This document shows positions 1-64,000 of a stretch of 64,000 nt of DNA, piece after piece. Source of the stretch: Desulfosporosinus youngiae DSM 17734 (GTDB lineage: Bacteria > Bacillota > Desulfitobacteriia > Desulfitobacteriales > Desulfitobacteriaceae); the NCBI RefSeq assembly GCF_000244895.1, contig NZ_CM001441.1, forward strand, positions 3,058,226-3,122,225. The letters run 5' to 3'. The notes beneath the pieces were generated by a model, which did no database searches, was not told the origin of the DNA, and saw only the letters and a list, made by a program, of their open reading frames with translations. A program made the position numbers and the translations under genes. Positions within the stretch are counted from its first letter, which is position 1. Each line of letters opens with the position of its first letter.

Positions 1-1484
1 CAGTCGAAACACTCTGTCGGCGCCAGGCAATTACATCCTACCCTCCGATTGCCCAAAACAATGAGAAACTCTTCCTTAATATTAACCCCCTGGTCCTCAT
101 CGACCCCGAGTTTGCTTCAGGACATACCAGAAAACTACTCAATGAACAAGGACTGGCTCCAACCGATGTTGTGCTGGAAATAACCGAACGAAGTGCCATC
201 GAGGATTTTTCCACATTCCGAGATGCCCTGGAACATTATCGTAATCAAGGTTACCTTATTGCCCTGGATGACGTTGGTGCGGGCTACTCTTCTTTACAGT
301 CTGTAGCCGAACTGCATCCCGACTTTCTGAAAGTGGACCGCTCTCTAATACAAGGTGTAAATGCCGACTCAATCAAATGGGCCATGTTGGAGACATTTGT
401 CACCTTTTCCAAGCGTATAGGCTGCCGGATAATTGCCGAAGGTGTGGAAACTATCGAGGAAATGCGCACAGTGATCCAATTAGGGGTAGATTTCATTCAG
501 GGGTACTTTATAGCAAAACCCTCTTTTGAACGTAAGTCCATTAATCCCGCCGTTAAGGAAATTTTAGATCCGAAACGCCGGCTTAAATCCATAGAGAAAC
601 ACCCTATTCTTTCTATGGTAGAACCCTTGCCACTCTTCAATACCCATACCCTGGTCAATGCCGTTGAAACTTACTTTCGTGAACATCCCCATCAATGGTT
701 AGTAGGGATCACTGAGGACTCCCGTCTGGCTGGTGTAATGCAGCGCGACAGACTTTTTGCAGCTCTAGGCACGCGCTACGGTAATTCTCTTTATTTAGAA
801 CGCACAATTCCAATTTTGATGGATAAAAATCCTCTCATAGTAGAAGACACCACTCCCATAGAAGTGGTGTCTAGTTTAGCTATGCAGCGTACGGATGCTC
901 AGTTGTATGACGGAATTATTGTTGCTAACCAGCGCAAGCCGATTGGTATGGTCTCAGTCGCAAATTTAATCAAAACCATGTCTGAGAGGCAGATCCAGAT
1001 AGCCCGAGGTGCTAACCCCCTTACCGGGTTGCCTGGCAATCTGCTCATTGATCAGGAAATCCGACAACATTTAGAACGGAATATAACCTTTGGCCTTATT
1101 TATGTCGATTTAAACAAATTCAAATATTATAACGACTTATATGGTTTCCAGCAAGGAGATGCAGCCATCAAGACCTTAAGCGATGTTTTGCTGAATGTCT
1201 CCTATAGTGCCGCCGAGGAAACCTTTGTTGGGCATATTGGGGGAGACGATTTTATTATAATCTCTACCCCCTCGGACCTTGAAAAATTAGCAATTAACAT
1301 AATCACCCGGTTTGAACAATCTTGCGAGCAGCTGCCCGGCACCGGGAACCTAAGCATTGCTCTGGCCGGCCTCATTATAAACCCCCATGACCAGCTTTGG
1401 ACTCCCTTGCTCGTCTCTGAGCGAGCCGCCCATATCAAAAAAGAAGTTAAGGCAATGGGAGGCAACTCATTTTTACTACGCTAG
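1..1484 (+). CDS. EAL-CBS-GGDEF c-di-GMP signalling protein (5' end outside window)
   Basis: The frame is open from base 3, so the gene starts upstream and the EAL motif itself is not visible. The first ~170 residues carry late EAL-domain motifs: [35 protein letters not shown] and [10 protein letters not shown] region resembling a CBS pair follows, then a GGDEF domain with [16 protein letters not shown] and the signature GGDDF. EAL domains hydrolyse c-di-GMP and GGDEF domains make it. Here the EAL domain comes first, the reverse of the common order, and the RxxD inhibitory site expected before GGDDF is absent (AEET is there instead). A chemoreceptor gene follows after 17 bases, so the two are probably co-transcribed. 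Domain calls are firm; whether either activity is retained is unknown. Confidence 0.9.
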
Positions 1485-1501
1485 AGGAGGAATTCAAATC
1501 A

Positions 1502-3295
1502 ATGAAGTGGTATAAGTTCGAATGGTTTAACTTTAAGCGGTTTAAATTTAAATGGCCTAAATCCAGGGGGATCAAATTTAGTTGGTTTAATAACTGGAAG
1601 ATGTTCCATAAGATTAACGCTTTAGTCTTTGTCATGGTCGTCTTTATGCTCGGATTAAGTTCGATGGGTTATTATTATTATCGGCAAGCCAACCTGGCCA
1701 TGAATGAAGTCTATACAAATTCCCTGATGTCTGTAAAACTCATCAATGAAACCAATGCCAATGTTCGAATGATTCGTAGTGTCAATATAGAGTTTCTCTT
1801 AGCCCCTCTTGACTCTTCAAAAAAGCAAAGCCTGCTCATTCAGGCCATAGTCCTCAAAGGCTTTATTATGGAATCCCTCGATAATTATTCTCCCCTTGCT
1901 CAAGATCCATTTAAAGCCGCCAAGCTGGCACAAGTAAGAGATACTCTCCAAAGATACGATGAGGGATGGCAAAGGATTGTTGCTTTAATGGAGATGGGCG
2001 ACAAGGAAGCTGCCTACCTATATTTTTCCGATACCCTTACCAAGGATTTAGATGAAATTAACACCTTGCTCCCTGAACTTGTAGACTATAGCAATCAGGA
2101 GGCTAAAAGCACTATTGCCCGCGAAAATATTAACTTTCATAACGCAGAGAAAATGCTGTTCGGACTCCCGCTTGCCGCTGCAATTCTGGCGATTTTCATA
2201 GGGGCGCTAGTGGCCCGTGCGATCTCCAAACCACTGCAGATTATGCTGAAAAAAGTACTGGAACTTGCTGCAGGTGACCTCAGAGTGACCGAGATCAAAA
2301 ATGAAGCCAAGGATGAGACCGGACAATTAGCGCAGGCTTTTCACAGGATGACAGTCAGTTTATCCACTCTGGTAAGAAGAGTCTCAGCGTCATCTGAAGA
2401 AGTAACTGCTTCCGCCCAACAACTCCTTAATATTACTGAACAAGGTTCAAAGGCCTCCGGACAAATTGCCCTGGCCGTGGCTGAAGTGGCAGGCGGAACA
2501 GAAAAACAAGCGGCAGCAGTCAGCGAAACCGTAGCTGCTATAGAACAAATAAGCGCCAATATCCAAATGGCGGCCGAGGCTGGTCAGCTAGTCAGCACCC
2601 TCACAACAAAAACAGCTCTTACAACAGAAGAAGGGCAGCGGGAACTCTTGCAAGCAATTGAACAAATGACCAACATCAGCAAAAGTACTCAAGTCGTGAA
2701 AGAGACCATTACTTCCTTGGCCGATGGCTCTGAACAAATCGCTGACATTGCCAGCCTGATATCCGGTATCACAGAGCAAACAAACCTTCTGGCACTAAAC
2801 GCTGCTATTGAAGCTGCCCGAGCCGGTGAACACGGACGTGGTTTCTCCGTAGTAGCTGAAGAAGTTCGTAAATTAGCAGAAAAAGCGAAAGCTGCAACCG
2901 GACAAATAAGCGCTTTAGTCGCCTTAAACAGGAATAATATTCATCATGCTATTGTTGCTATTGACACAGAAGAGGGCCACGTCAACGACGGGATTAAAAT
3001 GGTGAATAAAGTAGACGATGAGCTGAGTGAAATTCTGAATATGATTAATGAAGTTGCCGAAAAAGTAAGCGGTATTGCCTCTTCCATTCAACAAATGGCA
3101 GGCGGCAGCCAACAAATTGTCTTAGGAGTTCAGGAGATTGGTGCAGTCAGCCAGAGCACAGCTGGACAAGCAGCTAGTGTATCCGCGGCTATTGACGAAT
3201 TCACAGCTTCAATCGATGAGATTAACCTTTCTTGTCAGAACCTGACAAACTTAGCTCAGGGTTTACAAATTGGGGTTAGCAATTTTAGGATCTAA
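1502..3295 (+). CDS. Methyl-accepting chemotaxis protein
   Basis: A 597-residue chemoreceptor. A strong AGAGGAGG site sits about 10 bases before the ATG. Membrane helix 1 lies near residues 38-60, a four-helix-bundle type periplasmic sensor fills ~60-215, helix 2 is near 217-238 ([20 protein letters not shown]), followed by a HAMP domain and a long cytoplasmic signalling coiled coil. The hairpin tip reads [36 protein letters not shown], the region that contacts CheA and CheW, as in other MCPs. The first ~34 residues are an odd extension alternating W/F with K/R. No CheR-binding pentapeptide is seen at the C terminus. It follows the c-di-GMP gene and is separate from the minus-strand che operon. 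Confidence 0.95.
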
Positions 3296-3372
3296 GAGCG
3301 CTCCTTCCGAGGAGTTCCAAACTAATTTATTACTGGAAACGCACATTCCGTAACATCATTGCTTGGAGAATC

Positions 3373-3412
3373 GGCTGGCTGTGACACTTGGCAGCCAGCC
3401 TGTTATTTCATT
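3373..3412 (+). terminator. Rho-independent terminator after the chemoreceptor gene
   Basis: GGCTGGCTG (3373-3381) and CAGCCAGCC (3392-3400) form a perfect 9-bp stem with a 10-base loop. A T-rich tract follows on the + strand, 78 bases after the chemoreceptor stop. Confidence 0.8.
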
Positions 3413-3461
3413 TTCCATTTAAGCAATAAGGATGAATTTATGCACCAATGGGGGTATAGGT

Positions 3462-3485
3462 AAAGCATACCCGTGGGTATGCTTT
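3462..3485. promoter_or_regulatory. 24-bp palindrome with CsoR-like core ATACCC-GT-GGGTAT
   Basis: Two 11-base arms (AAAGCATACCC and GGGTATGCTTT) flank a 2-base centre. The core resembles operators of the CsoR family, and csoR lies next door on the other strand. A related half site, GGGGGTATAGG, lies just before it at 3450-3460. No gene is visible for it to control in the + direction. It may be a second CsoR site or the remnant of a lost target promoter. Confidence 0.5.
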
Positions 3486-3490
3486 GTCAA

Positions 3491-3516
3491 GAAAAAAAAG
3501 CTGTTTTTTTACAGCT
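3491..3516 (-). terminator. Rho-independent terminator of csoR
   Basis: AGCTGT (3499-3504) and ACAGCT (3511-3516) form a 6-bp stem. On the minus strand it is followed by a run of eight T residues (3491-3498 read in reverse), 27 bases after the csoR stop. Confidence 0.75.
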
Positions 3517-3542
3517 CCTTTATAAAGACTATTTTATTCAGT

Positions 3543-3818
3543 TTATGTCATTCTTGAAAAGTGCTCAACCGCCTTGGCAAATTCAGCAATGGTTTGCTCT
3601 GCGTTGCCATGTTCAATTCCCTCACGAACGCAGTGGTTCAGATGACCTTCAAGCACAACCTGCCCCACCTTTTGAAGCGCTCCCTTGGCAGCATTTATCT
3701 GAATTAGGACATCCTCGCAGGGGATATCCTCATCAATCATTTTGTCGATGGCTCTTAACTGTCCCATAATTTTATTCAGCCGTCTGTGCAGATTTTCACT
3801 GTCCATGCATTGTTTCAT
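3543..3818 (-). CDS. csoR: CsoR-family copper-sensing repressor
   Basis: A 91-residue all-helical repressor that in known members releases DNA on binding Cu(I). The three Cu(I) ligands of the family are present with correct spacing: Cys34 (IPCEDV), His59 (EGHLNH) and Cys63, that is C-x24-H-x3-C. I chose the ATG at 3816-3818 because GGGAAGG lies about 10 bases before it. An in-frame ATG 21 bases upstream lies within the operator and lacks a good site. An upstream in-frame extension translates an unrelated gene fossil. A TTGACG-17-TATACT promoter and the ATACC-n6-GGTAT operator lie directly upstream, which implies autoregulation. No copZ or copA gene is nearby. The presence of histidine argues against the persulfide sensor CstR. 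Confidence 0.92.
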   Translation of the reverse strand: MKQCMDSENLHRRLNKIMGQLRAIDKMIDEDIPCEDVLIQINAAKGALQKVGQVVLEGHLNHCVREGIEHGNAEQTIAEFAKAVEHFSRMT

Positions 3819-3837
3819 AATTTTTCGCCGCCTTCCC

Positions 3838-3853
3838 ATACCTATAGGGGTAT
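3838..3853 (-). promoter_or_regulatory. CsoR operator (autoregulation)
   Basis: On the minus strand this reads ATACC-CCTATA-GGTAT, with perfect 5-base arms and G/C-rich centre. It starts immediately downstream of the csoR -10 box, the position expected of a repressor site, and ends about 20 bases before the csoR start codon. The match to the known CsoR operator shape is by eye. Confidence 0.65.
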
Positions 3854-3858
3854 AGATC

Positions 3859-3887
3859 AGTATAACACGTTGCGGCAAGAGCGTCAA
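3859..3887 (-). promoter_or_regulatory. Sigma-A type promoter of csoR
   Basis: On the minus strand TTGACG (3882-3887) is separated by exactly 17 bases from TATACT (3859-3864). Transcription would start near 3852, inside the predicted operator. Confidence 0.75.
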
Positions 3888-3925
3888 GATTGATTTAAGA
3901 AAAGCTGCGGAAGCATGGGTTTTGT

Positions 3926-4158
3926 ACATCTTCAATCTGCTTTCTCTGGAAAGATCCAAATAGCCAGATGGGACTTTAATGATGGGACATGTAAGGTTCT
4001 GCAAAGGAACATAAACGATTTCTCCAGTTTGACCGTTATTAAGCAGAACACTGGCTCCTACCAAGTAAGATGATAATCATTCATACCTTCAATCATTTCA
4101 TAACCCCAAATGGTGTGCTTCTTAATAACTTCATATTCCTCCTTGGTTAAGATAGTCA
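3926..4158 (-). pseudogene. Remnant of an HD-GYP domain phosphodiesterase gene
   Basis: Two conceptual fragments in different minus-strand frames resemble the HD-GYP family. The first (4158-4060) reads TILTKEEYEVIKKHTIWGYE and ends in a TAG; it matches the 'LT.EE...IK.H...G' segment preceding the GYP motif. The second (about 4064-3926) reads VGASVLLNNGQTGEIVYVP and then LTCPIIKV...GYLDLS, the usual C-terminal tail of HD-GYP proteins. The domain between them is missing, so this is an internally deleted, frameshifted relic. It fills the 342-base gap between csoR and the response regulator; the csoR promoter has evolved within or next to it. Assignment is by pattern memory only. Confidence 0.6.
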
Positions 4159-4160
4159 AT

Positions 4161-4568
4161 CTAAATGTGTCCTGTGGAGATTAACCCCAATCTCTGCAGA
4201 ACCTCAAGCAACTTTGTAATGTCTATGGGTTTGGCAGCATAAGCTTCACAGCCAATTTCGAACGCATTCTGTACAAATTGTGTTTCAGCCAAAGCAGTTG
4301 TCATAATAACTTTCGCCCGCTTTTCCGGAAGAAGCCCCTTTTGAGTTTCCAGATCCCTGATTGCCTTCAGTACTTTTACCCCATCCACCTTAGGCATCAT
4401 AATATCAAGGCAGATGAGGTCGTAGGGTTTTCCTTCCTTTAAGGACATCAGGAAAGCATCGAGGGCCTCCAATCCATCCACTACCAAGTCACATTCTCCA
4501 TATTGAGAAAGGAACTTAAATAAAAATTTTCTGCTTGTCAGATCATCTTCAGCGATTAGTATCCTCAT
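4161..4568 (-). CDS. Single-domain response regulator (receiver only)
   Basis: A 135-residue CheY-like receiver with no output domain. The acidic pair is EDD at 7-9, the phosphoacceptor is Asp55 (LICLDIMMPKVDG), the switch threonine is near T90-T91 and the conserved lysine is K113 (AAKPID). Its ATG overlaps the stop of the upstream hybrid kinase gene as ATGA, so the two are translationally coupled and it is the likely phosphate acceptor from that kinase's HPt domain. It is the last gene of the chemotaxis unit. Output could be by protein contact, as for CheY or Spo0F; the partner is not visible. Confidence 0.9.
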   Translation of the reverse strand: MRILIAEDDLTSRKFLFKFLSQYGECDLVVDGLEALDAFLMSLKEGKPYDLICLDIMMPKVDGVKVLKAIRDLETQKGLLPEKRAKVIMTTALAETQFVQNAFEIGCEAYAAKPIDITKLLEVLQRLGLISTGHI

Positions 4569-7500
4569 TTTTCGTTCTCCTCCAATAAAATAGTCGATTC
4601 TTCAAAGAGCTTAAACTGTCGGTTGATTCTCTCTACGTATTTAGCAACATCCACCAAATTACACCGTCTTGCCGCTAGTTCGATTTTAAATGCAGCATCT
4701 TTTAGTTCAACCGCTTCAATCTTGTTGGAAAGAGTTTTTATTTGATGCGCCCTTTCTTCAATGACCATAAGATCGTCGTTTTCCAGAGCTAACTGAATTT
4801 CTTTAATATAGGTCGAAATCATAGCAATTGCCGGGCTCATCTGCATAGTCGGCTGATGCGGTTCTCTTCTGGCAAATGTGACTTCTCCTTGATCTGAGAG
4901 CAGCACTCTATCCGGCAGGCACTCTCCCCACTTTCCCTGGAGTGATGCGAGTCTGTCAATCGTATAAAACAATTCTCCCATCTGTATAGGTTTTGAAACA
5001 TATCCGTCCATACCTAAAGCCAGAAATCTCTCCCTATCACCTTGTAAGGCATAAGCTGTCATGGCTATTATTGGTATATAGTTTCCGGGGTCTTCCATTT
5101 CTCTTATCTTTTTTGACGCTTCGATGCCATCCATCTCAGGCATCTGGATATCCATCAAAATCACATCATAGACTCCCGGCTTAAATAATCCTAAGGCTTC
5201 CTTGCCGTTGCTTGCAGTCTCTACCCTATGCCCTTTTTCTTTAAGCATTTTCGCGATTACCTTTTGATTGATAGCATCATCTTCGACCAGCAGAACACTG
5301 GTGGGGTTTGCAGCTTTCAGAATAGGCGATTGCCTATTATTCTCTGCCATAGGGCTGCCCATCTTGAATTTCAGACTGAAATAAAACGTACTGCCCTTTC
5401 CCTTCTCACTCTCCGCCCATATTTTTCCGCCCATTATCTCTATAAGCTGCTTCGATATAGCAAGTCCCAGTCCTGTACCTCCAAATTTCTTGGTAAATGA
5501 GCCGTCTATCTGAACAAAATTTTTGAAGATCTGTTCAATATTTTCCGAAGCAATCCCTATTCCTGTATCAGATACGCTGAATAGTAATTCATGCTCCTTG
5601 CCCCTTTCCTCAACCTTCCTGACTTTTAGGGTAATGTCACCGCTCTCAGTAAACTTCATAGCATTACTTATGAGATTATTCAGTACCTGGCGGAGCCTGT
5701 TTGGATCTCCTACCAGGAATTGTGGTATGGTAGAGGAAAAGGTATAGTTTAGCTCAAGCCCTTTTTCTTCTATCCGGGGTGAATGCATCTTGACAATCCC
5801 TTCTATGAGTTCCTTTAGGTCAAAATTAATCGTTTCGATAGAAAATTTACCAGCTTCCATCTTAGAGAAATCCAGGATATCATTGATAATTTCCAAGAGT
5901 GAATTGGCGCAAGCTTTAGCGGTAATCAAGTTATCATGCTGTTCATAATTCAAGTCGGTCAGTAAGGTAAGATCCAGCATTCCTATCATGCCATTGAGGG
6001 GAGTGCGGATCTCATGACTCATATTGGCTAAAAACTCACTCTTGGCTTTATTGGCGGCTTCAGCCGCTTCTTTCGCTCGTTTAAGCTGGTTTTCCGACTC
6101 CTTCATATGCGTTATATCCGTTATAATCGTTACAATGTGATTATTCTCAGGACTGTATACTGAAACTGAGCACCATCGATTTGCAGCATCTAAGTAAATT
6201 TGGTCAATGTAAACACTCTCTCCCCGCAAAAGATTATGAGCATATTTTCGGATGATATCAGTAAACATATTATTGTTTAGGTGAAAAAGATCCGTATAAA
6301 GCCTGCCTATAATGTATTTTTTGGTAATTCCAAACATTTTCTCATAAGCTTCATTGACTTCTATGAATTCCAAATCCGTCGGAATCTTGTACTCGTTATA
6401 AATCACTTTACAATAAGCATAAGCGCTGTGCATATTCATAAAGAGTGAGCGGTATTTTGCCTGGCTTTCAAATATCTTCTTTTCCGTTTTCTTCCGGTCG
6501 GTGATATCCCTGATTATGCTTAAAAGTATACGCTTATTCCCCATAGTCGTTCCTCGGGAACTCACTTCCACCGGAAAGCGGCTTCCATCCTTACAATAAT
6601 GGACCGTTTCAAAGAAAAGTCCCGTTTGATTGGCCTGTTCCATCTGCTCTTTTGTATAAGCCCAGTTATCTCTGATATCCCGAATGTTTATTGAAGACAA
6701 TTCTTCGTAAGTATAACCATAGGCGTTAACAGCTGCTTTATTGGCTTCAATAATCCGCCCATCCATATCGATAAAAAGGATAATATCGTTGGCATTTTTC
6801 GAAAGCAGCTGATATCGTTTTAAACTCTCTAATGCTTCTTTTTGCTCAGTTATATCATCAACCGTTCCTATGTAACCGGCATACTGTCCATCTAAATCAA
6901 AATAAGGCGTTCCTGAAACCAAGCACCAACGATAGATACCATCATAACGGCGGCAACGAGCCTCCAGTTGAAATGAAACCTTTTTAAGAGCGCTCTTACT
7001 AGCCATCTTTAAGAATTCGTCAAGATCTTCCGGATGAACAATATTGGTCCAGCCGTCTGATACAGCTTCAAGACCAATTCCCGCAAAATCTCTCCATGAT
7101 TTATTGACATAATTACATAATAAACTCATATCTGACTTCCACACCAATGAAGGAATCTGATCGATAAGATTGTTACAATAGTCCCTGGCTTGAATGATAC
7201 GAATCTCTTGCTCTTTTCTCTCAGTAATATCCAATAACGCGACAATTGCCTGACGCTTTCCACTTACTTCTATAGGATTGACGCTAGCCCTAAACCAAAA
7301 TTCTTTTTCCCGGGCATCGGTTATAAGAGTCTTATTGAATTCAACATTACTGGTTGCTTGTCCATGTCCAATAGCTTGAACAACTGCTTTTCTGAGTTCG
7401 CAATTATGGCACTCTGATCCATAACCACAACCCCACTCATTTTCAGTTCCAACAACACAGTTAAAACTTTCTCCAAAATGCTTTCCGATCACCTGTTCCC

Positions 7501-8038
7501 TTTTCCCGTTATTCAGAAGTAAAGCAGCGTCATTGACCTGATTGATGATAGCCCCTTCATTCAGAATAAGCATCCCTATCGGGGCATTGTTGAATATGAT
7601 CTTTAAATTATTTTCTTCCTGTTGGCGTTCAATCTCCAACATTTTCAGCCTTGTAATATCCCGAAAAACGATGACAGCTCCTATTGTCGAACCGTCGGCC
7701 GCCTTTACCGGAGAGCAAGTCGCCGAAACATATTTTTTGATGTAGTCCTTTGAAATAATAACACTGTTATTCTCAAGGCCCGTAGTTGTATCATTTACAA
7801 GCACATGGGCAATTGGACATTTTACAGGTTTTTTCGTGTCTACGTTAAAGATGGCGAAAACCTTTTCAAACTCTTTTCCGACAGCTTCATTTGCTTCCCA
7901 ACCAATAATTTCTTCCGACGCTTGGTTCAGATATCTGATTCTGCCTTTAACGTCCGTTGTGATAACCCCAATTCCTATGCAAGACAAGGCAGCTGCTGCA
8001 AACTCAAGATTTTCCCCCTTCAATATCCTATTTTGCAT
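4565..8038 (-). CDS. Multi-PAS hybrid sensor histidine kinase with receiver and HPt
   Basis: A 1157-residue soluble kinase with no membrane segment. Five PAS-type domains lie near residues 15-130, 142-275, 285-400, 405-515 and 525-645. HisKA has His675 (NMSHEIRTPLNG), and the HATPase shows DTGIGI and GGTGLGL. A receiver follows with Asp963 (ILMDIQMPEMDG), then an HPt-like tail with His1098 (RAHQIK). The second PAS domain carries four clustered cysteines (C194, C204, C210, C213; GCGYGSECHNC), seen in PAS domains of sulfate reducers and able in principle to bind metal or sense redox. The RBS AAGGGG precedes the ATG. It follows cheR by 37 bases in the che unit, which links an internal, probably redox, signal to this operon. 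The signal is unknown. Confidence 0.93.
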   Translation of the reverse strand: MQNRILKGENLEFAAAALSCIGIGVITTDVKGRIRYLNQASEEIIGWEANEAVGKEFEKVFAIFNVDTKKPVKCPIAHVLVNDTTTGLENNSVIISKDYIKKYVSATCSPVKAADGSTIGAVIVFRDITRLKMLEIERQQEENNLKIIFNNAPIGMLILNEGAIINQVNDAALLLNNGKREQVIGKHFGESFNCVVGTENEWGCGYGSECHNCELRKAVVQAIGHGQATSNVEFNKTLITDAREKEFWFRASVNPIEVSGKRQAIVALLDITERKEQEIRIIQARDYCNNLIDQIPSLVWKSDMSLLCNYVNKSWRDFAGIGLEAVSDGWTNIVHPEDLDEFLKMASKSALKKVSFQLEARCRRYDGIYRWCLVSGTPYFDLDGQYAGYIGTVDDITEQKEALESLKRYQLLSKNANDIILFIDMDGRIIEANKAAVNAYGYTYEELSSINIRDIRDNWAYTKEQMEQANQTGLFFETVHYCKDGSRFPVEVSSRGTTMGNKRILLSIIRDITDRKKTEKKIFESQAKYRSLFMNMHSAYAYCKVIYNEYKIPTDLEFIEVNEAYEKMFGITKKYIIGRLYTDLFHLNNNMFTDIIRKYAHNLLRGESVYIDQIYLDAANRWCSVSVYSPENNHIVTIITDITHMKESENQLKRAKEAAEAANKAKSEFLANMSHEIRTPLNGMIGMLDLTLLTDLNYEQHDNLITAKACANSLLEIINDILDFSKMEAGKFSIETINFDLKELIEGIVKMHSPRIEEKGLELNYTFSSTIPQFLVGDPNRLRQVLNNLISNAMKFTESGDITLKVRKVEERGKEHELLFSVSDTGIGIASENIEQIFKNFVQIDGSFTKKFGGTGLGLAISKQLIEIMGGKIWAESEKGKGSTFYFSLKFKMGSPMAENNRQSPILKAANPTSVLLVEDDAINQKVIAKMLKEKGHRVETASNGKEALGLFKPGVYDVILMDIQMPEMDGIEASKKIREMEDPGNYIPIIAMTAYALQGDRERFLALGMDGYVSKPIQMGELFYTIDRLASLQGKWGECLPDRVLLSDQGEVTFARREPHQPTMQMSPAIAMISTYIKEIQLALENDDLMVIEERAHQIKTLSNKIEAVELKDAAFKIELAARRCNLVDVAKYVERINRQFKLFEESTILLEENEK

Positions 8039-8075
8039 TGTTGATCACCCCTTATATTCTAAATAGGTTGAAAGG

Positions 8076-8891
8076 TTATTCCTTCCTGTAAACTGCAGGC
8101 ATAACATAGTTGAAGTTAGTTTCATCCCGGTTAAGAGATTCTGAATGACCGATAAATAGATATCCTCCATACTCCAAAGAGTCATAAAACTTATTGACTA
8201 ATTCAGATTTTGTTGGGGCATCAAAATATATCATCACATTCCTGCAGAAAATCACATGGAATTGCCGTTTAAATGGAAAGGTGCTATCCATGAGATTAAA
8301 TTTCCTATAGATAACTTCATTCCTTATCCTATCCACAAGGACCGATTTTTCGTTGTCAATTTTTTCGAAATAGTTAAGCCTCCACCGGGCCGGCAAGGTC
8401 GAGATCTCTTCCTTTTTATAGATCCCTTTTTTAGCCTCTTCCAGTACATTGCTGGAAATATCAGTGGCCAATACTTTGGCATCCCACCACATTTTTTCGT
8501 TCCCGAAAAATTCATCGATGATCATCGCTAAAGTATAAGGCTCTTCCCCGGAGGAACACCCTGCACTCCATATTCTTAAATCCTTATCTTTCACTCTGCC
8601 TCTAAAGTAAGGAAGCACCTTTTCTTTGAAATAATTGAAATGATCAACTTCCCTCATAAAGAAAGTATGATTGGTGGTTATTTTATTTATGAGTGTCGCC
8701 GCCGCATTTCCTGTTTTATCTGAAAGAAGGTACTCATAATATTCCGAGAAGTCCCTGAAGTTGTTTTGTCTGAGCACATTATGAAGTCTGCCAGTTACCA
8801 AAGTCCTCTTTTCGTCTTTCAAGTGGATGCCGTAATTGGCTTTGATATAGGCTGCTAATTGGCAGAATTCTTTAGTGGTAATTCCCAGCAT
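8076..8891 (-). CDS. cheR: Chemotaxis protein methyltransferase CheR
   Basis: A 271-residue enzyme that methylates glutamates of chemoreceptors using S-adenosylmethionine. The helical N-terminal domain (about 1-75) is followed by the SAM-binding fold with SAGCSSGEEPYTLAM, the motif FCRNVMIYFD and GGYLFIGHSESL near the end. Length fits the family. It lies between the chemoreceptor gene and the hybrid kinase. No cheB methylesterase is present in the window, so the reverse reaction must be encoded elsewhere or be absent. The spacing from the nearest purine-rich site to the ATG is long, so initiation may depend on coupling. Confidence 0.95.
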   Translation of the reverse strand: MLGITTKEFCQLAAYIKANYGIHLKDEKRTLVTGRLHNVLRQNNFRDFSEYYEYLLSDKTGNAAATLINKITTNHTFFMREVDHFNYFKEKVLPYFRGRVKDKDLRIWSAGCSSGEEPYTLAMIIDEFFGNEKMWWDAKVLATDISSNVLEEAKKGIYKKEEISTLPARWRLNYFEKIDNEKSVLVDRIRNEVIYRKFNLMDSTFPFKRQFHVIFCRNVMIYFDAPTKSELVNKFYDSLEYGGYLFIGHSESLNRDETNFNYVMPAVYRKE

Positions 8892-8952
8892 AGGTCACAA
8901 CTGCCCTTCAAAGGTATGGAGACTTGCTCCATACCTTTTATGTTCAACTAAT

Positions 8953-10794
8953 TTAGTATTTACCGAATTCCCTATCGCTTAGGACAATCTTCGTTTTCGC
9001 GGCGGCCGCCTCAGCATAAGCTTCCTGCATCGGACTTAGTTTTAGGTTTCTCGTTTCGGACATATTCTTAAGCATGGTTAATACTTCCGGACTTAATTCA
9101 TCCAACTTGCTGAACGACCGGCCGTTTTGTCTTAGTTTAAATTTGCTAACCATTTCTTTTAAAAGTGCAGCCTGACTTGAAAGTTCTTCACTTGCAGCTG
9201 CACTTTCTTGAGAAGTAGCCGAATTCGTCTGCACAACCTCTGATACCTGCATAACTCCCTGATTAACCTGTCCGATGCCTGTTGCCTGTTCATTAGAGGC
9301 AACAGCAATGCCATTGACAAGGTCGGCTACCTTTTCAATGCCGTTGACTATCTTATTCAGAGCGTCTGCAGTATCTTTTGCAATCTTTGTACCTCCTTCA
9401 ACCTTCTTGATAGAGCCTTCGATCATATCCGTTGTTTCTTTAGCTGCGTTGGCTGAGCGGGCAGCAAGGTTTCTGACTTCCTCTGCTACAACCGCAAAAC
9501 CCTTGCCATGCTGACCTGCCCTTGCGGCTTCAACTGCAGCGTTAAGTGCCAGGATATTTGTCTGGAAGGCAATTTCATCAATCACCTTGATGATTTTCGA
9601 GATATTAGCGGAAGCATCATTGATTTCTTCCATAGCTATCAGCATTTCTTTCATCTGGGCATTGCCTTCAATAGCATTTGACTTGGCATTTTCCGCCAGT
9701 TCATTGGCCTGATTGGCATTCTGAGCATTCAGCTTTGTCTGGGAAGATATTTCTTCAAGGGATGCTGTCAGTTGTTCGATGGAACTCGCCTGCTCAGTAG
9801 CACCTTGGGAAAGAGCTATGCTTGAATCAGATACTTGTTTCGATCCGGCCGCTACCTGTTCCGAAGCAGAGGCAATGTTGGTTAATACTTCATTATTATT
9901 TCGTACCATTTCAGACAGCTTTTTGCCCAGCAAATCATTTTCTGATTTTACATCAACCTCTACCGTCAGGTCGCCGTCGGCTATCCTTTCAGCAGCCATT
10001 GCCTGGGCACGGATATTGGCGATCATCCTGCCAAAGGCTTCTGCAAGCCTGCCAATTTCATCCTTGGTGTCCGCTTCAACATTTACATTCACATCTCCAA
10101 CAGCAAGCTTATCAGCAGCTTCAACCATTTGGTTGACTGGCTTGCTGATAATTCGGGATATAAAAATGCCAAGCACTATTGCTATAATCACACCGGCAAT
10201 GATTACGATGATCATTGTGATAGATGCTGTCCTTGCGGCATCTGAATTCACTTGAGCGCTCTGAGCCGCCAAGGCAATTTTAAGCTCAAGCAATTTATTT
10301 AAAGAATCTTGTACCCCATTTACAATATTTGTTCCTTCGCTATACATGTATGCAGCTGCTTCATCATCTCTTCCTTCCCGAATGAGTCTGATTACATTAT
10401 CTTTATAAGGTATAAATTCGTTCATAATTAGCCCGTTGATTTTATCGTATTCCACCCGGACTTGTGAATCATCAATTCCCTTCTCAAATTCATCAAGGCT
10501 GCTGCGCTCCATTTTAACTAATTCATCTATGCTGTCGGCAAGTTCTGCTCTTTTGTTAGTATCTTTGTTGATTACCATATCTTTCAATGTTCCGCGCATT
10601 CGCTGAAACGAATCTATAAATACCGCAAGATCATCCATCGTTGAGGTGTGCTTCTGAAACATTTCAGTGTCTAAAACATTCATCCTTTGGATGTTTACAA
10701 TCCCTACCGCTCCTACCACACCCGCAATAACAGCTACTATTATAAAGCTGCTTACCAGTTTCGCAGCAACTCTCAAATCATAAAACCATTTCAT
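8953..10794 (-). CDS. Methyl-accepting chemotaxis protein
   Basis: A 613-residue transmembrane receptor. Helix 1 is at about 11-33 (AKLVSSFIIVAVIAGVVGAVGIV), a four-helix-bundle sensor at about 35-190, helix 2 near 191-214 and HAMP near 215-268, followed by the signalling domain. The tip reads IDEIAFQTNILALNAAVEAARAGQHGKGF, typical of this family. A tail of about 45 residues after the coiled coil is alanine-rich and lacks a CheR-docking pentapeptide. GGGGAG lies about 8 bases before the ATG. It is flanked by cheW and cheR and so is probably the dedicated receptor of this operon. Its sensor differs from that of the receptor at 1.5 kb. Confidence 0.95.
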   Translation of the reverse strand: MKWFYDLRVAAKLVSSFIIVAVIAGVVGAVGIVNIQRMNVLDTEMFQKHTSTMDDLAVFIDSFQRMRGTLKDMVINKDTNKRAELADSIDELVKMERSSLDEFEKGIDDSQVRVEYDKINGLIMNEFIPYKDNVIRLIREGRDDEAAAYMYSEGTNIVNGVQDSLNKLLELKIALAAQSAQVNSDAARTASITMIIVIIAGVIIAIVLGIFISRIISKPVNQMVEAADKLAVGDVNVNVEADTKDEIGRLAEAFGRMIANIRAQAMAAERIADGDLTVEVDVKSENDLLGKKLSEMVRNNNEVLTNIASASEQVAAGSKQVSDSSIALSQGATEQASSIEQLTASLEEISSQTKLNAQNANQANELAENAKSNAIEGNAQMKEMLIAMEEINDASANISKIIKVIDEIAFQTNILALNAAVEAARAGQHGKGFAVVAEEVRNLAARSANAAKETTDMIEGSIKKVEGGTKIAKDTADALNKIVNGIEKVADLVNGIAVASNEQATGIGQVNQGVMQVSEVVQTNSATSQESAAASEELSSQAALLKEMVSKFKLRQNGRSFSKLDELSPEVLTMLKNMSETRNLKLSPMQEAYAEAAAAKTKIVLSDREFGKY

Positions 10795-10828
10795 CGTTCA
10801 AACTCCCCTTTACAGATGAATTTAGAGT

Positions 10829-11323
10829 TTACAATGCCTCACTTAATCCTTCCAGTTCATCTTCTGTTAGTAATTTTTCACAGTCAAGCAGCAGCTTAAC
10901 ATCGTTTCCGACTTTTCCGATGTTCTTTACGTATCTGTTATTAGACTGCTTATTAATCCTTGGCGGTTCAACAATCCCTTGGTCCGGAATTGTCAGAACT
11001 TCTGAAACGCTGTCAACGATAAGCCCTATTGATACATCCTTGATATCGACGACGATCACACAGGTTCTATCGTTATACTCTCTAGGCTCTTTTTTGAAGC
11101 GAAGCCTGACATCCATTACCGGAATTATCTTGCCTCTTAAATTGATGATACCTTTCACATAGTCCGGGAGTTCAGGTATCTCGGTTATCTCTTGAATTCC
11201 TATAATTTCCGTTACGTATTTGATTTCGATACCATAGCTTTCTCTGCCTAATGAAAAGATCAAAAATCTGCCTTTTTGGGTGTCTTCCTCTAGTTCCATT
11301 GTATTTTCAATGACGTCTGCCAT
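10829..11323 (-). CDS. cheW: Chemotaxis coupling protein CheW
   Basis: A 164-residue CheW-like protein that bridges receptors to CheA. Visible features are FLIFSLGRESYGIEI, ITEIPELPDYVKGIINLRGKIIPVMDVRLRF and VDSVSEVLTI, all standard for the family. I place the start at the ATG at 11321-11323, preceded by AGAAGGGG. An in-frame GTG 39 bases upstream would add 13 residues but has no comparable site. It lies 48 bases downstream of cheA in the same unit. Confidence 0.93.
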   Translation of the reverse strand: MADVIENTMELEEDTQKGRFLIFSLGRESYGIEIKYVTEIIGIQEITEIPELPDYVKGIINLRGKIIPVMDVRLRFKKEPREYNDRTCVIVVDIKDVSIGLIVDSVSEVLTIPDQGIVEPPRINKQSNNRYVKNIGKVGNDVKLLLDCEKLLTEDELEGLSEAL

Positions 11324-11371
11324 CGTTTCATCCCCTTCTGCTCTATGATCTATCTCAAGCACAAGAATCCC

Positions 11372-13450
11372 TTACAAATTTATCAGCCCTCCAATATCGA
11401 GAATCAAGCTGATACTGCCGTCACCTAACAAGGTGCAGCCAGCCATTCCCTTTATTTTCTTGAATTTTCTTAGATAATCAGGCAACGCTTTTACAACTAC
11501 TTGCTGTTGTCCTATAAGTTCGTCCGCAAACACACAAAGGGACTTGGTATCCTGTTCAACCCTGATGATAATTCCATCAATAATGTTTGCAATGCTATTT
11601 TTAATCTTATACAGCTCATGCAAGCGCAGAATTGGATAGCACTGACCTCTTACCATAATCATTTCATGACCATCGGGGTCGGTGATAATGTCTTTTTCCT
11701 TTGGTCTGAAGGATTCCTTAATGGAGATGATGGGTATGGTATAACGGGAGTTTCCTACCTTTATATTCATCCCGTCGATGATTGCCAAGGTCAGAGGAAT
11801 CTTCAAGGTAATGGTCGTCCCTTTGTCCGGAACGCTATCGATCGAAACAGAACCACCAACCATCTCAATATTCTTGGTTACTACATCCATCCCCACACCA
11901 CGCCCCGAGAATTCGGACACACTGTCTTTTGTTGAGAAACCCGGCAGGAAGATGAGATTAAAAATTTCCTTGTCTGTCATATCAGGTTCAGACTTATGTA
12001 ATAAACCATTTTCACTAGCCTTCTTAAGAATCCTCTCCTTGTTTAGTCCCTTTCCGTCATCTTTGACAATAACAAGGACATCACTTCCGGCGTTTTTGGC
12101 TTCCAATTTGATGGTTCCGACGTGTGGTTTACCCTTGGCCAACCTGTCTGCAGTAGATTCCATCCCGTGGTCGAGAGCATTCCGTACAAGGTGCATCAGC
12201 GGATCGGATATATGCTCTATGATATTTTTATCAACTTCAGTTTCTTCGCCAATAATCTCAAGCCGCACTTCTTTATCCAGTTTCTTGCTCATATCTCTCA
12301 CGATCCGATGCATTTTATGGAAAGTAGCCGAGAGAGGGACCATGCGGATAGACATCACCATATCCTGCATTTCACCGGTTATTTTACTTAACTGCCGTGC
12401 TGCCTTTCGGAAGTTGTCCAGCTCCAGTCCTTTTAGATCAGGATTCTGTATAACCATGGCTTCAGCGATCACCATTTCTCCTACTAAATCCATCAGCTTG
12501 TCCAACTTAGCAACACTAACGCTGATAATACTCTGCTGGGATGAGACCGCTTGGATTTCCTTGTCAGCAGCTTCCTTTTCCTCTTTAGCTTGCGCATCCA
12601 GATTAGGTACTTTAATGGGATACTTCAGAGGAGCAATCTGCTTCACCGGGGAGAACTGTTCAAATTCATCATTATCTTCCAGTTGAATGAGCTCTAAATC
12701 CCTGAGAAAGATAGTCTGCATGAAGAATTCATGCATTTGTTCGTAGGAGCGGTCTGCTTTAAGGTATAACTTGAAGCCTTCCCGCCTTATGATTTCTCCG
12801 CTGTCTTCATTTTCGATCAGATCTTCCGGTATATAGAAAACCTCGTCAGTGATATCTTTGAGATCATGTATAATGGAAAACGCACGCATACTTTCCATTT
12901 CACAACCGTCTTCAAAATATATAACCGCTTTAAACGTATGTTTATAATTGGAAGTTACTGACTTATCCTGACTTATGTAATACTGCTGTATGATGGTGTC
13001 GTTTGGTCCCATATCCTTCCTATGGGCAGCAGGCTGATTACCCTGCTGTAATTCGGCTAAAAAGTCTTTTATGCTATCAATTAATGCCGCAGTATCTCCA
13101 TCTGCATCATCGCCGTTTTTGATCTTCTCGATTTCTACCTTTATGAAATCAACCCCTTCTAATACCAAATCAGAAAGAGCCAGGCAATCGGGATTATCGG
13201 GTTTTTCCTCGCGTAGAAAATAAAATAGATCTTCAAGCGTATGGGCAAGAGTTGAAATATTATTAAACATCATCATTGCTGATGAACCCTTAATGGTATG
13301 CATGATGCGAAAAATTTCATTAATCGCTGCTTGTGTATAGCAGCTTGTCTTTTCGCTGGTTAATATGGATTGTTCAAGCTGTTCCAGCAACTGTGAGGTT
13401 TCAAATATAAACAAATCAAGCATTGGCTCATTTAAAAATTGATCTGCCAT
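11372..13450 (-). CDS. cheA: Chemotaxis histidine kinase CheA
   Basis: A 692-residue kinase. The P1 phosphotransfer domain carries His51 (RIMHTIKGSS). A P2-like response-regulator binding region lies at about 165-270. The dimerisation domain starts near 315 (SVAKLDKLMDLVGEMVIAE). The ATPase has the N-box HLVRNALDHGME and GRGVGMDVV, and the CheW-like regulatory domain ends the protein. It phosphorylates CheY, encoded 37 bases upstream, in response to receptor state. The order cheY-cheA-cheW-mcp-cheR is a compact non-flagellar-linked chemosensory cluster; no flagellar gene is in the window, so the output may or may not be motility. Confidence 0.96.
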   Translation of the reverse strand: MADQFLNEPMLDLFIFETSQLLEQLEQSILTSEKTSCYTQAAINEIFRIMHTIKGSSAMMMFNNISTLAHTLEDLFYFLREEKPDNPDCLALSDLVLEGVDFIKVEIEKIKNGDDADGDTAALIDSIKDFLAELQQGNQPAAHRKDMGPNDTIIQQYYISQDKSVTSNYKHTFKAVIYFEDGCEMESMRAFSIIHDLKDITDEVFYIPEDLIENEDSGEIIRREGFKLYLKADRSYEQMHEFFMQTIFLRDLELIQLEDNDEFEQFSPVKQIAPLKYPIKVPNLDAQAKEEKEAADKEIQAVSSQQSIISVSVAKLDKLMDLVGEMVIAEAMVIQNPDLKGLELDNFRKAARQLSKITGEMQDMVMSIRMVPLSATFHKMHRIVRDMSKKLDKEVRLEIIGEETEVDKNIIEHISDPLMHLVRNALDHGMESTADRLAKGKPHVGTIKLEAKNAGSDVLVIVKDDGKGLNKERILKKASENGLLHKSEPDMTDKEIFNLIFLPGFSTKDSVSEFSGRGVGMDVVTKNIEMVGGSVSIDSVPDKGTTITLKIPLTLAIIDGMNIKVGNSRYTIPIISIKESFRPKEKDIITDPDGHEMIMVRGQCYPILRLHELYKIKNSIANIIDGIIIRVEQDTKSLCVFADELIGQQQVVVKALPDYLRKFKKIKGMAGCTLLGDGSISLILDIGGLINL

Positions 13451-13487
13451 CTATATCACCTCCTATAACTTAAGGTTTTATTTTTGT

Positions 13488-13850
13488 TTAGACCTTATTA
13501 AGTGTCTGCAACACATGGTCTTCCGTAAAGGGTTTCACAACAAAGGATTTTGCACCATTTATAATTGCTTGCTTAACTAATCTTTCTTGCCCCATTGCAG
13601 ATACCATAACAACTTTAGCTTTGGGATCAAATTCTCTTATGGCTTTTAACGCCTCAATGCCTGTCATTTCAGGCATTGTTATGTCCATGGTAACTACATC
13701 AGGCTTCAACTCCTTGTACTTCCGAACTCCCTCGATACCGTTTTCAGCCTCTCCTAATACCTCAAACCCACTTTTCTCGAGTATCATTTTAATTGACATT
13801 CTCATGAACGCTGCATCATCAACAATAAGGACTTTTTTCACTTGCTTCAC
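13488..13850 (-). CDS. cheY: Chemotaxis response regulator CheY
   Basis: A 120-residue receiver domain. The acidic pair is D11-D12, the phosphoacceptor Asp56 (VVTMDITMPEMTGIEA), the switch serine is in VVMVSAMGQ and the lysine in FVVKPF. This is the Gram-positive CheY type. It sits immediately before cheA and 25 bases after the TetR gene, so it is likely read from the TetR promoter as part of one long unit. Function as the CheA partner is inferred from position. Confidence 0.94.
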   Translation of the reverse strand: MKQVKKVLIVDDAAFMRMSIKMILEKSGFEVLGEAENGIEGVRKYKELKPDVVTMDITMPEMTGIEALKAIREFDPKAKVVMVSAMGQERLVKQAIINGAKSFVVKPFTEDHVLQTLNKV

Positions 13851-13875
13851 ACTCCTAATCTGATTACCCTCAAAC

Positions 13876-14466
13876 TTAACTAAAAGCCTTTAAAACCATT
13901 TCCAGGGTTGATAGAGTTCTTTCCTTCAATGAATAACTTTGGCCGTTAAGTCTCCAGGTAAGGCATATCTCCCGACATAAGCCCCAGATCACGTCCGCTA
14001 AGTTCTTACTATCCATATCAGGACTTATTTCTCCAGCCTTTTGTGCCTCTTCAATCAATTGCTTCATGAAACTTGAACGATCATTTAATATACTCTTAAC
14101 TCTGTCTGTCAGTTCAGATTCATGCCGCAAAACATCAAACACCTGCATGATTGAGGTAATAGCCGGATAACTCTCATAATATTCTGCATAGGCGCGGATA
14201 AGGTATGTAATAGATTCCTTAGGTCTGAGTTCTTTTAATTTGATAGATTGATATATATCAATATCAAACTTTGAGAAGTCTTCCAGAACTACGAGCAACA
14301 GTTGGTTTTTACTTTTAAAGTGCCGGAACAGTGTAGCTTCTGAAACGCCTTGCCTTCTGGCAATCTCCCTGGTCGATAACCCCTGTATGCCAAGTTGATC
14401 AATGATCTCAATGGTTGTTATAACAAGTCTATCTTTTCTATGTAATCCATAACCGTTATTTTCCAT
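13876..14466 (-). CDS. TetR-family transcriptional regulator
   Basis: A 196-residue regulator with an N-terminal TetR helix-turn-helix (GLSTREIARRQGVSEATLFRHFKSKNQLL, about residues 31-60) and a C-terminal ligand-binding domain of standard size. It is the first gene of the che unit. An inverted repeat TTTACT-11-AGTAAA overlaps the -10 box upstream, which would fit autorepression and control of all the chemotaxis genes behind it. The ligand is not predictable. A TetR regulator heading a che operon is not the usual arrangement. Confidence 0.92.
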   Translation of the reverse strand: MENNGYGLHRKDRLVITTIEIIDQLGIQGLSTREIARRQGVSEATLFRHFKSKNQLLLVVLEDFSKFDIDIYQSIKLKELRPKESITYLIRAYAEYYESYPAITSIMQVFDVLRHESELTDRVKSILNDRSSFMKQLIEEAQKAGEISPDMDSKNLADVIWGLCREICLTWRLNGQSYSLKERTLSTLEMVLKAFS

Positions 14467-14490
14467 ACATTACCACCTTAAGGAGTGATT

Positions 14491-14532
14491 GTTTACTTAT
14501 ATTATTATAGTAAATCAGGAATATATTGTCTA
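14491..14532 (-). promoter_or_regulatory. Promoter and putative TetR operator for the che unit
   Basis: On the minus strand TAGACA (14527-14532) and TATAAT (14504-14509) are 17 bases apart. The inverted repeat TTTACT (14509-14514, minus) and AGTAAA (14492-14497, minus) with 11 bases between overlaps the -10 box and start site. This is the expected place for the TetR protein encoded 25 bases downstream to act. Confidence 0.6.
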
Positions 14533-14593
14533 TATTAATTTTTTTATGTCGTATTATGGTTTTAATAGAGAATAATTGCAAAAAAGTAAAAAA

Positions 14594-14629
14594 CCTAGTG
14601 CTAAGAAATTGGGACTTCTTAGCACTAGG
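14594..14629 (-). terminator. Strong Rho-independent terminator
   Basis: A perfect 14-bp stem (CCTAGTGCTAAGAA with its complement at 14616-14629) and an 8-base loop. On the minus strand it is followed by TTTTTTACTTTTTTG. It backs up the terminator at 14668 and insulates the TetR promoter from the tRNA gene. Confidence 0.85.
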
Positions 14630-14667
14630 GCCTATAAACGATCCTTCTATTTTGTTAAACATAACAA

Positions 14668-14698
14668 AACAAGCGTCTCAGTAACCTGAAACGCTTGC
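14668..14698 (-). terminator. Terminator directly after tRNA-Lys
   Basis: On the minus strand CAAGCGT and ACGCTTG pair around an inner TCAG/CTGA helix, followed by TTTTGTTATG. It starts 16 bases after the tRNA 3' end. Confidence 0.7.
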
Positions 14699-14713
14699 TT
14701 AACAAACCATTTT

Positions 14714-14789
14714 TGGTGCGCCACCCAGGATTCGAACCAGGGACCTGCCGATTAAGAGTCGGATGCTCTACCAGCTGAGCTAGTGGCGC
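14714..14789 (-). tRNA. tRNA-Lys (anticodon CTT)
   Basis: A 76-base cloverleaf with the CCA end encoded. The acceptor stem is GCGCCAC/GTGGCGC, the D-loop has AGCTCAGCTGGTAGAGC, and the T-arm contains GGTTCGAATCC. The anticodon loop CTCTTAA at 14752-14758 gives anticodon CTT (14754-14756). The outermost anticodon-stem pair is a T-C mismatch. It is a single-gene unit with its own promoter and two terminators. Confidence 0.95.
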
Positions 14790-14805
14790 GCGAGCAACAA
14801 TTATT

Positions 14806-14834
14806 AGTATACATATAGAATTTAGAACTGTCAA
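14806..14834 (-). promoter_or_regulatory. Sigma-A promoter of tRNA-Lys
   Basis: On the minus strand TTGACA (14829-14834) and TATACT (14806-14811) are exactly 17 bases apart, ending 17 bases before the tRNA 5' end. Confidence 0.85.
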
Positions 14835-14880
14835 TAACCTTTTGTTTATATTTATCAATATCTCTTTGATTATGTTTTGC

Positions 14881-16281
14881 TTAGTTCTCTAATTCAGCCG
14901 CCAAATTAAGAATAGCTTGCGCATATACCTTGGTTGTTTTAAGAAGGTTGTCAATGGAAATGTATTCATCCGGACAATGAATCACTTCCGGCTCACCCGG
15001 AAAAGTCGGTCCAAAGGCAACTCCTTGGGGAAGTGCTTTAGCATAAGTTCCTCCGCCAATAGCAAAAGCAAATGGCTCAAGTCCGGTTACATCTGAATAG
15101 GCTTTCAGCAGAGATTGAACCAATGGACTCTCTTTAGGGACATGATGAGCTTCTTGATGGCTTAGGATTTTGATATTAAATTGCTCATTTCGGGCAATTT
15201 TTTCAATTGGGAGAAGAACATCGTCCCGTTGGTAGGTGACTGGATAACGAATATCAAGTACGAAACGAATATTATCTGCCGTCAATTCTAAAATGCCAAG
15301 ATTGAGGGAAAGTTTACCGGATGGTTCATCACTTAAAGCAACTCCAAAACCTTCACCATAATAGCCTGTGCCAGGGTAAGCCAAGATAAAATCCAGAATT
15401 TGCTGTTCTTCCGGACTCAGTGCTAACGTGCGCAGAAATCGCAAGGCATAGAAGACCGCGTTTTTTCCATTCTCCGGGAGACTTCCATGTGACCCTACTC
15501 CCTTGACGATAAGCTTGATCTCTTGTTCTGTTTCCTGACTCACTAAGGAACCGCTTACCCCTTCCGGGAAAGAGAAATCATTTAACTGCTTAACTAAATC
15601 ACCGTAGGCTATTCCCTGCAAAGCAACCTCACAGCGATCCGGAACGACATTCGCTCGTTCGCCGCCCTGAACACGAACTAGATGAGAAAGAGAAGCGGGG
15701 TGATATTTACTGAATTCCAGGTGAAGAATTCCTTTCTCAGCATGAATGACCGGAAACTCGGCATCAGGTGCAAATCCGATCTGAGGAACTTCTTCTTTCT
15801 TCAGATAATAGTTCATATCATCCCATCCTGATTCCTCATCTGTCCCTAAGATCAGGCGAACTCTCATCTTCAAGGGTATATTGGCATCTTTAATGGCTTT
15901 CATGGCAAAAAGAGCAGCCAAGGTTGGCCCTTTGTCATCTAATGCACCTCTGCCGAAAATTTTTCCGTCCTTAATAGTTCCGCTGTAAGGAGACACAGAC
16001 CACCCGTCCCCTTCCGGAACGACATCAAGATGACCTAGAATACCTAATAATTCGCCGGCGCCCATTTCGATATGTCCTGCATATCCTTCAACATTTTTGA
16101 CAGTGAACCCAAACTCCTTTCCTAATGCTAAGGTCCACTCTAATGCTTCTTTAATGCCCGGCCCAAACGGCGCACCAGGGACAGCGTTTTCAACATCTTT
16201 GACACTCTTAATTTGGATACAAGCTTGTACTGCAGATAGGATATCTTCTTTCATTAGGTCAATCTGTTGATTAAGACGCAT
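14881..16281 (-). CDS. pepV: PepV-type M20 dipeptidase
   Basis: A 466-residue zinc dipeptidase of the PepV/Sapep group of family M20, cytoplasmic. Metal and catalytic motifs are visible: LGHLDVVPEG (His84, Asp86), RGALDDKGP (Asp115), GTDEESGWDD (Glu149/Glu150) and GEPEVIHCPDE near the C terminus. Length fits the family. It lies alone between the tRNA and the PBP gene, reading on the same strand as both. The substrate is probably a range of dipeptides; carnosinase-type specificity cannot be judged. Confidence 0.9.
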   Translation of the reverse strand: MRLNQQIDLMKEDILSAVQACIQIKSVKDVENAVPGAPFGPGIKEALEWTLALGKEFGFTVKNVEGYAGHIEMGAGELLGILGHLDVVPEGDGWSVSPYSGTIKDGKIFGRGALDDKGPTLAALFAMKAIKDANIPLKMRVRLILGTDEESGWDDMNYYLKKEEVPQIGFAPDAEFPVIHAEKGILHLEFSKYHPASLSHLVRVQGGERANVVPDRCEVALQGIAYGDLVKQLNDFSFPEGVSGSLVSQETEQEIKLIVKGVGSHGSLPENGKNAVFYALRFLRTLALSPEEQQILDFILAYPGTGYYGEGFGVALSDEPSGKLSLNLGILELTADNIRFVLDIRYPVTYQRDDVLLPIEKIARNEQFNIKILSHQEAHHVPKESPLVQSLLKAYSDVTGLEPFAFAIGGGTYAKALPQGVAFGPTFPGEPEVIHCPDEYISIDNLLKTTKVYAQAILNLAAELEN

Positions 16282-16364
16282 ATTTGAATCATTCCTCCGT
16301 AGTTTAATGTTTGCTGAGTTATTCTAGCATACCCTGATTGAGAAATGAATTTGCATATGGCAGA

Positions 16365-18380
16365 TTACTGCGCTAAGGGAGAAAAATTCACCTCAATTGG
16401 CGTACCGCGAGTTACAATTTTTCCTGGTGCAGGTGATTGTTGATTGACCAGGCCGCTGCCGGAAAAGTTAAAATGCAGCTCTGATTTGGCCAGGGTTTCT
16501 CCTGCCTGCCGCATTGTCATACCTGTTAGATCCGGAACAACAATTTCTCCTCCAACGGGTGTCCGTTCAGGAACAACCGGTTGCGGGGATGGTCTGACAG
16601 CAGAATCAGTGGGTGAAATGGTTACAGTACTTTCAGTATCGTTGGCTACAGGAAAACCATAATATTGAAGGGCACCTTCGATAATAGCTTTAGCCCTTGG
16701 ACCTGCCAATGTACCTCCTTGATGGCCTTCTTCAGTTCTAGGCGTATCAATGATGACAAGAACCGCAATTTTCGGATCTTCAGCCGGCGCAAAAGCCACA
16801 AACGAAGCAATATAGTCTGTTGAAGAATATCCTTTTGTGTCCGGGTCTACTTTCTGAGCGGTTCCCGTCTTCCCTGCAACCCTGACACCAGGAATAAGTG
16901 CGGTCTTCCCTGTTCCATCAGTAACAACCTTTTCCAGGATATTGGTCATTTGCTCCGAAGTTGATTTGGAAATCACCTCTCGTACAGGGGTAGGTTTTTG
17001 TTGCTGAACAAGTTGGCCATCAAAGGACGTAATCTTGTCAACAATATAGGGGCGATAAAGAGTTCCGCCATTAGCAACAGCAGAAATCGCAGTCAATAAT
17101 TGGATTGGAGTGACAGAATTAGCTTGACCGAAAGACATTGTGGCAATATCTATTTCCCGGATTTTATCTTGGGGCAGGAGTACTCCAGCTTCTTCACCTA
17201 AAATGTCTATTCCTGTTTTCGCACCAAAACCAAAGGCCTTCAAATAAGTATCAAAGACGGATTTACCCATTTTCTGCGCTACTTGGGCGAGTACGACATT
17301 GGAAGACAGCTGCATTCCTTCTGTAAAAGTAGGGTTGCCATGGGGTCTTTGATCAGAGTCCCAGTTTGTAATTATACGGGGTGGAATATTTAGGTATCCG
17401 GGATCAGGAAAGGTATCATCCGGATTGATTATTCCTTCTTCCAAAGCGGCTGCCCCCGTAATAATTTTGAAGGTAGATCCCGGTTCATAGGACATTCCAA
17501 TCGCTAAATTGCGGCGAACTTCGGGTTCAACATCATTATAATTTGTCGGATCAAAGGATGGACGAGAGCCCATGCCTAAGATGCGTCCTGTCATTGGGTC
17601 CATTGCCAGAATCGTGACACTGTTGGGGTTGGTTGCTTTGTATGTTTCTTCTAATTGTTGTTCAACATAATATTGAATTGTGGAATCTAGGGTTAAGGTT
17701 AGAGAATTTCCGGGTCTTGACGGGTCACCGTGACTCAGGGCATCAAGTATTGAGCGTGCTTTGGTATCCCGTTCCTCAGATTGGAACCCAGGCTTACCGA
17801 ATAACTCCTTATCATAATAGTATTCGACTCCTTCCATGCCATGACCCTCTAGATTAACAATCCCAAGAGCGGAGGCCGCAAACATTCCCATAGGATAGAC
17901 TCGTTTTTCTTCTTCATCAGTGCCTACACCAGGGATTTTGAGTGCCATTATTTTATCTGCTTTCTCAATATCTACTTGGTGCGCTATGCTACTCCAAGAC
18001 GAATCTTTATTAAGTTTATCGAGAATTTGCTGGCTGTCTATTTCTAAGATACTTCCAAGTTCCAACGCTGCTTCTTCTTTTGTTTTTTTATATTGTTTAT
18101 CTTCGATTGAAGTAGTTAATAACCTGGGGTCTGCATGGATTCCCCTGACTGGTATACTTTGAGCTAAGACATTTCCCTGGGCATCAAAAATCGCGCCTCT
18201 GTCCGGTCTTAAACTTTGATCAATCGTTCTTCGCTCTATCCCTTTTGCCTTAAGGTCGGACGCTTGAACGACTTGCAGGATTACAAGCCTGCCGGACACA
18301 AGAAAGATCATAAAGAGCAATATTAACTGAACCCATCGATCACGAGAAAAATAACTGGAATTACGTTTGCTTTTTCTCAA
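16365..18380 (-). CDS. Class B penicillin-binding protein with PASTA domain (SpoVD/PBP2B-like)
   Basis: A 671-residue cell-wall transpeptidase. An N-terminal membrane anchor (residues ~17-39) is followed by a PBP dimerisation domain and the transpeptidase with S302-T-F-K, S359-S-N and K504-T-G. A single PASTA domain lies near 605-668 (VVPDLTGMTMRQAGETL). The start is TTG, preceded by GAGAGGAGGG. Family members crosslink septal or spore-cortex peptidoglycan; single-PASTA class B PBPs of this form are often called SpoVD in Clostridia. It is not in a dcw cluster here, so sporulation use is only inferred. A TATAAT box lies at 18404-18409 on the minus strand. Confidence 0.9.
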   Translation of the reverse strand: MRKSKRNSSYFSRDRWVQLILLFMIFLVSGRLVILQVVQASDLKAKGIERRTIDQSLRPDRGAIFDAQGNVLAQSIPVRGIHADPRLLTTSIEDKQYKKTKEEAALELGSILEIDSQQILDKLNKDSSWSSIAHQVDIEKADKIMALKIPGVGTDEEEKRVYPMGMFAASALGIVNLEGHGMEGVEYYYDKELFGKPGFQSEERDTKARSILDALSHGDPSRPGNSLTLTLDSTIQYYVEQQLEETYKATNPNSVTILAMDPMTGRILGMGSRPSFDPTNYNDVEPEVRRNLAIGMSYEPGSTFKIITGAAALEEGIINPDDTFPDPGYLNIPPRIITNWDSDQRPHGNPTFTEGMQLSSNVVLAQVAQKMGKSVFDTYLKAFGFGAKTGIDILGEEAGVLLPQDKIREIDIATMSFGQANSVTPIQLLTAISAVANGGTLYRPYIVDKITSFDGQLVQQQKPTPVREVISKSTSEQMTNILEKVVTDGTGKTALIPGVRVAGKTGTAQKVDPDTKGYSSTDYIASFVAFAPAEDPKIAVLVIIDTPRTEEGHQGGTLAGPRAKAIIEGALQYYGFPVANDTESTVTISPTDSAVRPSPQPVVPERTPVGGEIVVPDLTGMTMRQAGETLAKSELHFNFSGSGLVNQQSPAPGKIVTRGTPIEVNFSPLAQ

Positions 18381-18702
18381 AGCGACCCTCCTCTCTGGCT
18401 TAAATTATAGCATTTCAAGCATGCTTCCCGAACAACCCTTTTTATGTGAAACAATGCATAATTCTACATAGAATACCTCCAAAATACTTATTAATATAAA
18501 GTCACTCTTTAATCGAGTTAATTGCCGAAAAGAACTTACGCTTTCTTAACTAACGATGACTTCAGGAAAGCCACCTTGCTAAGAAACCGCAAGTTCTTGA
18601 TTCTATTTTGTCCTTTGCAGGCCGAAAAATACATTTCAAAACGAAGGTATTTTTATGAAACTCTGGAACAACTTAGACTCATTTACTGTATTATTGACTG
18701 TA
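18381..18702. other. Gene-free interval with PBP promoter region and a 69-base inverted repeat
   Basis: The right part holds the tail of the lar-rhomboid unit and the left part the PBP promoter. Between them an imperfect inverted repeat spans 18530-18598: AAGAACTT and AAGTTCTT are the outer arms and CTTTCTTA/TAAGAAA the inner arms, around a loop of about 31 bases. On the minus strand it ends in TTCTTTTC and may terminate the rhomboid transcript. No convincing coding frame is present. Confidence 0.5.
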
Positions 18703-19644
18703 TTAATCAGGTTTTGTTAAGAGGATACTCGTAATTATTCCTGTAAGGAGTCCCCCAAGGTGAGCGAAATTATCAATTCCCGGCATAGTGAGTCCAAACC
18801 CCAAATTGATTAAGAGGACCAGTACCAGATTCATACCCAAGCCTGATTTCCAAAGCGAGGGCCGCTTTATACTATAATAGAACAGTGCTCCTAAAAGTCC
18901 AAAAATTGCCCCGGAAGCTCCTGCAGACAACGCGGGAGAAAAGAAAAAGCTGGCGATTGATCCTCCAAGTCCACTCAAACTATAGATCGTAAAAAATCGC
19001 CAATGCCCAAATCGTTCTTCGATAAAAGGCCCTAAGGACCAGAACGCATAAAGGTTAAAGATAAGGTGCATAAACCCGATATGAATAAACATACTCGTAA
19101 AAAACCGCCAGATCTCACCTGCTTGAATCAAGGAGTTGACCTTTGCCCCAAACTCTATAAGGACACGCTGATCGGTTGATCCTCCGGCTAAGGTCATAAG
19201 TAAATATACAATGAGGTTCACACTTATAATGATATACGTAAGAAATGGGACAAAACGGTTCTTTTTTCGGATGTTTGTCTGCTGAAGAATAGGATTGCCA
19301 CTGGCAAGCTGCCTTAACCAATCGGGAATCGATGGATCATTCGTCGGAGGAAATGGAAATAGGTTGCCTTGTTGAGTATCCCAATACCAAAGTTGAACAC
19401 CAGAAAACCTGTTATCCCTCAAGTATGACGAATCAATTCCTTCAAGGCACAGGACAATAACGTCCCATTGGCGAATATCAGCATTATTTTGCATCATGGG
19501 CGTAAAGCTTTTAGGGATCTGGCTGATATTTCCGAACAGAAGCCCTCGCTTTAACGACTCGTGAGTAGCAGCCAGCCAGTTTCCGTCAAAAGTAACTAAC
19601 TTCCATCCGGATTGTTGAAGAGTACTAATAATGTTTGCGAACAT
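18703..19644 (-). CDS. Rhomboid-family intramembrane serine protease
   Basis: A 313-residue membrane protein. Residues 1-125 form a soluble N-terminal domain, followed by about six membrane helices. Rhomboid motifs are present: MHLIFNLYAFWSLG in the region after helix 1, the catalytic Ser244 in GASGAIFGLLGA, and His295 in DNFAHLGGLLTG. Such proteases cut substrates within the membrane. It starts 15 bases after the larC stop and appears co-transcribed with larE-larB-larC, although no functional link is known. The N-terminal domain resembles that of other Firmicute rhomboids (YqgP/GluP-like) only in position. Confidence 0.9.
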   Translation of the reverse strand: MFANIISTLQQSGWKLVTFDGNWLAATHESLKRGLLFGNISQIPKSFTPMMQNNADIRQWDVIVLCLEGIDSSYLRDNRFSGVQLWYWDTQQGNLFPFPPTNDPSIPDWLRQLASGNPILQQTNIRKKNRFVPFLTYIIISVNLIVYLLMTLAGGSTDQRVLIEFGAKVNSLIQAGEIWRFFTSMFIHIGFMHLIFNLYAFWSLGPFIEERFGHWRFFTIYSLSGLGGSIASFFFSPALSAGASGAIFGLLGALFYYSIKRPSLWKSGLGMNLVLVLLINLGFGLTMPGIDNFAHLGGLLTGIITSILLTKPD

Positions 19645-19659
19645 ATTTCACCTCTGTTT

Positions 19660-20427
19660 CTATATATCCCCCAAAACTGCTCGCAACAAACTCGGAATGC
19701 CATAATCATTTTTTCCGGATCCATATCCGACATTGAGCAAATTCATTTCCGGAAAGCTTGATTGTTCAGCTAAGGCACGAAGGAGAGCCGCTCCGGTTGG
19801 CGTTATAAGTTCGCCCGTAATTCCGGATTCACGGAATTTATATCCTTTTAACAGCATCAGGGCGGCAGGTGCGGGCAGCGGTAAAGTTCCATGGGCACAC
19901 TTTACAAAACCATGAGACCAAGGCAACGTAGAAACCTTAACTACATCAATATTTAAGTGGTCCAAAGCAATACATGTACCTACGATATCAACTAAGGAAT
20001 CTACGGCCCCAACTTCATGAAAGTGAACCTTATCAATAGTTGTTCCATGAACATGAGCTTCCGCTTCAGCTAAAACATTAAATACCTGAAGGGCGTTTTT
20101 TCGGGATCGTTCTGATAAATTGCCGCTTAGAATCATTTCTTGAATATCCGAAAGACAGCGGTTTCCTTTATGGTCATGATTATGATTGTGATCATGCTTA
20201 TGGTTATGATCGTGCTGGTCTGAGATCTGCGCAGAAACTACTACATTAATATCTGTAGCCTGAATACCATGGATTTGGCGTAGATTAACCTCCAACACAA
20301 ATTCGGTTAGTCCTATGGAATGAAGTTGATTGACAATAATTTCAGGATCAGCACCTAAGGCGATCAATGACCCGAGGGCCATGTCGCCGCTGATACCCGC
20401 AAACGTATCCCAATATAAAATGTTCAA
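19660..20427 (-). CDS. larC: LarC, N-terminal (LarC1) part only: nickel insertion for pincer cofactor
   Basis: A 255-residue protein matching the first half of LarC, the CTP-dependent nickel insertase that completes the nickel-pincer nucleotide. Landmarks are YWDTFAGISGDMALG, HFHEVGAVDSLVDIVG, LPLPAPAALMLLKG and TGELITPTGAALL. A His-rich stretch at residues 72-87 (HDHNHKHDHNHNHDHK) is a likely nickel store. Full LarC is about 400 residues. Here translation stops after LRAVLGDI, and neither frame downstream encodes LarC2 before the rhomboid gene. In Lactobacillus plantarum LarC2 is reached by programmed frameshifting and holds the CTP site. TTTTGGGGGAT near the stop is G-rich, but no LarC2 follows. 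Confidence 0.88.
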   Translation of the reverse strand: MNILYWDTFAGISGDMALGSLIALGADPEIIVNQLHSIGLTEFVLEVNLRQIHGIQATDINVVVSAQISDQHDHNHKHDHNHNHDHKGNRCLSDIQEMILSGNLSERSRKNALQVFNVLAEAEAHVHGTTIDKVHFHEVGAVDSLVDIVGTCIALDHLNIDVVKVSTLPWSHGFVKCAHGTLPLPAPAALMLLKGYKFRESGITGELITPTGAALLRALAEQSSFPEMNLLNVGYGSGKNDYGIPSLLRAVLGDI

Positions 20428-20440
20428 GTAACTATTCCCC

Positions 20441-21202
20441 CTAGCGGTCTCTCGTTATGCGCCGGACTATCGCAGAGGCTAAAGAGGCTGCCCCGAATCC
20501 GTTATCGATGTTCACCACACCGATTCCCGAAGCACAGCTGTTTAACATGCTAAGTAACGCTGCCAACCCTTGGAAGTGAGCACCATATCCCACGCTGGTC
20601 GGCACAGCGATAACAGGTTGTTCCACAAGTCCTCCGACCACGCTTGCTAAAGCGCCTTCCATCCCTGCCACAACAATTATTACTTCAGCGCGGTCCATCA
20701 ATTGGCGCTGTCCAAGCAAACGATGTATCCCTGCAACCCCTACGTCAAAAAGTGTGTCCACGTCATGGCCCATATAACGAGCTGTCAGCCAGGCCTCTTG
20801 TGCTACGGATAAATCTGCCGTTCCAGCTGTCATGATCAAAATCTTACCTGGAATTGCAGGCTCCTTAAGCGGTCTGAGCAAGAGGCAGTGAGCCTGTTGA
20901 TCATAGTATGCCTCCGGAAAATGGGGCAGGATTGTCTCAGCATGATGTGGGTCAAGTCTCGTAGCCAAGACATTTTCAGCCTTTCTGCCTAAGTGCTTTA
21001 AAATAGAAATAATATGGTCTGGTTGTTTTCCCTGACAAAAGATCACTTCTGCTTGCCCTGTTCTTAGGGCACGATGATGATCTAACCGGGCAAAGTCTAA
21101 GTTTTCAAAGGGAAGATCCTTTAATTGGTGTAATGCTTTATCTGGAGAGCAGGAACCTTGGTGAACCGATTCCAAAAGCGCTCTTATAGTCTCCTCATTC
21201 AT
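20441..21202 (-). CDS. larB: LarB, nicotinic acid adenine dinucleotide carboxylase/hydrolase
   Basis: A 253-residue protein of the PurE-related LarB family, which carboxylates and hydrolyses NaAD as the first step of nickel-pincer cofactor synthesis. The C-terminal half shows MTAGTADLSVAQEA, VDTLFDVGVAGIHRLL, EVIIVVAGMEGALASVVGGLV and PVIAVPTSVGYGAHFQG, which are diagnostic. Its ATG overlaps the end of larE by 8 bases, and larC begins 13 bases after its stop, so the three are one translationally linked unit. Confidence 0.95.
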   Translation of the reverse strand: MNEETIRALLESVHQGSCSPDKALHQLKDLPFENLDFARLDHHRALRTGQAEVIFCQGKQPDHIISILKHLGRKAENVLATRLDPHHAETILPHFPEAYYDQQAHCLLLRPLKEPAIPGKILIMTAGTADLSVAQEAWLTARYMGHDVDTLFDVGVAGIHRLLGQRQLMDRAEVIIVVAGMEGALASVVGGLVEQPVIAVPTSVGYGAHFQGLAALLSMLNSCASGIGVVNIDNGFGAASLASAIVRRITRDR

Positions 21203-22028
21203 ATAATGCCTCCCGGGATATGGGATTAAGACTTCCTGATCGCAGTCCCATCAAGTCTAAGGTAACGAATTTGAACCCCAATTCTGACAAGAGGGCACTG
21301 ATTTCTGTATGTTCCTGGATTAATTTCGAAAAATTACTGACCGGAATTTCGATACGCGCAATTTCACCGTGCACTCTTACTCGAGATTCTATGTATCCTT
21401 TTTCATAAAGTATAGCTTCGGCCTGGCCTATGCGTTGAAGCAATTCAAGACTAATTGAATCTCCATAGGGGATTCTGGAGGCAAGACAAGCCATGGAGGG
21501 TTTATTCCAGGTCGTTAAATTCCGAAGGTGTGACAAACTACGAATTTCGGCTTTTGTAAGCCCTACATCATGAAGCGGGCTAATAACCCCTAATTCCTGG
21601 AGAGCAATCCTACCTGGCCGATAATCAAGAACGTCGGAAGCATTTGTTCCTTCGATGACTGTGGCGTTATCTTCTTCCTGATTGTATTCGATAAAGGCTT
21701 TAAAAAGCTTTTTCTTGCAGAAATAACAGCGATTGGGAGGATTGTTTCTGAACTCCGGGAGGTTTAAGACATCAACCTCAATTATCTGCACTTGGAAGTT
21801 GTTTCGTTCAACTAAAGCCAGTGCTTCTTTCTCTTCTTGGGAAGAAATCATAGGCCCGCGCGCAAAAATTCCCTTGCAATTATCTCCTAAAGATTCACGG
21901 GCGACAGCTAAAAGATAAGTAGAATCAACTCCTCCGGAAAAGGCAACCAGGACTTTCTTAAAGGATTTTAGTCGTTCTATCAGTAGGATTTCTTTTTTTT
22001 TGGCCTCTTCTAGTTGAATATTATTCAT
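21195..22028 (-). CDS. larE: LarE, sulfur insertase of nickel-pincer cofactor synthesis
   Basis: A 277-residue PP-loop ATPase. The ATP loop is AFSGGVDSTYLL (residues 30-40). LarE adenylates and sulfurates the carboxylated pyridinium mononucleotide. Three cysteines stand out: C101 and C104 (RCYFCKK) and C181 (MACLASR). The sacrificial LarE of L. plantarum uses one cysteine at the position of C181; LarE types with three cysteines are reported to hold a [4Fe-4S] cluster and act catalytically. This protein has the layout of the second type. It is the first gene of the lar unit; larA is not in the window. Confidence 0.93.
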   Translation of the reverse strand: MNNIQLEEAKKKEILLIERLKSFKKVLVAFSGGVDSTYLLAVARESLGDNCKGIFARGPMISSQEEKEALALVERNNFQVQIIEVDVLNLPEFRNNPPNRCYFCKKKLFKAFIEYNQEEDNATVIEGTNASDVLDYRPGRIALQELGVISPLHDVGLTKAEIRSLSHLRNLTTWNKPSMACLASRIPYGDSISLELLQRIGQAEAILYEKGYIESRVRVHGEIARIEIPVSNFSKLIQEHTEISALLSELGFKFVTLDLMGLRSGSLNPISREALYE

Positions 22029-22090
22029 TCTGGCATAATCCCTTCCTTCGTTTCTATTCTACCTATTGTAGAATGGGCTGTCAAAGAAAC

Positions 22091-22140
22091 TTTAGAAGTA
22101 GCCCTCTATGACGCTGCTGCGGCACCGGCAGAGGATGAAA
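22091..22140 (+). repeat. 50-nt direct repeat, copy a
   Basis: It starts TTTAGAAGTAGCCC and ends ACCGGCAGAGGATGAAA. Its middle, TGACGC-TGCT-GCGGCA, can fold as a short hairpin with one mismatch. It abuts the end of structured element copy A. Copies b and c are at 22383 and 22765 in the same orientation. Confidence 0.6.
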
Positions 22141-22360
22141 ATCGGGTCGCTTGGGCCGGGCAGCTTCGCCCACATCCGCTTACCTCAGCATTCCGAGACT
22201 CGCCCACTCGCCGGTGCGGGACTCCGCCAAACCTCAGGGTAGTACCTGATGTGAACCTGTGGCTCCGTTTCCCCGCACCGTCTTGTGGGCTTTTACCGCC
22301 TCTCCATGCAATGGGTTCGCTTCTGTGGACGAATCTGCCCTGCTTGCGGGTTTGGGGATT
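22141..22360 (-). repeat. Structured RNA-like element, copy A
   Basis: Read on the minus strand. A 9-bp stem CGGTGCGGG (22272-22280) with CCCGCACCG (22212-22220) encloses an inner stem GCCA/TGGC and a 30-base core (22230-22259) starting CAGGTTCACAT and ending GAGGTT. The core matches copy B at 24 of 30 positions and has the same length, while the enclosing stems differ in sequence but keep pairing. Upstream AAGCGAA and AGACGGT blocks are also shared with copy B. GGGC/GCCC and CTCGG/CTGAG hairpins follow. No convincing coding frame explains it. Function is unknown. Confidence 0.55.
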
Positions 22361-22382
22361 TTTCTGCATGTCTTTGGTTTTT

Positions 22383-22430
22383 TTTCAGAGAGACCCCCAT
22401 GCCGCTGACGCAGCACATCAGAAGATGAAA
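22383..22430 (+). repeat. 50-nt direct repeat, copy b
   Basis: It contains CATGCCGCTGACGCAGCA and ends CATCAGAAGATGAAA, aligned to copies a and c. A run of T residues precedes it. It lies between the inverted structured elements A and B. Confidence 0.55.
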
Positions 22431-22494
22431 AAGATTCCACGAAGTCTTACCAGCCCCCCCCAAAGTTCTGCTTACATTCCCAACAAACTGGCTG

Positions 22495-22742
22495 AAGGAG
22501 CGCTTGTCTGCTAAGCGAATGCGTCAGTGGAGCCGCGCTAAGGCGAGCGCAGACGGTTCGCGTCCCCGTAGCGCGCCGCAGGTTCACATGCAGAAATACC
22601 CAGAGGTTCGGACGCGCTCGCGAACCGTCCAGCGAACCAGCGGCGGAACTCGCAGACGCGTGCAGACCGAAGACACCGTCTTCGCACGAGTTAACACAGC
22701 TGAAAAGCGCTCCGCCCCAGAGCCAGACAGTAGAACTGACCC
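22495..22742 (+). repeat. Structured RNA-like element, copy B
   Basis: Homologous to copy A but on the opposite strand. A perfect 11-bp stem GACGGTTCGCG (22552-22562) with CGCGAACCGTC (22619-22629) encloses AGCGCGCCG (22570-22578) paired with CGG-A-CGCGCT (22609-22618), and a 30-base core at 22579-22608. A 3' domain nests GGCGGA/TCCGCC, AACTCG/CGAGTT and a 7-bp hairpin CGAAGAC-ACC-GTCTTCG (22668-22684). This much nested pairing suggests an expressed RNA. A terminator-like hairpin follows at once. Identity is unresolved; an omega-RNA (HEARO) from an IscB/IsrB-type transposon without its protein is one possibility. Confidence 0.55.
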
Positions 22743-22767
22743 CTGTCTAACACAGGAGGCTTTTTTT
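22742..22767 (+). terminator. Terminator-like hairpin after element B
   Basis: CCTGT (22742-22746) and ACAGG (22752-22756) form a short hairpin followed by AGGC and seven T residues (22761-22767). No protein gene precedes it on this strand, so it would end a transcript of element B. Confidence 0.5.
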
Positions 22768-22813
22768 AGGGTAGCCGCCCATGCCGTTAAGGCATCACCA
22801 GCAGAGGATGAAA
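22765..22813 (+). repeat. 50-nt direct repeat, copy c
   Basis: It starts TTTAGGGTAGCCGCCC, has the hairpin TGCC-GTTAA-GGCA, and ends ACCAGCAGAGGATGAAA. It is the closest relative of copy a and lies just after the T-run of element B. Confidence 0.6.
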
Positions 22814-22831
22814 GGAGGAAGTGATAACAAA

Positions 22832-22874
22832 GCAAGAGAGCAGAGGAGGTTATAACTCCTTTCTGCTCTCTTGC
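22832..22874 (-). terminator. Terminator of the fixABCX operon
   Basis: A 13-bp perfect stem (GCAAGAGAGCAGA, 22832-22844, with 22862-22874) capped by GGAG/CTCC. It lies 8 bases after the fixX stop. The T-run on the minus strand (TTTGTTATC) is weak, so it may also act as an mRNA stabiliser. Confidence 0.65.
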
Positions 22875-22881
22875 AACAGTA

Positions 22882-23163
22882 TTATCCATTTTTCCAGGAG
22901 ACTCCAAAACCACCTCTGGGATACTTCCAGTCAATATTGCCAAAGGGACAGCCGATCAGGCATGTGCCGCACTCCAGGCACCCTTCGTATCCAACGGCAA
23001 TGCGTTTTTCCTCTTCATCCCAATCGTAAACATGGGCCGGGCAAAAACGGGTGCAAGGTTTATCCTGGCACTGCTGCAAGCATACGTTAGGATCAGCGAT
23101 CTTAATATGGTTTAATTTATCTGTGTTAAAGCGCACCAAATAGAGTTTATCATCTAATTTCAT
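22882..23163 (-). CDS. fixX: FixX ferredoxin-like protein
   Basis: A 93-residue iron-sulfur protein of the FixX family. Cysteine clusters are VCLQQCQDKPCTRFC and GCLECGTCLIGC, enough for [4Fe-4S] binding, followed by FGNIDWKYPRGGFGV. It forms the ferredoxin part of the FixC electron-transfer dehydrogenase. I chose the ATG at 23161-23163 because it overlaps the fixC stop as ATGA. An in-frame upstream ATG lies inside fixC and has no role. It ends the operon. Confidence 0.93.
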   Translation of the reverse strand: MKLDDKLYLVRFNTDKLNHIKIADPNVCLQQCQDKPCTRFCPAHVYDWDEEEKRIAVGYEGCLECGTCLIGCPFGNIDWKYPRGGFGVSWKNG

Positions 23164-24452
23164 AAGAGCGCCCTCCATGCTCCATAAATATCTTTGATCA
23201 AACCACCTTTAGAACGGTGTTCGAAGGCCATCTTGATGATTTCCTTTTGACGCTGTTTCTTAGGCGTCCCATCCGCTGTTAAATACATCTTAACGGCTTT
23301 AGAGAATAACTTGGGATATACTTTTAAGAGATGGGTATTTTCTTCGAAGAACTTACCCATATGGCGGTAATGGTGGAGATCTTTAAGGACAAAGGAATCT
23401 CTCAGGCGGGTTTCATAAACTGACATAGCATGATCACTGACATCTCCGGCTTTGATAGCCTGAGCCGCGACTTCCCCAGCTATTTTACCTGAAATCATCG
23501 CCAGGTTTGAACCTTCACGATTGAGCGAATTCATGAGCATTGCCGTATCCCCTACAACCATGACTCCTTGCCGATGAAGTTTAGGTACATGTGTGTATCC
23601 GCCTTCGGGAATTAGGTGAGATAAGTATTCCTTCGTTTCTCCGCCTTGAAGAAGCCGCTTAACATAGGGCTTTGATTTTAGGTTTTCCAAGAGATCATTA
23701 GGGGTCCAGTTATTGCGAATCAAAGGCTGAAGAATTGAACCTACACCAATAGAAATAGATTCTTTATTCGTATAGATAAAACCTACACCCATCATCCCGG
23801 CTGTGGAGTCCCCATATAGTTCGATGGTAGCGCCCTGTCCTTCTTCAAGACAAAAACGATCTTCGATCTTTTCTTTAGGCAGAGCGATTACTTCTTTGAC
23901 AGTAACTGCTACTGATTCAGGTCTTAAGGGCTTTGCCAGGCCGGCTTTTACGGCAATAAAGTTATTGACCCCTTCAGCTATAATAACAACTTTAGCCCCC
24001 AGGTCTCCCTCAGCACGTCCTGTACGAACTCCGACAACTTCGTCACCTTTATATAAGAGGTTTTCGACAATTGTTTCAGGAATAATCATGACACCCGCTT
24101 TTTCAGCTTGTTGGGCAAGCCAGCGATCGAATTTGACTCGAAAAACCGAATGGGCATTATAGGGCTCGGAACCCCAAGCCGGATCCCGGTAACCAGCCAT
24201 GATAGACTCATCACCGCTTAACATTGCGATACGCTGCTCAATAATTGGCCGTTCTAAGGGCGCTTCTTTCCAAAACTCCGGCACAATCATGCTGGTTGCT
24301 TTTGTATAAAGTATGCCCCCCATTACGTTCTTGGTTCCTGGATAATCCCCGCGCTCAATGACTACGGTTTTCATGCCTGCTTGTGCAGCACTAAGCGCGG
24401 CGGACAGGCCAGCAGGACCACCGCCGATGACTATTACATCAAAGTTTTCCAT
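23160..24452 (-). CDS. fixC: FixC flavoprotein dehydrogenase
   Basis: A 430-residue FAD protein related to ETF:quinone oxidoreductase. The dinucleotide fold is VIVIGGGPAGLSAALSAAQAG at residues 5-25, followed by GTKNVMGGILY. With FixX it takes electrons from FixAB and passes them to quinone. In studied FixABCX complexes NADH oxidation is bifurcated between quinone and ferredoxin or flavodoxin. It lies 12 bases after fixB and overlaps fixX. Confidence 0.94.
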   Translation of the reverse strand: MENFDVIVIGGGPAGLSAALSAAQAGMKTVVIERGDYPGTKNVMGGILYTKATSMIVPEFWKEAPLERPIIEQRIAMLSGDESIMAGYRDPAWGSEPYNAHSVFRVKFDRWLAQQAEKAGVMIIPETIVENLLYKGDEVVGVRTGRAEGDLGAKVVIIAEGVNNFIAVKAGLAKPLRPESVAVTVKEVIALPKEKIEDRFCLEEGQGATIELYGDSTAGMMGVGFIYTNKESISIGVGSILQPLIRNNWTPNDLLENLKSKPYVKRLLQGGETKEYLSHLIPEGGYTHVPKLHRQGVMVVGDTAMLMNSLNREGSNLAMISGKIAGEVAAQAIKAGDVSDHAMSVYETRLRDSFVLKDLHHYRHMGKFFEENTHLLKVYPKLFSKAVKMYLTADGTPKKQRQKEIIKMAFEHRSKGGLIKDIYGAWRALL

Positions 24453-24464
24453 GTTTGCCCCTCC

Positions 24465-25796
24465 TTAATTTGCCACGCCATGCTGTAGGCGTTTCTTAAA
24501 CTCTGCAGTCAGCGCAGGAACTATTTGAAATAGATCTCCGACAATCCCATAATTCGCTACTTTTAGAATCGCAGCTTCAGGGTCGTTGTTAATGGCAATA
24601 ATGAAGTCCGAAGTTTCCATGCCGACGAGATGCTGTATGGCACCGGAAATCCCGATAGCGATATAGACTTTAGGACGAACCGTTACCCCGGATTGCCCGA
24701 CTTGCTGATCATGATTCAGCCACCCTGCTTCTACAGCTCCGCGGGTTCCTGCTATAGTAGCTCCCAGAACATCCGCTAACTCTTCAGCAATTACGAGGTT
24801 CCGTTTGGCAGCAAGACCTAAACCAACTGCTACGATAATCTCCGCCTTGTCTAAGAAAGCACTCTTAGCATCGGTATTGATAAATTCAAGCACTTTGGTC
24901 CGGAAGTCACTTTCGTTTAAGGTGAATTCCTCCCGAACTGTTTCACCCTCACGTCCGTCTACACGATCAGGCATAGCCATTACTCTGGGACGAACTGTCG
25001 CCATTTGCGGACGACGAGTGCGGCAAAGAATGGTCGCCATAATATTTCCGCCGAAAGCGGGCCGGGTTTGTTGTAAAAGCTTAGTATCCGGATCAATTCC
25101 AAGGACTGTACAATCAGCCGTTAATCCTGTTTGCAACTTTGTGGCAATTGCCGGAAAAACATCCCGGCCCATAGACGTTGCGCCCATCAAAATTATCTCA
25201 GGCTGATATTTTTTAACGAGATCAGTGATGGCTTCAGCATAAGGTTCAGTTCGGTAATCTTTAAGAATGGGATGATCAACCACGTAGACTGTTTCAGCCC
25301 CGTAAGCAAAAGCTTCAGGAATAACACTGTCAACCTGATGCCCAGTGATTACTCCGCTGAGTCCGCACCCTATTGCATCCGCTAATTTACGCCCTTCACC
25401 CAGCAATTCCCAGGATACAGGAGCGACTTTCCCATTCATATATTCAATAATAACCCAGACTCCGCTCCATACATCTCCGCCTGCAACCGGCTTCGCCTGA
25501 GCACTAATCGGCTTTTTGTCATTACCCTGAGCATAGTCTTTAATCGCATCGGGTTGTGGATCTTTTATGCTGAGCTTGGAACCGGCTTCAGGATCAAGCT
25601 CTTCTTTGGATTTTGCGGGTTTATTGGGTAAGGCAAGGGCATCGGCCGGACAGACGATGACGCATTTGCCGTGGTCTTCACACTTATTCGGATCGACGAC
25701 TGCCAATCCATCAATCAGGTCCATAGCTTCCACTGGGCATTCCACGACACAAGCCCCGCACCCGATACATTTTGTTTTATCTACCAAGACTGTCAT
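24465..25796 (-). CDS. fixB: FixB/EtfA with N-terminal 2[4Fe-4S] ferredoxin domain
   Basis: A 443-residue ETF alpha-type subunit. Residues 1-65 are a fused two-cluster ferredoxin (CIGCGACVVECP and CEDHGKCVIVCP). A charged linker reaches about 105. The ETF alpha N-terminal domain follows, and the FAD domain ends the protein with AAKRNLVIAEELADVLGAT, GQSGVTVRPKVYIAIGISGA and INNDPEAAI. Typical FixB lacks the ferredoxin, so this fusion adds a built-in low-potential electron acceptor. The start codon overlaps the fixA stop (TAATG). Confidence 0.94.
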   Translation of the reverse strand: MTVLVDKTKCIGCGACVVECPVEAMDLIDGLAVVDPNKCEDHGKCVIVCPADALALPNKPAKSKEELDPEAGSKLSIKDPQPDAIKDYAQGNDKKPISAQAKPVAGGDVWSGVWVIIEYMNGKVAPVSWELLGEGRKLADAIGCGLSGVITGHQVDSVIPEAFAYGAETVYVVDHPILKDYRTEPYAEAITDLVKKYQPEIILMGATSMGRDVFPAIATKLQTGLTADCTVLGIDPDTKLLQQTRPAFGGNIMATILCRTRRPQMATVRPRVMAMPDRVDGREGETVREEFTLNESDFRTKVLEFINTDAKSAFLDKAEIIVAVGLGLAAKRNLVIAEELADVLGATIAGTRGAVEAGWLNHDQQVGQSGVTVRPKVYIAIGISGAIQHLVGMETSDFIIAINNDPEAAILKVANYGIVGDLFQIVPALTAEFKKRLQHGVAN

Positions 25797-26629
25797 TAGC
25801 GCTTTCCTCCCTTCGCCAGGGGACTAACCATAATAATATTCGATTGAAATAGTTTTTGCACGACCGTAGCGGCTATTCCTGCAGGATCGTTTGTAGCATC
25901 AATTATTTCTCCGCCGCTGCGGCCCGGTGGTGCAAAAATTCGGGAGACACTGGTGGGGGATCCTTTAAGCCCCATTTGTTTGACATCAAAGGGAAGGGCT
26001 TTAACATCCCATACTTCCGGCTCATAGGCAGCCGCTTTCATCATATTGGGAAGTGAAGCGTAACGCAAGTCATTCAACTCTTTTTCCACCGTAAGTAAGG
26101 CCGGCAGCTGAGCTTCAACAATCTGACGCCCACTCTCTGTTTTGCGTTCGGCCGTTACGGAAGTATCGGTGACTTCTCGTACCTTTATCACATAGGTTAA
26201 TTGAGGGAATCCAAGTCGTTGAGCTATACCAGGGCCCGTTTGAGCGGTATCTCCGTCAATAGCTTCTTTTCCCGCAAATACAAGGTCGATAGGTTCAGCT
26301 TCATGTAACTTTTTGATAGCCATCGAAAGTATGTAGGCCGTGGCTAAAGAGTCTGAACCGCCGAAGGCACGGTCACTCAGAAGAATTGCACGATCAGCCC
26401 CGTAAGTCATAGCTTTTTTCAGTGCCTCTTTGGCTTGCGGGGGCCCCATAGATACAATGGTAACCTTCCCGCCAACCTTTTCTTTAAGGCGAATTGCTTC
26501 TTCTAAACCATGCGCATCATAGGGGTTAATGATTGACGGTACGCCCTCTCTCATTAGGGTATTAGTAACCGGATCAATACGCACTTCAGAAGTATCTGGA
26601 ACTTGTTTAAGACAGACGACTAAGTTCAC
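25796..26629 (-). CDS. fixA: FixA/EtfB electron transfer flavoprotein beta subunit
   Basis: A 277-residue ETF beta subunit with MNLVVCLKQVPDT at the N terminus, VTIVSMGPPQAKEALKKAM and FAGKEAIDGDTAQTGPGIAQRLG, diagnostic of the family. It pairs with FixB and in bifurcating ETFs holds the bifurcating FAD site. The start codon is GTG with AAAGGAGGG 8 bases upstream. It is the first gene of fixABCX, read from a TTGAAA-17-TAAAAT promoter. Confidence 0.95.
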   Translation of the reverse strand: MNLVVCLKQVPDTSEVRIDPVTNTLMREGVPSIINPYDAHGLEEAIRLKEKVGGKVTIVSMGPPQAKEALKKAMTYGADRAILLSDRAFGGSDSLATAYILSMAIKKLHEAEPIDLVFAGKEAIDGDTAQTGPGIAQRLGFPQLTYVIKVREVTDTSVTAERKTESGRQIVEAQLPALLTVEKELNDLRYASLPNMMKAAAYEPEVWDVKALPFDVKQMGLKGSPTSVSRIFAPPGRSGGEIIDATNDPAGIAATVVQKLFQSNIIMVSPLAKGGKR

Positions 26630-26699
26630 AAAAAATTCCCTCCTTTATGTGAAAGTTTCGGACTTATCCAAATTAATTTAGAATTTGAATCACTTAAAT

Positions 26700-26728
26700 A
26701 TTTTAGTCTAAATTTTAAAAAATTTCAA
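26700..26728 (-). promoter_or_regulatory. Sigma-A promoter of fixABCX
   Basis: On the minus strand TTGAAA (26723-26728) and TAAAAT (26700-26705) are 17 bases apart in an A/T-rich leader 70 bases before the fixA start. Confidence 0.65.
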
Positions 26729-26779
26729 GGTTTTATTCGTTTTATAATATTATTTGTTGAATTTTGTAGATTTAACGAT

Positions 26780-27694
26780 CTATTTGTTCTCTTCGAGATA
26801 CTTTTCAACTTCGACCGCGGCCAAAGCACCATCCCCAACAGCGGTTGCCACTTGACGCAGAGGAGTATTGCGAATGTCTCCGGCTGCATAAACACCTTTA
26901 ATATTGGTCTCTAATAGTGCATTCGTCAGAATATACCCCCGCTCATCCGTTTCAATCTCCCCTTGAAGGAATTGAGCATTAGGATCCGTTCCTACATAAA
27001 TAAATACGCCATCAGCAGAAATTTCTCGTATTGCCCCACTTAGGACATCGCGAATTCTTACACCTTCTACATGGCTGGAACCTAAAATTTCCTCTACCAC
27101 AGCATTTAGTTCGAAACGGATTTTATGATTGTCTTTAGCTCTGTTCAAAGCAGTTTGGGAGGCACGAAAGCCGGTTCTTCTATGGACAATAGTTACTTCC
27201 TCAGCAAACCTGGTAAGGTAGGTACCTTCTTCGATTGCTGCATCTCCCCCGCCAACAACGATAACCTTTTTACCTTTAAAGAAGGCGCCGTCACAGGTTG
27301 CACAATAGGATACTCCACTGCCTATAAATCGATCTTCCCCGGGGACACCTAATAACCTGGGCTTCGATCCCGCAGTGATAATAATGCTTCGTGTCTCAAG
27401 TACTTGATTGTTTGTATGTACTTTTTTTACAGACTCCTGAAGTTCGAAGGTTTGTACTTCCTCGAAAATAAACTCAACACCAAAGGCTAAAGCCTGCTTA
27501 TGAAATAAATTCATAAGTTCATACCCATTAATTCCATCCGGAAATCCAGGATAGTTCTCAATATTCTCCGTCGAAGCAGCCTGCCCTCCCGGCATTGCTA
27601 ATTCAATAATCGCTGTTTTCAGCCCTCCCCGTGCAGCATATATCCCGGCTGTTAGACCTGCAGGACCGGCACCGACAATAAGAACGTCATACAT
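26780..27694 (-). CDS. trxB: Thioredoxin reductase
   Basis: A 304-residue low-molecular-weight thioredoxin reductase. The FAD motif is VLIVGAGPAGLTAGIYAA, the redox-active pair is Cys131-ATC134 (YCATCDGAFF), the NADPH motif is VVGGGDAAIEEG, and the C-terminal FAD contact is GVYAAGDIRNTPLRQVATAVGDGA. It reduces thioredoxin with NADPH. The ATG at 27692-27694 has GAGAGG 9 bases upstream; an in-frame TTG farther up lacks a site. A CsoR-like operator lies between its promoter and start. It precedes fixA on the same strand but the fix operon has its own promoter. Confidence 0.95.
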   Translation of the reverse strand: MYDVLIVGAGPAGLTAGIYAARGGLKTAIIELAMPGGQAASTENIENYPGFPDGINGYELMNLFHKQALAFGVEFIFEEVQTFELQESVKKVHTNNQVLETRSIIITAGSKPRLLGVPGEDRFIGSGVSYCATCDGAFFKGKKVIVVGGGDAAIEEGTYLTRFAEEVTIVHRRTGFRASQTALNRAKDNHKIRFELNAVVEEILGSSHVEGVRIRDVLSGAIREISADGVFIYVGTDPNAQFLQGEIETDERGYILTNALLETNIKGVYAAGDIRNTPLRQVATAVGDGALAAVEVEKYLEENK

Positions 27695-27724
27695 GACTTT
27701 CGACCTCTCTTTATTCAACAATTT

Positions 27725-27758
27725 ATACCCCTTAAGGGTATTGCTCTTTCATAGTATA
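27725..27758 (-). promoter_or_regulatory. trxB promoter -10 box and CsoR-type operator
   Basis: TATACT on the minus strand (27753-27758) is a good -10 box; the -35 region is weak. Directly downstream, at 27725-27741, ATACCC-CTTAA-GGGTAT forms a perfect 6-base-arm palindrome. Its arms, spacing and position after the -10 box match the operator in front of csoR in this window. This suggests repression of trxB by CsoR or a paralogue such as CstR. Confidence 0.55.
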
Positions 27759-27895
27759 ACATAGTTTATCCGGAATTTAAAAGTAATTGGCCCAAATAGA
27801 TTAAATTAATGGAGGGATTTTCAAATGTTGGGAAGAATATAATAAGACTGTCTTAACTAGTTTCAATGTTCCAGTCTTAAAAGGAGGAATCATAC

Positions 27896-30652
27896 TTGCG
27901 CCGTTTCCTAAGAATACTTATTGGCTTTATTATTGTGATCGCAATCCTGACTGCGTCGAGCGGTCTATATGAGGATTGGTTATGGTTCAATGATCTTGGT
28001 TATTCTCAATTATTTTGGACCCCATTATTAAGTAAATTACTTTTTCAAGCCGTCAACGGAACCATTCTTTTCCTATTTATCGCCGGCACCTTATTGTCTA
28101 TTCGCCATGCTATTGTGACCTCCGTTAACGAACGCCTGCGTCTTCGTTTGCGTTTGGTACAGGATATGAACCGCCCGGTTTTAAGCCTGAGCCAACGAAG
28201 GGTGACTATATGGTTATTAATTATATCGGCAATTGTAAGCTTTGGCATTAGTTTTGTGGCTGGATTCACTGGCTGGCTGGATATTCTCTCCTTTACCCAT
28301 GCTACCCAATTTAGTCAGGTCGATCCGATTTTCGGCAAGAATTTAGCGTTTTACTTTTTTCGATTGCCTTTCTTGGTAACCATATATGAGGCTTTTTTTG
28401 GTCCTCTGTTTTTACTCACCTTGTTTACCATCATTTTCTATATCGTAACCGGGGTTATTCGTTTCCATTCGAAAAAGCTATGGCAAAATGGGGCTGTCTC
28501 CATGGGACCCAGTTGTCGGAAGCATTTAGCCTTTTTAATTGGAATCCTCTTTGTCTTAAAAGCCTATGGATACTACTTGAATATTTTTCAGTTGCTTTAT
28601 TCTACTCATGGACACGTAGTTGGAGCCGGCTTCACGGATCTAAATGCTACTCTGCCCGCACTCAAAATCTTGATTGTTATCAGTATTATAGGATCTATTT
28701 TGGCCTTTGGTTCCCTTACTTTTAGAGATACCCGCTTATTAACCGTTCCAGTTGTCGGAAATATCCTCGTCGGAATCCTGATTTACAGCATTATACCAGC
28801 GCTCATTCAATCCTTTATTGTTCTTCCCAATGAACTTAGTAAAGAGCGCCCCTATATTCAGCATGAACTCGAACTAACCCGCTTCGGGTATGGCCTGGAC
28901 CATATTAAGGAGATCGATTATCCTGGCGACACCCCTATTACAACCGACGCTTTGAAAAATGATCTGGGAACACTCAACAACATACGGCTTAATGATGCCC
29001 GTCCCCTGTTGCAGACCTATAACCAGAAACAGGGCATACGACTCTATTACAAATTTAACGATATTGATATCGACCGCTACCTGATCAATGGTGAATCACG
29101 TCAAGTTATGATAGGCCCCCGGGAAATATCCACTTCCGATTTAGCTTCAGAAGCAAAAACCTTTGTTAATATTCGGTTTAAATATACCCACGGTTTTGGC
29201 GCTTCCGCATCCTTTGCCAATGCCGTCACCTCTGAAGGACTGCCCTCATTCGCCATCAAAGACGTTCCTCCTGTCAGTGAGTTTCCTGAATTAAGACTTA
29301 CAGAGCCAAGAATCTACTATGGTGAACTTACGGACGACTGGGTCGTCGCCAATACTAAGGTTAAGGAATTCGATTACCCCTTGGGAAACTCCAATGCTGA
29401 AAATTCTTATGAGGGTAAAACCGGAATTCCTTTAACTCCGCTTAATAAATTTATGCTTTCTCTTCGCCATGGGACCCCACGTTTCTATCTTGCCAATGAA
29501 GTGACTGCAGAAAGTAAAATGCTTGTATTCCGCAATATCAATGATCGGGTTCAAAAACTGGCACCCTTTTTGACCTATGATACAGATCCCTATATGGTCA
29601 TTAATAATGGCCGCATAAAATGGATTATCGACGCCTATACCACCTCCGAGGCTCTTCCTTATTCACATCTTCAGCCAAACTTAGAATTTAACTACATCAG
29701 GAACTCCGTAAAAGTAATTATTGATGCCTATGACGGAACGGTTGATTTTTATGCTATCGATCCCGACGATCCTATTTTACAAACCTACATGAAAATCTTC
29801 CCAGGCGTTTTCAAGGACGCTGCAAGCATACCTCCCGGTCTGAAGAGTCATTTACGCTATCCGGAAACACTTTTTAGTGTTCAAAGTAATATGCTTAAGA
29901 ACTTTCATATGACAAATCCCTCTGTTTTTTACAATAAAGAGGACTCCTGGGATATTGCTCAAGAACTCTTTGAGAGTAAACCTCAAAGCGTAACCCCCTA
30001 TTACACCATAATGAAGATTCCGGGAGAAGACAAACCGGAGTTTGTGCTGATGCTTCCCTTTACACCGGCTTCCAGCGCCACAAATACACGAAATAATATG
30101 ATTGCCTGGATGGCAGCGCGGATGGATGGAGAGCATTATGGTGAGATATTGCTTTACAAGCTTCCTAAGAATATTGAGATTTACGGACCCTTGCAAATCG
30201 AATCTCGAATTGACCAGGATCCTGGGATTTCCGAACAGCTTTCCCTGTGGGATCAAAAAGGATCAAGTGTCATTCGCGGAAATCTCTTAGCTCTTCCGAT
30301 TGGCGGAGGCTTCCTCTATGTAGAACCTATTTATCTGCAGTCGGATAAAGGCGGCAGTATTCCGGAAATGAAACAGGTCATTCTTGCCTATCAAAATCGT
30401 TTAGTCATGGCTGGAACTTTGGCGGAAGCCTTAACTCAACTATTTGGAGAAGGAGTACCTCGGCTCACAACACCCGGACAAGGTGCTGTGCTGCCGCCTG
30501 GTTCTCCAAAAGAAGCAGAAGTAACGGCTGAAGATTCCCAAACTATAACCACCATCATTGAGCAAATGAATCAAATCCGAGCCTTATTGGATAATTTAGA
30601 AACTCAACTCAAAGGCCTGCAAAGCACCTCAAGTGATATAATCTCAGAGTAA
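27896..30652 (+). CDS. UPF0182-family membrane protein
   Basis: A 918-residue protein of the UPF0182 (COG1615) family. The start is TTG with AAAGGAGG 7 bases before it. Seven or so membrane helices occupy residues 1-310, followed by a large extracytoplasmic domain and a Q/L-rich C-terminal tail. Family landmarks include LYEDWLWFNDLGYSQLFW, YYLNIFQLLYSTHG and RYPETLF. The function of the family is not established. The leader contains a 7-bp hairpin (27844-27850 with 27872-27878) ending just before the ribosome site. It is monocistronic, with a terminator at 30704. Confidence 0.9.
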   Translation: MRRFLRILIGFIIVIAILTASSGLYEDWLWFNDLGYSQLFWTPLLSKLLFQAVNGTILFLFIAGTLLSIRHAIVTSVNERLRLRLRLVQDMNRPVLSLSQRRVTIWLLIISAIVSFGISFVAGFTGWLDILSFTHATQFSQVDPIFGKNLAFYFFRLPFLVTIYEAFFGPLFLLTLFTIIFYIVTGVIRFHSKKLWQNGAVSMGPSCRKHLAFLIGILFVLKAYGYYLNIFQLLYSTHGHVVGAGFTDLNATLPALKILIVISIIGSILAFGSLTFRDTRLLTVPVVGNILVGILIYSIIPALIQSFIVLPNELSKERPYIQHELELTRFGYGLDHIKEIDYPGDTPITTDALKNDLGTLNNIRLNDARPLLQTYNQKQGIRLYYKFNDIDIDRYLINGESRQVMIGPREISTSDLASEAKTFVNIRFKYTHGFGASASFANAVTSEGLPSFAIKDVPPVSEFPELRLTEPRIYYGELTDDWVVANTKVKEFDYPLGNSNAENSYEGKTGIPLTPLNKFMLSLRHGTPRFYLANEVTAESKMLVFRNINDRVQKLAPFLTYDTDPYMVINNGRIKWIIDAYTTSEALPYSHLQPNLEFNYIRNSVKVIIDAYDGTVDFYAIDPDDPILQTYMKIFPGVFKDAASIPPGLKSHLRYPETLFSVQSNMLKNFHMTNPSVFYNKEDSWDIAQELFESKPQSVTPYYTIMKIPGEDKPEFVLMLPFTPASSATNTRNNMIAWMAARMDGEHYGEILLYKLPKNIEIYGPLQIESRIDQDPGISEQLSLWDQKGSSVIRGNLLALPIGGGFLYVEPIYLQSDKGGSIPEMKQVILAYQNRLVMAGTLAEALTQLFGEGVPRLTTPGQGAVLPPGSPKEAEVTAEDSQTITTIIEQMNQIRALLDNLETQLKGLQSTSSDIISE

Positions 30653-30703
30653 GAAAGGGCTGCTGCAAAACAGCTTTCGGTAAATAATATGCACAAAAAA
30701 TCA

Positions 30704-30743
30704 GCCCGAAGGACGTTTTTTAACGCCTTTCGGGCCTTTTTAT
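30704..30743 (+). terminator. Terminator after the UPF0182 gene
   Basis: GCCCGAAGG pairs with CCTTTCGGGC (one bulge), followed by CTTTTTATT on the + strand. It may also serve the convergent gene at 30781. Confidence 0.75.
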
Positions 30744-30780
30744 TACCTTATCCTAAAAAATACTAGCAAATTGCTATGGC

Positions 30781-32031
30781 CTAATTCACTTTGGACTTAA
30801 TAGGGGATAATTCTACAAGGGTCGAGGTCCCTGATCGATTAAGCTGAATAAGCTCAGCACCATCATCAGAGATGTAGTTCTCATCCCCGAGCAATTCAAA
30901 CTCTTCAAGCTGCCCTCCAGTGATAATAGAGACTGTTTTCTGATTATAGATGACTATCTGGCCTTTTGAACCGATAATAGTCCTTACCTCGCTAAAGGGA
31001 AGGGAGCCTTCCCATTCTGTTACCAGAGACGGATTATTTTTCATTTCAGAAAGGTCCTCTGTCGTTTTGATCTTAACAAGCTGATTATTTTTAATTTCCC
31101 CTATATACACCTTGCCATTTCGTATTCCTAAGACCCTATCATTAGCATTCTTAGAGATAGTTTGACGATTTCCAACACCTAAAGAAACGACTTGCTGAGT
31201 CCCACTCACTTTGCTATTGATAAATAATGTTCCATACCGATCAGAGGCAGCCATTCCATCAATGATCTCCCCAGTTCGATTCAAGGTGCGTACGTTTTTC
31301 ATAACGTCAATTTCCATAAGTTTTTCAGTTGATCCGTTTTTAACGGTAAGATAAATAAGATTCGTAGTTGTTGAAACAACCAATTCGTCGATTTTTCCGT
31401 CGGCCGGAAACTCATTAATGGTTTGATTAAAACGATCATCTGGTGAAGTATCTTCATCACTATCAGGAAGTTCAAGTGTATAGAGTTCTGTAATTTGCGG
31501 ATTGCCGTACCGGGCTTCGGTTTTAGTCTGAGGTACAGTTTCTTTTGGCTTTTCTGCGGGTTTATTCGGCTTTTGATTGGGATCTTCAAGATCAGGTTCA
31601 TTGACAGCCGGCTTAGTTGGAGTCTGTACAGGTTTCACGGGTACCGTCACGTAAGTTACAGGATTCGGGTTCTTTTTAGCATAAAAATAGAGTAGGGTAT
31701 CCCGGTCAGGCAGCCATTGATAAGAGAGAACCCCCTTTGTTTTTTCGTTGTCGGGAGCTTTCTTTTCAAAAACTATTTTTTCTTTTTTGAGATTGAAGAT
31801 TTTTAAAGTTCCATTTTCCATATACGCTAAATAATCTTTAGCATAAGATATTTGAATGTTTTCCAGATTTGAACCGGGTATAGTCGCTTTTAGTTCCTCC
31901 GTTATCGGTCCATTGTCAGCGACAGGCCCCAAAACTTTGGCCACTTGATGGTCAAGCAGAGAGTAGGCTCCGAATTGGAGAAAAAGTGAGATTAAGGACC
32001 AAACTAATATAATACGCAGCTTTTTCTTCAT
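30781..32031 (-). CDS. Membrane-anchored extracytoplasmic protein of unknown function
   Basis: A 416-residue protein I do not recognise. Residues 8-27 form one membrane anchor; the rest should lie outside. Short strand-rich repeats such as DYLAYMENGTLKIFNLKKEK and YQWLPDRDTLLYFYAKKN suggest a beta-propeller-like fold. A Pro/Lys/Glu-rich linker covers about 130-170. It begins 37 bases after the phosphodiester glycosidase gene and is probably co-transcribed with it, so a role at the cell surface is likely. Confidence 0.75.
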   Translation of the reverse strand: MKKKLRIILVWSLISLFLQFGAYSLLDHQVAKVLGPVADNGPITEELKATIPGSNLENIQISYAKDYLAYMENGTLKIFNLKKEKIVFEKKAPDNEKTKGVLSYQWLPDRDTLLYFYAKKNPNPVTYVTVPVKPVQTPTKPAVNEPDLEDPNQKPNKPAEKPKETVPQTKTEARYGNPQITELYTLELPDSDEDTSPDDRFNQTINEFPADGKIDELVVSTTTNLIYLTVKNGSTEKLMEIDVMKNVRTLNRTGEIIDGMAASDRYGTLFINSKVSGTQQVVSLGVGNRQTISKNANDRVLGIRNGKVYIGEIKNNQLVKIKTTEDLSEMKNNPSLVTEWEGSLPFSEVRTIIGSKGQIVIYNQKTVSIITGGQLEEFELLGDENYISDDGAELIQLNRSGTSTLVELSPIKSKVN

Positions 32032-32068
32032 GCGTCATTCATCCTCCTTCAGCAGAGATTCTCGTTTC

Positions 32069-33028
32069 CTATGGGGTTACTACAAAAGCAGTAGGAATAT
32101 AACGTTCACCAAAAATATTCCAAAGCTTATTCATGACTTTTCCATCATAAACAAGTTCTGAAGAAGAACCGCCATCGAGATTGACAGCATTTACGGCATC
32201 ATAATCATCAAAGACATTCATGAGATCCCGTAAAGTTGCGCCAATACTCCATGTAGGCTGGCGTCCGTCAATGACAACAAATATCACCGTTCCGTCCGCC
32301 CTTTGCCCGATGCCTGTCCGGGGGGCAATTCCCCACCCGCCATCGCCGCTGATTTGCGGCTTGCCATTAACAATCAAATTCGGTTCAAAGGTAACGACTT
32401 CACGCATGTTTTTCTCTATAAGTTGCTGAGCATTCATTTTACCGAGAACGAGTTTCCCTTGGTCATCAAATCCAACAATATTAACCGCCTTATCCCCCAC
32501 ATTGTTATGGACAATTTCCCCGTTATGCATTGTCAAACCATCCGGAAACGCTCCGTTTCCTTTGCCATTAGGGTCATAGAACCCTCCGGCATTGATCCCG
32601 GCAATTGCTCCCATATCCTTGACGAGATCAGTTACCCGTTCTCCGGTTACCCCAATCTCCTTAGTGACAGCTAACTTAACTCGTTTTGGGTCCTTAATCA
32701 ACATCACTTTACCTTTAAAACTTCGACCTTGAATATCTTCGATTGTTATTCCTGAAGCCTTATCTGTAATAACTTCTGTTCGTCCAAAATCTTGGTCGCC
32801 CCCTGGAGAGCTATTCGAATTCATAATACGGCTAATTTCTTCTTGAGAGAGAAAAGCCTCTACAACCTGTGGATGTCTGGAGGTAGCTACTGCTCCCACA
32901 GCAACGGTTTTGAGTGACTCAAATGGTCCCCAAAACAATATAAATGGAACAAGAATCGCTGCAAAAATCATATTATACATAAAAAACACTAGGATCATTC
33001 TTATTCTTATCTTACTTTTTTTTCTCAT
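32069..33028 (-). CDS. Phosphodiester glycosidase (NAGPA) domain protein, membrane-anchored
   Basis: A 319-residue protein with one N-terminal membrane segment (about 9-32) and a phosphodiester glycosidase domain. Conserved pieces are GINAGGFYDPNGKGNGAFPDGLTMHNGEIVHNN, GIAPRTGIGQRADGTVIFVVIDGRQ and AVNLDGGSSSELVYDG. Bacterial members act on sugar-phosphodiester bonds of envelope polymers, though few are characterised. RBS GGAAGGAG precedes the ATG. Its transcript seems to begin near 33184 and to carry an intrinsic terminator in the leader, which suggests attenuation. Confidence 0.88.
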   Translation of the reverse strand: MRKKSKIRIRMILVFFMYNMIFAAILVPFILFWGPFESLKTVAVGAVATSRHPQVVEAFLSQEEISRIMNSNSSPGGDQDFGRTEVITDKASGITIEDIQGRSFKGKVMLIKDPKRVKLAVTKEIGVTGERVTDLVKDMGAIAGINAGGFYDPNGKGNGAFPDGLTMHNGEIVHNNVGDKAVNIVGFDDQGKLVLGKMNAQQLIEKNMREVVTFEPNLIVNGKPQISGDGGWGIAPRTGIGQRADGTVIFVVIDGRQPTWSIGATLRDLMNVFDDYDAVNAVNLDGGSSSELVYDGKVMNKLWNIFGERYIPTAFVVTP

Positions 33029-33090
33029 CTATTTTTCTCCTTCCGATACAAATTGATATAAAACACACAAGGATTAGAGTTAGGTAGTGC

Positions 33091-33122
33091 AAAAAAACAA
33101 GCCGCAATTTTGGAGATGCGGC
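33091..33122 (-). terminator. Intrinsic terminator inside the leader of the phosphodiester glycosidase gene
   Basis: GCCGCA (33101-33106) and TGCGGC (33117-33122) form a 6-bp stem followed on the minus strand by TTGTTTTTTTG. It lies about 65 bases after the predicted start site and 63 bases before the gene. Confidence 0.65.
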
Positions 33123-33190
33123 CACGAATCACTTTACGACAGACTACTCATTATAGATCTTCCGTTATGAAATCGAATTTCAACGTCCTT

Positions 33191-33219
33191 AGTATAACAA
33201 AACATGTATATACTATCAA
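33191..33219 (-). promoter_or_regulatory. Sigma-A promoter driving the 33.1-kb leader
   Basis: On the minus strand TTGATA (33214-33219) and TATACT (33191-33196) are exactly 17 bases apart. Transcription would start near 33184, after the osmC terminator and before the leader terminator. Confidence 0.7.
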
Positions 33220-33261
33220 GGATTGTCTCTAAAGTATCTTGGTGTCTTGATGGCAGGAAGT

Positions 33262-33293
33262 AAAAAAAGAACCGTCTTAGATAAAGACGGCTC
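33262..33293 (-). terminator. Terminator of osmC
   Basis: On the minus strand GAGCCGTCTT-TATCT-AAGACGGTTC is followed by seven T residues, just after the osmC stop. Confidence 0.85.
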
Positions 33294-33299
33294 AAATTA

Positions 33300-33716
33300 T
33301 TATCGTTCGTTAATTTCAATTTGATAGGTCAGATTAGCAGCTTTATCGATCATATTAGCAACACTGCAGTATTTCTCCATTGAAAGTTGAACGGCACGAT
33401 CAAGCTTATCTTTTGGAAGAGATTCCCCCCAAAACTTATAGACTATTTCAATATCTTTGAAGACACGAGGATGATCGCTGGCGCGTTCACCTTCGACAGT
33501 TGCTTCAAAACGCTGGTATTTAACCTTCATCTTCTCAAGGATTAAAACAATGTCCATACCACTGCATCCGGCAATTGTCATCAGGAGAAGCTCCATAGGA
33601 CTCGTCCCATGCCCGGTTCCTCCGGCTGTTACGCTGGCATCCATATTGGTTAAGACTTTTGCACTGCCTTCACCTTGGAAATGCATTCCTTTTATATGTT
33701 TGACTGATACTTTCAC
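33300..33716 (-). CDS. OsmC-family peroxide/thiol-stress protein
   Basis: A 138-residue OsmC/YhfA-type protein. The two conserved cysteines of the fold are visible in AGCSGMDIVLILEK and KYCSVANMI. Relatives of the Ohr/OsmC group reduce organic peroxides with these cysteines; the YhfA-like branch is uncharacterised. The start is GTG at 33714-33716 with AAGGAG 11 bases upstream; reading farther upstream enters the preceding gene. It lies 16 bases after a membrane-protein gene, so the two are probably one transcript. Confidence 0.88.
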   Translation of the reverse strand: MKVSVKHIKGMHFQGEGSAKVLTNMDASVTAGGTGHGTSPMELLLMTIAGCSGMDIVLILEKMKVKYQRFEATVEGERASDHPRVFKDIEIVYKFWGESLPKDKLDRAVQLSMEKYCSVANMIDKAANLTYQIEINER

Positions 33717-33732
33717 TGTTATCCACTCCTTC

Positions 33733-34383
33733 CTACTTGGCGACCGCGTCAAGCTGCTCTTCATCATCGGGATACTCCTGATCTTGGAGTATAATGGATT
33801 GACCATGCAAATGAGTCTCAAACCTTAGTGGGAATATAAGAATCATTAATGCCAGACCACCTACGGCAAGTGAAAGATATTGCAGCGAAAGAATGGAAAA
33901 GACCAGAGAGGTTAATTTAGACGATGTACCGATAGCATAACTAAACGGTTGTACAAGCTCCAAGTTAGATTTTAGCCTTTGCTCAAGAGAAGCATCGGAA
34001 CCAGTTATGTTGCTGATCCAAACTTCCTTTTCTTCTGTATCTACGGAATTAATCAACTGCTTTCCCGTTTTAGAGAAAGGATCTAACGAAGACATATAGA
34101 TAAAACCCTTGGTTGTATATACCTTATACAATTCTACTGGTGCACCCGTAATTGCAGCCTTAGTATAGGTTCTCTCAATTCTTAGAATATCATCCTTGCC
34201 AACATTCACAGGCCCCTTATTTGTAATTATTGAGTATAAACCACGATCAATTAATTCAATATTGATTACTTTAACATCTAACAATCGAACCCCAACCATT
34301 GATATTAGTATTAGAAACAGACTTAAAAATATTACAACTCCCGCTATGCGTTCGCGATCTATCTGACTTCTTTTAAAAAGCAC
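33733..34383 (-). CDS. Two-helix membrane protein of unknown function
   Basis: I do not recognise the family. From the chosen GTG at 34381-34383 (AAAGGA 9 bases upstream) the protein has about 216 residues. An upstream in-frame ATG at 34458 has no ribosome site. A membrane helix at about 13-36 (AGVVIFLSLFLILISMVGV) and another near 170-190 (YLSLAVGGLALMILIFPL) bracket an extracytoplasmic strand-rich domain. The C-terminal tail is acidic. It precedes osmC by 16 bases. Confidence 0.7.
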   Translation of the reverse strand: MLFKRSQIDRERIAGVVIFLSLFLILISMVGVRLLDVKVINIELIDRGLYSIITNKGPVNVGKDDILRIERTYTKAAITGAPVELYKVYTTKGFIYMSSLDPFSKTGKQLINSVDTEEKEVWISNITGSDASLEQRLKSNLELVQPFSYAIGTSSKLTSLVFSILSLQYLSLAVGGLALMILIFPLRFETHLHGQSIILQDQEYPDDEEQLDAVAK

Positions 34384-34501
34384 AGTCACACGTCCTTTAC
34401 GTTTACTATGAGAAACTCTCTCTGTCTCTTTTTTAAATAGTTTACCCCCAAAACACATTGTACTATAAATAATTTAGTGAAACAAATCAATAAATACCTA
34501 T

Positions 34502-34542
34502 AACACACAAAGGAAAGGCATTTTTCCTTTCCTTTGTGTGTT
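34502..34542. terminator. Bidirectional terminator hairpin
   Basis: A perfect 17-bp stem (AACACACAAAGGAAAGG with its complement at 34526-34542) and a 7-base loop. It follows the stop of the gene at 34602 on the minus strand, 59 bases away. Confidence 0.7.
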
Positions 34543-34601
34543 ATCTTGTTCTTTCGAGTGTTTAATGCCATTTTTAACCACATGGCTAAGGGGCTCGAAA
34601 C

Positions 34602-35309
34602 TTATTTTGTGCCAAAGTGCGTCCCAAATCTGGTAAGCAATTGCAGGAGATCGCTCGGAGTAAAGGTAAGAGGAGTATTATTATTCGTCTCTTTAACCGG
34701 TTTGCGTAGGGGTCTTGAACCCGTAGTTTCAGGCGGAACAACCGCTCTGACAAAAATCGTAGCCAACAATCCTACGATTAGAAGCGGAAGTGCTCCTCTG
34801 AGACCAGGGAATATGAATAATGGAATCGTTAGACGTATATACGGTGTGTATAATTCATTAGAATAGTCCGCATTAAAAAATATAGCAAATACAAGTGGCG
34901 CTTCGGGGCTTTCGGGAGTAGGAAACCCCCGCTCTCCTGTTCCCACGCCAAGCGCTCCGTTCGAATTAGTAAGTGTCCCATTAGTTGTGGTATTAACGTT
35001 TGGAGAAGAGTGGGATCCGCTGGCCATCCATTTCAGGAAGTCTTGAAGCTCAGAAATTGGCATTTGTACGGTTTGTTCATTCGTCACATCCAGAATAGGG
35101 ATACTTTTAACCTTGAAAAATCGTTGGGCAATAAAAAGGATGGTTTGGGCTCCGATGCTAACAGCAGATGCCGCGAAAACCCTTCCAGTTAAGAGAGTCT
35201 GAGAAAATATAATCGTCGAACTCCCAGCAACTGAACTGATAGGAGCAAAAATAGTAATCCCCATGTTAAGAGATTCTTCGCAAACTCTTTCAGGTTCTCT
35301 GCCGGGCAT
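34602..35309 (-). CDS. Membrane protein of unknown function with Asn/Thr/Gly-rich linker
   Basis: A 235-residue protein I cannot assign. GGGGAGG lies 7 bases before the ATG. Residues about 17-62 are hydrophobic and A/S/I-rich, an unusual composition rather than a clean helix pair. A low-complexity linker (residues ~100-135, NVNTTTNGTLTNSNGALG) follows, then a strong membrane segment near 165-190 (LFIFPGLRGALPLLIVGLLA). It stands alone between two terminators. It could be a spore or envelope protein, but there is no evidence. Confidence 0.65.
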   Translation of the reverse strand: MPGREPERVCEESLNMGITIFAPISSVAGSSTIIFSQTLLTGRVFAASAVSIGAQTILFIAQRFFKVKSIPILDVTNEQTVQMPISELQDFLKWMASGSHSSPNVNTTTNGTLTNSNGALGVGTGERGFPTPESPEAPLVFAIFFNADYSNELYTPYIRLTIPLFIFPGLRGALPLLIVGLLATIFVRAVVPPETTGSRPLRKPVKETNNNTPLTFTPSDLLQLLTRFGTHFGTK

Positions 35310-35403
35310 ATCTATACCTCCCCTTCCTCCTTGTTACAATATATGGAATAGGGAGATGCTGTGTACCTTGGCTTTAATCGCCGCTATAAGCTCACTGTGA
35401 AAT

Positions 35404-36141
35404 CTAAGTATGTGTAATGATTGGACGGTTTTTACGACGGCTTGCCAAATAATCCATAACCCGATCAGGAGAAGTATTAAGAACCTGCTGCTCCTTGATT
35501 CCCACTTCGTTTACTAAAGCAAGAGCATGGCCGAATTCTCCTACCCGGTCTGTAAAGTGAGCATCACTTCCTAAGATAACCGGTCCATTATAGTGAGCCA
35601 TATAACGGGCAAAGCGCCGGCAGTTTTCCCGCGCCCCCCTCTTTTTGCTTGACAGGGAGCTGTTATTAATTTCAACCGGTATATTTAATTGTGCGGACAT
35701 ATGAGCAATACGTTCAAGATCCAACTCAAATTCCGGGCGTCCCGGATGAACCATCATATCTGTATAAGGATTTTTCATAGCTTTGATATAGGCCTCTGTG
35801 TTTTGCTCAGAGGTTCCGCCAGGATAACTAATAACATGTAGTCCCACCAGAACAAGTTTCAACTTGGCTAGATAACGTATTGGGATATCTAGTTCCCCTT
35901 CATGAGTTGTGATATTGGCTTCAACGCCTGGTAAAATTTTAACTCCATATAACTCGTCAGGAATAATTGCCAAATTTCCAAAATGATATAGATTTGGGGC
36001 ACCTGGCATTGAAGGACCATGATCAGTCATCCCCAATAATTTAATGCCTTTATGCGAGGCCGCTAAGGCATTTTCTGAAAGAGTACTGTAGGCGTGTCCA
36101 CTTGCAACGGTATGTGTATGCAAATCTACTTGTATATCCAT
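35404..36141 (-). CDS. PHP-domain phosphoesterase (YcdX-like)
   Basis: A 245-residue PHP hydrolase. Metal-binding motifs are DLHTHT at 5-10, GMTDHGPSMPG, GVEANI, MVHPGRPEF and GSDAHFTDRVGEFGHAL. YcdX-type PHP proteins are trinuclear-zinc phosphatases of uncertain substrate. The ATG at 36139-36141 is used because GTGAGGTG precedes it. It follows the gene at 36239 after a terminator and so is likely a separate unit. Confidence 0.9.
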   Translation of the reverse strand: MDIQVDLHTHTVASGHAYSTLSENALAASHKGIKLLGMTDHGPSMPGAPNLYHFGNLAIIPDELYGVKILPGVEANITTHEGELDIPIRYLAKLKLVLVGLHVISYPGGTSEQNTEAYIKAMKNPYTDMMVHPGRPEFELDLERIAHMSAQLNIPVEINNSSLSSKKRGARENCRRFARYMAHYNGPVILGSDAHFTDRVGEFGHALALVNEVGIKEQQVLNTSPDRVMDYLASRRKNRPIITHT

Positions 36142-36183
36142 TTCATTCACCTCACTAAATTTAATTATAACGCCATTGAATAA

Positions 36184-36218
36184 AAAACAAAAATAAGTGC
36201 TTATTATGGCACTTATTT
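36184..36218 (-). terminator. Terminator after the 36.2-kb gene
   Basis: AAATAAGTGC (36191-36200) and GCACTTATTT (36209-36218) form a 10-bp stem followed on the minus strand by TTGTTTTTTA. The + strand side is also T-rich. Confidence 0.75.
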
Positions 36219-36238
36219 TTAAGTTCATATAGGATGAT

Positions 36239-36817
36239 TTACTGTTTATTGACTGTCGCGGGGACTTTAACCGTCGTATCCACGTTAAAACGAAAACTTG
36301 CTTCAGTTGCCTGTTCCAGCCCTCCTTCGGGATTTGGATTGATTTTAAAGGTAATCAAATGCTGTCCGTCAGTGCCGCTTTTACCTGATGCGTCCCCAAG
36401 GGCTTTAATCTGCCTGAATGCTACACGAGCAGTGGCGCCCGGTTCTAAGGTTTTCAAGCTCCCTGGTGAAATTACCTTTTTAGCTTCATCTCCGATTAAC
36501 GATACTTGAAGTTCAACCGGTACATTGGTCATTTGCTTAGCTGTCATGTTCTGAACCGTTACGATAAGGTCAAACGTATTAGTAGAGATCACCTGTGAGC
36601 CTTTTAATGAGACACTGCCATAGGTGAGATCCTTAACAATTGAAGCTGGTTCCACTGCAACACCGATCATTTTGATTTCCGGAGTTCCGTTGTCTTTACT
36701 GACACTCGCCATTTTATTCTCCCCAAGCGAAAATGCGGCAAACCCGATCAAACATAATACGAAAACACTTACGACCATGACAATGTATTTGCGGTTAATT
36801 GTGATAATTTTTGCCAT
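36239..36817 (-). CDS. Secreted or membrane-anchored protein, Ig-like domain, unknown function
   Basis: A 192-residue protein with one N-terminal hydrophobic segment (residues ~10-32, YIVMVVSVFVLCLIGFAAFSLG) and an extracytoplasmic strand-rich region (FDLIVTVQNMTAKQMTNVPVELQVSL, LEPGATARVAFRQI) resembling CARDB/FxLYD-type Ig folds. AGGAGGTG lies just upstream. No catalytic motif is seen. It sits alone between two terminators. Confidence 0.7.
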   Translation of the reverse strand: MAKIITINRKYIVMVVSVFVLCLIGFAAFSLGENKMASVSKDNGTPEIKMIGVAVEPASIVKDLTYGSVSLKGSQVISTNTFDLIVTVQNMTAKQMTNVPVELQVSLIGDEAKKVISPGSLKTLEPGATARVAFRQIKALGDASGKSGTDGQHLITFKINPNPEGGLEQATEASFRFNVDTTVKVPATVNKQ

Positions 36818-36850
36818 AGCTGAACACCTCCTATTTTTTTGGTTCCTTAA

Positions 36851-36888
36851 AAAAACCTATGCACGTCCTAGTAAGGACATGCATAGGT
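36851..36888 (-). terminator. Terminator of the dnaD-dnaI unit
   Basis: ACCTATGCA (36855-36863) and TGCATAGGT (36880-36888), with an inner GTCCT/AGGAC helix, are followed on the minus strand by seven T residues. Confidence 0.85.
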
Positions 36889-36913
36889 CTGAAAAAAATT
36901 TTAGTCTATTTTT

Positions 36914-37726
36914 TTATTTTTTACCTTCCCGTTCCTGATAAATTTGAAGGCGAATATCTTTTTGTACTGTCAGCCGAAATATCCGCGAAGACTGAATAAT
37001 ACGTGATGTTGTTCGTAATCCTATATAATCCTCCATTTCATCAAGAGAAAGGTTAGACGTAATTACAGTAGGCAACTGCTCATTCAGACGATAATTTATA
37101 ATGGAATACAGTCTATTTCTTGTCCAATCTGTATAATTGTGGGCACCCAAATCGTCAAGAATTAATATAGGAATGGTTCGCGCTGTATCGAGTAAATCCA
37201 GCTCATTAAGTTCCGACTTGTAAGTTGCTCTCAATTCATCTAACAGGTCCGGAACAACTATAAAAAGAACCTTTAAGTCGGATTCCATAAGTTCATTTGC
37301 TATACATGCAGCCAGATATGTTTTACCTGATCCAACAGGCCCCGTAAAAACGATCCCAAGACCATAAGGGTTTTGTAAACATTCATCTACGAAGCCTCTA
37401 GCTGCTCTTAAGGCTTTAACAGCTCCGTCTCTATGATTTTGATCGATCAATTCGGAAGAATAAAAATCAAATCTAAATTTATCAAATCGGCATTTCATTA
37501 AATCTCTGGAGATTCGAGCATGCCGAAACTGATTTTCAAGTTTCTTTGTTTGCATACAATGACAGGGATAAGCTATATCCCCTTTGAGCACAATTCCCCG
37601 GTCATCACAAATAGGACACTTTACCTTATCAAGAGAATATGGCTGATCTGTATCAGATATCAGGTTTGTACATGACGTTTGGGATGGCATAACATTACTT
37701 CCTAAAATATCTTTTATACGTTTCAT
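36914..37726 (-). CDS. dnaI: DnaC/DnaI-type helicase loader ATPase
   Basis: A 270-residue AAA+ protein. A zinc-ribbon-like N-terminal motif (CPICDDRG...CHCMQ, residues ~34-55) is followed by Walker A GPVGSGKTYLA and Walker B ILILDDLGAHNYTDW. These are the features of primosomal helicase loaders that place DnaB/DnaC helicase on DNA. GGGGGAT lies 5 bases before the ATG at 37724-37726; an in-frame TTG 21 bases upstream is less likely. It follows a DnaD-domain gene by 32 bases, the partner expected for primosome assembly. Confidence 0.88.
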   Translation of the reverse strand: MKRIKDILGSNVMPSQTSCTNLISDTDQPYSLDKVKCPICDDRGIVLKGDIAYPCHCMQTKKLENQFRHARISRDLMKCRFDKFRFDFYSSELIDQNHRDGAVKALRAARGFVDECLQNPYGLGIVFTGPVGSGKTYLAACIANELMESDLKVLFIVVPDLLDELRATYKSELNELDLLDTARTIPILILDDLGAHNYTDWTRNRLYSIINYRLNEQLPTVITSNLSLDEMEDYIGLRTTSRIIQSSRIFRLTVQKDIRLQIYQEREGKK

Positions 37727-37758
37727 TTGGCATCCCCCTATAGACAATAAAGAAACCC

Positions 37759-38529
37759 CTATAAATAGAAATTTTCATATTTACTGGATGTCGTTTTTGT
37801 TGCTCTGGTTTTAGGTTTGGAGGTCTTCTTTTCCTGACGGGATTGAAAATAAGCATCTTCTGCTTCGATTTCAGCTCGCGTACGCAAACCCTTTTTCTCC
37901 CATTCCCTTAGTATTGAATCTAAGTAGCGGAAATTTCGAATACCTGCACTAACTCCTCTTCTTAAAGCCTCAATAATAAGTTCTTCAGAAAAGTTCGATG
38001 ACAACCATCGATCGAGATTTTCACACTCCAGGCGAGTGAGCAAACGCCCCAATTCCTGCTCAAAGGTTTGAACTAAGTTATCCAGCGCAGGATTTGTTGG
38101 AGTAAGGGGCAGATTTGATGATACTTGACTTTGCATAAGCACCCGTTCTTCTTCTAATTGTTGAGAACGCTCAATCGCCCAAAGCTCTGCAAGTTCATCG
38201 ATCAAACCAACAAGGCTATAACTATTTCCCCACTTTTGCTCAATAGGATTCCAATACCTTTCTATAGCAAGAAGCTTTCGCTCCACTAAACTACCCAAAC
38301 TCTCTTCTATATCAGAAGGTGAAGCCGTCAAACGACTGGCTAAAGTCGTGATTGAAGGATAGGGGTTTGAATCAGATTCACATAATATCTGAATCAATAC
38401 CATCATTTCAGAATCATTAATTCCAATTTTTTTATAGTGCGTTAACAAATATTTTGGAATTGAAACGACACCGGAAAAGAAAAGAGCCTGTGTAAAGCTC
38501 CCATAGACACTAACTTTATTCATTGACAT
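37759..38529 (-). CDS. DnaD-domain replication initiation protein
   Basis: A 256-residue protein with an N-terminal winged-helix part (PSITTLASRLTASPSDIEESLGSLVERKLL, about 60-90) and a C-terminal DnaD/DnaB2 domain (FEQELGRLLTRLECENLDRWL...EALRRGV..IRNFRYLDSILREWEKKGLRT, about 155-225). Such proteins load DnaI and the replicative helicase in Firmicutes. A basic Lys-rich tail ends it. It is transcribed with the dnaI-like gene and away from the HD-domain gene at 38737. Confidence 0.88.
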   Translation of the reverse strand: MSMNKVSVYGSFTQALFFSGVVSIPKYLLTHYKKIGINDSEMMVLIQILCESDSNPYPSITTLASRLTASPSDIEESLGSLVERKLLAIERYWNPIEQKWGNSYSLVGLIDELAELWAIERSQQLEEERVLMQSQVSSNLPLTPTNPALDNLVQTFEQELGRLLTRLECENLDRWLSSNFSEELIIEALRRGVSAGIRNFRYLDSILREWEKKGLRTRAEIEAEDAYFQSRQEKKTSKPKTRATKTTSSKYENFYL

Positions 38530-38736
38530 TCATCTCCCATGTACCGTTCACTCTCACATCTTTAAATAATTTCTAATTTAAACAGGATTCTTTCTCAAGA
38601 TCCCCAACCAAGCATTTATAGACAACTTTAAATAAATATGATCGAAAAGTGTTTATTGTATATCCCATATTATGGAAGGATTCTGGCGGTCATTTGGCGT
38701 ATATAGTAACAAACGAACTCTAAGGAGGACAATGTA

Positions 38737-39327
38737 ATGGATTGTAGGCAAGAACTTGTTCAAATCGTAGAAAAATCAGGTGCTCCCTCTGCCTGGGGAG
38801 TTAAACATTGCTACAGAGTTTACTATCTATCTAAAGAATTATCCAGTCATCTAACCTTAGATGATGAAGTCCTTTATACGGCAGCTATGCTGCATGACAC
38901 AGGCAAATACCCGGTCTATGCCCTCAAGAACGTGGACCATGCTTTACGTTCCAAAGGAGTAACCGCAAATCTTCTCCAACAAATGATGTTTCCTCCAGAT
39001 AAAATACCCATAGTTTTAGACGCCGTTGAAAACCACATGTATTATTCTGAACCCGGACGCAGTGATGAAGCAGTGTATTTACGTGAAGCGGATATCCTGG
39101 ATAATTTAGGAAACATTGGCTTAATGCGTCTCTTCAGCTTGATTGGACATGATGAATTAATCCAGACTCCTGAAGATGCTATTGAGCGTGCCCGTCTTTT
39201 TGCGGAGGCACTTCCGGACAAAGTATCTACAAAAGCGGGAAAACGTTTAGCCGTAAAACGACGGGAAGAAACTCTCCGCTTTCTGGCCGGTCTTAAACGC
39301 CAATCCTCAGAATATGCATGGCTCTAA
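38737..39327 (+). CDS. HD-domain phosphohydrolase
   Basis: A 196-residue HD hydrolase. The metal motif is AAMLHDTGKYPVY, and further ligands lie in AVENHMYYSEPG and EADILDNLGNIG. AAGGAGG is 8 bases before the ATG. The substrate, probably a nucleotide or phosphoester, cannot be predicted. It stands alone and converges on the beta-CASP gene, with 11 bases between their ends. Confidence 0.85.
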   Translation: MDCRQELVQIVEKSGAPSAWGVKHCYRVYYLSKELSSHLTLDDEVLYTAAMLHDTGKYPVYALKNVDHALRSKGVTANLLQQMMFPPDKIPIVLDAVENHMYYSEPGRSDEAVYLREADILDNLGNIGLMRLFSLIGHDELIQTPEDAIERARLFAEALPDKVSTKAGKRLAVKRREETLRFLAGLKRQSSEYAWL

Positions 39328-39338
39328 GCCCTAAAGCT

Positions 39339-41072
39339 TTAGCGCCGTGTTTTCCTCTCTTGCTCTTCAAGCCATCGTGTCAGGCTATCAAGGACGTTAA
39401 TAACATGTCCAAAGTTTCGGGTTCTTTGTCCTTCGTCAATAAGTCGCTTAAGATGGTGTCGAAATCGGACATAGGCTCTATTGACTTGTGACCGGGATGC
39501 CTTGGCAGTTGCAGTCTTAGCTTTCTTGTAAGCAGGCGCAACAGGATGCAGGGGACGATCGCTAATGGATGATGAAGGAGCTGGTGTAGATTCGCTACAG
39601 ATTTCTGTCTTTGGAGCCGGCGCTAACCAAGTCTTTTCAGGAGCAACCCGTATGATGCTTTCGTTATGGAATTCAATGGCTTCTCCAAGCTGAGGTATCA
39701 GAGGTGTTTTGCCGAATGTTTCATAAACTTTCTCAGAAAAGGCCGTCTGGGATTCTAATTCACCGTGAACAAGAATAATTTGCTCAGCTTCTTTTCCAAG
39801 CAGAGAAAGCCAACGAAGCAAATCTGCTTGATCTGCATGAGCAGAGAGACCGTCCATATGACTAATTCGGGCATTTACGGCAACTTTCTCACCGTGTATG
39901 GTTACAGTTTCAGCACCGTCTGAAAGAAGTCTGCCTAGTGTCCCTTGAGCCTGATACCCAACGAATAGAACCGTTGCATTCTCACGCCAAAGATTATGTT
40001 TCAAATGATGTTTGATTCGACCTGCATCCGCCATGCCGCTGGCAGCAATTATGATCGCTCCGCCTTCTATTGTATTGAGAGCCATCGAATCCTGGGCAGT
40101 TTGACTGAAATGTACATTAGGCATTTTGAGAGGATTGTTGCCCGTTCTGATTAATTCTTGAGTAGCCGCATCAAAATTTTCGGTGTTTTCCTGAAATATT
40201 TTTGTAGCGGCAATTGCTAAAGGACTATCAATATAAATCGGCAAAACCGGTATGCGTTTTTCATCCTGTAGTTTTCGCAGATAAAACAGCAGGTCTTGTG
40301 TCCGTTCAATCGCGAAAGCAGGTATTACCAGATTTCCTCCAGCCTCATAGGTTGAACGTATTGTTTCAGCAAGCTGCTCATAACGGTTATTTTTTTCAGG
40401 ATCGATGTTATCGGAATGAAGACGATTCCCGTAGGTGGTCTCCATTACGACAACATCGGCTACAGTCAGAATACTAGGATCTTCAATATAAGGCTGGTTG
40501 ACATTTCCTATGTCACCGGAAAAGACAATCGACTTGTTGCAATCAGGTTCCTTAATTTGAAGCACCACATGAGCTGAACCAAGAATATGACCCGCATCGA
40601 AAAATTGAAACGAAATCGTAGGGACAAGATCGACAGAGTTTTTATAAGGCACCGCATTAAAGTGCTGGATGGTATCAAGCGCATCTTGAACAGTATAGAT
40701 TGGAACCAGGGGCGGAAGTCCTGCTCGATTTCGTTTTCGATTTTTACGCTCAATCTCCATTTCCTGAATATGACCGCTATCAGGCAGCATAATTGAACAT
40801 AACTTAATTGTCTCTGGTGTCGCCCAAATAGTTCCCTTGAAGCCTGACTTAATCAGTTTAGGCAACATACCGGAATGATCTGTATGGGCATGAGTTAATA
40901 TGACAGCATCGAGACTTGCCGGATTGTAAGGAAATTCCCCGTAGTTTAACTCTTTAAGTGCTTTCGAACCCTGAAACATTCCACAATCAATCAACACTCG
41001 GGATTCTCCCGATTCGACAAGAAAGGATGATCCAGTGACGACTTGTGCAGCGCCGAAGAAGCTGATTTTCAT
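39339..41072 (-). CDS. MBL-fold beta-CASP metallo-hydrolase (RNA-processing type) with basic tail
   Basis: A 577-residue protein. The metallo-beta-lactamase motif is H61-A-H63-T-D65-H66, with [13 protein letters not shown] and FSGDIGN. The beta-CASP cap contains [21 protein letters not shown], and the RMMBL end has [16 protein letters not shown] and LVHGE. Close relatives are CPSF/YsH1-like ribonucleases rather than lactamases. The last ~100 residues are an extra Ala/Pro/Lys/Arg-rich tail ending RRTR-like basic residues ([18 protein letters not shown]), possibly an RNA-binding helix pair. Confidence 0.88.
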
Positions 41073-41266
41073 CTAATCAATCCTCCAAAAATAGCGTCTC
41101 TATTGCTTCCTTTCAGAGTTATTCTGAAAAATAGCATTATGGACGCTTTATTAGAACAATGCTATTGATAATTTTAAAGTTGTTTATCCCTGCTTATCTC
41201 TTTTATTTTAACGTTTTATGTCAGGTTTAGCAATGACCTTAAAGAACCTTATCAACTGCTGCCCAT

Positions 41267-41905
41267 TTATTCAAGTTTGAAAAAATTAAGTTTGACAGCT
41301 TTGAGAGCTGCTTGAGTCCTGTCTTCAACACCCAATTTACGATATATGCTTGATAAATGGTTTTTTACAGTCTTTTCGCTAATAAATAAAGAAGTCCCAA
41401 TCTCACGATTTGAAGACCCCTTCACAACATAATGGAGAATTTCCATCTCGCGGTCACTAAGACCACATGTATCCTTCAAAGGGCTCGATTGGCTCAATTG
41501 GTCAAGCAATTTTCCAGTCACGCTTGGAGATAATATCGGCTCTCCGGAATAAACCTTACGAATCGATGTAATAAGAGTTTTTGAATCAACATCTTTTAGC
41601 AAATAACCCGCAACTCCAATTTGAAGTACCTGAAAAACCTTTTCATCCGAATCATCAACAGTAAGCACCAGAATCCCTATATTCGGACGTTCGCGGCGAA
41701 TAACCCGTCCAGCTTCTAAGCCATTGACTCCCGGCATATTAAGATCCATTAATAAGATATCAAACTTCATAGTTCGGGCAACGTTAATGGCCCCTTGGCC
41801 GTCCCCTACTTCCGCAACGACTTCAATCCCATCCTCAAATTCTAAAATACGGCGAAGCCCCTCTCTTATGAGGGGATGATCATCTGCTATTACAATTCTT
41901 ATCAA
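41267..41905 (-). CDS. degU: DegU-like NarL-family response regulator
   Basis: A 212-residue regulator. The receiver has Asp54 (ILLMDLNMPGVNG) and the C-terminal LuxR helix-turn-helix reads LSDREMEILHYVVKGSSNREIGTSLFISEKTVKNHLSSIYRKLG. It starts 1 base after the stop of the degS-like gene, so it is the cognate partner. In Bacillus, DegU controls the change from motility to multicellular and secretion states; targets here are unknown. Confidence 0.92.
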   Translation of the reverse strand: MIRIVIADDHPLIREGLRRILEFEDGIEVVAEVGDGQGAINVARTMKFDILLMDLNMPGVNGLEAGRVIRRERPNIGILVLTVDDSDEKVFQVLQIGVAGYLLKDVDSKTLITSIRKVYSGEPILSPSVTGKLLDQLSQSSPLKDTCGLSDREMEILHYVVKGSSNREIGTSLFISEKTVKNHLSSIYRKLGVEDRTQAALKAVKLNFFKLE

Positions 41906-41906
41906 G

Positions 41907-43043
41907 TTACCGTTCCCCCTCTTGGCTCGATGGAATTGAAAGTTCTATCGATGTTCCTTTGCCAATAATTGATTGGATGGAAAAATGCCCGGAAAACATT
42001 TCAACTCGTTCACGCATTCCAACGAGTCCAAAATGTTCTCCAGGATCATTCATAGCGGATTTTACTTCGAATCCTCTTCCATAATCTCGTATTCTGGCAA
42101 TCGTCCAATCGTCTTTATAAATCAAATATATATCGACTTTATCTGTATGGGCATGTTTCGCAACATTTGTCATTCCCTCTTGCACTAACCGAAAGAGCGC
42201 CGTTTCCATTGCTGGAAGAAGCCTCTTTTCCCGTCCTTCAATTCGCAACTTACAGGTTATCCCGTAGGTTTCTTGAAAATTATCCAGATATTTCGAAATT
42301 GCAGGCACGATTCCCGAATTATCTAAGGCCAATGGTCGAAGATCAAAAATAATCCTGCGAATGTCCTGCAAATTTGCTCGAACTAAATTTTTAAGGTCCT
42401 TTAGCTCCGCTTTAACTCCACTAGGATCTAATTCAAGTAGCTTTTCAGCAATTTCCAGCCGCAAAACAATATTAGCAAGGGTTTGAGCGGGACCATCATG
42501 AATTTCCCTTGCTACACGTCTACGTTCTTCCTCTTGAGCTTTAATGACACGCAAACCCATTTCCAGACGTTGTTCATGATTATGAGTTTGAAGTGCCTCA
42601 ACGACACCGCCTTGTAATAAGCTGATTGCCATACTTACCTGGGTCATTAAATTTTGTGCTCGCTCTATTGTAACTTCCATTTGACTAAGAGATCTCTCAA
42701 GATCGTCACGACGCTTACGCAATTGAACTTCTTTTTGCTGCAAGAGCTGAAGCTTAATTTGCGCATCTTGTGCTTCTGCGTATGTTTTCATCATTTCTTC
42801 ATGGGTATATACTTGATAGGCTCGATTTACTTCCATCAGTTTCTGACGCATACGTCGTTCCACTTTTTCTTGATAATCGACTTGCAAAATGATTTCCGTG
42901 ATATCCGATTTAAGCTGAGAGAGTTCATTAATCAGCCGATGCGTCTCAGTCCTGGATGTTTCTGCGATTAAAAATATTTCTTCCTTTCCAGATTCGATCG
43001 CTTTTAAGGTTTTTTTTAAAATTTCTCCCAACTGATCTGTCAA
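41907..43043 (-). CDS. degS: DegS-like cytoplasmic sensor histidine kinase
   Basis: A 378-residue kinase without membrane segments. A long coiled coil fills residues 10-150, as in DegS. The HisKA_3 motif has His182 (RRRVAREIHDGPAQTLAN), and the HATPase has LVQEGMTNVAKHA and DYGRGF and GLVGMRERVEMF. It is translated together with the response regulator downstream. The signal is not evident. Confidence 0.93.
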   Translation of the reverse strand: MTDQLGEILKKTLKAIESGKEEIFLIAETSRTETHRLINELSQLKSDITEIILQVDYQEKVERRMRQKLMEVNRAYQVYTHEEMMKTYAEAQDAQIKLQLLQQKEVQLRKRRDDLERSLSQMEVTIERAQNLMTQVSMAISLLQGGVVEALQTHNHEQRLEMGLRVIKAQEEERRRVAREIHDGPAQTLANIVLRLEIAEKLLELDPSGVKAELKDLKNLVRANLQDIRRIIFDLRPLALDNSGIVPAISKYLDNFQETYGITCKLRIEGREKRLLPAMETALFRLVQEGMTNVAKHAHTDKVDIYLIYKDDWTIARIRDYGRGFEVKSAMNDPGEHFGLVGMRERVEMFSGHFSIQSIIGKGTSIELSIPSSQEGER

Positions 43044-43142
43044 AACGTTTTCCTCATTTCAATGGCTTAAATAGTTGATTACCTTTCTAAGAATAATTTA
43101 TTCGACATAGAACTGCTATTTCCTACTCCTAATCCCAGAAAA

Positions 43143-43889
43143 TTAAGATGGACGTCCTAAACGGCGGATGTTTTTAAGTTGTCTTTCTAATCTACGAGGA
43201 TAAAAAAGGTCTTCCTCCTGGCATAGCAGAACCTTCCATCCATTTTTTTTGAACGTTTCTGTCTGACATGGATTTGCCGAATCATACCGACAGATTAAAA
43301 TATCGTCAACTCGGGCTAGAAAATCGCAGCCTAAAACATTAACGTTCCAATCGACAGGAGTGTTGGGAAAAACATAATTCAGTGCTAAGCTAAGACGATC
43401 TGTATTTTCAGAAACATCGCTAAGCCGTTTTACTCCCGAGTCAATTGGATCATTTAACTGATCTTGAGTAATAACTGCTTTATGCTCCGACGAATCATCT
43501 ATGATGGTTTCTTCTGATATATGGTTATGAATAGGGGCTAAGGCCGGTATGGGTATAACATCCTCCCATTGAGTATCGATCGCCTTTGACATACCATCGA
43601 TCAGCATTCTATTCATTGTCTCTCGAAATTCAGGAAAGTTATTAATAACCCTTGAGTCCGGAAGCTGCTGCTCGAGGATTTGGTGAAGTCCATCCGCTAA
43701 ATACTCAGAAGGCAACATCGAAAATTCCTTTAATAATGATGTAAGATTTGCAACATTTTTACATCCGTTATGATACTCTGCTTCAGCATCTTCCCCGGTT
43801 AATAAACAAGTCGAAAATACTTTTTCGATAACTTGCTGTACCCACTCTTCAATTCTCGGATCGTTATGATAGAAAGCCTCCACAAACAT
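43143..43889 (-). CDS. Protein of unknown function
   Basis: A 248-residue soluble protein I do not recognise. The first ~120 residues are helical and acidic. The C-terminal ~70 residues (VNVLGCDFLARVDDILICRYDS, then FKKNGWKVLLCQEEDLFYPRRLERQLKNIRRLG) have the look of the end of a restriction-endonuclease-like fold, in which 'GW.V' and an E/D follow a core strand, but no full PD-(D/E)xK motif is visible. It lies between the acs and deg units and is read in the same direction as both. Confidence 0.7.
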   Translation of the reverse strand: MFVEAFYHNDPRIEEWVQQVIEKVFSTCLLTGEDAEAEYHNGCKNVANLTSLLKEFSMLPSEYLADGLHQILEQQLPDSRVINNFPEFRETMNRMLIDGMSKAIDTQWEDVIPIPALAPIHNHISEETIIDDSSEHKAVITQDQLNDPIDSGVKRLSDVSENTDRLSLALNYVFPNTPVDWNVNVLGCDFLARVDDILICRYDSANPCQTETFKKNGWKVLLCQEEDLFYPRRLERQLKNIRRLGRPS

Positions 43890-44095
43890 CCACCTCCAGA
43901 TAATAGTTCTCTAGATAGCTATGCTTGTTTCCTTGAGGATATGATTTATTATCAAAAAATACTAAACCATTCTATTATTAATCTATAGTACTAAATAGAT
44001 GTTTAGTTTTTTATAGTTTTCATAAAGCATTCTTTTGAAAAAAAGAAATACCCACCAAAAAAAGGTGAATACTTCTTAATAAAAATACAACTTAG

Positions 44096-44142
44096 ATACG
44101 GAGATGAAACAAACTTGAAACGTATTGTTTCATCTCTCGTAT
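44096..44142 (-). terminator. Terminator at the end of the acs operon
   Basis: GAGATGAAACAA (44101-44112) pairs with 44125-44136, and ATACG/CGTAT extend it past a one-base bulge. The minus strand then reads TTGTATTTTTATT. A second weak hairpin CACC/GGTG with a T-rich tail follows near 44050-44067. The rest of 43890-44165 is A/T-rich with no gene. Confidence 0.7.
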
Positions 44143-44165
44143 ATTTATCAGTATATTGGTTTATC

Positions 44166-44981
<816 letters not shown>

Positions 44982-45042
44982 TTATAAACTTAAAATACTA
45001 ATTTGAAGGGTACTTTACAGATAAATGTATGAAGTTAAGGGA

Positions 45043-46005
45043 TTATTCGCCCATCATATCAGCAATGTTCTTTTTGACCACAGCAACTGCTGTTGGGTTA
45101 CGCATGACAAGAATACTAGCTCCAACTTGAAGAACCCCAGAAGCTGTTACAGCCTCCCAAAGCACGCTGCGGTCTGCGAGATCCCCCCAGCCGGGAAACT
45201 CTTCGACAGATGCATAAGCTTCTTTACAGCGATTGGCTTCATATCCGACAGTACAAATGATTGGCATAGATAGCATTTTGTCATTTGCTAAGGCTCCAAG
45301 ACGTGCTCTCTCCATGATGGAATATACATACTCAATACCGAAACCAAGACCGGCGACCGTAGGATCAATGATAATTTTGTTTAAAGGCAGGCCCATTTCA
45401 TTGATTAAGATATTGAGCTGTTTGCAGATATTAATATCAAGAGGGGAACGTGCTATTAGAGTGTGTTTGTGGACCATCGCAGCAGCAGTAATGGATTTGT
45501 AGTTATCCTGCTCAGCAATACCGATCAGGAGGTTCTCTCCGGAAGCTGCTTCAGCAATAACCGCCATAATTTCATTATTTTTCTCAGCATTATCGCACCC
45601 TTCTACAATAAGGGGTACCCCGACAGCAGCTAAAACATCCTTTACGATACGGGCACAATCTTCAGGGGAACGGTTTTCACCTTCAGGATCTGCACCGTTC
45701 AGTTTTAAATAGATGAGATCAGCGCCAAACTCATCAACGCATTTTTTAGCCCAGGCAGCTGGATCGTTAATGACATCCCCAATTTGGTTCTTGATTATAT
45801 CACTCCAGGTTGGCACAACATCTGTGACCTCCATAGCGATCACAGGACGGTTCTTCGTTTCTCCTTCAAAGTGGAGAAATGGTAAGGCAGCGTCCCCTCC
45901 AACCGTAATGGTGGAGGTTCTTGTTCCTCCTTGTTCAGCAGTCGCGCCAAGGACTACCTCTCCAACTTTACTGGAATACTTTTCTTTCACTAACGCTACG
46001 GACAT
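45043..46005 (-). CDS. acsD: Corrinoid/iron-sulfur protein small subunit
   Basis: A 320-residue TIM-barrel subunit (CdhD-like) that with AcsC forms the corrinoid iron-sulfur protein. Landmarks are [43 protein letters not shown] and [21 protein letters not shown]. It lies between the acsF-like gene (15 bases) and acsE, as expected for the pathway. Confidence 0.95.
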
Positions 46006-46020
46006 GAACTTCTCTCCTTT

Positions 46021-46782
46021 CTAGTTAAAGATTCCGGCACGGTTCAGAATGCTTTCCACTGCCTGGACCGAGACGGCATCATCCGGCAAATCAAATAATG
46101 GTTTGCCTGCCAAGTCATATTCCACAACTAAAGGATCTAACGGAATGTCTCCAATAACAGTAAGACCAGTACGTTCGATCTCTTCTCTCAGGGATTCCAT
46201 ACTTCCTTCACTAGTCTTAGTTACAATTAAATAGACAGTTTGTACCGCAGACTTTAATCCTCGAATAAGATCGTGAACTCTTCCTGCAGAACGGATTCCT
46301 CGAGCCGAAGAATCGCTGATGACAAACATGACCTCAACACGGGGGATTGTTCGTCGGCTGATATGCTCTAATCCCGCTTCAGAATCCACAGCCACAAAGT
46401 CATAATTTTCGCCAATGTCCTGCAGATGTTTGCGCAAGATGTCATTAGGATAGCAATAACAGCCAGCCCCTTGGGGGCCTCCCATGACAAGCAGATCGAT
46501 ATCATTGGATTCAACTAAGGATTGCTGGAGCTTGTATTCGATAAAAACGTTTTTTGGCATACCCTGGGGAATCGCTTTAGGATCTTTACTCTGTTCCAGC
46601 AATTCAGATATTGTTGATGTGACATCCAAGCCTAAAGCTTCTCCTAGATTCGCATTTGGATCTGCATCGACTGCGAGTATTGAAGTCCCTTTTTTATGAC
46701 GTACCATCTGCCTTAATAATAAAGCGGTGAATGTGGTTTTCCCTACTCCACCTTTACCTGCAACAGCTATATATTTTGACAT
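46021..46782 (-). CDS. acsF: CooC/AcsF-type nickel-insertion ATPase
   Basis: A 253-residue MinD-like P-loop ATPase with the deviant Walker A GKGGVGKTTFTALLL, VDADPNANLGEALG, and the Cys-x-Cys nickel motif in GAGCYCYPNDILR. Members insert or guard nickel for CODH or ACS. GGAGGG lies 6 bases before the ATG at 46780-46782; upstream in-frame codons belong to the overlapping acsV end. It is the second such ATPase in this operon; position after acsV favours ACS maturation (AcsF), but assignment between AcsF and CooC is inference. Confidence 0.88.
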   Translation of the reverse strand: MSKYIAVAGKGGVGKTTFTALLLRQMVRHKKGTSILAVDADPNANLGEALGLDVTSTISELLEQSKDPKAIPQGMPKNVFIEYKLQQSLVESNDIDLLVMGGPQGAGCYCYPNDILRKHLQDIGENYDFVAVDSEAGLEHISRRTIPRVEVMFVISDSSARGIRSAGRVHDLIRGLKSAVQTVYLIVTKTSEGSMESLREEIERTGLTVIGDIPLDPLVVEYDLAGKPLFDLPDDAVSVQAVESILNRAGIFN

Positions 46783-46802
46783 AATTGCCCTCCAAAATAA
46801 CG

Positions 46803-48713
46803 TTATTGAAAAGATGGAAATAAGTTCATATCCGTATGAGGTAAAAACAAGGCAGCCATATATTCGTCCATATAGGTCGCTCCCACTGAAAGCTCGACAT
46901 AGGTCATTTTCCGTCCCAATTCTTCTGCTTCCCGCCACGCATTCTGAGAAAGTAATGCTAGCCTTGCACCCTTGACGGATGCATTTCCGATAAACTCGAA
47001 CCGCTCTGGTTCAAGATCTGGAAGCAGTCCAATTTGAACAGCATCATGGATATTAAGGTAATTGCCAAAACCGCCGGCGATGACAATCCTGCTGATCATA
47101 TCAATATCCACTGCGACCATATTCAGTAATGATCGGATTCCGGCGTAGATGGCGCCTTTAGCACGAATAACATTCTTAACATCATTTTCAGTAATGACCA
47201 CATCTTTTTCTCCACCGGCTTGATGAGCCCAAGCCAGGACAAACTCTTTATCATCAGCGGTAGCTCGTATTCGCTGTGAGCCTGATTTGTGTCCTAACTG
47301 GAAATTCCCTGCCCGGTCAATAATACCCGCGCCGAGTAATTTGGCCATACAATCCACAAGCCCCGATCCGCATATACCTACAGGTGTCTGGTCATTGATC
47401 ACTTTAAGGGATACATCCAAGGTTTCAGGATCAATGAAGATCCGTTCAATTGCCCCTGGCATAGCTCGCATACCAAAGGTAATACCGCCGCCTTCAAAAC
47501 TTGGACCTGCAGAACAAGCGCAAGAAACAAGCCAATCCTGATTGCCGAGCACAATTTCCCCGTTTGTTCCAATATCGATAAACAGTATAATATCTTCCCC
47601 ATTGGCTAAATCCGTCACCAATGTTCCGGCAACAATGTCTCCTCCAACATAACTTGCGACTGAGGGATAACAATGTACCAACGCCTCTGGCAGCATATGG
47701 AGACCAATCTCCTGAGCAGAGAATGAAGGAACGGTTGTCATAGTAGGAATATAGGGTTCCAGGCGAATATAGCGCGGATCCACACCCAGGAACAATTGAG
47801 TCATAGTCGTATTTCCGGCTACCATTGCGCTGGCAATATCCTTACTACTTAAGGACTGGCGAGCGAGAATCTTATCCAGCAGACCATTGACGGTTCCAAC
47901 AACAGCATCCCTGATCTCTATTAAGTTCTGTTCGCTTTCAACTGCATATACAATCCGAGTTATAACGTCATCCCCATATTTTGCTTGTTTATTATAGGTA
48001 CCCTGCTGATCAACGATCTCTCCCGTCAAAAGATTAATAAGATAGACAACGACTGTCGTGGTACCAATATCAACAGCAAGCCCATAAGGGGGGACATCAT
48101 TTCCCTGCTCAATGTGTGTAACAGTTAACTCAGCTTCTGTATCAGTCATAGTTACAGATACATCCCAATTTGCTTTGCGAAGTGATTCAGGCAAATGTTT
48201 GAGTACGGATAAAGGAATATGGATGGGTTTATCTCCAGTTTTTAGCGCGCGGCGAAGTTCTATACTCAGTCGTGCCCAATCACTGGAATTTTCCGTCAAA
48301 GTAGGTTTGGAAAGTGAAATTCTTTGCTTTAACGCTAAAGGTTGACGCCCAAATTTCTCGAGTAAATCATGTTCACTTTCCTGTATGATGCCTTTTGGGG
48401 CATCCCCCAACAACACTTGGTGTTCTTGCAACCTAGATTCAGGAGGTACTTCAACGGTCATATCTCCTTGAACCGACGTTTTACAGGCCAGACGAATTCC
48501 TTTAGAAAGCTGCTCAGGCGTTAAATTACCTGTGCCGTTTACTATGGGGTCCCCACTTATAATTTCAACTTTACAAGCTCCACAAGTTCCCTTTCCACCA
48601 CACCCGGATTTGATCATGATTCCGGCTTTTGCGGCTACACTAAGCAGGGATGCACCATGTTCAGCTTCGATGACGCGGTTCTCAGGCATGAATTTAATTT
48701 GAAATTGGGACAT
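46803..48713 (-). CDS. acsV: RACo-like reductive activator of the corrinoid protein
   Basis: A 636-residue protein. The N-terminal [2Fe-2S] ferredoxin domain has C38, C44, C47 (SGCGGKGTCGAC) and C77. A linker follows and then an ASKHA ATPase-type domain with AVDIGTTTVVVYL, VAGNTTMTQL, FIDIGTNGEIVLG and GGFGNYLNIHDA. RACo uses ATP to drive one-electron reduction of inactive Co(II) corrinoid to Co(I). The start at 48711-48713 has AAGGAAG 8 bases upstream; an in-frame GTG 9 bases earlier overlaps that site. Position between acsC and acsF fits. Confidence 0.94.
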   Translation of the reverse strand: MSQFQIKFMPENRVIEAEHGASLLSVAAKAGIMIKSGCGGKGTCGACKVEIISGDPIVNGTGNLTPEQLSKGIRLACKTSVQGDMTVEVPPESRLQEHQVLLGDAPKGIIQESEHDLLEKFGRQPLALKQRISLSKPTLTENSSDWARLSIELRRALKTGDKPIHIPLSVLKHLPESLRKANWDVSVTMTDTEAELTVTHIEQGNDVPPYGLAVDIGTTTVVVYLINLLTGEIVDQQGTYNKQAKYGDDVITRIVYAVESEQNLIEIRDAVVGTVNGLLDKILARQSLSSKDIASAMVAGNTTMTQLFLGVDPRYIRLEPYIPTMTTVPSFSAQEIGLHMLPEALVHCYPSVASYVGGDIVAGTLVTDLANGEDIILFIDIGTNGEIVLGNQDWLVSCACSAGPSFEGGGITFGMRAMPGAIERIFIDPETLDVSLKVINDQTPVGICGSGLVDCMAKLLGAGIIDRAGNFQLGHKSGSQRIRATADDKEFVLAWAHQAGGEKDVVITENDVKNVIRAKGAIYAGIRSLLNMVAVDIDMISRIVIAGGFGNYLNIHDAVQIGLLPDLEPERFEFIGNASVKGARLALLSQNAWREAEELGRKMTYVELSVGATYMDEYMAALFLPHTDMNLFPSFQ

Positions 48714-48819
48714 CGCTTTCACTTCCTTACTTCACCAAGAAATCCCATCGAGATATTATTTGCAAGTTAAACAGCCTTTTCTCAACATAGCATTTAGAGT
48801 AATGTATCCACCAGAATTA

Positions 48820-50145
48820 TTAAGATAAAGTTTTCGAGAATGATACAATTCCGCTGGACTCACGAGGCCCAACAATAGTTTTCCAACCGGACAGTTCAGA
48901 AAGTTTTCCCGAAATTACGGCAACATAGCCTGGAATGATAATGTTGCGATGTTTTACCCGATCTGCAATTCCGCTGGCATTCATTGCTTCAACGATTTTC
49001 TCTGGTTCAAATTTACCAGCAGCATAAGCAGTGAGAACAGAAGTGCCATCAGTATCGATCGGTAAAATATAGCTGGGAATTTTGGAGGTTTCAACTTCGC
49101 CTTCGACGCTATAGTAGGTTAAGGAGAAGTTTGTCGTAATATAGAATGGTGAATTTTCATCAACATTACCCACACTATGCAGTTTTGGTTCAACCTGAAT
49201 TGGTTTTTGAGGGTCAGTGTAGATGTTTTGTCTCAAAGTCATTAATGGCAGAACATGAGCTTTGGCGCTGGTCTTTAACACAACAGCACTGGCATATTTA
49301 GCCACATAAACAGTAGCTTCCATGATTTCTTCCATTGGCTCTGCTTTGGTTGTAAAGGCAATAACAGGGAAACCTAATGGGCGGAATTTTTTCTTAATAG
49401 CTAAACGCCGTATATGAGTAAGATTTGCTAAGGTATCAACAGGTTTTCTCGAACCAGGATCCAGGACGAATTCTTTATACCCCAAGCCTTGGGCTTTAAC
49501 GACAAGTTCTTCTAAAGCATCTAAGCCCTCTGCTTTAATAATAACCGGAACTGAGTTTTCTTTAGCCAGGTTGACCATTGCTTCGTAGTTATCGGCAGTT
49601 GCTGATCCAATTAAAGGCTTGCGGGATGCCAAAGGCGCAAGAGCTGCTTTCACTGCTTCCGGATCGTTGCTTAATAATACTAAGGATTTATCAGTAGCTT
49701 CTGCCACAGTTGCCGCTACTTTTGCAAAACGTGCAGCATCTCCGGATTCTTGAACAATGGCTACACCATCCATAGAGTATTGAAGACCGACGCGCTCAAA
49801 TTCCAAGCCTTTGATTTCCTGAATTTTGGCAGTTAACTCATCATCACTTAGGCTGTCAGCAACATAAATCAATAATGTCGTTGGGTGATAGAAGGTCTTA
49901 TCATGACGGAAAAGAACCGTTTCGTCTCCGAGAACAGAATCTTTTCCAAATTTTATGGCTTTGATCGGAGGAGCCGAAGCGGAATCCAAGTTCTCGCGGG
50001 CAGCATCAGTGACATATGGACAAGAGTCTAAAGATGCTTTCCCCGAGGCCAAGGCCATAGCAAAAGCTAAGCAAGTTGGCACACCGCATTCTCCGCAGTT
50101 TTTCTTAGGCATTTGTTTATAGATTTCTAAACCTGTAAGAGCCAT
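48820..50145 (-). CDS. acsC: Corrinoid/iron-sulfur protein large subunit
   Basis: A 441-residue subunit. The N-terminal [4Fe-4S] motif has C17, C20, C25 and C42 (NCGECGVPTCLAFAM...SCPYV). A TIM barrel and a C-terminal cobamide-binding domain follow. It carries methyl from AcsE to acetyl-CoA synthase. It ends 106 bases before the acsV start and follows acsB by 89 bases. Confidence 0.96.
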   Translation of the reverse strand: MALTGLEIYKQMPKKNCGECGVPTCLAFAMALASGKASLDSCPYVTDAARENLDSASAPPIKAIKFGKDSVLGDETVLFRHDKTFYHPTTLLIYVADSLSDDELTAKIQEIKGLEFERVGLQYSMDGVAIVQESGDAARFAKVAATVAEATDKSLVLLSNDPEAVKAALAPLASRKPLIGSATADNYEAMVNLAKENSVPVIIKAEGLDALEELVVKAQGLGYKEFVLDPGSRKPVDTLANLTHIRRLAIKKKFRPLGFPVIAFTTKAEPMEEIMEATVYVAKYASAVVLKTSAKAHVLPLMTLRQNIYTDPQKPIQVEPKLHSVGNVDENSPFYITTNFSLTYYSVEGEVETSKIPSYILPIDTDGTSVLTAYAAGKFEPEKIVEAMNASGIADRVKHRNIIIPGYVAVISGKLSELSGWKTIVGPRESSGIVSFSKTLS

Positions 50146-50234
50146 TTTAAATCCCCTTTCTAAGTCGATCTAGGATATCGCAGACAATCAAGGCCCCTGG
50201 AAAATTATCGTGGGACCTTGTCGTCTGGGAAAAA

Positions 50235-52415
50235 TTACATTAGTGGGTCAAGGGCAAAACATGGATGTCCATTTTCCTCAAGGAAAGGAAGGATTTCTTC
50301 TACTGTACTGCCGACTGACTCATCAGCAACTTTGTCTATGAAGTCTGCTCCCAAACCTTCGTCGATGGATCGTTGAATAAAGTCTTCCCGTATAAATTCT
50401 TTTAATTCTTTGGGCATCCAAACGATACGGGCAATCCCGCCGTCTGCAGGGATGAATTTTTTACTAAGCAAATAAGTTCTTCCAATTCCCATGAATCCTG
50501 GGGTTTGCATCCCACCGCCGCAGGTTCCTGCTAATGAGGAGAATGTCATACCACAAGGAGTCATTCCCGAGTGTTCACGTGTTGTAAGCATAAGCCCATT
50601 AGCTTCCGGAACGATAGCCATGATCGCTTCGAAACAACCGCATGAGGTCATTGGTCTATCCATTAATGTATAAAGGTTAACTTCCTCTAAGGTATTGTTC
50701 GAAGCTTTATACAGATACTCATTACAGGATTGCCACATACCTCTTAATTCATCAATAGCCGGTCCTTTAGGAATAGGTTGGTTTGGTCCATTTGGAGCGA
50801 TCTCATGAGATGCTTTAGCATCTAACCAACTCACTGCACCGCACAAACCGACACGTTCAGGGGTAACAATACAAACGTGGTTTGGTGCAAAGGATTGGCA
50901 AAGTAAGCAGGAGTAAAAGTCTTCGACAGACTCATCGGTTAAGCTCCTCATCCGGTCGTCACGCGCACGATAGCGTTCACGTGCCTGGACAAGGCCTTCC
51001 TCTACCGCAGCCTGGTCAAGCATGATCGTTACTTCGACACGGTCAATAATAGCCGGGAATTCCTCTTTTAACTTAGCAATCAATAGTTCCCCAAAGTGTT
51101 TCATTAAGAAGCCTTTTGCTCTGGCGTCTTTAGAAATCCGCACCCAGCACAAATCACGCTGTGCAACGTGCCAAACTCCTTCACCATAGTTTGCGAAATA
51201 GTGAATTCGACGTTCAAAAACCCCTTCAAAGTCTGCCTGCATTTTTCGTCCATAGATATCAATTTTAATACCTAAAGGAAGTTTGGTTCCTTCAGGAACA
51301 GTATCAATATCGTTACCTATTACCGTGACCTGACCGTCAACGATATTTTCAGGTCCAACCATTTGGACAAGTTCGAAAGCTGTGGTACGTCCGCCGCCAA
51401 ATTCGACGTAAGTATCCCCTTTACGAATGGTCTCACCCTCAAATGCCGGACCGAAGTTAACCGGAATTGGCAATTCAACGTTCGTAATTTTAATTCCGCG
51501 AATTTCTAAAGCTAATGGAACAATTTTCTCATAATCAGGCTCTGAGACATACCAATCAGGAATTTGCATATCGTCACTGAGCACTTGATCGGTTAAGACA
51601 GGGAAGCCCATGAAAATTGCACCCAATGAGGCCGCAATTTTGACATCGTCCAGCTCACCAAGGTTAAGAACGAAAGCCCGAATCCGACGGCGCTGATAAT
51701 CACGATGGTTTTCACGTTCTCCGGCTGGAATACCACCGAAAGCAAGACCTGCACGGAAAGCATAGTTAACAGCATGGATAATCTGCGTAAAGTTGCCTAG
51801 AGGGAAAGCAATATAATCCTCACCAATTTTAACGTTTACTTCGAGTAATTGCTCAATAACCTCATCGCAGAGGAAGATCATAAATCCTTTGCCCATTAGA
51901 TTATCAACAATTTTCTTAGCGGATTGAGAATCTTTTGCGCGGCCAAGAATTACAGCAACACCAGGAATGGTCCAGTCAACCATCTTAATCCCATGTTTCC
52001 GTACGATCGGATCACCTAAGAATCCAGTCCAAGGCTTGACTTTTGGCTCATCTCCACGCAAATAATGAAGTGTTTCAATAATTTCTGCAGCATATAATAC
52101 AGATTCACCCCAAAGCCGAGCGTTTTCAAAGGTGAGATCTGTGCGGATTTGACTGCGCATGCGGTTCAGAATAGGAACCAACTCACCCAATTTGGTCACC
52201 TTTTCTCCGGAAAGACAGGTGATAACCGGGAGATGATATGCAGTATCCGGATAGCCAACCTCTTGCTCCGTACCATAGTCTTTGATTGCACGATTCAATA
52301 AAATTTCAGCATAAGTCATAGCAATAGTGGTGCCGTCAAACGCTCTGCGTAAAAGTTTTTTGGGTTGATTATTAGGATCCTTAATTGCGCCTGCGTAAAT
52401 TTCCTCCATAGACAT
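50235..52415 (-). CDS. acsB: Acetyl-CoA synthase (CODH/ACS beta subunit)
   Basis: A 726-residue enzyme that joins CO, a methyl group and CoA. It parallels Moorella AcsB along its length. The A-cluster ligands are conserved with the same spacing: C-x2-C-x8-C-x9-C (SCLLCQSFAPNHVC to GLCGAVSW) and the CGC motif (MTSCGCFEAI) that binds distal nickel. The ATG at 52413-52415 has AAAGGAGG 7 bases upstream; an ATG two codons earlier is too close to that site. It starts 16 bases after acsA. Confidence 0.97.
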   Translation of the reverse strand: MSMEEIYAGAIKDPNNQPKKLLRRAFDGTTIAMTYAEILLNRAIKDYGTEQEVGYPDTAYHLPVITCLSGEKVTKLGELVPILNRMRSQIRTDLTFENARLWGESVLYAAEIIETLHYLRGDEPKVKPWTGFLGDPIVRKHGIKMVDWTIPGVAVILGRAKDSQSAKKIVDNLMGKGFMIFLCDEVIEQLLEVNVKIGEDYIAFPLGNFTQIIHAVNYAFRAGLAFGGIPAGERENHRDYQRRRIRAFVLNLGELDDVKIAASLGAIFMGFPVLTDQVLSDDMQIPDWYVSEPDYEKIVPLALEIRGIKITNVELPIPVNFGPAFEGETIRKGDTYVEFGGGRTTAFELVQMVGPENIVDGQVTVIGNDIDTVPEGTKLPLGIKIDIYGRKMQADFEGVFERRIHYFANYGEGVWHVAQRDLCWVRISKDARAKGFLMKHFGELLIAKLKEEFPAIIDRVEVTIMLDQAAVEEGLVQARERYRARDDRMRSLTDESVEDFYSCLLCQSFAPNHVCIVTPERVGLCGAVSWLDAKASHEIAPNGPNQPIPKGPAIDELRGMWQSCNEYLYKASNNTLEEVNLYTLMDRPMTSCGCFEAIMAIVPEANGLMLTTREHSGMTPCGMTFSSLAGTCGGGMQTPGFMGIGRTYLLSKKFIPADGGIARIVWMPKELKEFIREDFIQRSIDEGLGADFIDKVADESVGSTVEEILPFLEENGHPCFALDPLM

Positions 52416-52431
52416 ATACATTCCTCCTTTC

Positions 52432-54450
52432 TTACCAACCTTGGGCTATTGCTGTATCGTTTTTCTCCGCTGCTTGCTTGTGAATACCTAACTTCCAGGT
52501 TCTATACTCTAAAGCATCTATGAGTTTAGTCGCACCAATAACAGGATCGACTTCAAAAATGAAGTTCCCGCCAAAGACATCATGAGCGATTTGGGTCGTA
52601 ATTCCATAGATAAGGTCACTTCCCTCAACAGGAGGCAAAGAACCAACATGAGTTGGGAATCCCATTGTGACAGCCCAAGTTCCAATTGCTATAGCTTTTT
52701 CATGCATAGCCTCCGGAGCAGATGCAACAAACGGAACTTTAGGGATATCGACCCCTAGTTCATTCGCCATTGCAACAGCTAAATCTACAGCGCGGCTGTT
52801 ATCCACACAGGAGCCAACATGGAATACCAACGGAAGACCAGTTGCCAATTGCGGGTTTGCGGCTTCCAAGGTTTGAATGAATGATTTTAGTCCTTCGCCG
52901 GCATAAGCATCGACCGCTAAGGGCGACATTAGACCGAATTTAGCAAAGGCTCCTGAAGAGCAACCCGTCGAAATGACTAAAACGTCATTTTTGACAAGCT
53001 CTTTTAAGACAATATTATGGGATTCATCTTGAGCTCGTTTAAGGTTGTTACATCCAGCCATTAAGCAGACCCCTTTGAGTTGTCCGCTCAGGATTGCATC
53101 TGTTAATACGGAGATTGGACGTTCAGGATTTATCTTAGAGAAAATTTCCGTCAGCGCTTCTACGCTGAAACCAGCCACAAGCTTATGCTTTTCGTTCGGA
53201 ATAGAAACTTTCTTAGGATCACGATTCTTATAAGCTTCAATAGCGATTCTAATAAGCTTCTTGGCATCCTCCATAGCTGAGGTGGTATTAAAGGCGATGT
53301 GTTGAGCACCGGGAACTTTCATAATCGCTTCGGTAGTAATAACTTTAGTATGATAACATTCGGCAAGGGTTTGAACTGCAGGGTAGATACATTGAATATC
53401 CACAACCATTGCATCTAAGGCACCCGTCAAAATAGCCATTTCCTGTGAAGCGGACGATGTTGCTAAATACACGCCTTCACGCATGAGCAATTCATTACCG
53501 GTACAGCAGATCCCGACGATATTGACTCCTTCTGCCCCTGCTTTTACAGCATCTTCTTTCATTGCTCTTGCGGCTGCAACAACCATTTCACTAAGAACAG
53601 GGTTATGACCATGAACGGCAATATTTACCATTTTCGGGTTTATTACACCTAAGTTTGCTTCTGAAACGATAGGCTGTGGTATTCCGAACAACACGTCACT
53701 CAGATTTGTTCCGATATATTCCCCACCTAAATCTGCAAGTGCGCTTTTCAGTCCTCCGAAGATAATATTTACCGGATCACTATCAACACCCATAGCTGTT
53801 TGGGCAATCAGCTCTGTAATAGAACCGTCAATATTCCTGGGCATAACATTGGTGTGCTGGAATTTTTTACGGCGTCCCTCTGTCATGAAGGAGTCTAAAA
53901 AGGCTAACGGCCGATCCTGGTAACGTCCAAAATCTGCGTAACCGATCTCTACAACGTCTCTCAGAATATCCTTATCTTCACGATCAAGAGTGGCGACACC
54001 AAGCTTTTCAGCTAATTTATGAAGCTTCGCGGGGGATTTGATTTCGTAATCGTCGGCATGTCCGTCGACTAACGCATGAGCTGTATGCAAAACATGGCGA
54101 GCATGTTCGGAGTGAGATGCGGCTCCTCCTGCAATCATTCGAACAAGATTACGTGATACAATGGTATAAGCAGAAGCTCCGCAAATTCCACGACTTCCAG
54201 GACCGTCATCTTTTTTGACCCGACATGGACCTGCTATACAAATACGACAACATATTCCTTTGTATCCAAACGCACATTGTGGTTGTTGAGCAACTACCCG
54301 ATCATAGACCGTCTCAATATTTTTATCCTTAATCATTTCTAACATTTGCAGGGCACCGGGGTCAGTTGTACGAATGGGATTCTTGGCATCGACGACTCTT
54401 GGAGCGTCTGATGGTCGGGCGGTATGGGTTAAATCCCGATATCTAGGCAT
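52432..54450 (-). CDS. acsA: Carbon monoxide dehydrogenase, Ni-Fe catalytic subunit
   Basis: A 672-residue CODH (CooS/AcsA). N-terminal cysteines for the B and D clusters lie in CAFGYKGICCRICIAGPCRV and GICGASAYTI; C-cluster and core motifs include VHGHNPVLSEMV, CCTGNELLMREGV, DIQCIYPAVQTLAECYHTK, LMAGCNNLK, STGCSSGAFAKFG and HVGSCVDNSRAV. It reduces CO2 to CO for AcsB. It lies 69 bases after cooC and heads the structural genes. Confidence 0.97.
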   Translation of the reverse strand: MPRYRDLTHTARPSDAPRVVDAKNPIRTTDPGALQMLEMIKDKNIETVYDRVVAQQPQCAFGYKGICCRICIAGPCRVKKDDGPGSRGICGASAYTIVSRNLVRMIAGGAASHSEHARHVLHTAHALVDGHADDYEIKSPAKLHKLAEKLGVATLDREDKDILRDVVEIGYADFGRYQDRPLAFLDSFMTEGRRKKFQHTNVMPRNIDGSITELIAQTAMGVDSDPVNIIFGGLKSALADLGGEYIGTNLSDVLFGIPQPIVSEANLGVINPKMVNIAVHGHNPVLSEMVVAAARAMKEDAVKAGAEGVNIVGICCTGNELLMREGVYLATSSASQEMAILTGALDAMVVDIQCIYPAVQTLAECYHTKVITTEAIMKVPGAQHIAFNTTSAMEDAKKLIRIAIEAYKNRDPKKVSIPNEKHKLVAGFSVEALTEIFSKINPERPISVLTDAILSGQLKGVCLMAGCNNLKRAQDESHNIVLKELVKNDVLVISTGCSSGAFAKFGLMSPLAVDAYAGEGLKSFIQTLEAANPQLATGLPLVFHVGSCVDNSRAVDLAVAMANELGVDIPKVPFVASAPEAMHEKAIAIGTWAVTMGFPTHVGSLPPVEGSDLIYGITTQIAHDVFGGNFIFEVDPVIGATKLIDALEYRTWKLGIHKQAAEKNDTAIAQGW

Positions 54451-54519
54451 ATTACACCCTCCTCTTTATTAAGATCTCGTTACATACAAATACTCACATC
54501 TCTACTACGAAAACCTCTG

Positions 54520-55284
54520 TCATCTCCCTTCATCGACAATTCTTTGATAAATTGTATTGAGCTCGACTCCCAGAGACCCACCGGGCAATTCCACACATCC
54601 TGTATTTAAGGACATTTCTAACAGCTCGTCACTGTAAGGGATTATGCCAACAAGCTGTTCTGAAGGAATGTGGTCTCTAAGAAACTTTTCATCTTTAGAA
54701 TTACGAACTTTATTGCCCACCACAACTACACGAGGAATACCCAACTCCCCTGCCAATTGTTGGATAACTTTTACTGTTTGAACACTTACCCTAGACGGTT
54801 CAGTAACAATGACCAGAACATCGACACCCAAGGCTGTTCCGCGGGTAAGCTGTTCAATCCCTGCACCCATATCTAGAATGACAGTATCTTTTTCCCCCAG
54901 TATTAATGAATTGACCAAGGCTCGAAGGAAGCTGTTTTCCTTGCAGTAACAAGAGGTCCCTCCCCCTTTAATGTTACCCATCCGAAAAAACCTTAGATCT
55001 CCCAAAGGAATGCTATAATCATCTAATATATCATCGACATTAGGATTAAGCGGATAGTAGGTTCCACTCCCACCCATACGCTCTTCAATTAATTCTTTCA
55101 TATCAACGATCGGCTTAAGATTGGCAAGAACTTCATCGGAGATTCCCAGGACCGTCCCCAAGCTAGCATCTGGATCAGCATCAACTGCCAAGACTGTTAT
55201 TTTTTTGTTTGATAGCCATTGGGCAAAATTTGCAGCAAATGTGGTTTTTCCGACTCCACCTTTGCCAGAAATTGCTATTTTCAA
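54520..55284 (-). CDS. cooC: CODH maturation ATPase CooC
   Basis: A 254-residue nickel-handling P-loop ATPase: GKGGVGKTTFAANFAQWL, VDADPDASLGTVLG, and the Cys-x-Cys motif in GGGTSCYCKENSFLRALV. It delivers nickel to the CODH C-cluster. The start codon is TTG with AAAGGAG 12 bases upstream and GAGG nearer. It is the first gene of the operon, next to acsA, so it is the CODH-directed copy. The leader upstream is A/T-rich. Confidence 0.93.
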   Translation of the reverse strand: MKIAISGKGGVGKTTFAANFAQWLSNKKITVLAVDADPDASLGTVLGISDEVLANLKPIVDMKELIEERMGGSGTYYPLNPNVDDILDDYSIPLGDLRFFRMGNIKGGGTSCYCKENSFLRALVNSLILGEKDTVILDMGAGIEQLTRGTALGVDVLVIVTEPSRVSVQTVKVIQQLAGELGIPRVVVVGNKVRNSKDEKFLRDHIPSEQLVGIIPYSDELLEMSLNTGCVELPGGSLGVELNTIYQRIVDEGR

Positions 55285-55723
55285 CGGACCTCACTCCTTT
55301 ATAGCATTTAAATTTACGACTAATATAACAATCTTGCTATTTTATTAATAATTATATATTCTTTTTTTCTTTGCTAAATCCTGCAAAAATTTCTGAATTT
55401 AATATTTATTTTATTCTAAAAATTTGAAATTACAAGATTAAAGAAACCTATAACAAGCCCCGAATTTTGAATATTTAAATTTGTTTAATTTTCAGTATAT
55501 TCTGAAGAATTAAATTCTTCTCAGATGTAATTTACCGGCCATTTATTTTTGGGTTTCCTACCAGGCTATAATAGTCCTTGTGACTAATAATTAACTTTCT
55601 CCCATTCTTTTCTAGTTTAGAATAGGATAATTACGAATACTATGCAATAGAGCATAGTAAAAGGGCATAACAGATACCCCCACTTTTAGAGTGAGGGTAT
55701 TTTTAAGATTAACGTTTAAACTT
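55285..55723. other. Gene-free interval: acs operon leader and a possible small + strand transcript
   Basis: The left 230 bases are very A/T-rich and must hold the acs promoter; TTGTAA-16-TAAAAT and a TATAAT near 55359 are candidates on the minus strand, none decisive. The right part has a TATAAT at 55567-55572 on the + strand, a 7-bp hairpin ACTATGC-AATAGA-GCATAGT (55639-55658) and then a terminator hairpin. No coding frame is convincing. Confidence 0.45.
55674..55704 (+). terminator. Intrinsic terminator with no gene upstream on its strand
   Basis: ATACCC and CACT pair with AGTG and GGGTAT (one C-A mismatch), followed by TTTTT on the + strand. The U-run is on the + side, although degV ends 20 bases away on the minus strand and could use the stem weakly. 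Confidence 0.6.
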
Positions 55724-56584
55724 TTAGTTAATTAAAGGCCAAGGATGAAATGTAAGTCCAAAAGCGCCTGTACCTACATGAGTTGCGATGACAGGTCCAG
55801 CTTCGAATAAACCTATTTCATGCCCTGGAAAACGATCCTTAAGTTCGTCGAGTAATTCCATTCCCACATCAGGAATATTAACATGCATAACGCAAATTCG
55901 ATAACGTTTTCCTGTCGATAATGCCCGGGTTAATTCATCAATGACACGCTGCCAAGCACGTGACCGTGAACGAACCTTGTCAAAAACATCGATTTGGGCA
56001 TTATTATTAAAGTAAAGAATCGGCTTTATTTGGAGCAATGTTCCCAAAAGAGCTGCCGCTCCGCCAATCCGTCCGCCTTTTCTTAGGTTTTCTAATGTAT
56101 CGACAATAAAATACATTTCAGTCTGTTGCATCAAGCTCTGTAACCCTTCCATAATTTCAGAAACCTTCTTACCTTGCTGAGCCCATTCAGCTGCAGCCCA
56201 TGCCAATACACCAAGACCCAGAGCAGATGATTTAGAATCAAAAATATGAATATTTGAATTAGAGGCAAGTTCTTTCGCCATTTGGGCTGAATGCAGCGTC
56301 CCACTTATAGCCGAAGAAATATGAATACTTACAATATCCTCGATCCCCTCTGAAAACAGGGACTCATAAGTTTCTAAGAACGTACCCACAGAAGGTTGGG
56401 AAGTAGTAGATAAGCCTGAAATCCGACTTAATTTTTGAAAATAAATCTGATTGGTTAATTCCGTTTCAAAGAAGGTTTCGTCCCCGATATTAACATTAAG
56501 GGACACAACACGAATTTGAAATTGCTCCAAGATATTTTTTGGCAAATATCCGGTAGAGTCCATCACGATCCCTATTTTACTCAA
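55724..56584 (-). CDS. DegV-family fatty-acid-binding protein
   Basis: A 286-residue DegV protein. Family motifs are KIGIVMDSTGYLP, TSQPSVGTFLETYESL, IHISSAISGTLHSAQMA, DSKSSALGLG, LRKGGRIGGAAALLG and VIATHVGTGAFGL near the end. In Staphylococcus the homologues (FakB) bind fatty acids for phosphorylation by FakA. No fakA-like gene is nearby. It is monocistronic. Confidence 0.93.
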   Translation of the reverse strand: MSKIGIVMDSTGYLPKNILEQFQIRVVSLNVNIGDETFFETELTNQIYFQKLSRISGLSTTSQPSVGTFLETYESLFSEGIEDIVSIHISSAISGTLHSAQMAKELASNSNIHIFDSKSSALGLGVLAWAAAEWAQQGKKVSEIMEGLQSLMQQTEMYFIVDTLENLRKGGRIGGAAALLGTLLQIKPILYFNNNAQIDVFDKVRSRSRAWQRVIDELTRALSTGKRYRICVMHVNIPDVGMELLDELKDRFPGHEIGLFEAGPVIATHVGTGAFGLTFHPWPLIN

Positions 56585-56745
56585 TTATCTTCTCTCCCTC
56601 ATGAATCAAACACCTTGGAAACATCTGTATATGCTTGTATAAAGTATATCTTAAAATAAATTCCGTAGCAATCTAAAGCCCATCAAATGACAAACAATTT
56701 CATAGTGAAAATATTGTTTATCAAGAATAAAAGTTTATATATTGG

Positions 56746-56780
56746 TTGACAGGCTAAGCGTGATTTGTTAATATGATAAT
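56746..56780 (+). promoter_or_regulatory. Promoter of tRNA-Pro
   Basis: A perfect TTGACA lies at 56746-56751. TAATAT (56769-56774) is 17 bases downstream; TATGAT and GATAAT overlap it slightly further on. The tRNA begins at 56795. Confidence 0.65.
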
Positions 56781-56794
56781 CGTTCTTAAATATT

Positions 56795-56871
56795 CGGGGC
56801 GTAGCGCAGTTTGGTAGCGCGCTTGGTTCGGGACCAAGAGGCCGTGGGTTCGAATCCCGTCGCCCCGACCA
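56795..56871 (+). tRNA. tRNA-Pro (anticodon CGG)
   Basis: A 77-base cloverleaf with encoded CCA. Acceptor stem CGGGGCG/CGCCCCG, anticodon stem CTTGG/CCAAG around loop TTCGGGA, anticodon CGG at 56829-56831, T-arm with GGTTCGAATCC. It is a single-gene unit with its own promoter and terminator. Confidence 0.96.
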
Positions 56872-56879
56872 TTGCAATT

Positions 56880-56906
56880 AAAGGGTTTCCGGCAAGGAAA
56901 CCCTTT
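56880..56906 (+). terminator. Terminator after tRNA-Pro
   Basis: AAAGGGTTTCC (56880-56890) pairs perfectly with GGAAACCCTTT (56896-56906), 11 bp with a 5-base loop, followed by ATCTTATCC, a weak T-run. Confidence 0.7.
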
Positions 56907-57060
56907 ATCTTATCCTGTGGGCTAAGCTGCCTGGCTTTGAGGTCTGCATATTATTCAAATTATTTTTTAGAAGATCTTTTTTCAGATGGTCATAATCTGA
57001 AAAGAATGATAGAATGTCTGTTATTGAACATACTAATTATAATTGAGGGAGTTCTTCATA

Positions 57061-57600
57061 ATGATACGAGGCCAGAAAACAACCATTCGTCCTATTGAAG
57101 AAGATGATATCGAAGAACTATACCAGTGGTATAATGATCCGGATGTTAATCTTTGGGCTAGTGGAGCTTGGCCGTTAAATACTCTTCTCAATAAAGATCA
57201 AATAGCTCTTAAATTCCTTGATGGATCTCCGGACATTTATCGTTATTCTGTTCTGGATGAAAATAATCTCCTTATTGGTACCATAGGTTTTAAAGACATT
57301 AATATCCCCGGCCAATCAGCTGCTCTGTATATAGTAATCGGCAATAAATCCTATTGGGGGAAAGGATATGGCACAGATGCCTTAATTGTATTCGTGCGCT
57401 TTCTTTTTAACCAATGGAATTTTCATAGAATTTCCTTAGATACTTGGGACGAAAATATCCGGGCAATTAAAGCCTATGAAAAAGTCGGTTTCAAGATCGA
57501 AGGCCGGCAACGTGAAGCTCGTTTCGTGCTGGGAAATTATCATGATGCCATTCTTATGGGTTTATTGCGGGATGAGTTTCTCGCTTTACACGGAAAATAA
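57061..57600 (+). CDS. GNAT-family N-acetyltransferase
   Basis: A 179-residue acetyltransferase of the RimJ/RimL-like type: IRPIEEDDIEELYQWYNDPDV at the start, acetyl-CoA site YWGKGYGTDALIVFVRFLF and WDENIRAIKAYEKVGFKIEG. GAGGGAG lies 9 bases before the ATG; an in-frame TTG upstream is unlikely. Substrate is unknown. It precedes the FMN riboswitch but should be a separate unit. Confidence 0.88.
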   Translation: MIRGQKTTIRPIEEDDIEELYQWYNDPDVNLWASGAWPLNTLLNKDQIALKFLDGSPDIYRYSVLDENNLLIGTIGFKDINIPGQSAALYIVIGNKSYWGKGYGTDALIVFVRFLFNQWNFHRISLDTWDENIRAIKAYEKVGFKIEGRQREARFVLGNYHDAILMGLLRDEFLALHGK

Positions 57601-57605
57601 TAGGG

Positions 57606-57634
57606 TTGCGTAAATCGATCGCCTGGAGTAAACT
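57606..57634 (+). promoter_or_regulatory. Candidate promoter of the rib operon
   Basis: TTGCGT (57606-57611) and TAAACT (57629-57634) are 17 bases apart, about 25 bases before the FMN aptamer. Confidence 0.5.
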
Positions 57635-57657
57635 ATAAACAATTCAATAATCACAAT

Positions 57658-57766
57658 ACTCCTCTGGGGTTGGGTGAAATTCCCTACCGGCGGTAAAGCC
57701 CGCGAGCCTTTTGGCAGATCTGGTGAAATTCCAGGGCCGACAGTAAAAGTCTGGATGAGAAGAGGA
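57658..57766 (+). promoter_or_regulatory. FMN riboswitch (RFN element)
   Basis: The conserved FMN aptamer is complete: GGTGAAATTCCCTACCGGCG, GTAAAGCCCGCGAG, GGTGAAATTCCAGGGCCGAC and AGTCTGGATGAGAAGA. P1 pairs CCTCT (57661-57665) with AGAGG (57761-57765). Bound FMN favours the terminator at 57826. It controls ribD-ribE-ribBA-ribH. Confidence 0.97.
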
Positions 57767-57825
57767 ACAGCTAGTTTTATTTTATAGCGTGATGAACGCT
57801 TATTTAAGCTGCGTCCTTGTTTAAG

Positions 57826-57853
57826 ACACCTGGAGAGAGACAGGTGTTTTTTT
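57826..57853 (+). terminator. Riboswitch-controlled terminator
   Basis: ACACCTG (57826-57832) and CAGGTGT (57841-57847) form a 7-bp stem followed by a T-run, 50 bases before the ribD start. Confidence 0.88.
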
Positions 57854-57910
57854 GTTTCTATTTTTTTCTTTGGGAGAAACTAAATCTGAAATTAAAGAAA
57901 GGAAACTCTA

Positions 57911-59032
57911 ATGCACGAATCAAGTCCTTCAATTCTTAAAGATGAACAGTTCATGAGAAGAGCGCTTGAGTTAGCAGCCAAAGCAACAGGCAGAACTAGT
58001 CCAAATCCTTTAGTAGGATGTGTTATCGTTAAAGATAATGAGATTATTGGAGAAGGATATCACCACAAAGCAGGGACTCCTCACGCAGAGGTACACGCCC
58101 TTGCTGCGGCAGGAGATCAAGCGTCCGGCGCTACGGCTTATGTAACTTTAGAACCATGCTCACATTTCGGCCGAACTCCTCCCTGTGCCGATGCCTTGAT
58201 TCGAGCCAACGTCAAGAGAGTTGTTGTAGCCATGCAAGACCCCAATCCATTAGTATCGGGTCAGGGGACAGAACGACTGCGAGAAGCCGGAATTCAAGTT
58301 GACCTGGGAGTTTTGCAGCATGAAGCTGAACGTACCAATGAAATTTTCCTTAAATCAATTACGACGGGTTTACCCTTCATTGTTTACAAGACAGCAATGA
58401 CCCTCGATGGGAAAATTGCCACCGAGACCGGAGACTCGCGCTGGGTAAGCAATGAGTCCTCCCGCCATTATGTACATCAGCTTCGGGATGCATATGATGT
58501 TATCCTGGTTGGGAGTGAAACCGTCATTCAAGATAACCCTGCTCTTACCTGCCGTCTTCCCCATGGAAAAGATCCTGTTCGACTCATTGTTGACGGAAAA
58601 TTACGGCTGGAGGAGAAGGCACAGGTACTGACCTCCTCTAAGCACAGTCCTTGTATTATTGCGACCACACTGGCTGCATCTTCAGAGAAAGTTCAACGCC
58701 TGCAAAGCCTTGAACGGGTTGAAGTCTGGCAATATAAAACTGAACGTCATGTCCCACTTGAAAAACTGCTGCGTGATCTTGTACTTCGCGGCTGGATAAG
58801 TGTTTTACTCGAAGGAGGCGGCGGGCTGGCAGGTACACTCCTGCAAAATAAGCTGATAGATAAAGCAGAACTATTTATCGCACCCAAATTTGTTGGCGGA
58901 ACCGGCCCTTCTCCCCTTTCGGGTCTTCATATCAAAGCCATGTCGGAGGCTGTAACCTTGGACAATCTCAGTTTTGATATGCACACAGGTGACCTTCATG
59001 TTACCGGATACATTTCAAACTTCAAGCAATGA
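57911..59032 (+). CDS. ribD: Bifunctional diaminohydroxyphosphoribosylaminopyrimidine deaminase / reductase
   Basis: A 373-residue riboflavin enzyme. The deaminase domain binds zinc through H58-A-E60, C83 and C92 (PHAEVHAL, EPCSHFGRTPPCADAL). The reductase domain starts near 150 (PFIVYKTAMTLDGKIATETGDSRW) and has LLEGGGGLAG. It performs the second and third steps from GTP. AAAGGAAA precedes the ATG. It is the first gene after the FMN riboswitch. Confidence 0.96.
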   Translation: MHESSPSILKDEQFMRRALELAAKATGRTSPNPLVGCVIVKDNEIIGEGYHHKAGTPHAEVHALAAAGDQASGATAYVTLEPCSHFGRTPPCADALIRANVKRVVVAMQDPNPLVSGQGTERLREAGIQVDLGVLQHEAERTNEIFLKSITTGLPFIVYKTAMTLDGKIATETGDSRWVSNESSRHYVHQLRDAYDVILVGSETVIQDNPALTCRLPHGKDPVRLIVDGKLRLEEKAQVLTSSKHSPCIIATTLAASSEKVQRLQSLERVEVWQYKTERHVPLEKLLRDLVLRGWISVLLEGGGGLAGTLLQNKLIDKAELFIAPKFVGGTGPSPLSGLHIKAMSEAVTLDNLSFDMHTGDLHVTGYISNFKQ

Positions 59033-59075
59033 ATGTATCAACGCACAGTGCGAAGATGCATTAGGGAGGAGATAT

Positions 59076-59729
59076 ATGTTTACTGGAATTGTCGAAGAAC
59101 TGGGCACAGTTCGGGCCCTTCGTCTTTTACCAGACTCAGGACAACTTACCCTTCAAGCCCAAAAGGTTTTAAACGGCACTCAGATCGGTGACAGCATCGC
59201 CATTAACGGAGTCTGTTTAACCGTCATTCGGTTAAGTGATCGTGAATTTACAGTGGATGTAATGGCTGAAACATTAGTAAAAACCAATCTGGCTGAACTA
59301 AAGAGCGGCAGCCATGTTAACCTGGAACGGGCTTTACAGCTGCAAACTCGTTTAGGCGGACATTTAGTTAGCGGGCACGTCGACGGGGTTGGCAGTATTC
59401 GCCGGATTGTACCCTGGGGCATTGCCAATGTTTACGAAATCAACGCCCCCCCTGCACTTCTTTCATTTATGCTGCCGAAGGGCTCCATTGCAATTGATGG
59501 AATATCCCTGACCATTATAGATGTAGAAGCAGATTATTTTACAGTTTCTCTGATTCCCCACACATTTAAGGAAACCACACTTGGCTTAAAAGGGTTAAGT
59601 GACAGCGTTAACCTTGAAACAGACCTCATCGGTAAATATGTTGCTCGTTTCATGGGGCTTAATGGGAAAGCAGACAATAAAAAGCAGGATCTTTCACTAG
59701 GTTTTTTAGCTGAGCATGGATTTATTTAA
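59076..59729 (+). CDS. ribE: Riboflavin synthase alpha chain
   Basis: A 217-residue trimeric riboflavin synthase with two lumazine-binding repeats. The start is [10 protein letters not shown], the usual N terminus, with AGGGAGGAG upstream at 59064-59072. Repeat motifs are [11 protein letters not shown] and [11 protein letters not shown], and [13 protein letters not shown]. It converts two lumazines to riboflavin. Upstream in-frame codons overlap the end of ribD and are not part of it. Confidence 0.96.
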
Positions 59730-59769
59730 ACAGGTTGTTAGCAATGAAATTAATTGAGGAGTGAATGAT

Positions 59770-60972
59770 ATGGCATTTAACACGATAGAAGAAGCCTTGG
59801 AAGATATTAAACAAGGTAAAATGGTGGTTATGGTGGACGACGAGGACCGTGAGAACGAAGGAGATCTGGTTATGGCTGCCGAACTGGCAACCCCGGAGGC
59901 CATTAATTTTATGGCTACCTATGGACGGGGATTAGTCTGCGTTCCGATGACAAGAGAGCGAATCCAAGCCCTGGAGCTTCAACAAATGGTGAATAACAAT
60001 ACCGATCCTCATGGTACAGCCTTTACCGTAAGTGTTGATTCTGTTATGAGTTCTACCGGAATTTCCGCCTTTGAACGTGCGCAAACGGTTAAAGTTTTGG
60101 TGGATCCTCAAAGTAAACCCACCGATTTACAGCGCCCCGGACATATTTTTCCGCTCCAGGCACGAGAAGGCGGAGTTTTGGTTCGCGCCGGTCATACGGA
60201 AGGTGCCGTTGATTTGGCCCGTCTTGCCGGACTTAAACCGGCAGGTCTGATTTGCGAGATTATGAATGAAGATGGAACAATGGCCAGAGTGCCGGATTTA
60301 CAGATTTTTGTAGAGAAACATAATTTGAAATTAATAACGCTTAAGGATCTGATTAGTTATCGCCGACAATCCGAAAAACTCATCGAGAGGGTTGAAAGCA
60401 TTAACCTTCCCACTGGTTTCGGGGACTTCCGTGCTATAGGTTATCTCAGCGTTCTCGATAAAGATGAACATATTGCCTTGGTCAAAGGGACAGTGGATGA
60501 CGGGAAACCAGTACTCGTTCGGGTTCATTCTGAATGCCTGACCGGGGATGTTTTCCACTCACGACGTTGTGACTGCGGCGATCAACTCTCTGCTGCGATG
60601 GAAGAAATTGAACGTGAAGGACGCGGGGTTTTGCTCTATATGCGTCAGGAAGGCCGCGGAATCGGATTGTTAAACAAACTAAGAGCTTATAAACTTCAGG
60701 AAGAAGGAAAAGACACGGTCGAGGCTAATCTTGCCTTAGGATTTCCGGAGGACTTACGCGACTACGGTGTAGGTGCCCAAATTTTAGCGGACCTCGGTAT
60801 CTCCCAAGTCCGTTTAATGACGAATAATCCACGGAAAATCGTTGGCCTTGAAGGATACGGGCTGAACGTAGTGGAACGAGTCCCCGTAGAGATAGGCTGC
60901 AAGCCTGAAAATACTAAATATCTATGCACAAAAAAACAAAAGATGGGACACTATTTGACAGGTGTTCAATAA
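59770..60972 (+). CDS. ribBA: 3,4-DHBP synthase / GTP cyclohydrolase II
   Basis: A 400-residue fusion. The RibB half has [17 protein letters not shown], and [13 protein letters not shown]. The RibA half has the zinc site [18 protein letters not shown] and [21 protein letters not shown]. It supplies both precursors of riboflavin. GAGGAG lies 9 bases before the ATG at 59770; a GTG 9 bases earlier is less likely. Confidence 0.96.
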
Positions 60973-61044
60973 GATCCCTGTACCTGAAGCATGGTTAGGT
61001 AAGTGATATCAACCTCTGGCATTATAGAAAGGATGATTTAAGAA

Positions 61045-61506
61045 ATGAAAACATTTGAAGGAAATTTAATTGCTCAAGGACTAAAGATTGGTATTATCGC
61101 TGCTCGTTTTAATGAGTTTATTACAAGCAAATTAGTAAGTGGTGCAGTCGATGCTCTCCACCGTCATGGTGTTCTTGAAAATGATATTGAACTGGCTTGG
61201 GTCCCGGGAGCCTTTGAAATCCCCCTGATTGCACAAAAGATGGCACTTTCCAAGCGTTATGATGCGGTAATTTGCTTGGGAGCCGTAATTCGGGGTGCAA
61301 CTCCCCATTTTGAACTTGTCAGTAATGAAGTTAGCAAGGGAATTGCTCAAGTAGGCTTACAAACCGGGGTACCAGTAATTTTCGGCGTCATATCAACTGA
61401 CAGTATTGAGCAGGCGATTGAACGGGCAGGAACAAAAGCAGGAAACAAAGGTTTTGATGCCGCTATGACAGCCATTGAAACTGCAAACTTGATCAAATCA
61501 TTATAA
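61045..61506 (+). CDS. ribH: 6,7-dimethyl-8-ribityllumazine synthase
   Basis: A 153-residue lumazine synthase: [47 protein letters not shown] and [24 protein letters not shown]. It condenses the RibD product with DHBP and assembles as a capsid-like shell. It ends the classical ribDEAH order. Confidence 0.97.
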
Positions 61507-61569
61507 AGGTAAGATCATAAGTTTATTAATTTACTGGAATAACATGGTTTACTGTCCACCAAAATATCC

Positions 61570-61598
61570 TTGTCAAATGGCATAATCTTTATTACACT
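61570..61598 (+). promoter_or_regulatory. Candidate promoter of the sigma-factor gene
   Basis: TTGTCA (61570-61575) and TACACT (61593-61598) are 17 bases apart, about 40 bases before the start codon. Confidence 0.5.
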
Positions 61599-61639
61599 CT
61601 ATAAGTAATTGCCTATTCTTTGACAAGGAGTTGAGTGCT

Positions 61640-62260
61640 ATGACTTCGAACATTAGCGCCCAAGACATGGAAACTAGCATGCTTGAAGCAGCGCGCTCGG
61701 GTAATAAGGATGCCTTAAATGAGATAATTCAACATTATGAACCCGAAGTTCGCTTGATCGCGTCTAAATATTTTTTGCCTAGAGCAGATTATGATGACCT
61801 CATTCAAGAAGGACGGATTGCGATATATCGGGCCATAAGATCTTACGACGATGATTCAGGAATTCCCTTCCTTCATTTTTTAAGAATGGTCATTAAACGC
61901 AAACTCATTGATAGCCTGCGCAGGTATACTCGCCAAAAACACACTAATCTCAATGAAGCTTATTCCCTTAATAATGTTATTTCTGAGTCTGAGGAAACAA
62001 GCTTCCTGGAATTATTGCCAAACGCTGAGGACCCGGCATCAACGGTTATCGCCAATGATGAGATCAACACTATGATTCAAGACTTAAATAAAAACATGTC
62101 GAATCTTGAACGCTTAGTGTTTGAACACTACTTCATACAAGGGTTTAAACAACGCGAACTGTCAGAGCATTTAGGGCTTCATCCCAAGTCATTAGACAAT
62201 GCTCTCCAGCGCATTCGCCATAAAACAGCGCTCTACCGCTCTCAACAAGCTGCCGGTTAA
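61640..62260 (+). CDS. SigH-like RNA polymerase sigma factor
   Basis: A 206-residue sigma-70 family protein. Region 2 includes ARSGNKDALNEIIQHYEPEVRLIASKYFLPRADYDDLIQEGRIAIYRAI, and region 4 ends with LSEHLGLHPKSLDNALQRIRHKT, both close to Bacillus SigH. True sigH usually sits by nusG and secE, so this is probably a paralogue. AAGGAG lies 9 bases before the ATG at 61640; an in-frame TTG upstream overlaps that site. Two small coat-like genes converge on it. Confidence 0.88.
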   Translation: MTSNISAQDMETSMLEAARSGNKDALNEIIQHYEPEVRLIASKYFLPRADYDDLIQEGRIAIYRAIRSYDDDSGIPFLHFLRMVIKRKLIDSLRRYTRQKHTNLNEAYSLNNVISESEETSFLELLPNAEDPASTVIANDEINTMIQDLNKNMSNLERLVFEHYFIQGFKQRELSEHLGLHPKSLDNALQRIRHKTALYRSQQAAG

Positions 62261-62295
62261 ATGCCATCCGTAGGGGCAATTCTGACCAGCAAAAT

Positions 62296-62329
62296 AAAGA
62301 ACCGGGAACTCTATTGTTCCCGGTTCTTT
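62296..62329. terminator. Bidirectional terminator
   Basis: A perfect 14-bp stem (AAAGAACCGGGAAC, 62296-62309, with 62316-62329) and 6-base loop between the convergent sigma-factor and coat-like genes, with T-rich flanks on both sides. Confidence 0.9.
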
Positions 62330-62343
62330 ATTTACGCTTAAAT

Positions 62344-62544
62344 TTAGGCAATACCACCGCTTTGATTAATCAATTTGCTGACTTTACTATGGGCATTCGT
62401 TGCTTCGTTGGCTAAGCGTAAGTATATATCTCTTAGATTAGCATGATGAGCACGCGTGGCTAAGGTCATGTATCCCATTGCCGCGGCCGCAGCATCTTTT
62501 TCGTAATCATAAAGCATATCTAAATCCGTAAATTGACTAGTCAT
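62344..62544 (-). CDS. Small coat-like helical protein
   Basis: A 66-residue helical protein (DYEKDAAAAAMGYMTLATRAHHANLRDIYLRLANEATNAHSKVSKLI), resembling half of a CotF/ferritin-like spore coat protein. AAGGAGGG precedes the ATG. It begins 15 bases after a second small helical gene. The coat assignment is by resemblance and the spore-forming context. Confidence 0.7.
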   Translation of the reverse strand: MTSQFTDLDMLYDYEKDAAAAAMGYMTLATRAHHANLRDIYLRLANEATNAHSKVSKLINQSGGIA

Positions 62545-62559
62545 TTCGAACCCTCCTTT

Positions 62560-62769
62560 CTATTGAAGCTCTATCATACCCTTTTTAAAGTATCCTACTA
62601 CATCGTCCAAAGCTTTAGATTGTTCTTTAAAAAATCCCTTTACAGCTGGGTCTTTCGCCAGTTCAGTATACATTTGGCACTTTTTCCTAGCGGTATCATT
62701 TTCAATGATACTTCTGGTTAACATACCTTGGTCAAGGACTTTTTTCATTTCCATCTCATTCAGTTGCAT
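62560..62769 (-). CDS. Small coat-like helical protein
   Basis: A 69-residue protein predicted to be two helices (MKKVLDQGMLTRSIIENDTARKKCQMYTELAKDPAVKGFFKEQSKALDD). Spore coat-like proteins of the CotF group have this pattern. AAGGAGGG lies 7 bases before the ATG. With the gene at 62344 it forms a two-gene unit and may encode the other half of a split four-helix domain. Confidence 0.7.
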   Translation of the reverse strand: MQLNEMEMKKVLDQGMLTRSIIENDTARKKCQMYTELAKDPAVKGFFKEQSKALDDVVGYFKKGMIELQ

Positions 62770-62951
62770 CTAGATCCCTCCTTTTTAAAAACTAATTTAC
62801 ATAACAGTTTCAGGATGTGTAAAAAAACCTCAAATTATTCTATTTTCATAAATAAACTCGTTTAAAGATTTCAAAAGCGTATTATCTGGACAGATAGGAT
62901 CTTAATAAGTTAAACTGGAAAGAAAAAGGAGGCAATTCCTATAATTGAATT

Positions 62952-63470
62952 ATGGAAATGGAGGAAATGAATTTGGAGGCGCCAGACTTTAAGCGGGTTT
63001 TCCGTGGGTATGATTCAGATGAAGTTGACCAGGCATGGGCTGAAAATGAACGTCAATTATCCGAAGCAAATGCTGTCAATAAAGAATTACGTTTACAAAT
63101 CAATAGTTTAAGAGAACAGAACTTAGAATGGGGAAATCGCCTCAAGGACTATGAACAGATCGAAAAAGACCTTAGAGATGCGCTTGTCAGTGCTCAAAGA
63201 ATCGCTAAGCAGGTTAAAGAGGATGCTGCTAAGCAAGCTGAAGAACTTTTGCAATCAACTCGCAACGAAAGTGAAACAATCCTTAAGGAAACAACACGTC
63301 TTAAGGAAGCCGAAGAAATGGAAACTGAAACATTACTCATTGAAAAGCGCAAGGAGATTGTCCAACTTGAGGCACAAATACAAGAATTAACCGAGCAGAA
63401 AGCAGAGCTCCAAACTATTGTTGAACAGGCTGTTCAATATTTGGATATGATAAAGGACTTAATCAAGTGA
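62952..63470 (+). CDS. DivIVA-domain coiled-coil protein
   Basis: A 172-residue protein with an N-terminal DivIVA lipid-binding region (FKRVFRGYDSDEVDQAWAENERQL) and a coiled coil for the rest. DivIVA proteins bind curved membrane at poles and septa and recruit partners. The start is uncertain: ATG codons at 62952, 62958 and 62967 are all possible, because the nearest good sites (AGGAGG at 62929, GGAGG at 62960) are too far or too close. It stands alone. Confidence 0.85.
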   Translation: MEMEEMNLEAPDFKRVFRGYDSDEVDQAWAENERQLSEANAVNKELRLQINSLREQNLEWGNRLKDYEQIEKDLRDALVSAQRIAKQVKEDAAKQAEELLQSTRNESETILKETTRLKEAEEMETETLLIEKRKEIVQLEAQIQELTEQKAELQTIVEQAVQYLDMIKDLIK

Positions 63471-63506
63471 ACCAACTTCCGAAAGCTTTTCAGATTATAG
63501 AATAGT

Positions 63507-63555
63507 AAGGCAGAATTCTTGATCTAGGTTAGTGATCAAGTAATTCTGCCTTTAG
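63507..63555. terminator. Bidirectional terminator
   Basis: AAGGCAGAATT (63507-63517) pairs with AATTCTGCCTT (63542-63552), with inner TTGATC/GATCAA, between the DivIVA gene and the convergent UbiD-like gene. Confidence 0.75.
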
Positions 63556-63572
63556 TGATATAAAAATTGATC

Positions 63573-64000
63573 TTAAAGACAATCAGTTAGTCCATACTCT
63601 TTCCAGCGCTGATTGACAAGGTTTACTGTCGCTTCGTCGGGAACGACTTCGCCAGGATATCCTGGTTTCATCCGTGCATCAATTAGAATCGGACCATGGT
63701 ATACCAGACGATGATTAAGCATCTCTGTCGAAGCATAGATATCATGGGCTGGATCAAAGCGGGTAAAGACTTGCCAGAGAAAGCCAGGAGTGTTCAGAGC
63801 AAGAGTTAGGTCATCGACTAAAATCGCCAGCGGCCAATCTTGGAAAGGAGCCTTTTGGAGATGCTGCAATACATCATCGGCAAGCCCAGGCGAGCTGGTA
63901 AATGAAGGAGCCTCGATGAGCAGGCAGCCTGCACAGAATGGCTTGATCCCCAAGACCCCGGGTAGTGTATTTTCCCTGACCTCACGAGGCAAATCTCTTT
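63573..64000 (-). CDS. UbiD-family decarboxylase, C-terminal part (gene continues beyond window)
   Basis: The frame is open to the window end, so this is a 3' fragment of about 142 residues. The segment VLVDDLTLALNTPGFLWQVFTRFDPAHDIYAS and HGPILIDARMKPGYPGEVVPDEA fits the end of the UbiD family, where prenylated-FMN enzymes act on aromatic or unsaturated acids. The catalytic region lies outside the window, so substrate cannot be judged. Confidence 0.8.
   Translation of the reverse strand, partial: RDLPREVRENTLPGVLGIKPFCAGCLLIEAPSFTSSPGLADDVLQHLQKAPFQDWPLAILVDDLTLALNTPGFLWQVFTRFDPAHDIYASTEMLNHRLVYHGPILIDARMKPGYPGEVVPDEATVNLVNQRWKEYGLTDCL

What the first reader, a model, noticed from the sequence alone, without database searches (positions are those of the whole stretch)
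22141..22742. Two inverted copies of a structured RNA-like element with covarying stems
Element A (minus strand, 22141-22360) and element B (plus strand, 22495-22742) share a 30-base core of equal length (24 of 30 identical), starting CAGGTTCACAT and ending GAGGTT. The core is closed in A by GCCA/TGGC inside CGGTGCGGG/CCCGCACCG and in B by AGCGCGCCG/CGG-A-CGCGCT inside GACGGTTCGCG/CGCGAACCGTC. The sequences of the stems differ but pairing is kept, the mark of selection on RNA or single-strand DNA structure. Upstream AAGCGAA and AGACGGT blocks are also shared. No protein gene explains them. A protein-less HEARO/omega-RNA element of the IscB/IsrB group is one hypothesis, as is an unknown ncRNA.
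Basis: partly seen in the sequence, partly recalled or inferred. Interest (0 to 1): 0.8.

Follow-up and report, generated by a model that had tools for sequence, protein, structure and literature searches.

The report
Widespread mobile structured-RNA repeat family
The two elements are copies of a previously uncatalogued family of roughly 180-base hairpin-forming repeats, probably RNA-coding and mobile, that sits at 55 or more places in this Desulfosporosinus genome and recurs in several families of the same bacterial phylum, with a fold preserved by hundreds of compensatory changes.

Summary
A and B are diverged members of one family: a rod-shaped hairpin of about 180 nt, closed by an end-to-end stem and capped by a near-invariant motif, GGUUCACAU..CAG..CCC.GAGGUU.

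A covariance model built only from own-genome A copies finds B (E 1.8e-10) and hits 43 of 74 genomes of the order; a broadened model also hits four of the phylum's genomes outside the order. Over 85 distinct sequences 90% of cells pair, and 50 of 53 pairs show changes on both sides (covariation score 0.709; shuffles 0.204 ± 0.006; slid registers at most 0.105). Nothing in Rfam matches.

The genome carries the family at 55 or more sites. The window copy is a composite insertion of about 720 bp (X-A-X-B-X) between larE and a ferredoxin-like gene; eight aligned Desulfosporosinus relatives lack it there. No protein travels with it.

HEARO, TnpB/IscB omega RNA and RAYT-driven REP readings were tested and not met.

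Best reading: a protein-less, trans-mobilised repeat (MITE/ERIC-like) whose conserved core is a selected RNA or single-strand structure. The mobilising enzyme, transcription and cellular role are unknown.

The parts
22093..22813 (.). Composite insertion X1-A-X2-B-X3 between larE (minus, 21195-22028) and a ferredoxin-like gene (minus, 22882-23178); ends approximate to a few bases
   Evidence: Joined flanks match as one stretch in other Desulfosporosinus genomes that lack the insert; unit structure
22093..22146 (+). Head repeat X1: GTAG tag plus imperfect palindrome plus GCAGAGGATGAAA; REP-like
   Evidence: Direct repeats D1 and D3; X search in the own genome and in the window
22159..22339 (-). 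Element A: structured body, full R1 match 1-181; closing stem GGCAGATTCGTCCACA/TGTGGGCGAAGCTGCC
   Evidence: R1 223 bits (A copies of this kind trained the model); fold z -5.4 for 22141-22375
22230..22259 (-). Apical core of A
   Evidence: Conserved tip motif in the consensus; sequence
22381..22431 (+). Head repeat X2, between A and B
22497..22713 (+). Element B: structured body; closing stem GGAGCGCTT/AAGCGCTCC
   Evidence: R1 match 22506-22667, 53.2 bits, E 1.8e-10; fold z -3.6. R2 score of 107.9 bits is partly circular because B copies are in R2
22579..22608 (+). Apical core of B, 24 of 30 identical to the core of A
22668..22684 (+). Optional hairpin insert CGAAGACACCGTCTTCG near the closing stem of B; the same insert occurs on the same RNA strand and at the equivalent place in some A copies
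   Evidence: also L153
22742..22764 (+). Terminator-like hairpin and T run just after B
   Evidence: Consensus scan, 2 found against 1.0 expected in the region, so weak
22762..22813 (+). Head repeat X3, without a body after it

Best explanation
A and B are two units of an interspersed, protein-less repeat family. The conserved body of each unit is a structure of about 180 nt: one long rod of short helices separated by purine-rich internal loops and capped by a nearly invariant loop. Units are copied to new intergenic sites by machinery supplied in trans; in Desulfosporosinus and Paradesulfitobacterium they carry a REP-like hairpin at the 3' side of the body. Shown: dispersal in many copies, tandem units, an insertion at this site absent from relatives, near-identical copies at different places in Paradesulfitobacterium, an apical motif on one strand, and deep covariation. 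Inferred: that the selected molecule is RNA rather than single-stranded DNA, and that the fold is kept because a mobilising or processing factor recognises it. Not shown: transcription, the mobilising enzyme, any benefit to the host.
For: At least 55 sites in the own genome (count). Insert absent at the orthologous site in eight aligned relatives. Near-identical copies at different loci with shared ends in P. ferrireducens. Tandem arrays. Covariation: score 0.709 against 0.204 ± 0.006, 50 of 53 pairs with changes on both sides, 89.9% of cells paired against at most 43.3% when slid; also 93% and 719 against 177 ± 14 on a narrower set; double changes also on sequence-only alignments. G-U cells exceed A-C cells on the proposed strand, 157 to 60 and 96 to 39. 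No gene family recurs beside the copies.
Against: No transcript data. No promoter was found inside the composite. A strand bias of G-U over A-C would also arise in strand-specific single-stranded DNA hairpins. No target-site duplication within 35 nt and no enzyme identified. Some copies stay at the same place in related species, which a host function would also explain. Covariation alignments were fitted to the model.
Confidence: 0.6

Rival explanations
1. A purely DNA-level element: the hairpin is needed only as folded single-stranded DNA for a transposase or recombinase, and no RNA is made.
For: Constant ends around the body in two genera; a REP-like GTAG palindrome at one side; X can occur without a body; no promoter inside.
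Against: Outside two genera the end sequences differ while the 180-nt body stays; the apical and internal loops are strongly conserved, more than a simple end hairpin needs; Y1 transposases, the known users of such hairpins, are absent from copy-rich G003, G050 and G052.
Confidence: 0.2
2. A host small-RNA family with a regulatory or processing role that duplicates by ordinary recombination, comparable to ERIC acting on mRNA stability.
For: Deep conservation and covariation; orthologous copies kept in related heliobacterium-like genomes and at the xanthine dehydrogenase locus; ERIC elements are reported to affect mRNA stability (PMC2229807).
Against: Copy number varies from none to many between related genomes; orientation to neighbouring genes is near random for A (20 same and 16 opposite for the upstream gene); neighbours are unrelated genes.
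Confidence: 0.15
3. A protein-less HEARO/omega RNA served in trans by IscB, IsrB or TnpB.
For: Similar size; true HEARO with an IscB-like ORF exists in the genus.
Against: No RF02033 match in the own genome or in the related copies scanned. The HEARO fold shown differs, with several hairpins and other conserved sequence. TnpB is absent from copy-carrying G003, G048, G049, G050, G052 and G058. No full copy near the sampled HEARO loci.
Confidence: 0.03

Closest known systems
ERIC, YPAL and similar small mobile repeats of bacteria (MITE-like; PMC2229807)
   Same: Short protein-less intergenic repeats in many copies that fold into long stem-loops
   Different: Here the body is conserved over several families of a phylum with deep covariation and an invariant apical motif; no target-site duplication was seen; sequences were not compared with ERIC or YPAL directly
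REP / BIME with RAYT (TnpA-REP) transposase (PMC2817692, PMC3733652)
   Same: Head repeat X has a GTAG tag followed by an imperfect palindrome and is repeated in composites
   Different: X comes with a 180-nt structured body; no X near the RAYT-like gene of the own genome; Y1 transposases are absent from copy-rich genomes
HEARO RNA (RF02033) and omega RNA of IscB/TnpB
   Same: Structured RNA of similar size in mobile-element context, present in the same genus
   Different: No match to the Rfam model, different fold, no nuclease gene linked
Stem-loop repeat families of PMC2267715
   Same: Same general kind: intergenic repeats with a common predicted fold
   Different: That study's main text does not mention Desulfitobacterium; its sequences were not compared here

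Membership tests
HEARO RNA (RF02033) | Match to the curated covariance model | tested here: not met
   No match in the window or region, own genome or related loci
HEARO RNA (RF02033) | Associated IscB-type HNH gene | tested here: not met
   No recurrent neighbour gene beside 139 copies
TnpB omega RNA | Presence of a TnpB gene in genomes that carry the RNA | tested here: not met
   PF07282 absent from copy-carrying G003, G048, G049, G050, G052, G058
REP/BIME with RAYT | GTAG tag plus short palindrome | tested here: met
   Head repeat X in Desulfosporosinus only; tag as defined in PMC3733652
REP/BIME with RAYT | RAYT/Y1 transposase in the genome, flanked by the repeat | tested here: not met
   No X beside the RAYT-like gene of the own genome; PF01797 absent in G003, G050, G052
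MITE-type repeat (ERIC, YPAL) | Short, protein-less, interspersed, intergenic | tested here: met
MITE-type repeat (ERIC, YPAL) | Terminal inverted repeats | tested here: met
   Closing stem of the body runs end to end; in two genera further end sequence lies outside it
MITE-type repeat (ERIC, YPAL) | Target-site duplication | tested here: not met
   Flank matches no longer than in controls within 35 nt, 35 loci
IS110 bridge RNA | DEDD recombinase partner and programmable loops | not tested
Structured RNA | Compensatory changes above chance | tested here: met
   sequence-only alignments
Structured RNA | A transcript | not testable with these tools
   No RNA-seq available

The most novel reading that the evidence does not exclude
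A bacterial counterpart of a SINE: an ancient non-coding RNA whose conserved structure lets it be mobilised in trans by an unidentified RNA- or single-strand-recognising machinery, spread at tens of copies per genome through several families of the phylum, with lineage-specific DNA ends attached to a conserved RNA core.
Probability: 0.25. Interest if true: 0.85.

Novelty: new variant of a known kind. Interest (0 to 1): 0.64.

Why it matters
To my knowledge few bacterial interspersed repeats show a fold held by compensatory change over such evolutionary distance. A protein-less element with a deeply conserved core and changing DNA ends raises the question of which machinery copies it, and the covariance model makes that question testable by looking for the protein that tracks or binds it. 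The family is also an abundant feature, absent from Rfam, of many sulfate-reducing, dehalogenating and related anaerobes.

Tried and rejected
HEARO/omega RNA. TnpB dependence and Y1/RAYT dependence, by presence and absence. A linked gene, by clustering ORFs within 1.5 kb of 139 copies. Phage or plasmid origin: two exact patterns over viral contigs and one plasmid search gave nothing. Target-site duplication. A cis-regulatory or read-through role inferred from orientation: near random. An early idea that A ends in its own terminator was dropped for the window copy: the pairing seen in some copies is not kept there. Literature searches for this repeat found no description; only open-licence papers were searched. 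REP and RAYT papers gave definitions, but the one read does not mention these genera. Coding potential was not tested by codon statistics; the overlapping ORFs are judged chance because base pairing explains the conservation.

Full report
What is in the window. A on the minus strand and B on the plus strand share a 30-base core with 24 identities, and the stems quoted are present. Both fold much better than shuffled sequence, z -5.4 and -3.6. They are parts of a composite of about 720 bp, X1-A-X2-B-X3, where X is a head repeat with a GTAG tag and an imperfect palindrome ending GCAGAGGATGAAA. No Rfam family matches A or B, even at E up to 10.

It is a repeat family. A DNA search of the own genome, a single contig of 5.66 Mb, gave 68 matching pieces with only 40 candidates scored. 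A search with X and the covariance-model hits added more places. Units occur as X-A, X-A-X, X-A-X-A-X and X-A-X-B-X. Other species have three tandem B copies with a 250-nt period and tandem pairs of A.

Insertion at this site. The joined flanks of the composite match as one stretch in many other Desulfosporosinus genomes. In the eight aligned, the region between larE and the ferredoxin-like gene has only short native sequence where the composite sits here. The composite lies next to a promoter-like sequence for larE at 22084-22056, minus strand, which the relatives keep.

The family is structured. Model R1 was built from ten own-genome A copies with 53 pairs. It finds B in the window at 53.2 bits, E 1.8e-10. 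Because the hairpin is close to palindromic, the reverse strand of A scores about the same, so the score alone is not proof of homology; but the reverse strand of B is not reported, and A and B share the apical motif and an optional inserted hairpin on the same strand. On 73 non-redundant sequences 93% of cells pair, with 719 double-sided changes against 177 ± 14 in shuffles. A broader set of 85 distinct sequences gives 89.9% paired, 50 of 53 pairs with double changes, and a covariation score of 0.709 against 0.204 ± 0.006 (shuffles) and at most 0.105 (slid registers). These alignments were fitted to the model and lean towards it, and a few reverse-strand matches are among the rows; alignments by sequence alone also show double changes in 16 of 47 (A) and 10 of 46 (B) pairs. 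Cells count sequences rather than events, so the figures are not probabilities.

Consensus. Over 53 sequences below 85% identity the strongly conserved letters lie mainly in loops: GGUUcAC.U..rG.a...CCC.gAGGUU at the tip, and purine-rich internal loops. G-U cells exceed A-C cells on the proposed strand, 157 to 60 and 96 to 39. This points to one strand as the selected one and fits RNA, but strand-specific single-stranded DNA is not excluded.

Distribution. Named records put it in many Desulfosporosinus species, in Paradesulfitobacterium ferrireducens, in a Desulfitobacterium MAG and in other MAGs of this part of the phylum. R1 hits 43 of 74 genomes of the order in 12 of 22 genera. A second model, R2, built from R1 hits, hits 18 of 24 hand-picked genomes, most of them with few or no R1 hits, and 12 of 398 genomes drawn from the phylum, four of them outside the order and two of those outside the class. 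The four outside the order carry several copies each. No match was found in viral contigs by two exact patterns or in plasmids.

Ends. In P. ferrireducens near-identical copies at different places share their ends: CCTGAAAAT before the hairpin and ATTTTCATCCATCAGTGGTGCCGC..GCGGCATGGGAGTC after it. The latter is the reverse complement of an X-like repeat, so the two genera share the 3' hairpin. In other lineages the sequences beside the body differ and only the 180-nt body is common. No target-site duplication shows up within 35 nt.

Partner. No gene family recurs beside the copies in a way that suggests a partner; the largest clusters are unrelated metabolic and transport genes or the same locus fetched twice. 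Y1 transposases are missing from G003, G050 and G052, and TnpB from G003, G048, G049, G050, G052 and G058, all of which carry the family. The model finds no full copy near sampled Y1, TnpB or HEARO loci; one partial match (E 0.02) lies at the edge of a locus about 0.5 kb from a TnpB gene of the own genome, where an A remnant was also seen. Absence today does not exclude an enzyme that was lost. Orientation to neighbours is near random for A.

Interpretation. The pattern is that of a protein-less interspersed repeat moved in trans, comparable to ERIC, YPAL and other small mobile sequences (PMC2229807), but with an unusually deep and well-defined fold. That the fold acts as RNA, that it is recognised by the mobilising machinery, and what that machinery is, are inferences or open questions. 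A DNA-only element and a host RNA family remain live rivals. HEARO and omega RNA do not.

Limits. Copy numbers are lower bounds; handles bear no organism names; E-values from the models are rough because calibration was shortened; no expression data were available; the literature search covered open-licence papers only.

Noticed in passing
L128, L154, L192, L200, L172 flanks (Paradesulfitobacterium ferrireducens): Each copy is embedded between runs of degenerate heptamers such as GGAGTCA, GTACTCA, GAATTCA on both sides; origin unknown.
   Followed up: no
L027, L058, L105, L114 and window 22668-22684; doubled in L153: An optional hairpin insert (CGAAGACACTGTCTTCG...) sits at the equivalent place near the closing stem in both A and B copies, as if it were itself a mobile module.
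   Followed up: partly
L030, L031, L113, L114, L115: A longer A subfamily (245-283 nt) has an extra insert of about 65 nt in the arm below the apical core.
   Followed up: partly
L106 1501-1715 and ORF 1794-3038: A genuine HEARO RNA followed by an IscB-like ORF in another genome of the genus.
   Followed up: partly
L332, L334 flanks (G278): Copies in a distant genome are flanked by another GC-rich repeat, ccggtgctacgcaccacccctccaagggagggg.
   Followed up: no
L062 1327-1863 (own genome): A RAYT-like Y1 transposase gene without the head repeat X within 1.5 kb.
   Followed up: partly
window 57656-57770 (+), 14717-14789 (-), 56795-56868 (+): FMN riboswitch and two tRNA genes.
   Followed up: no
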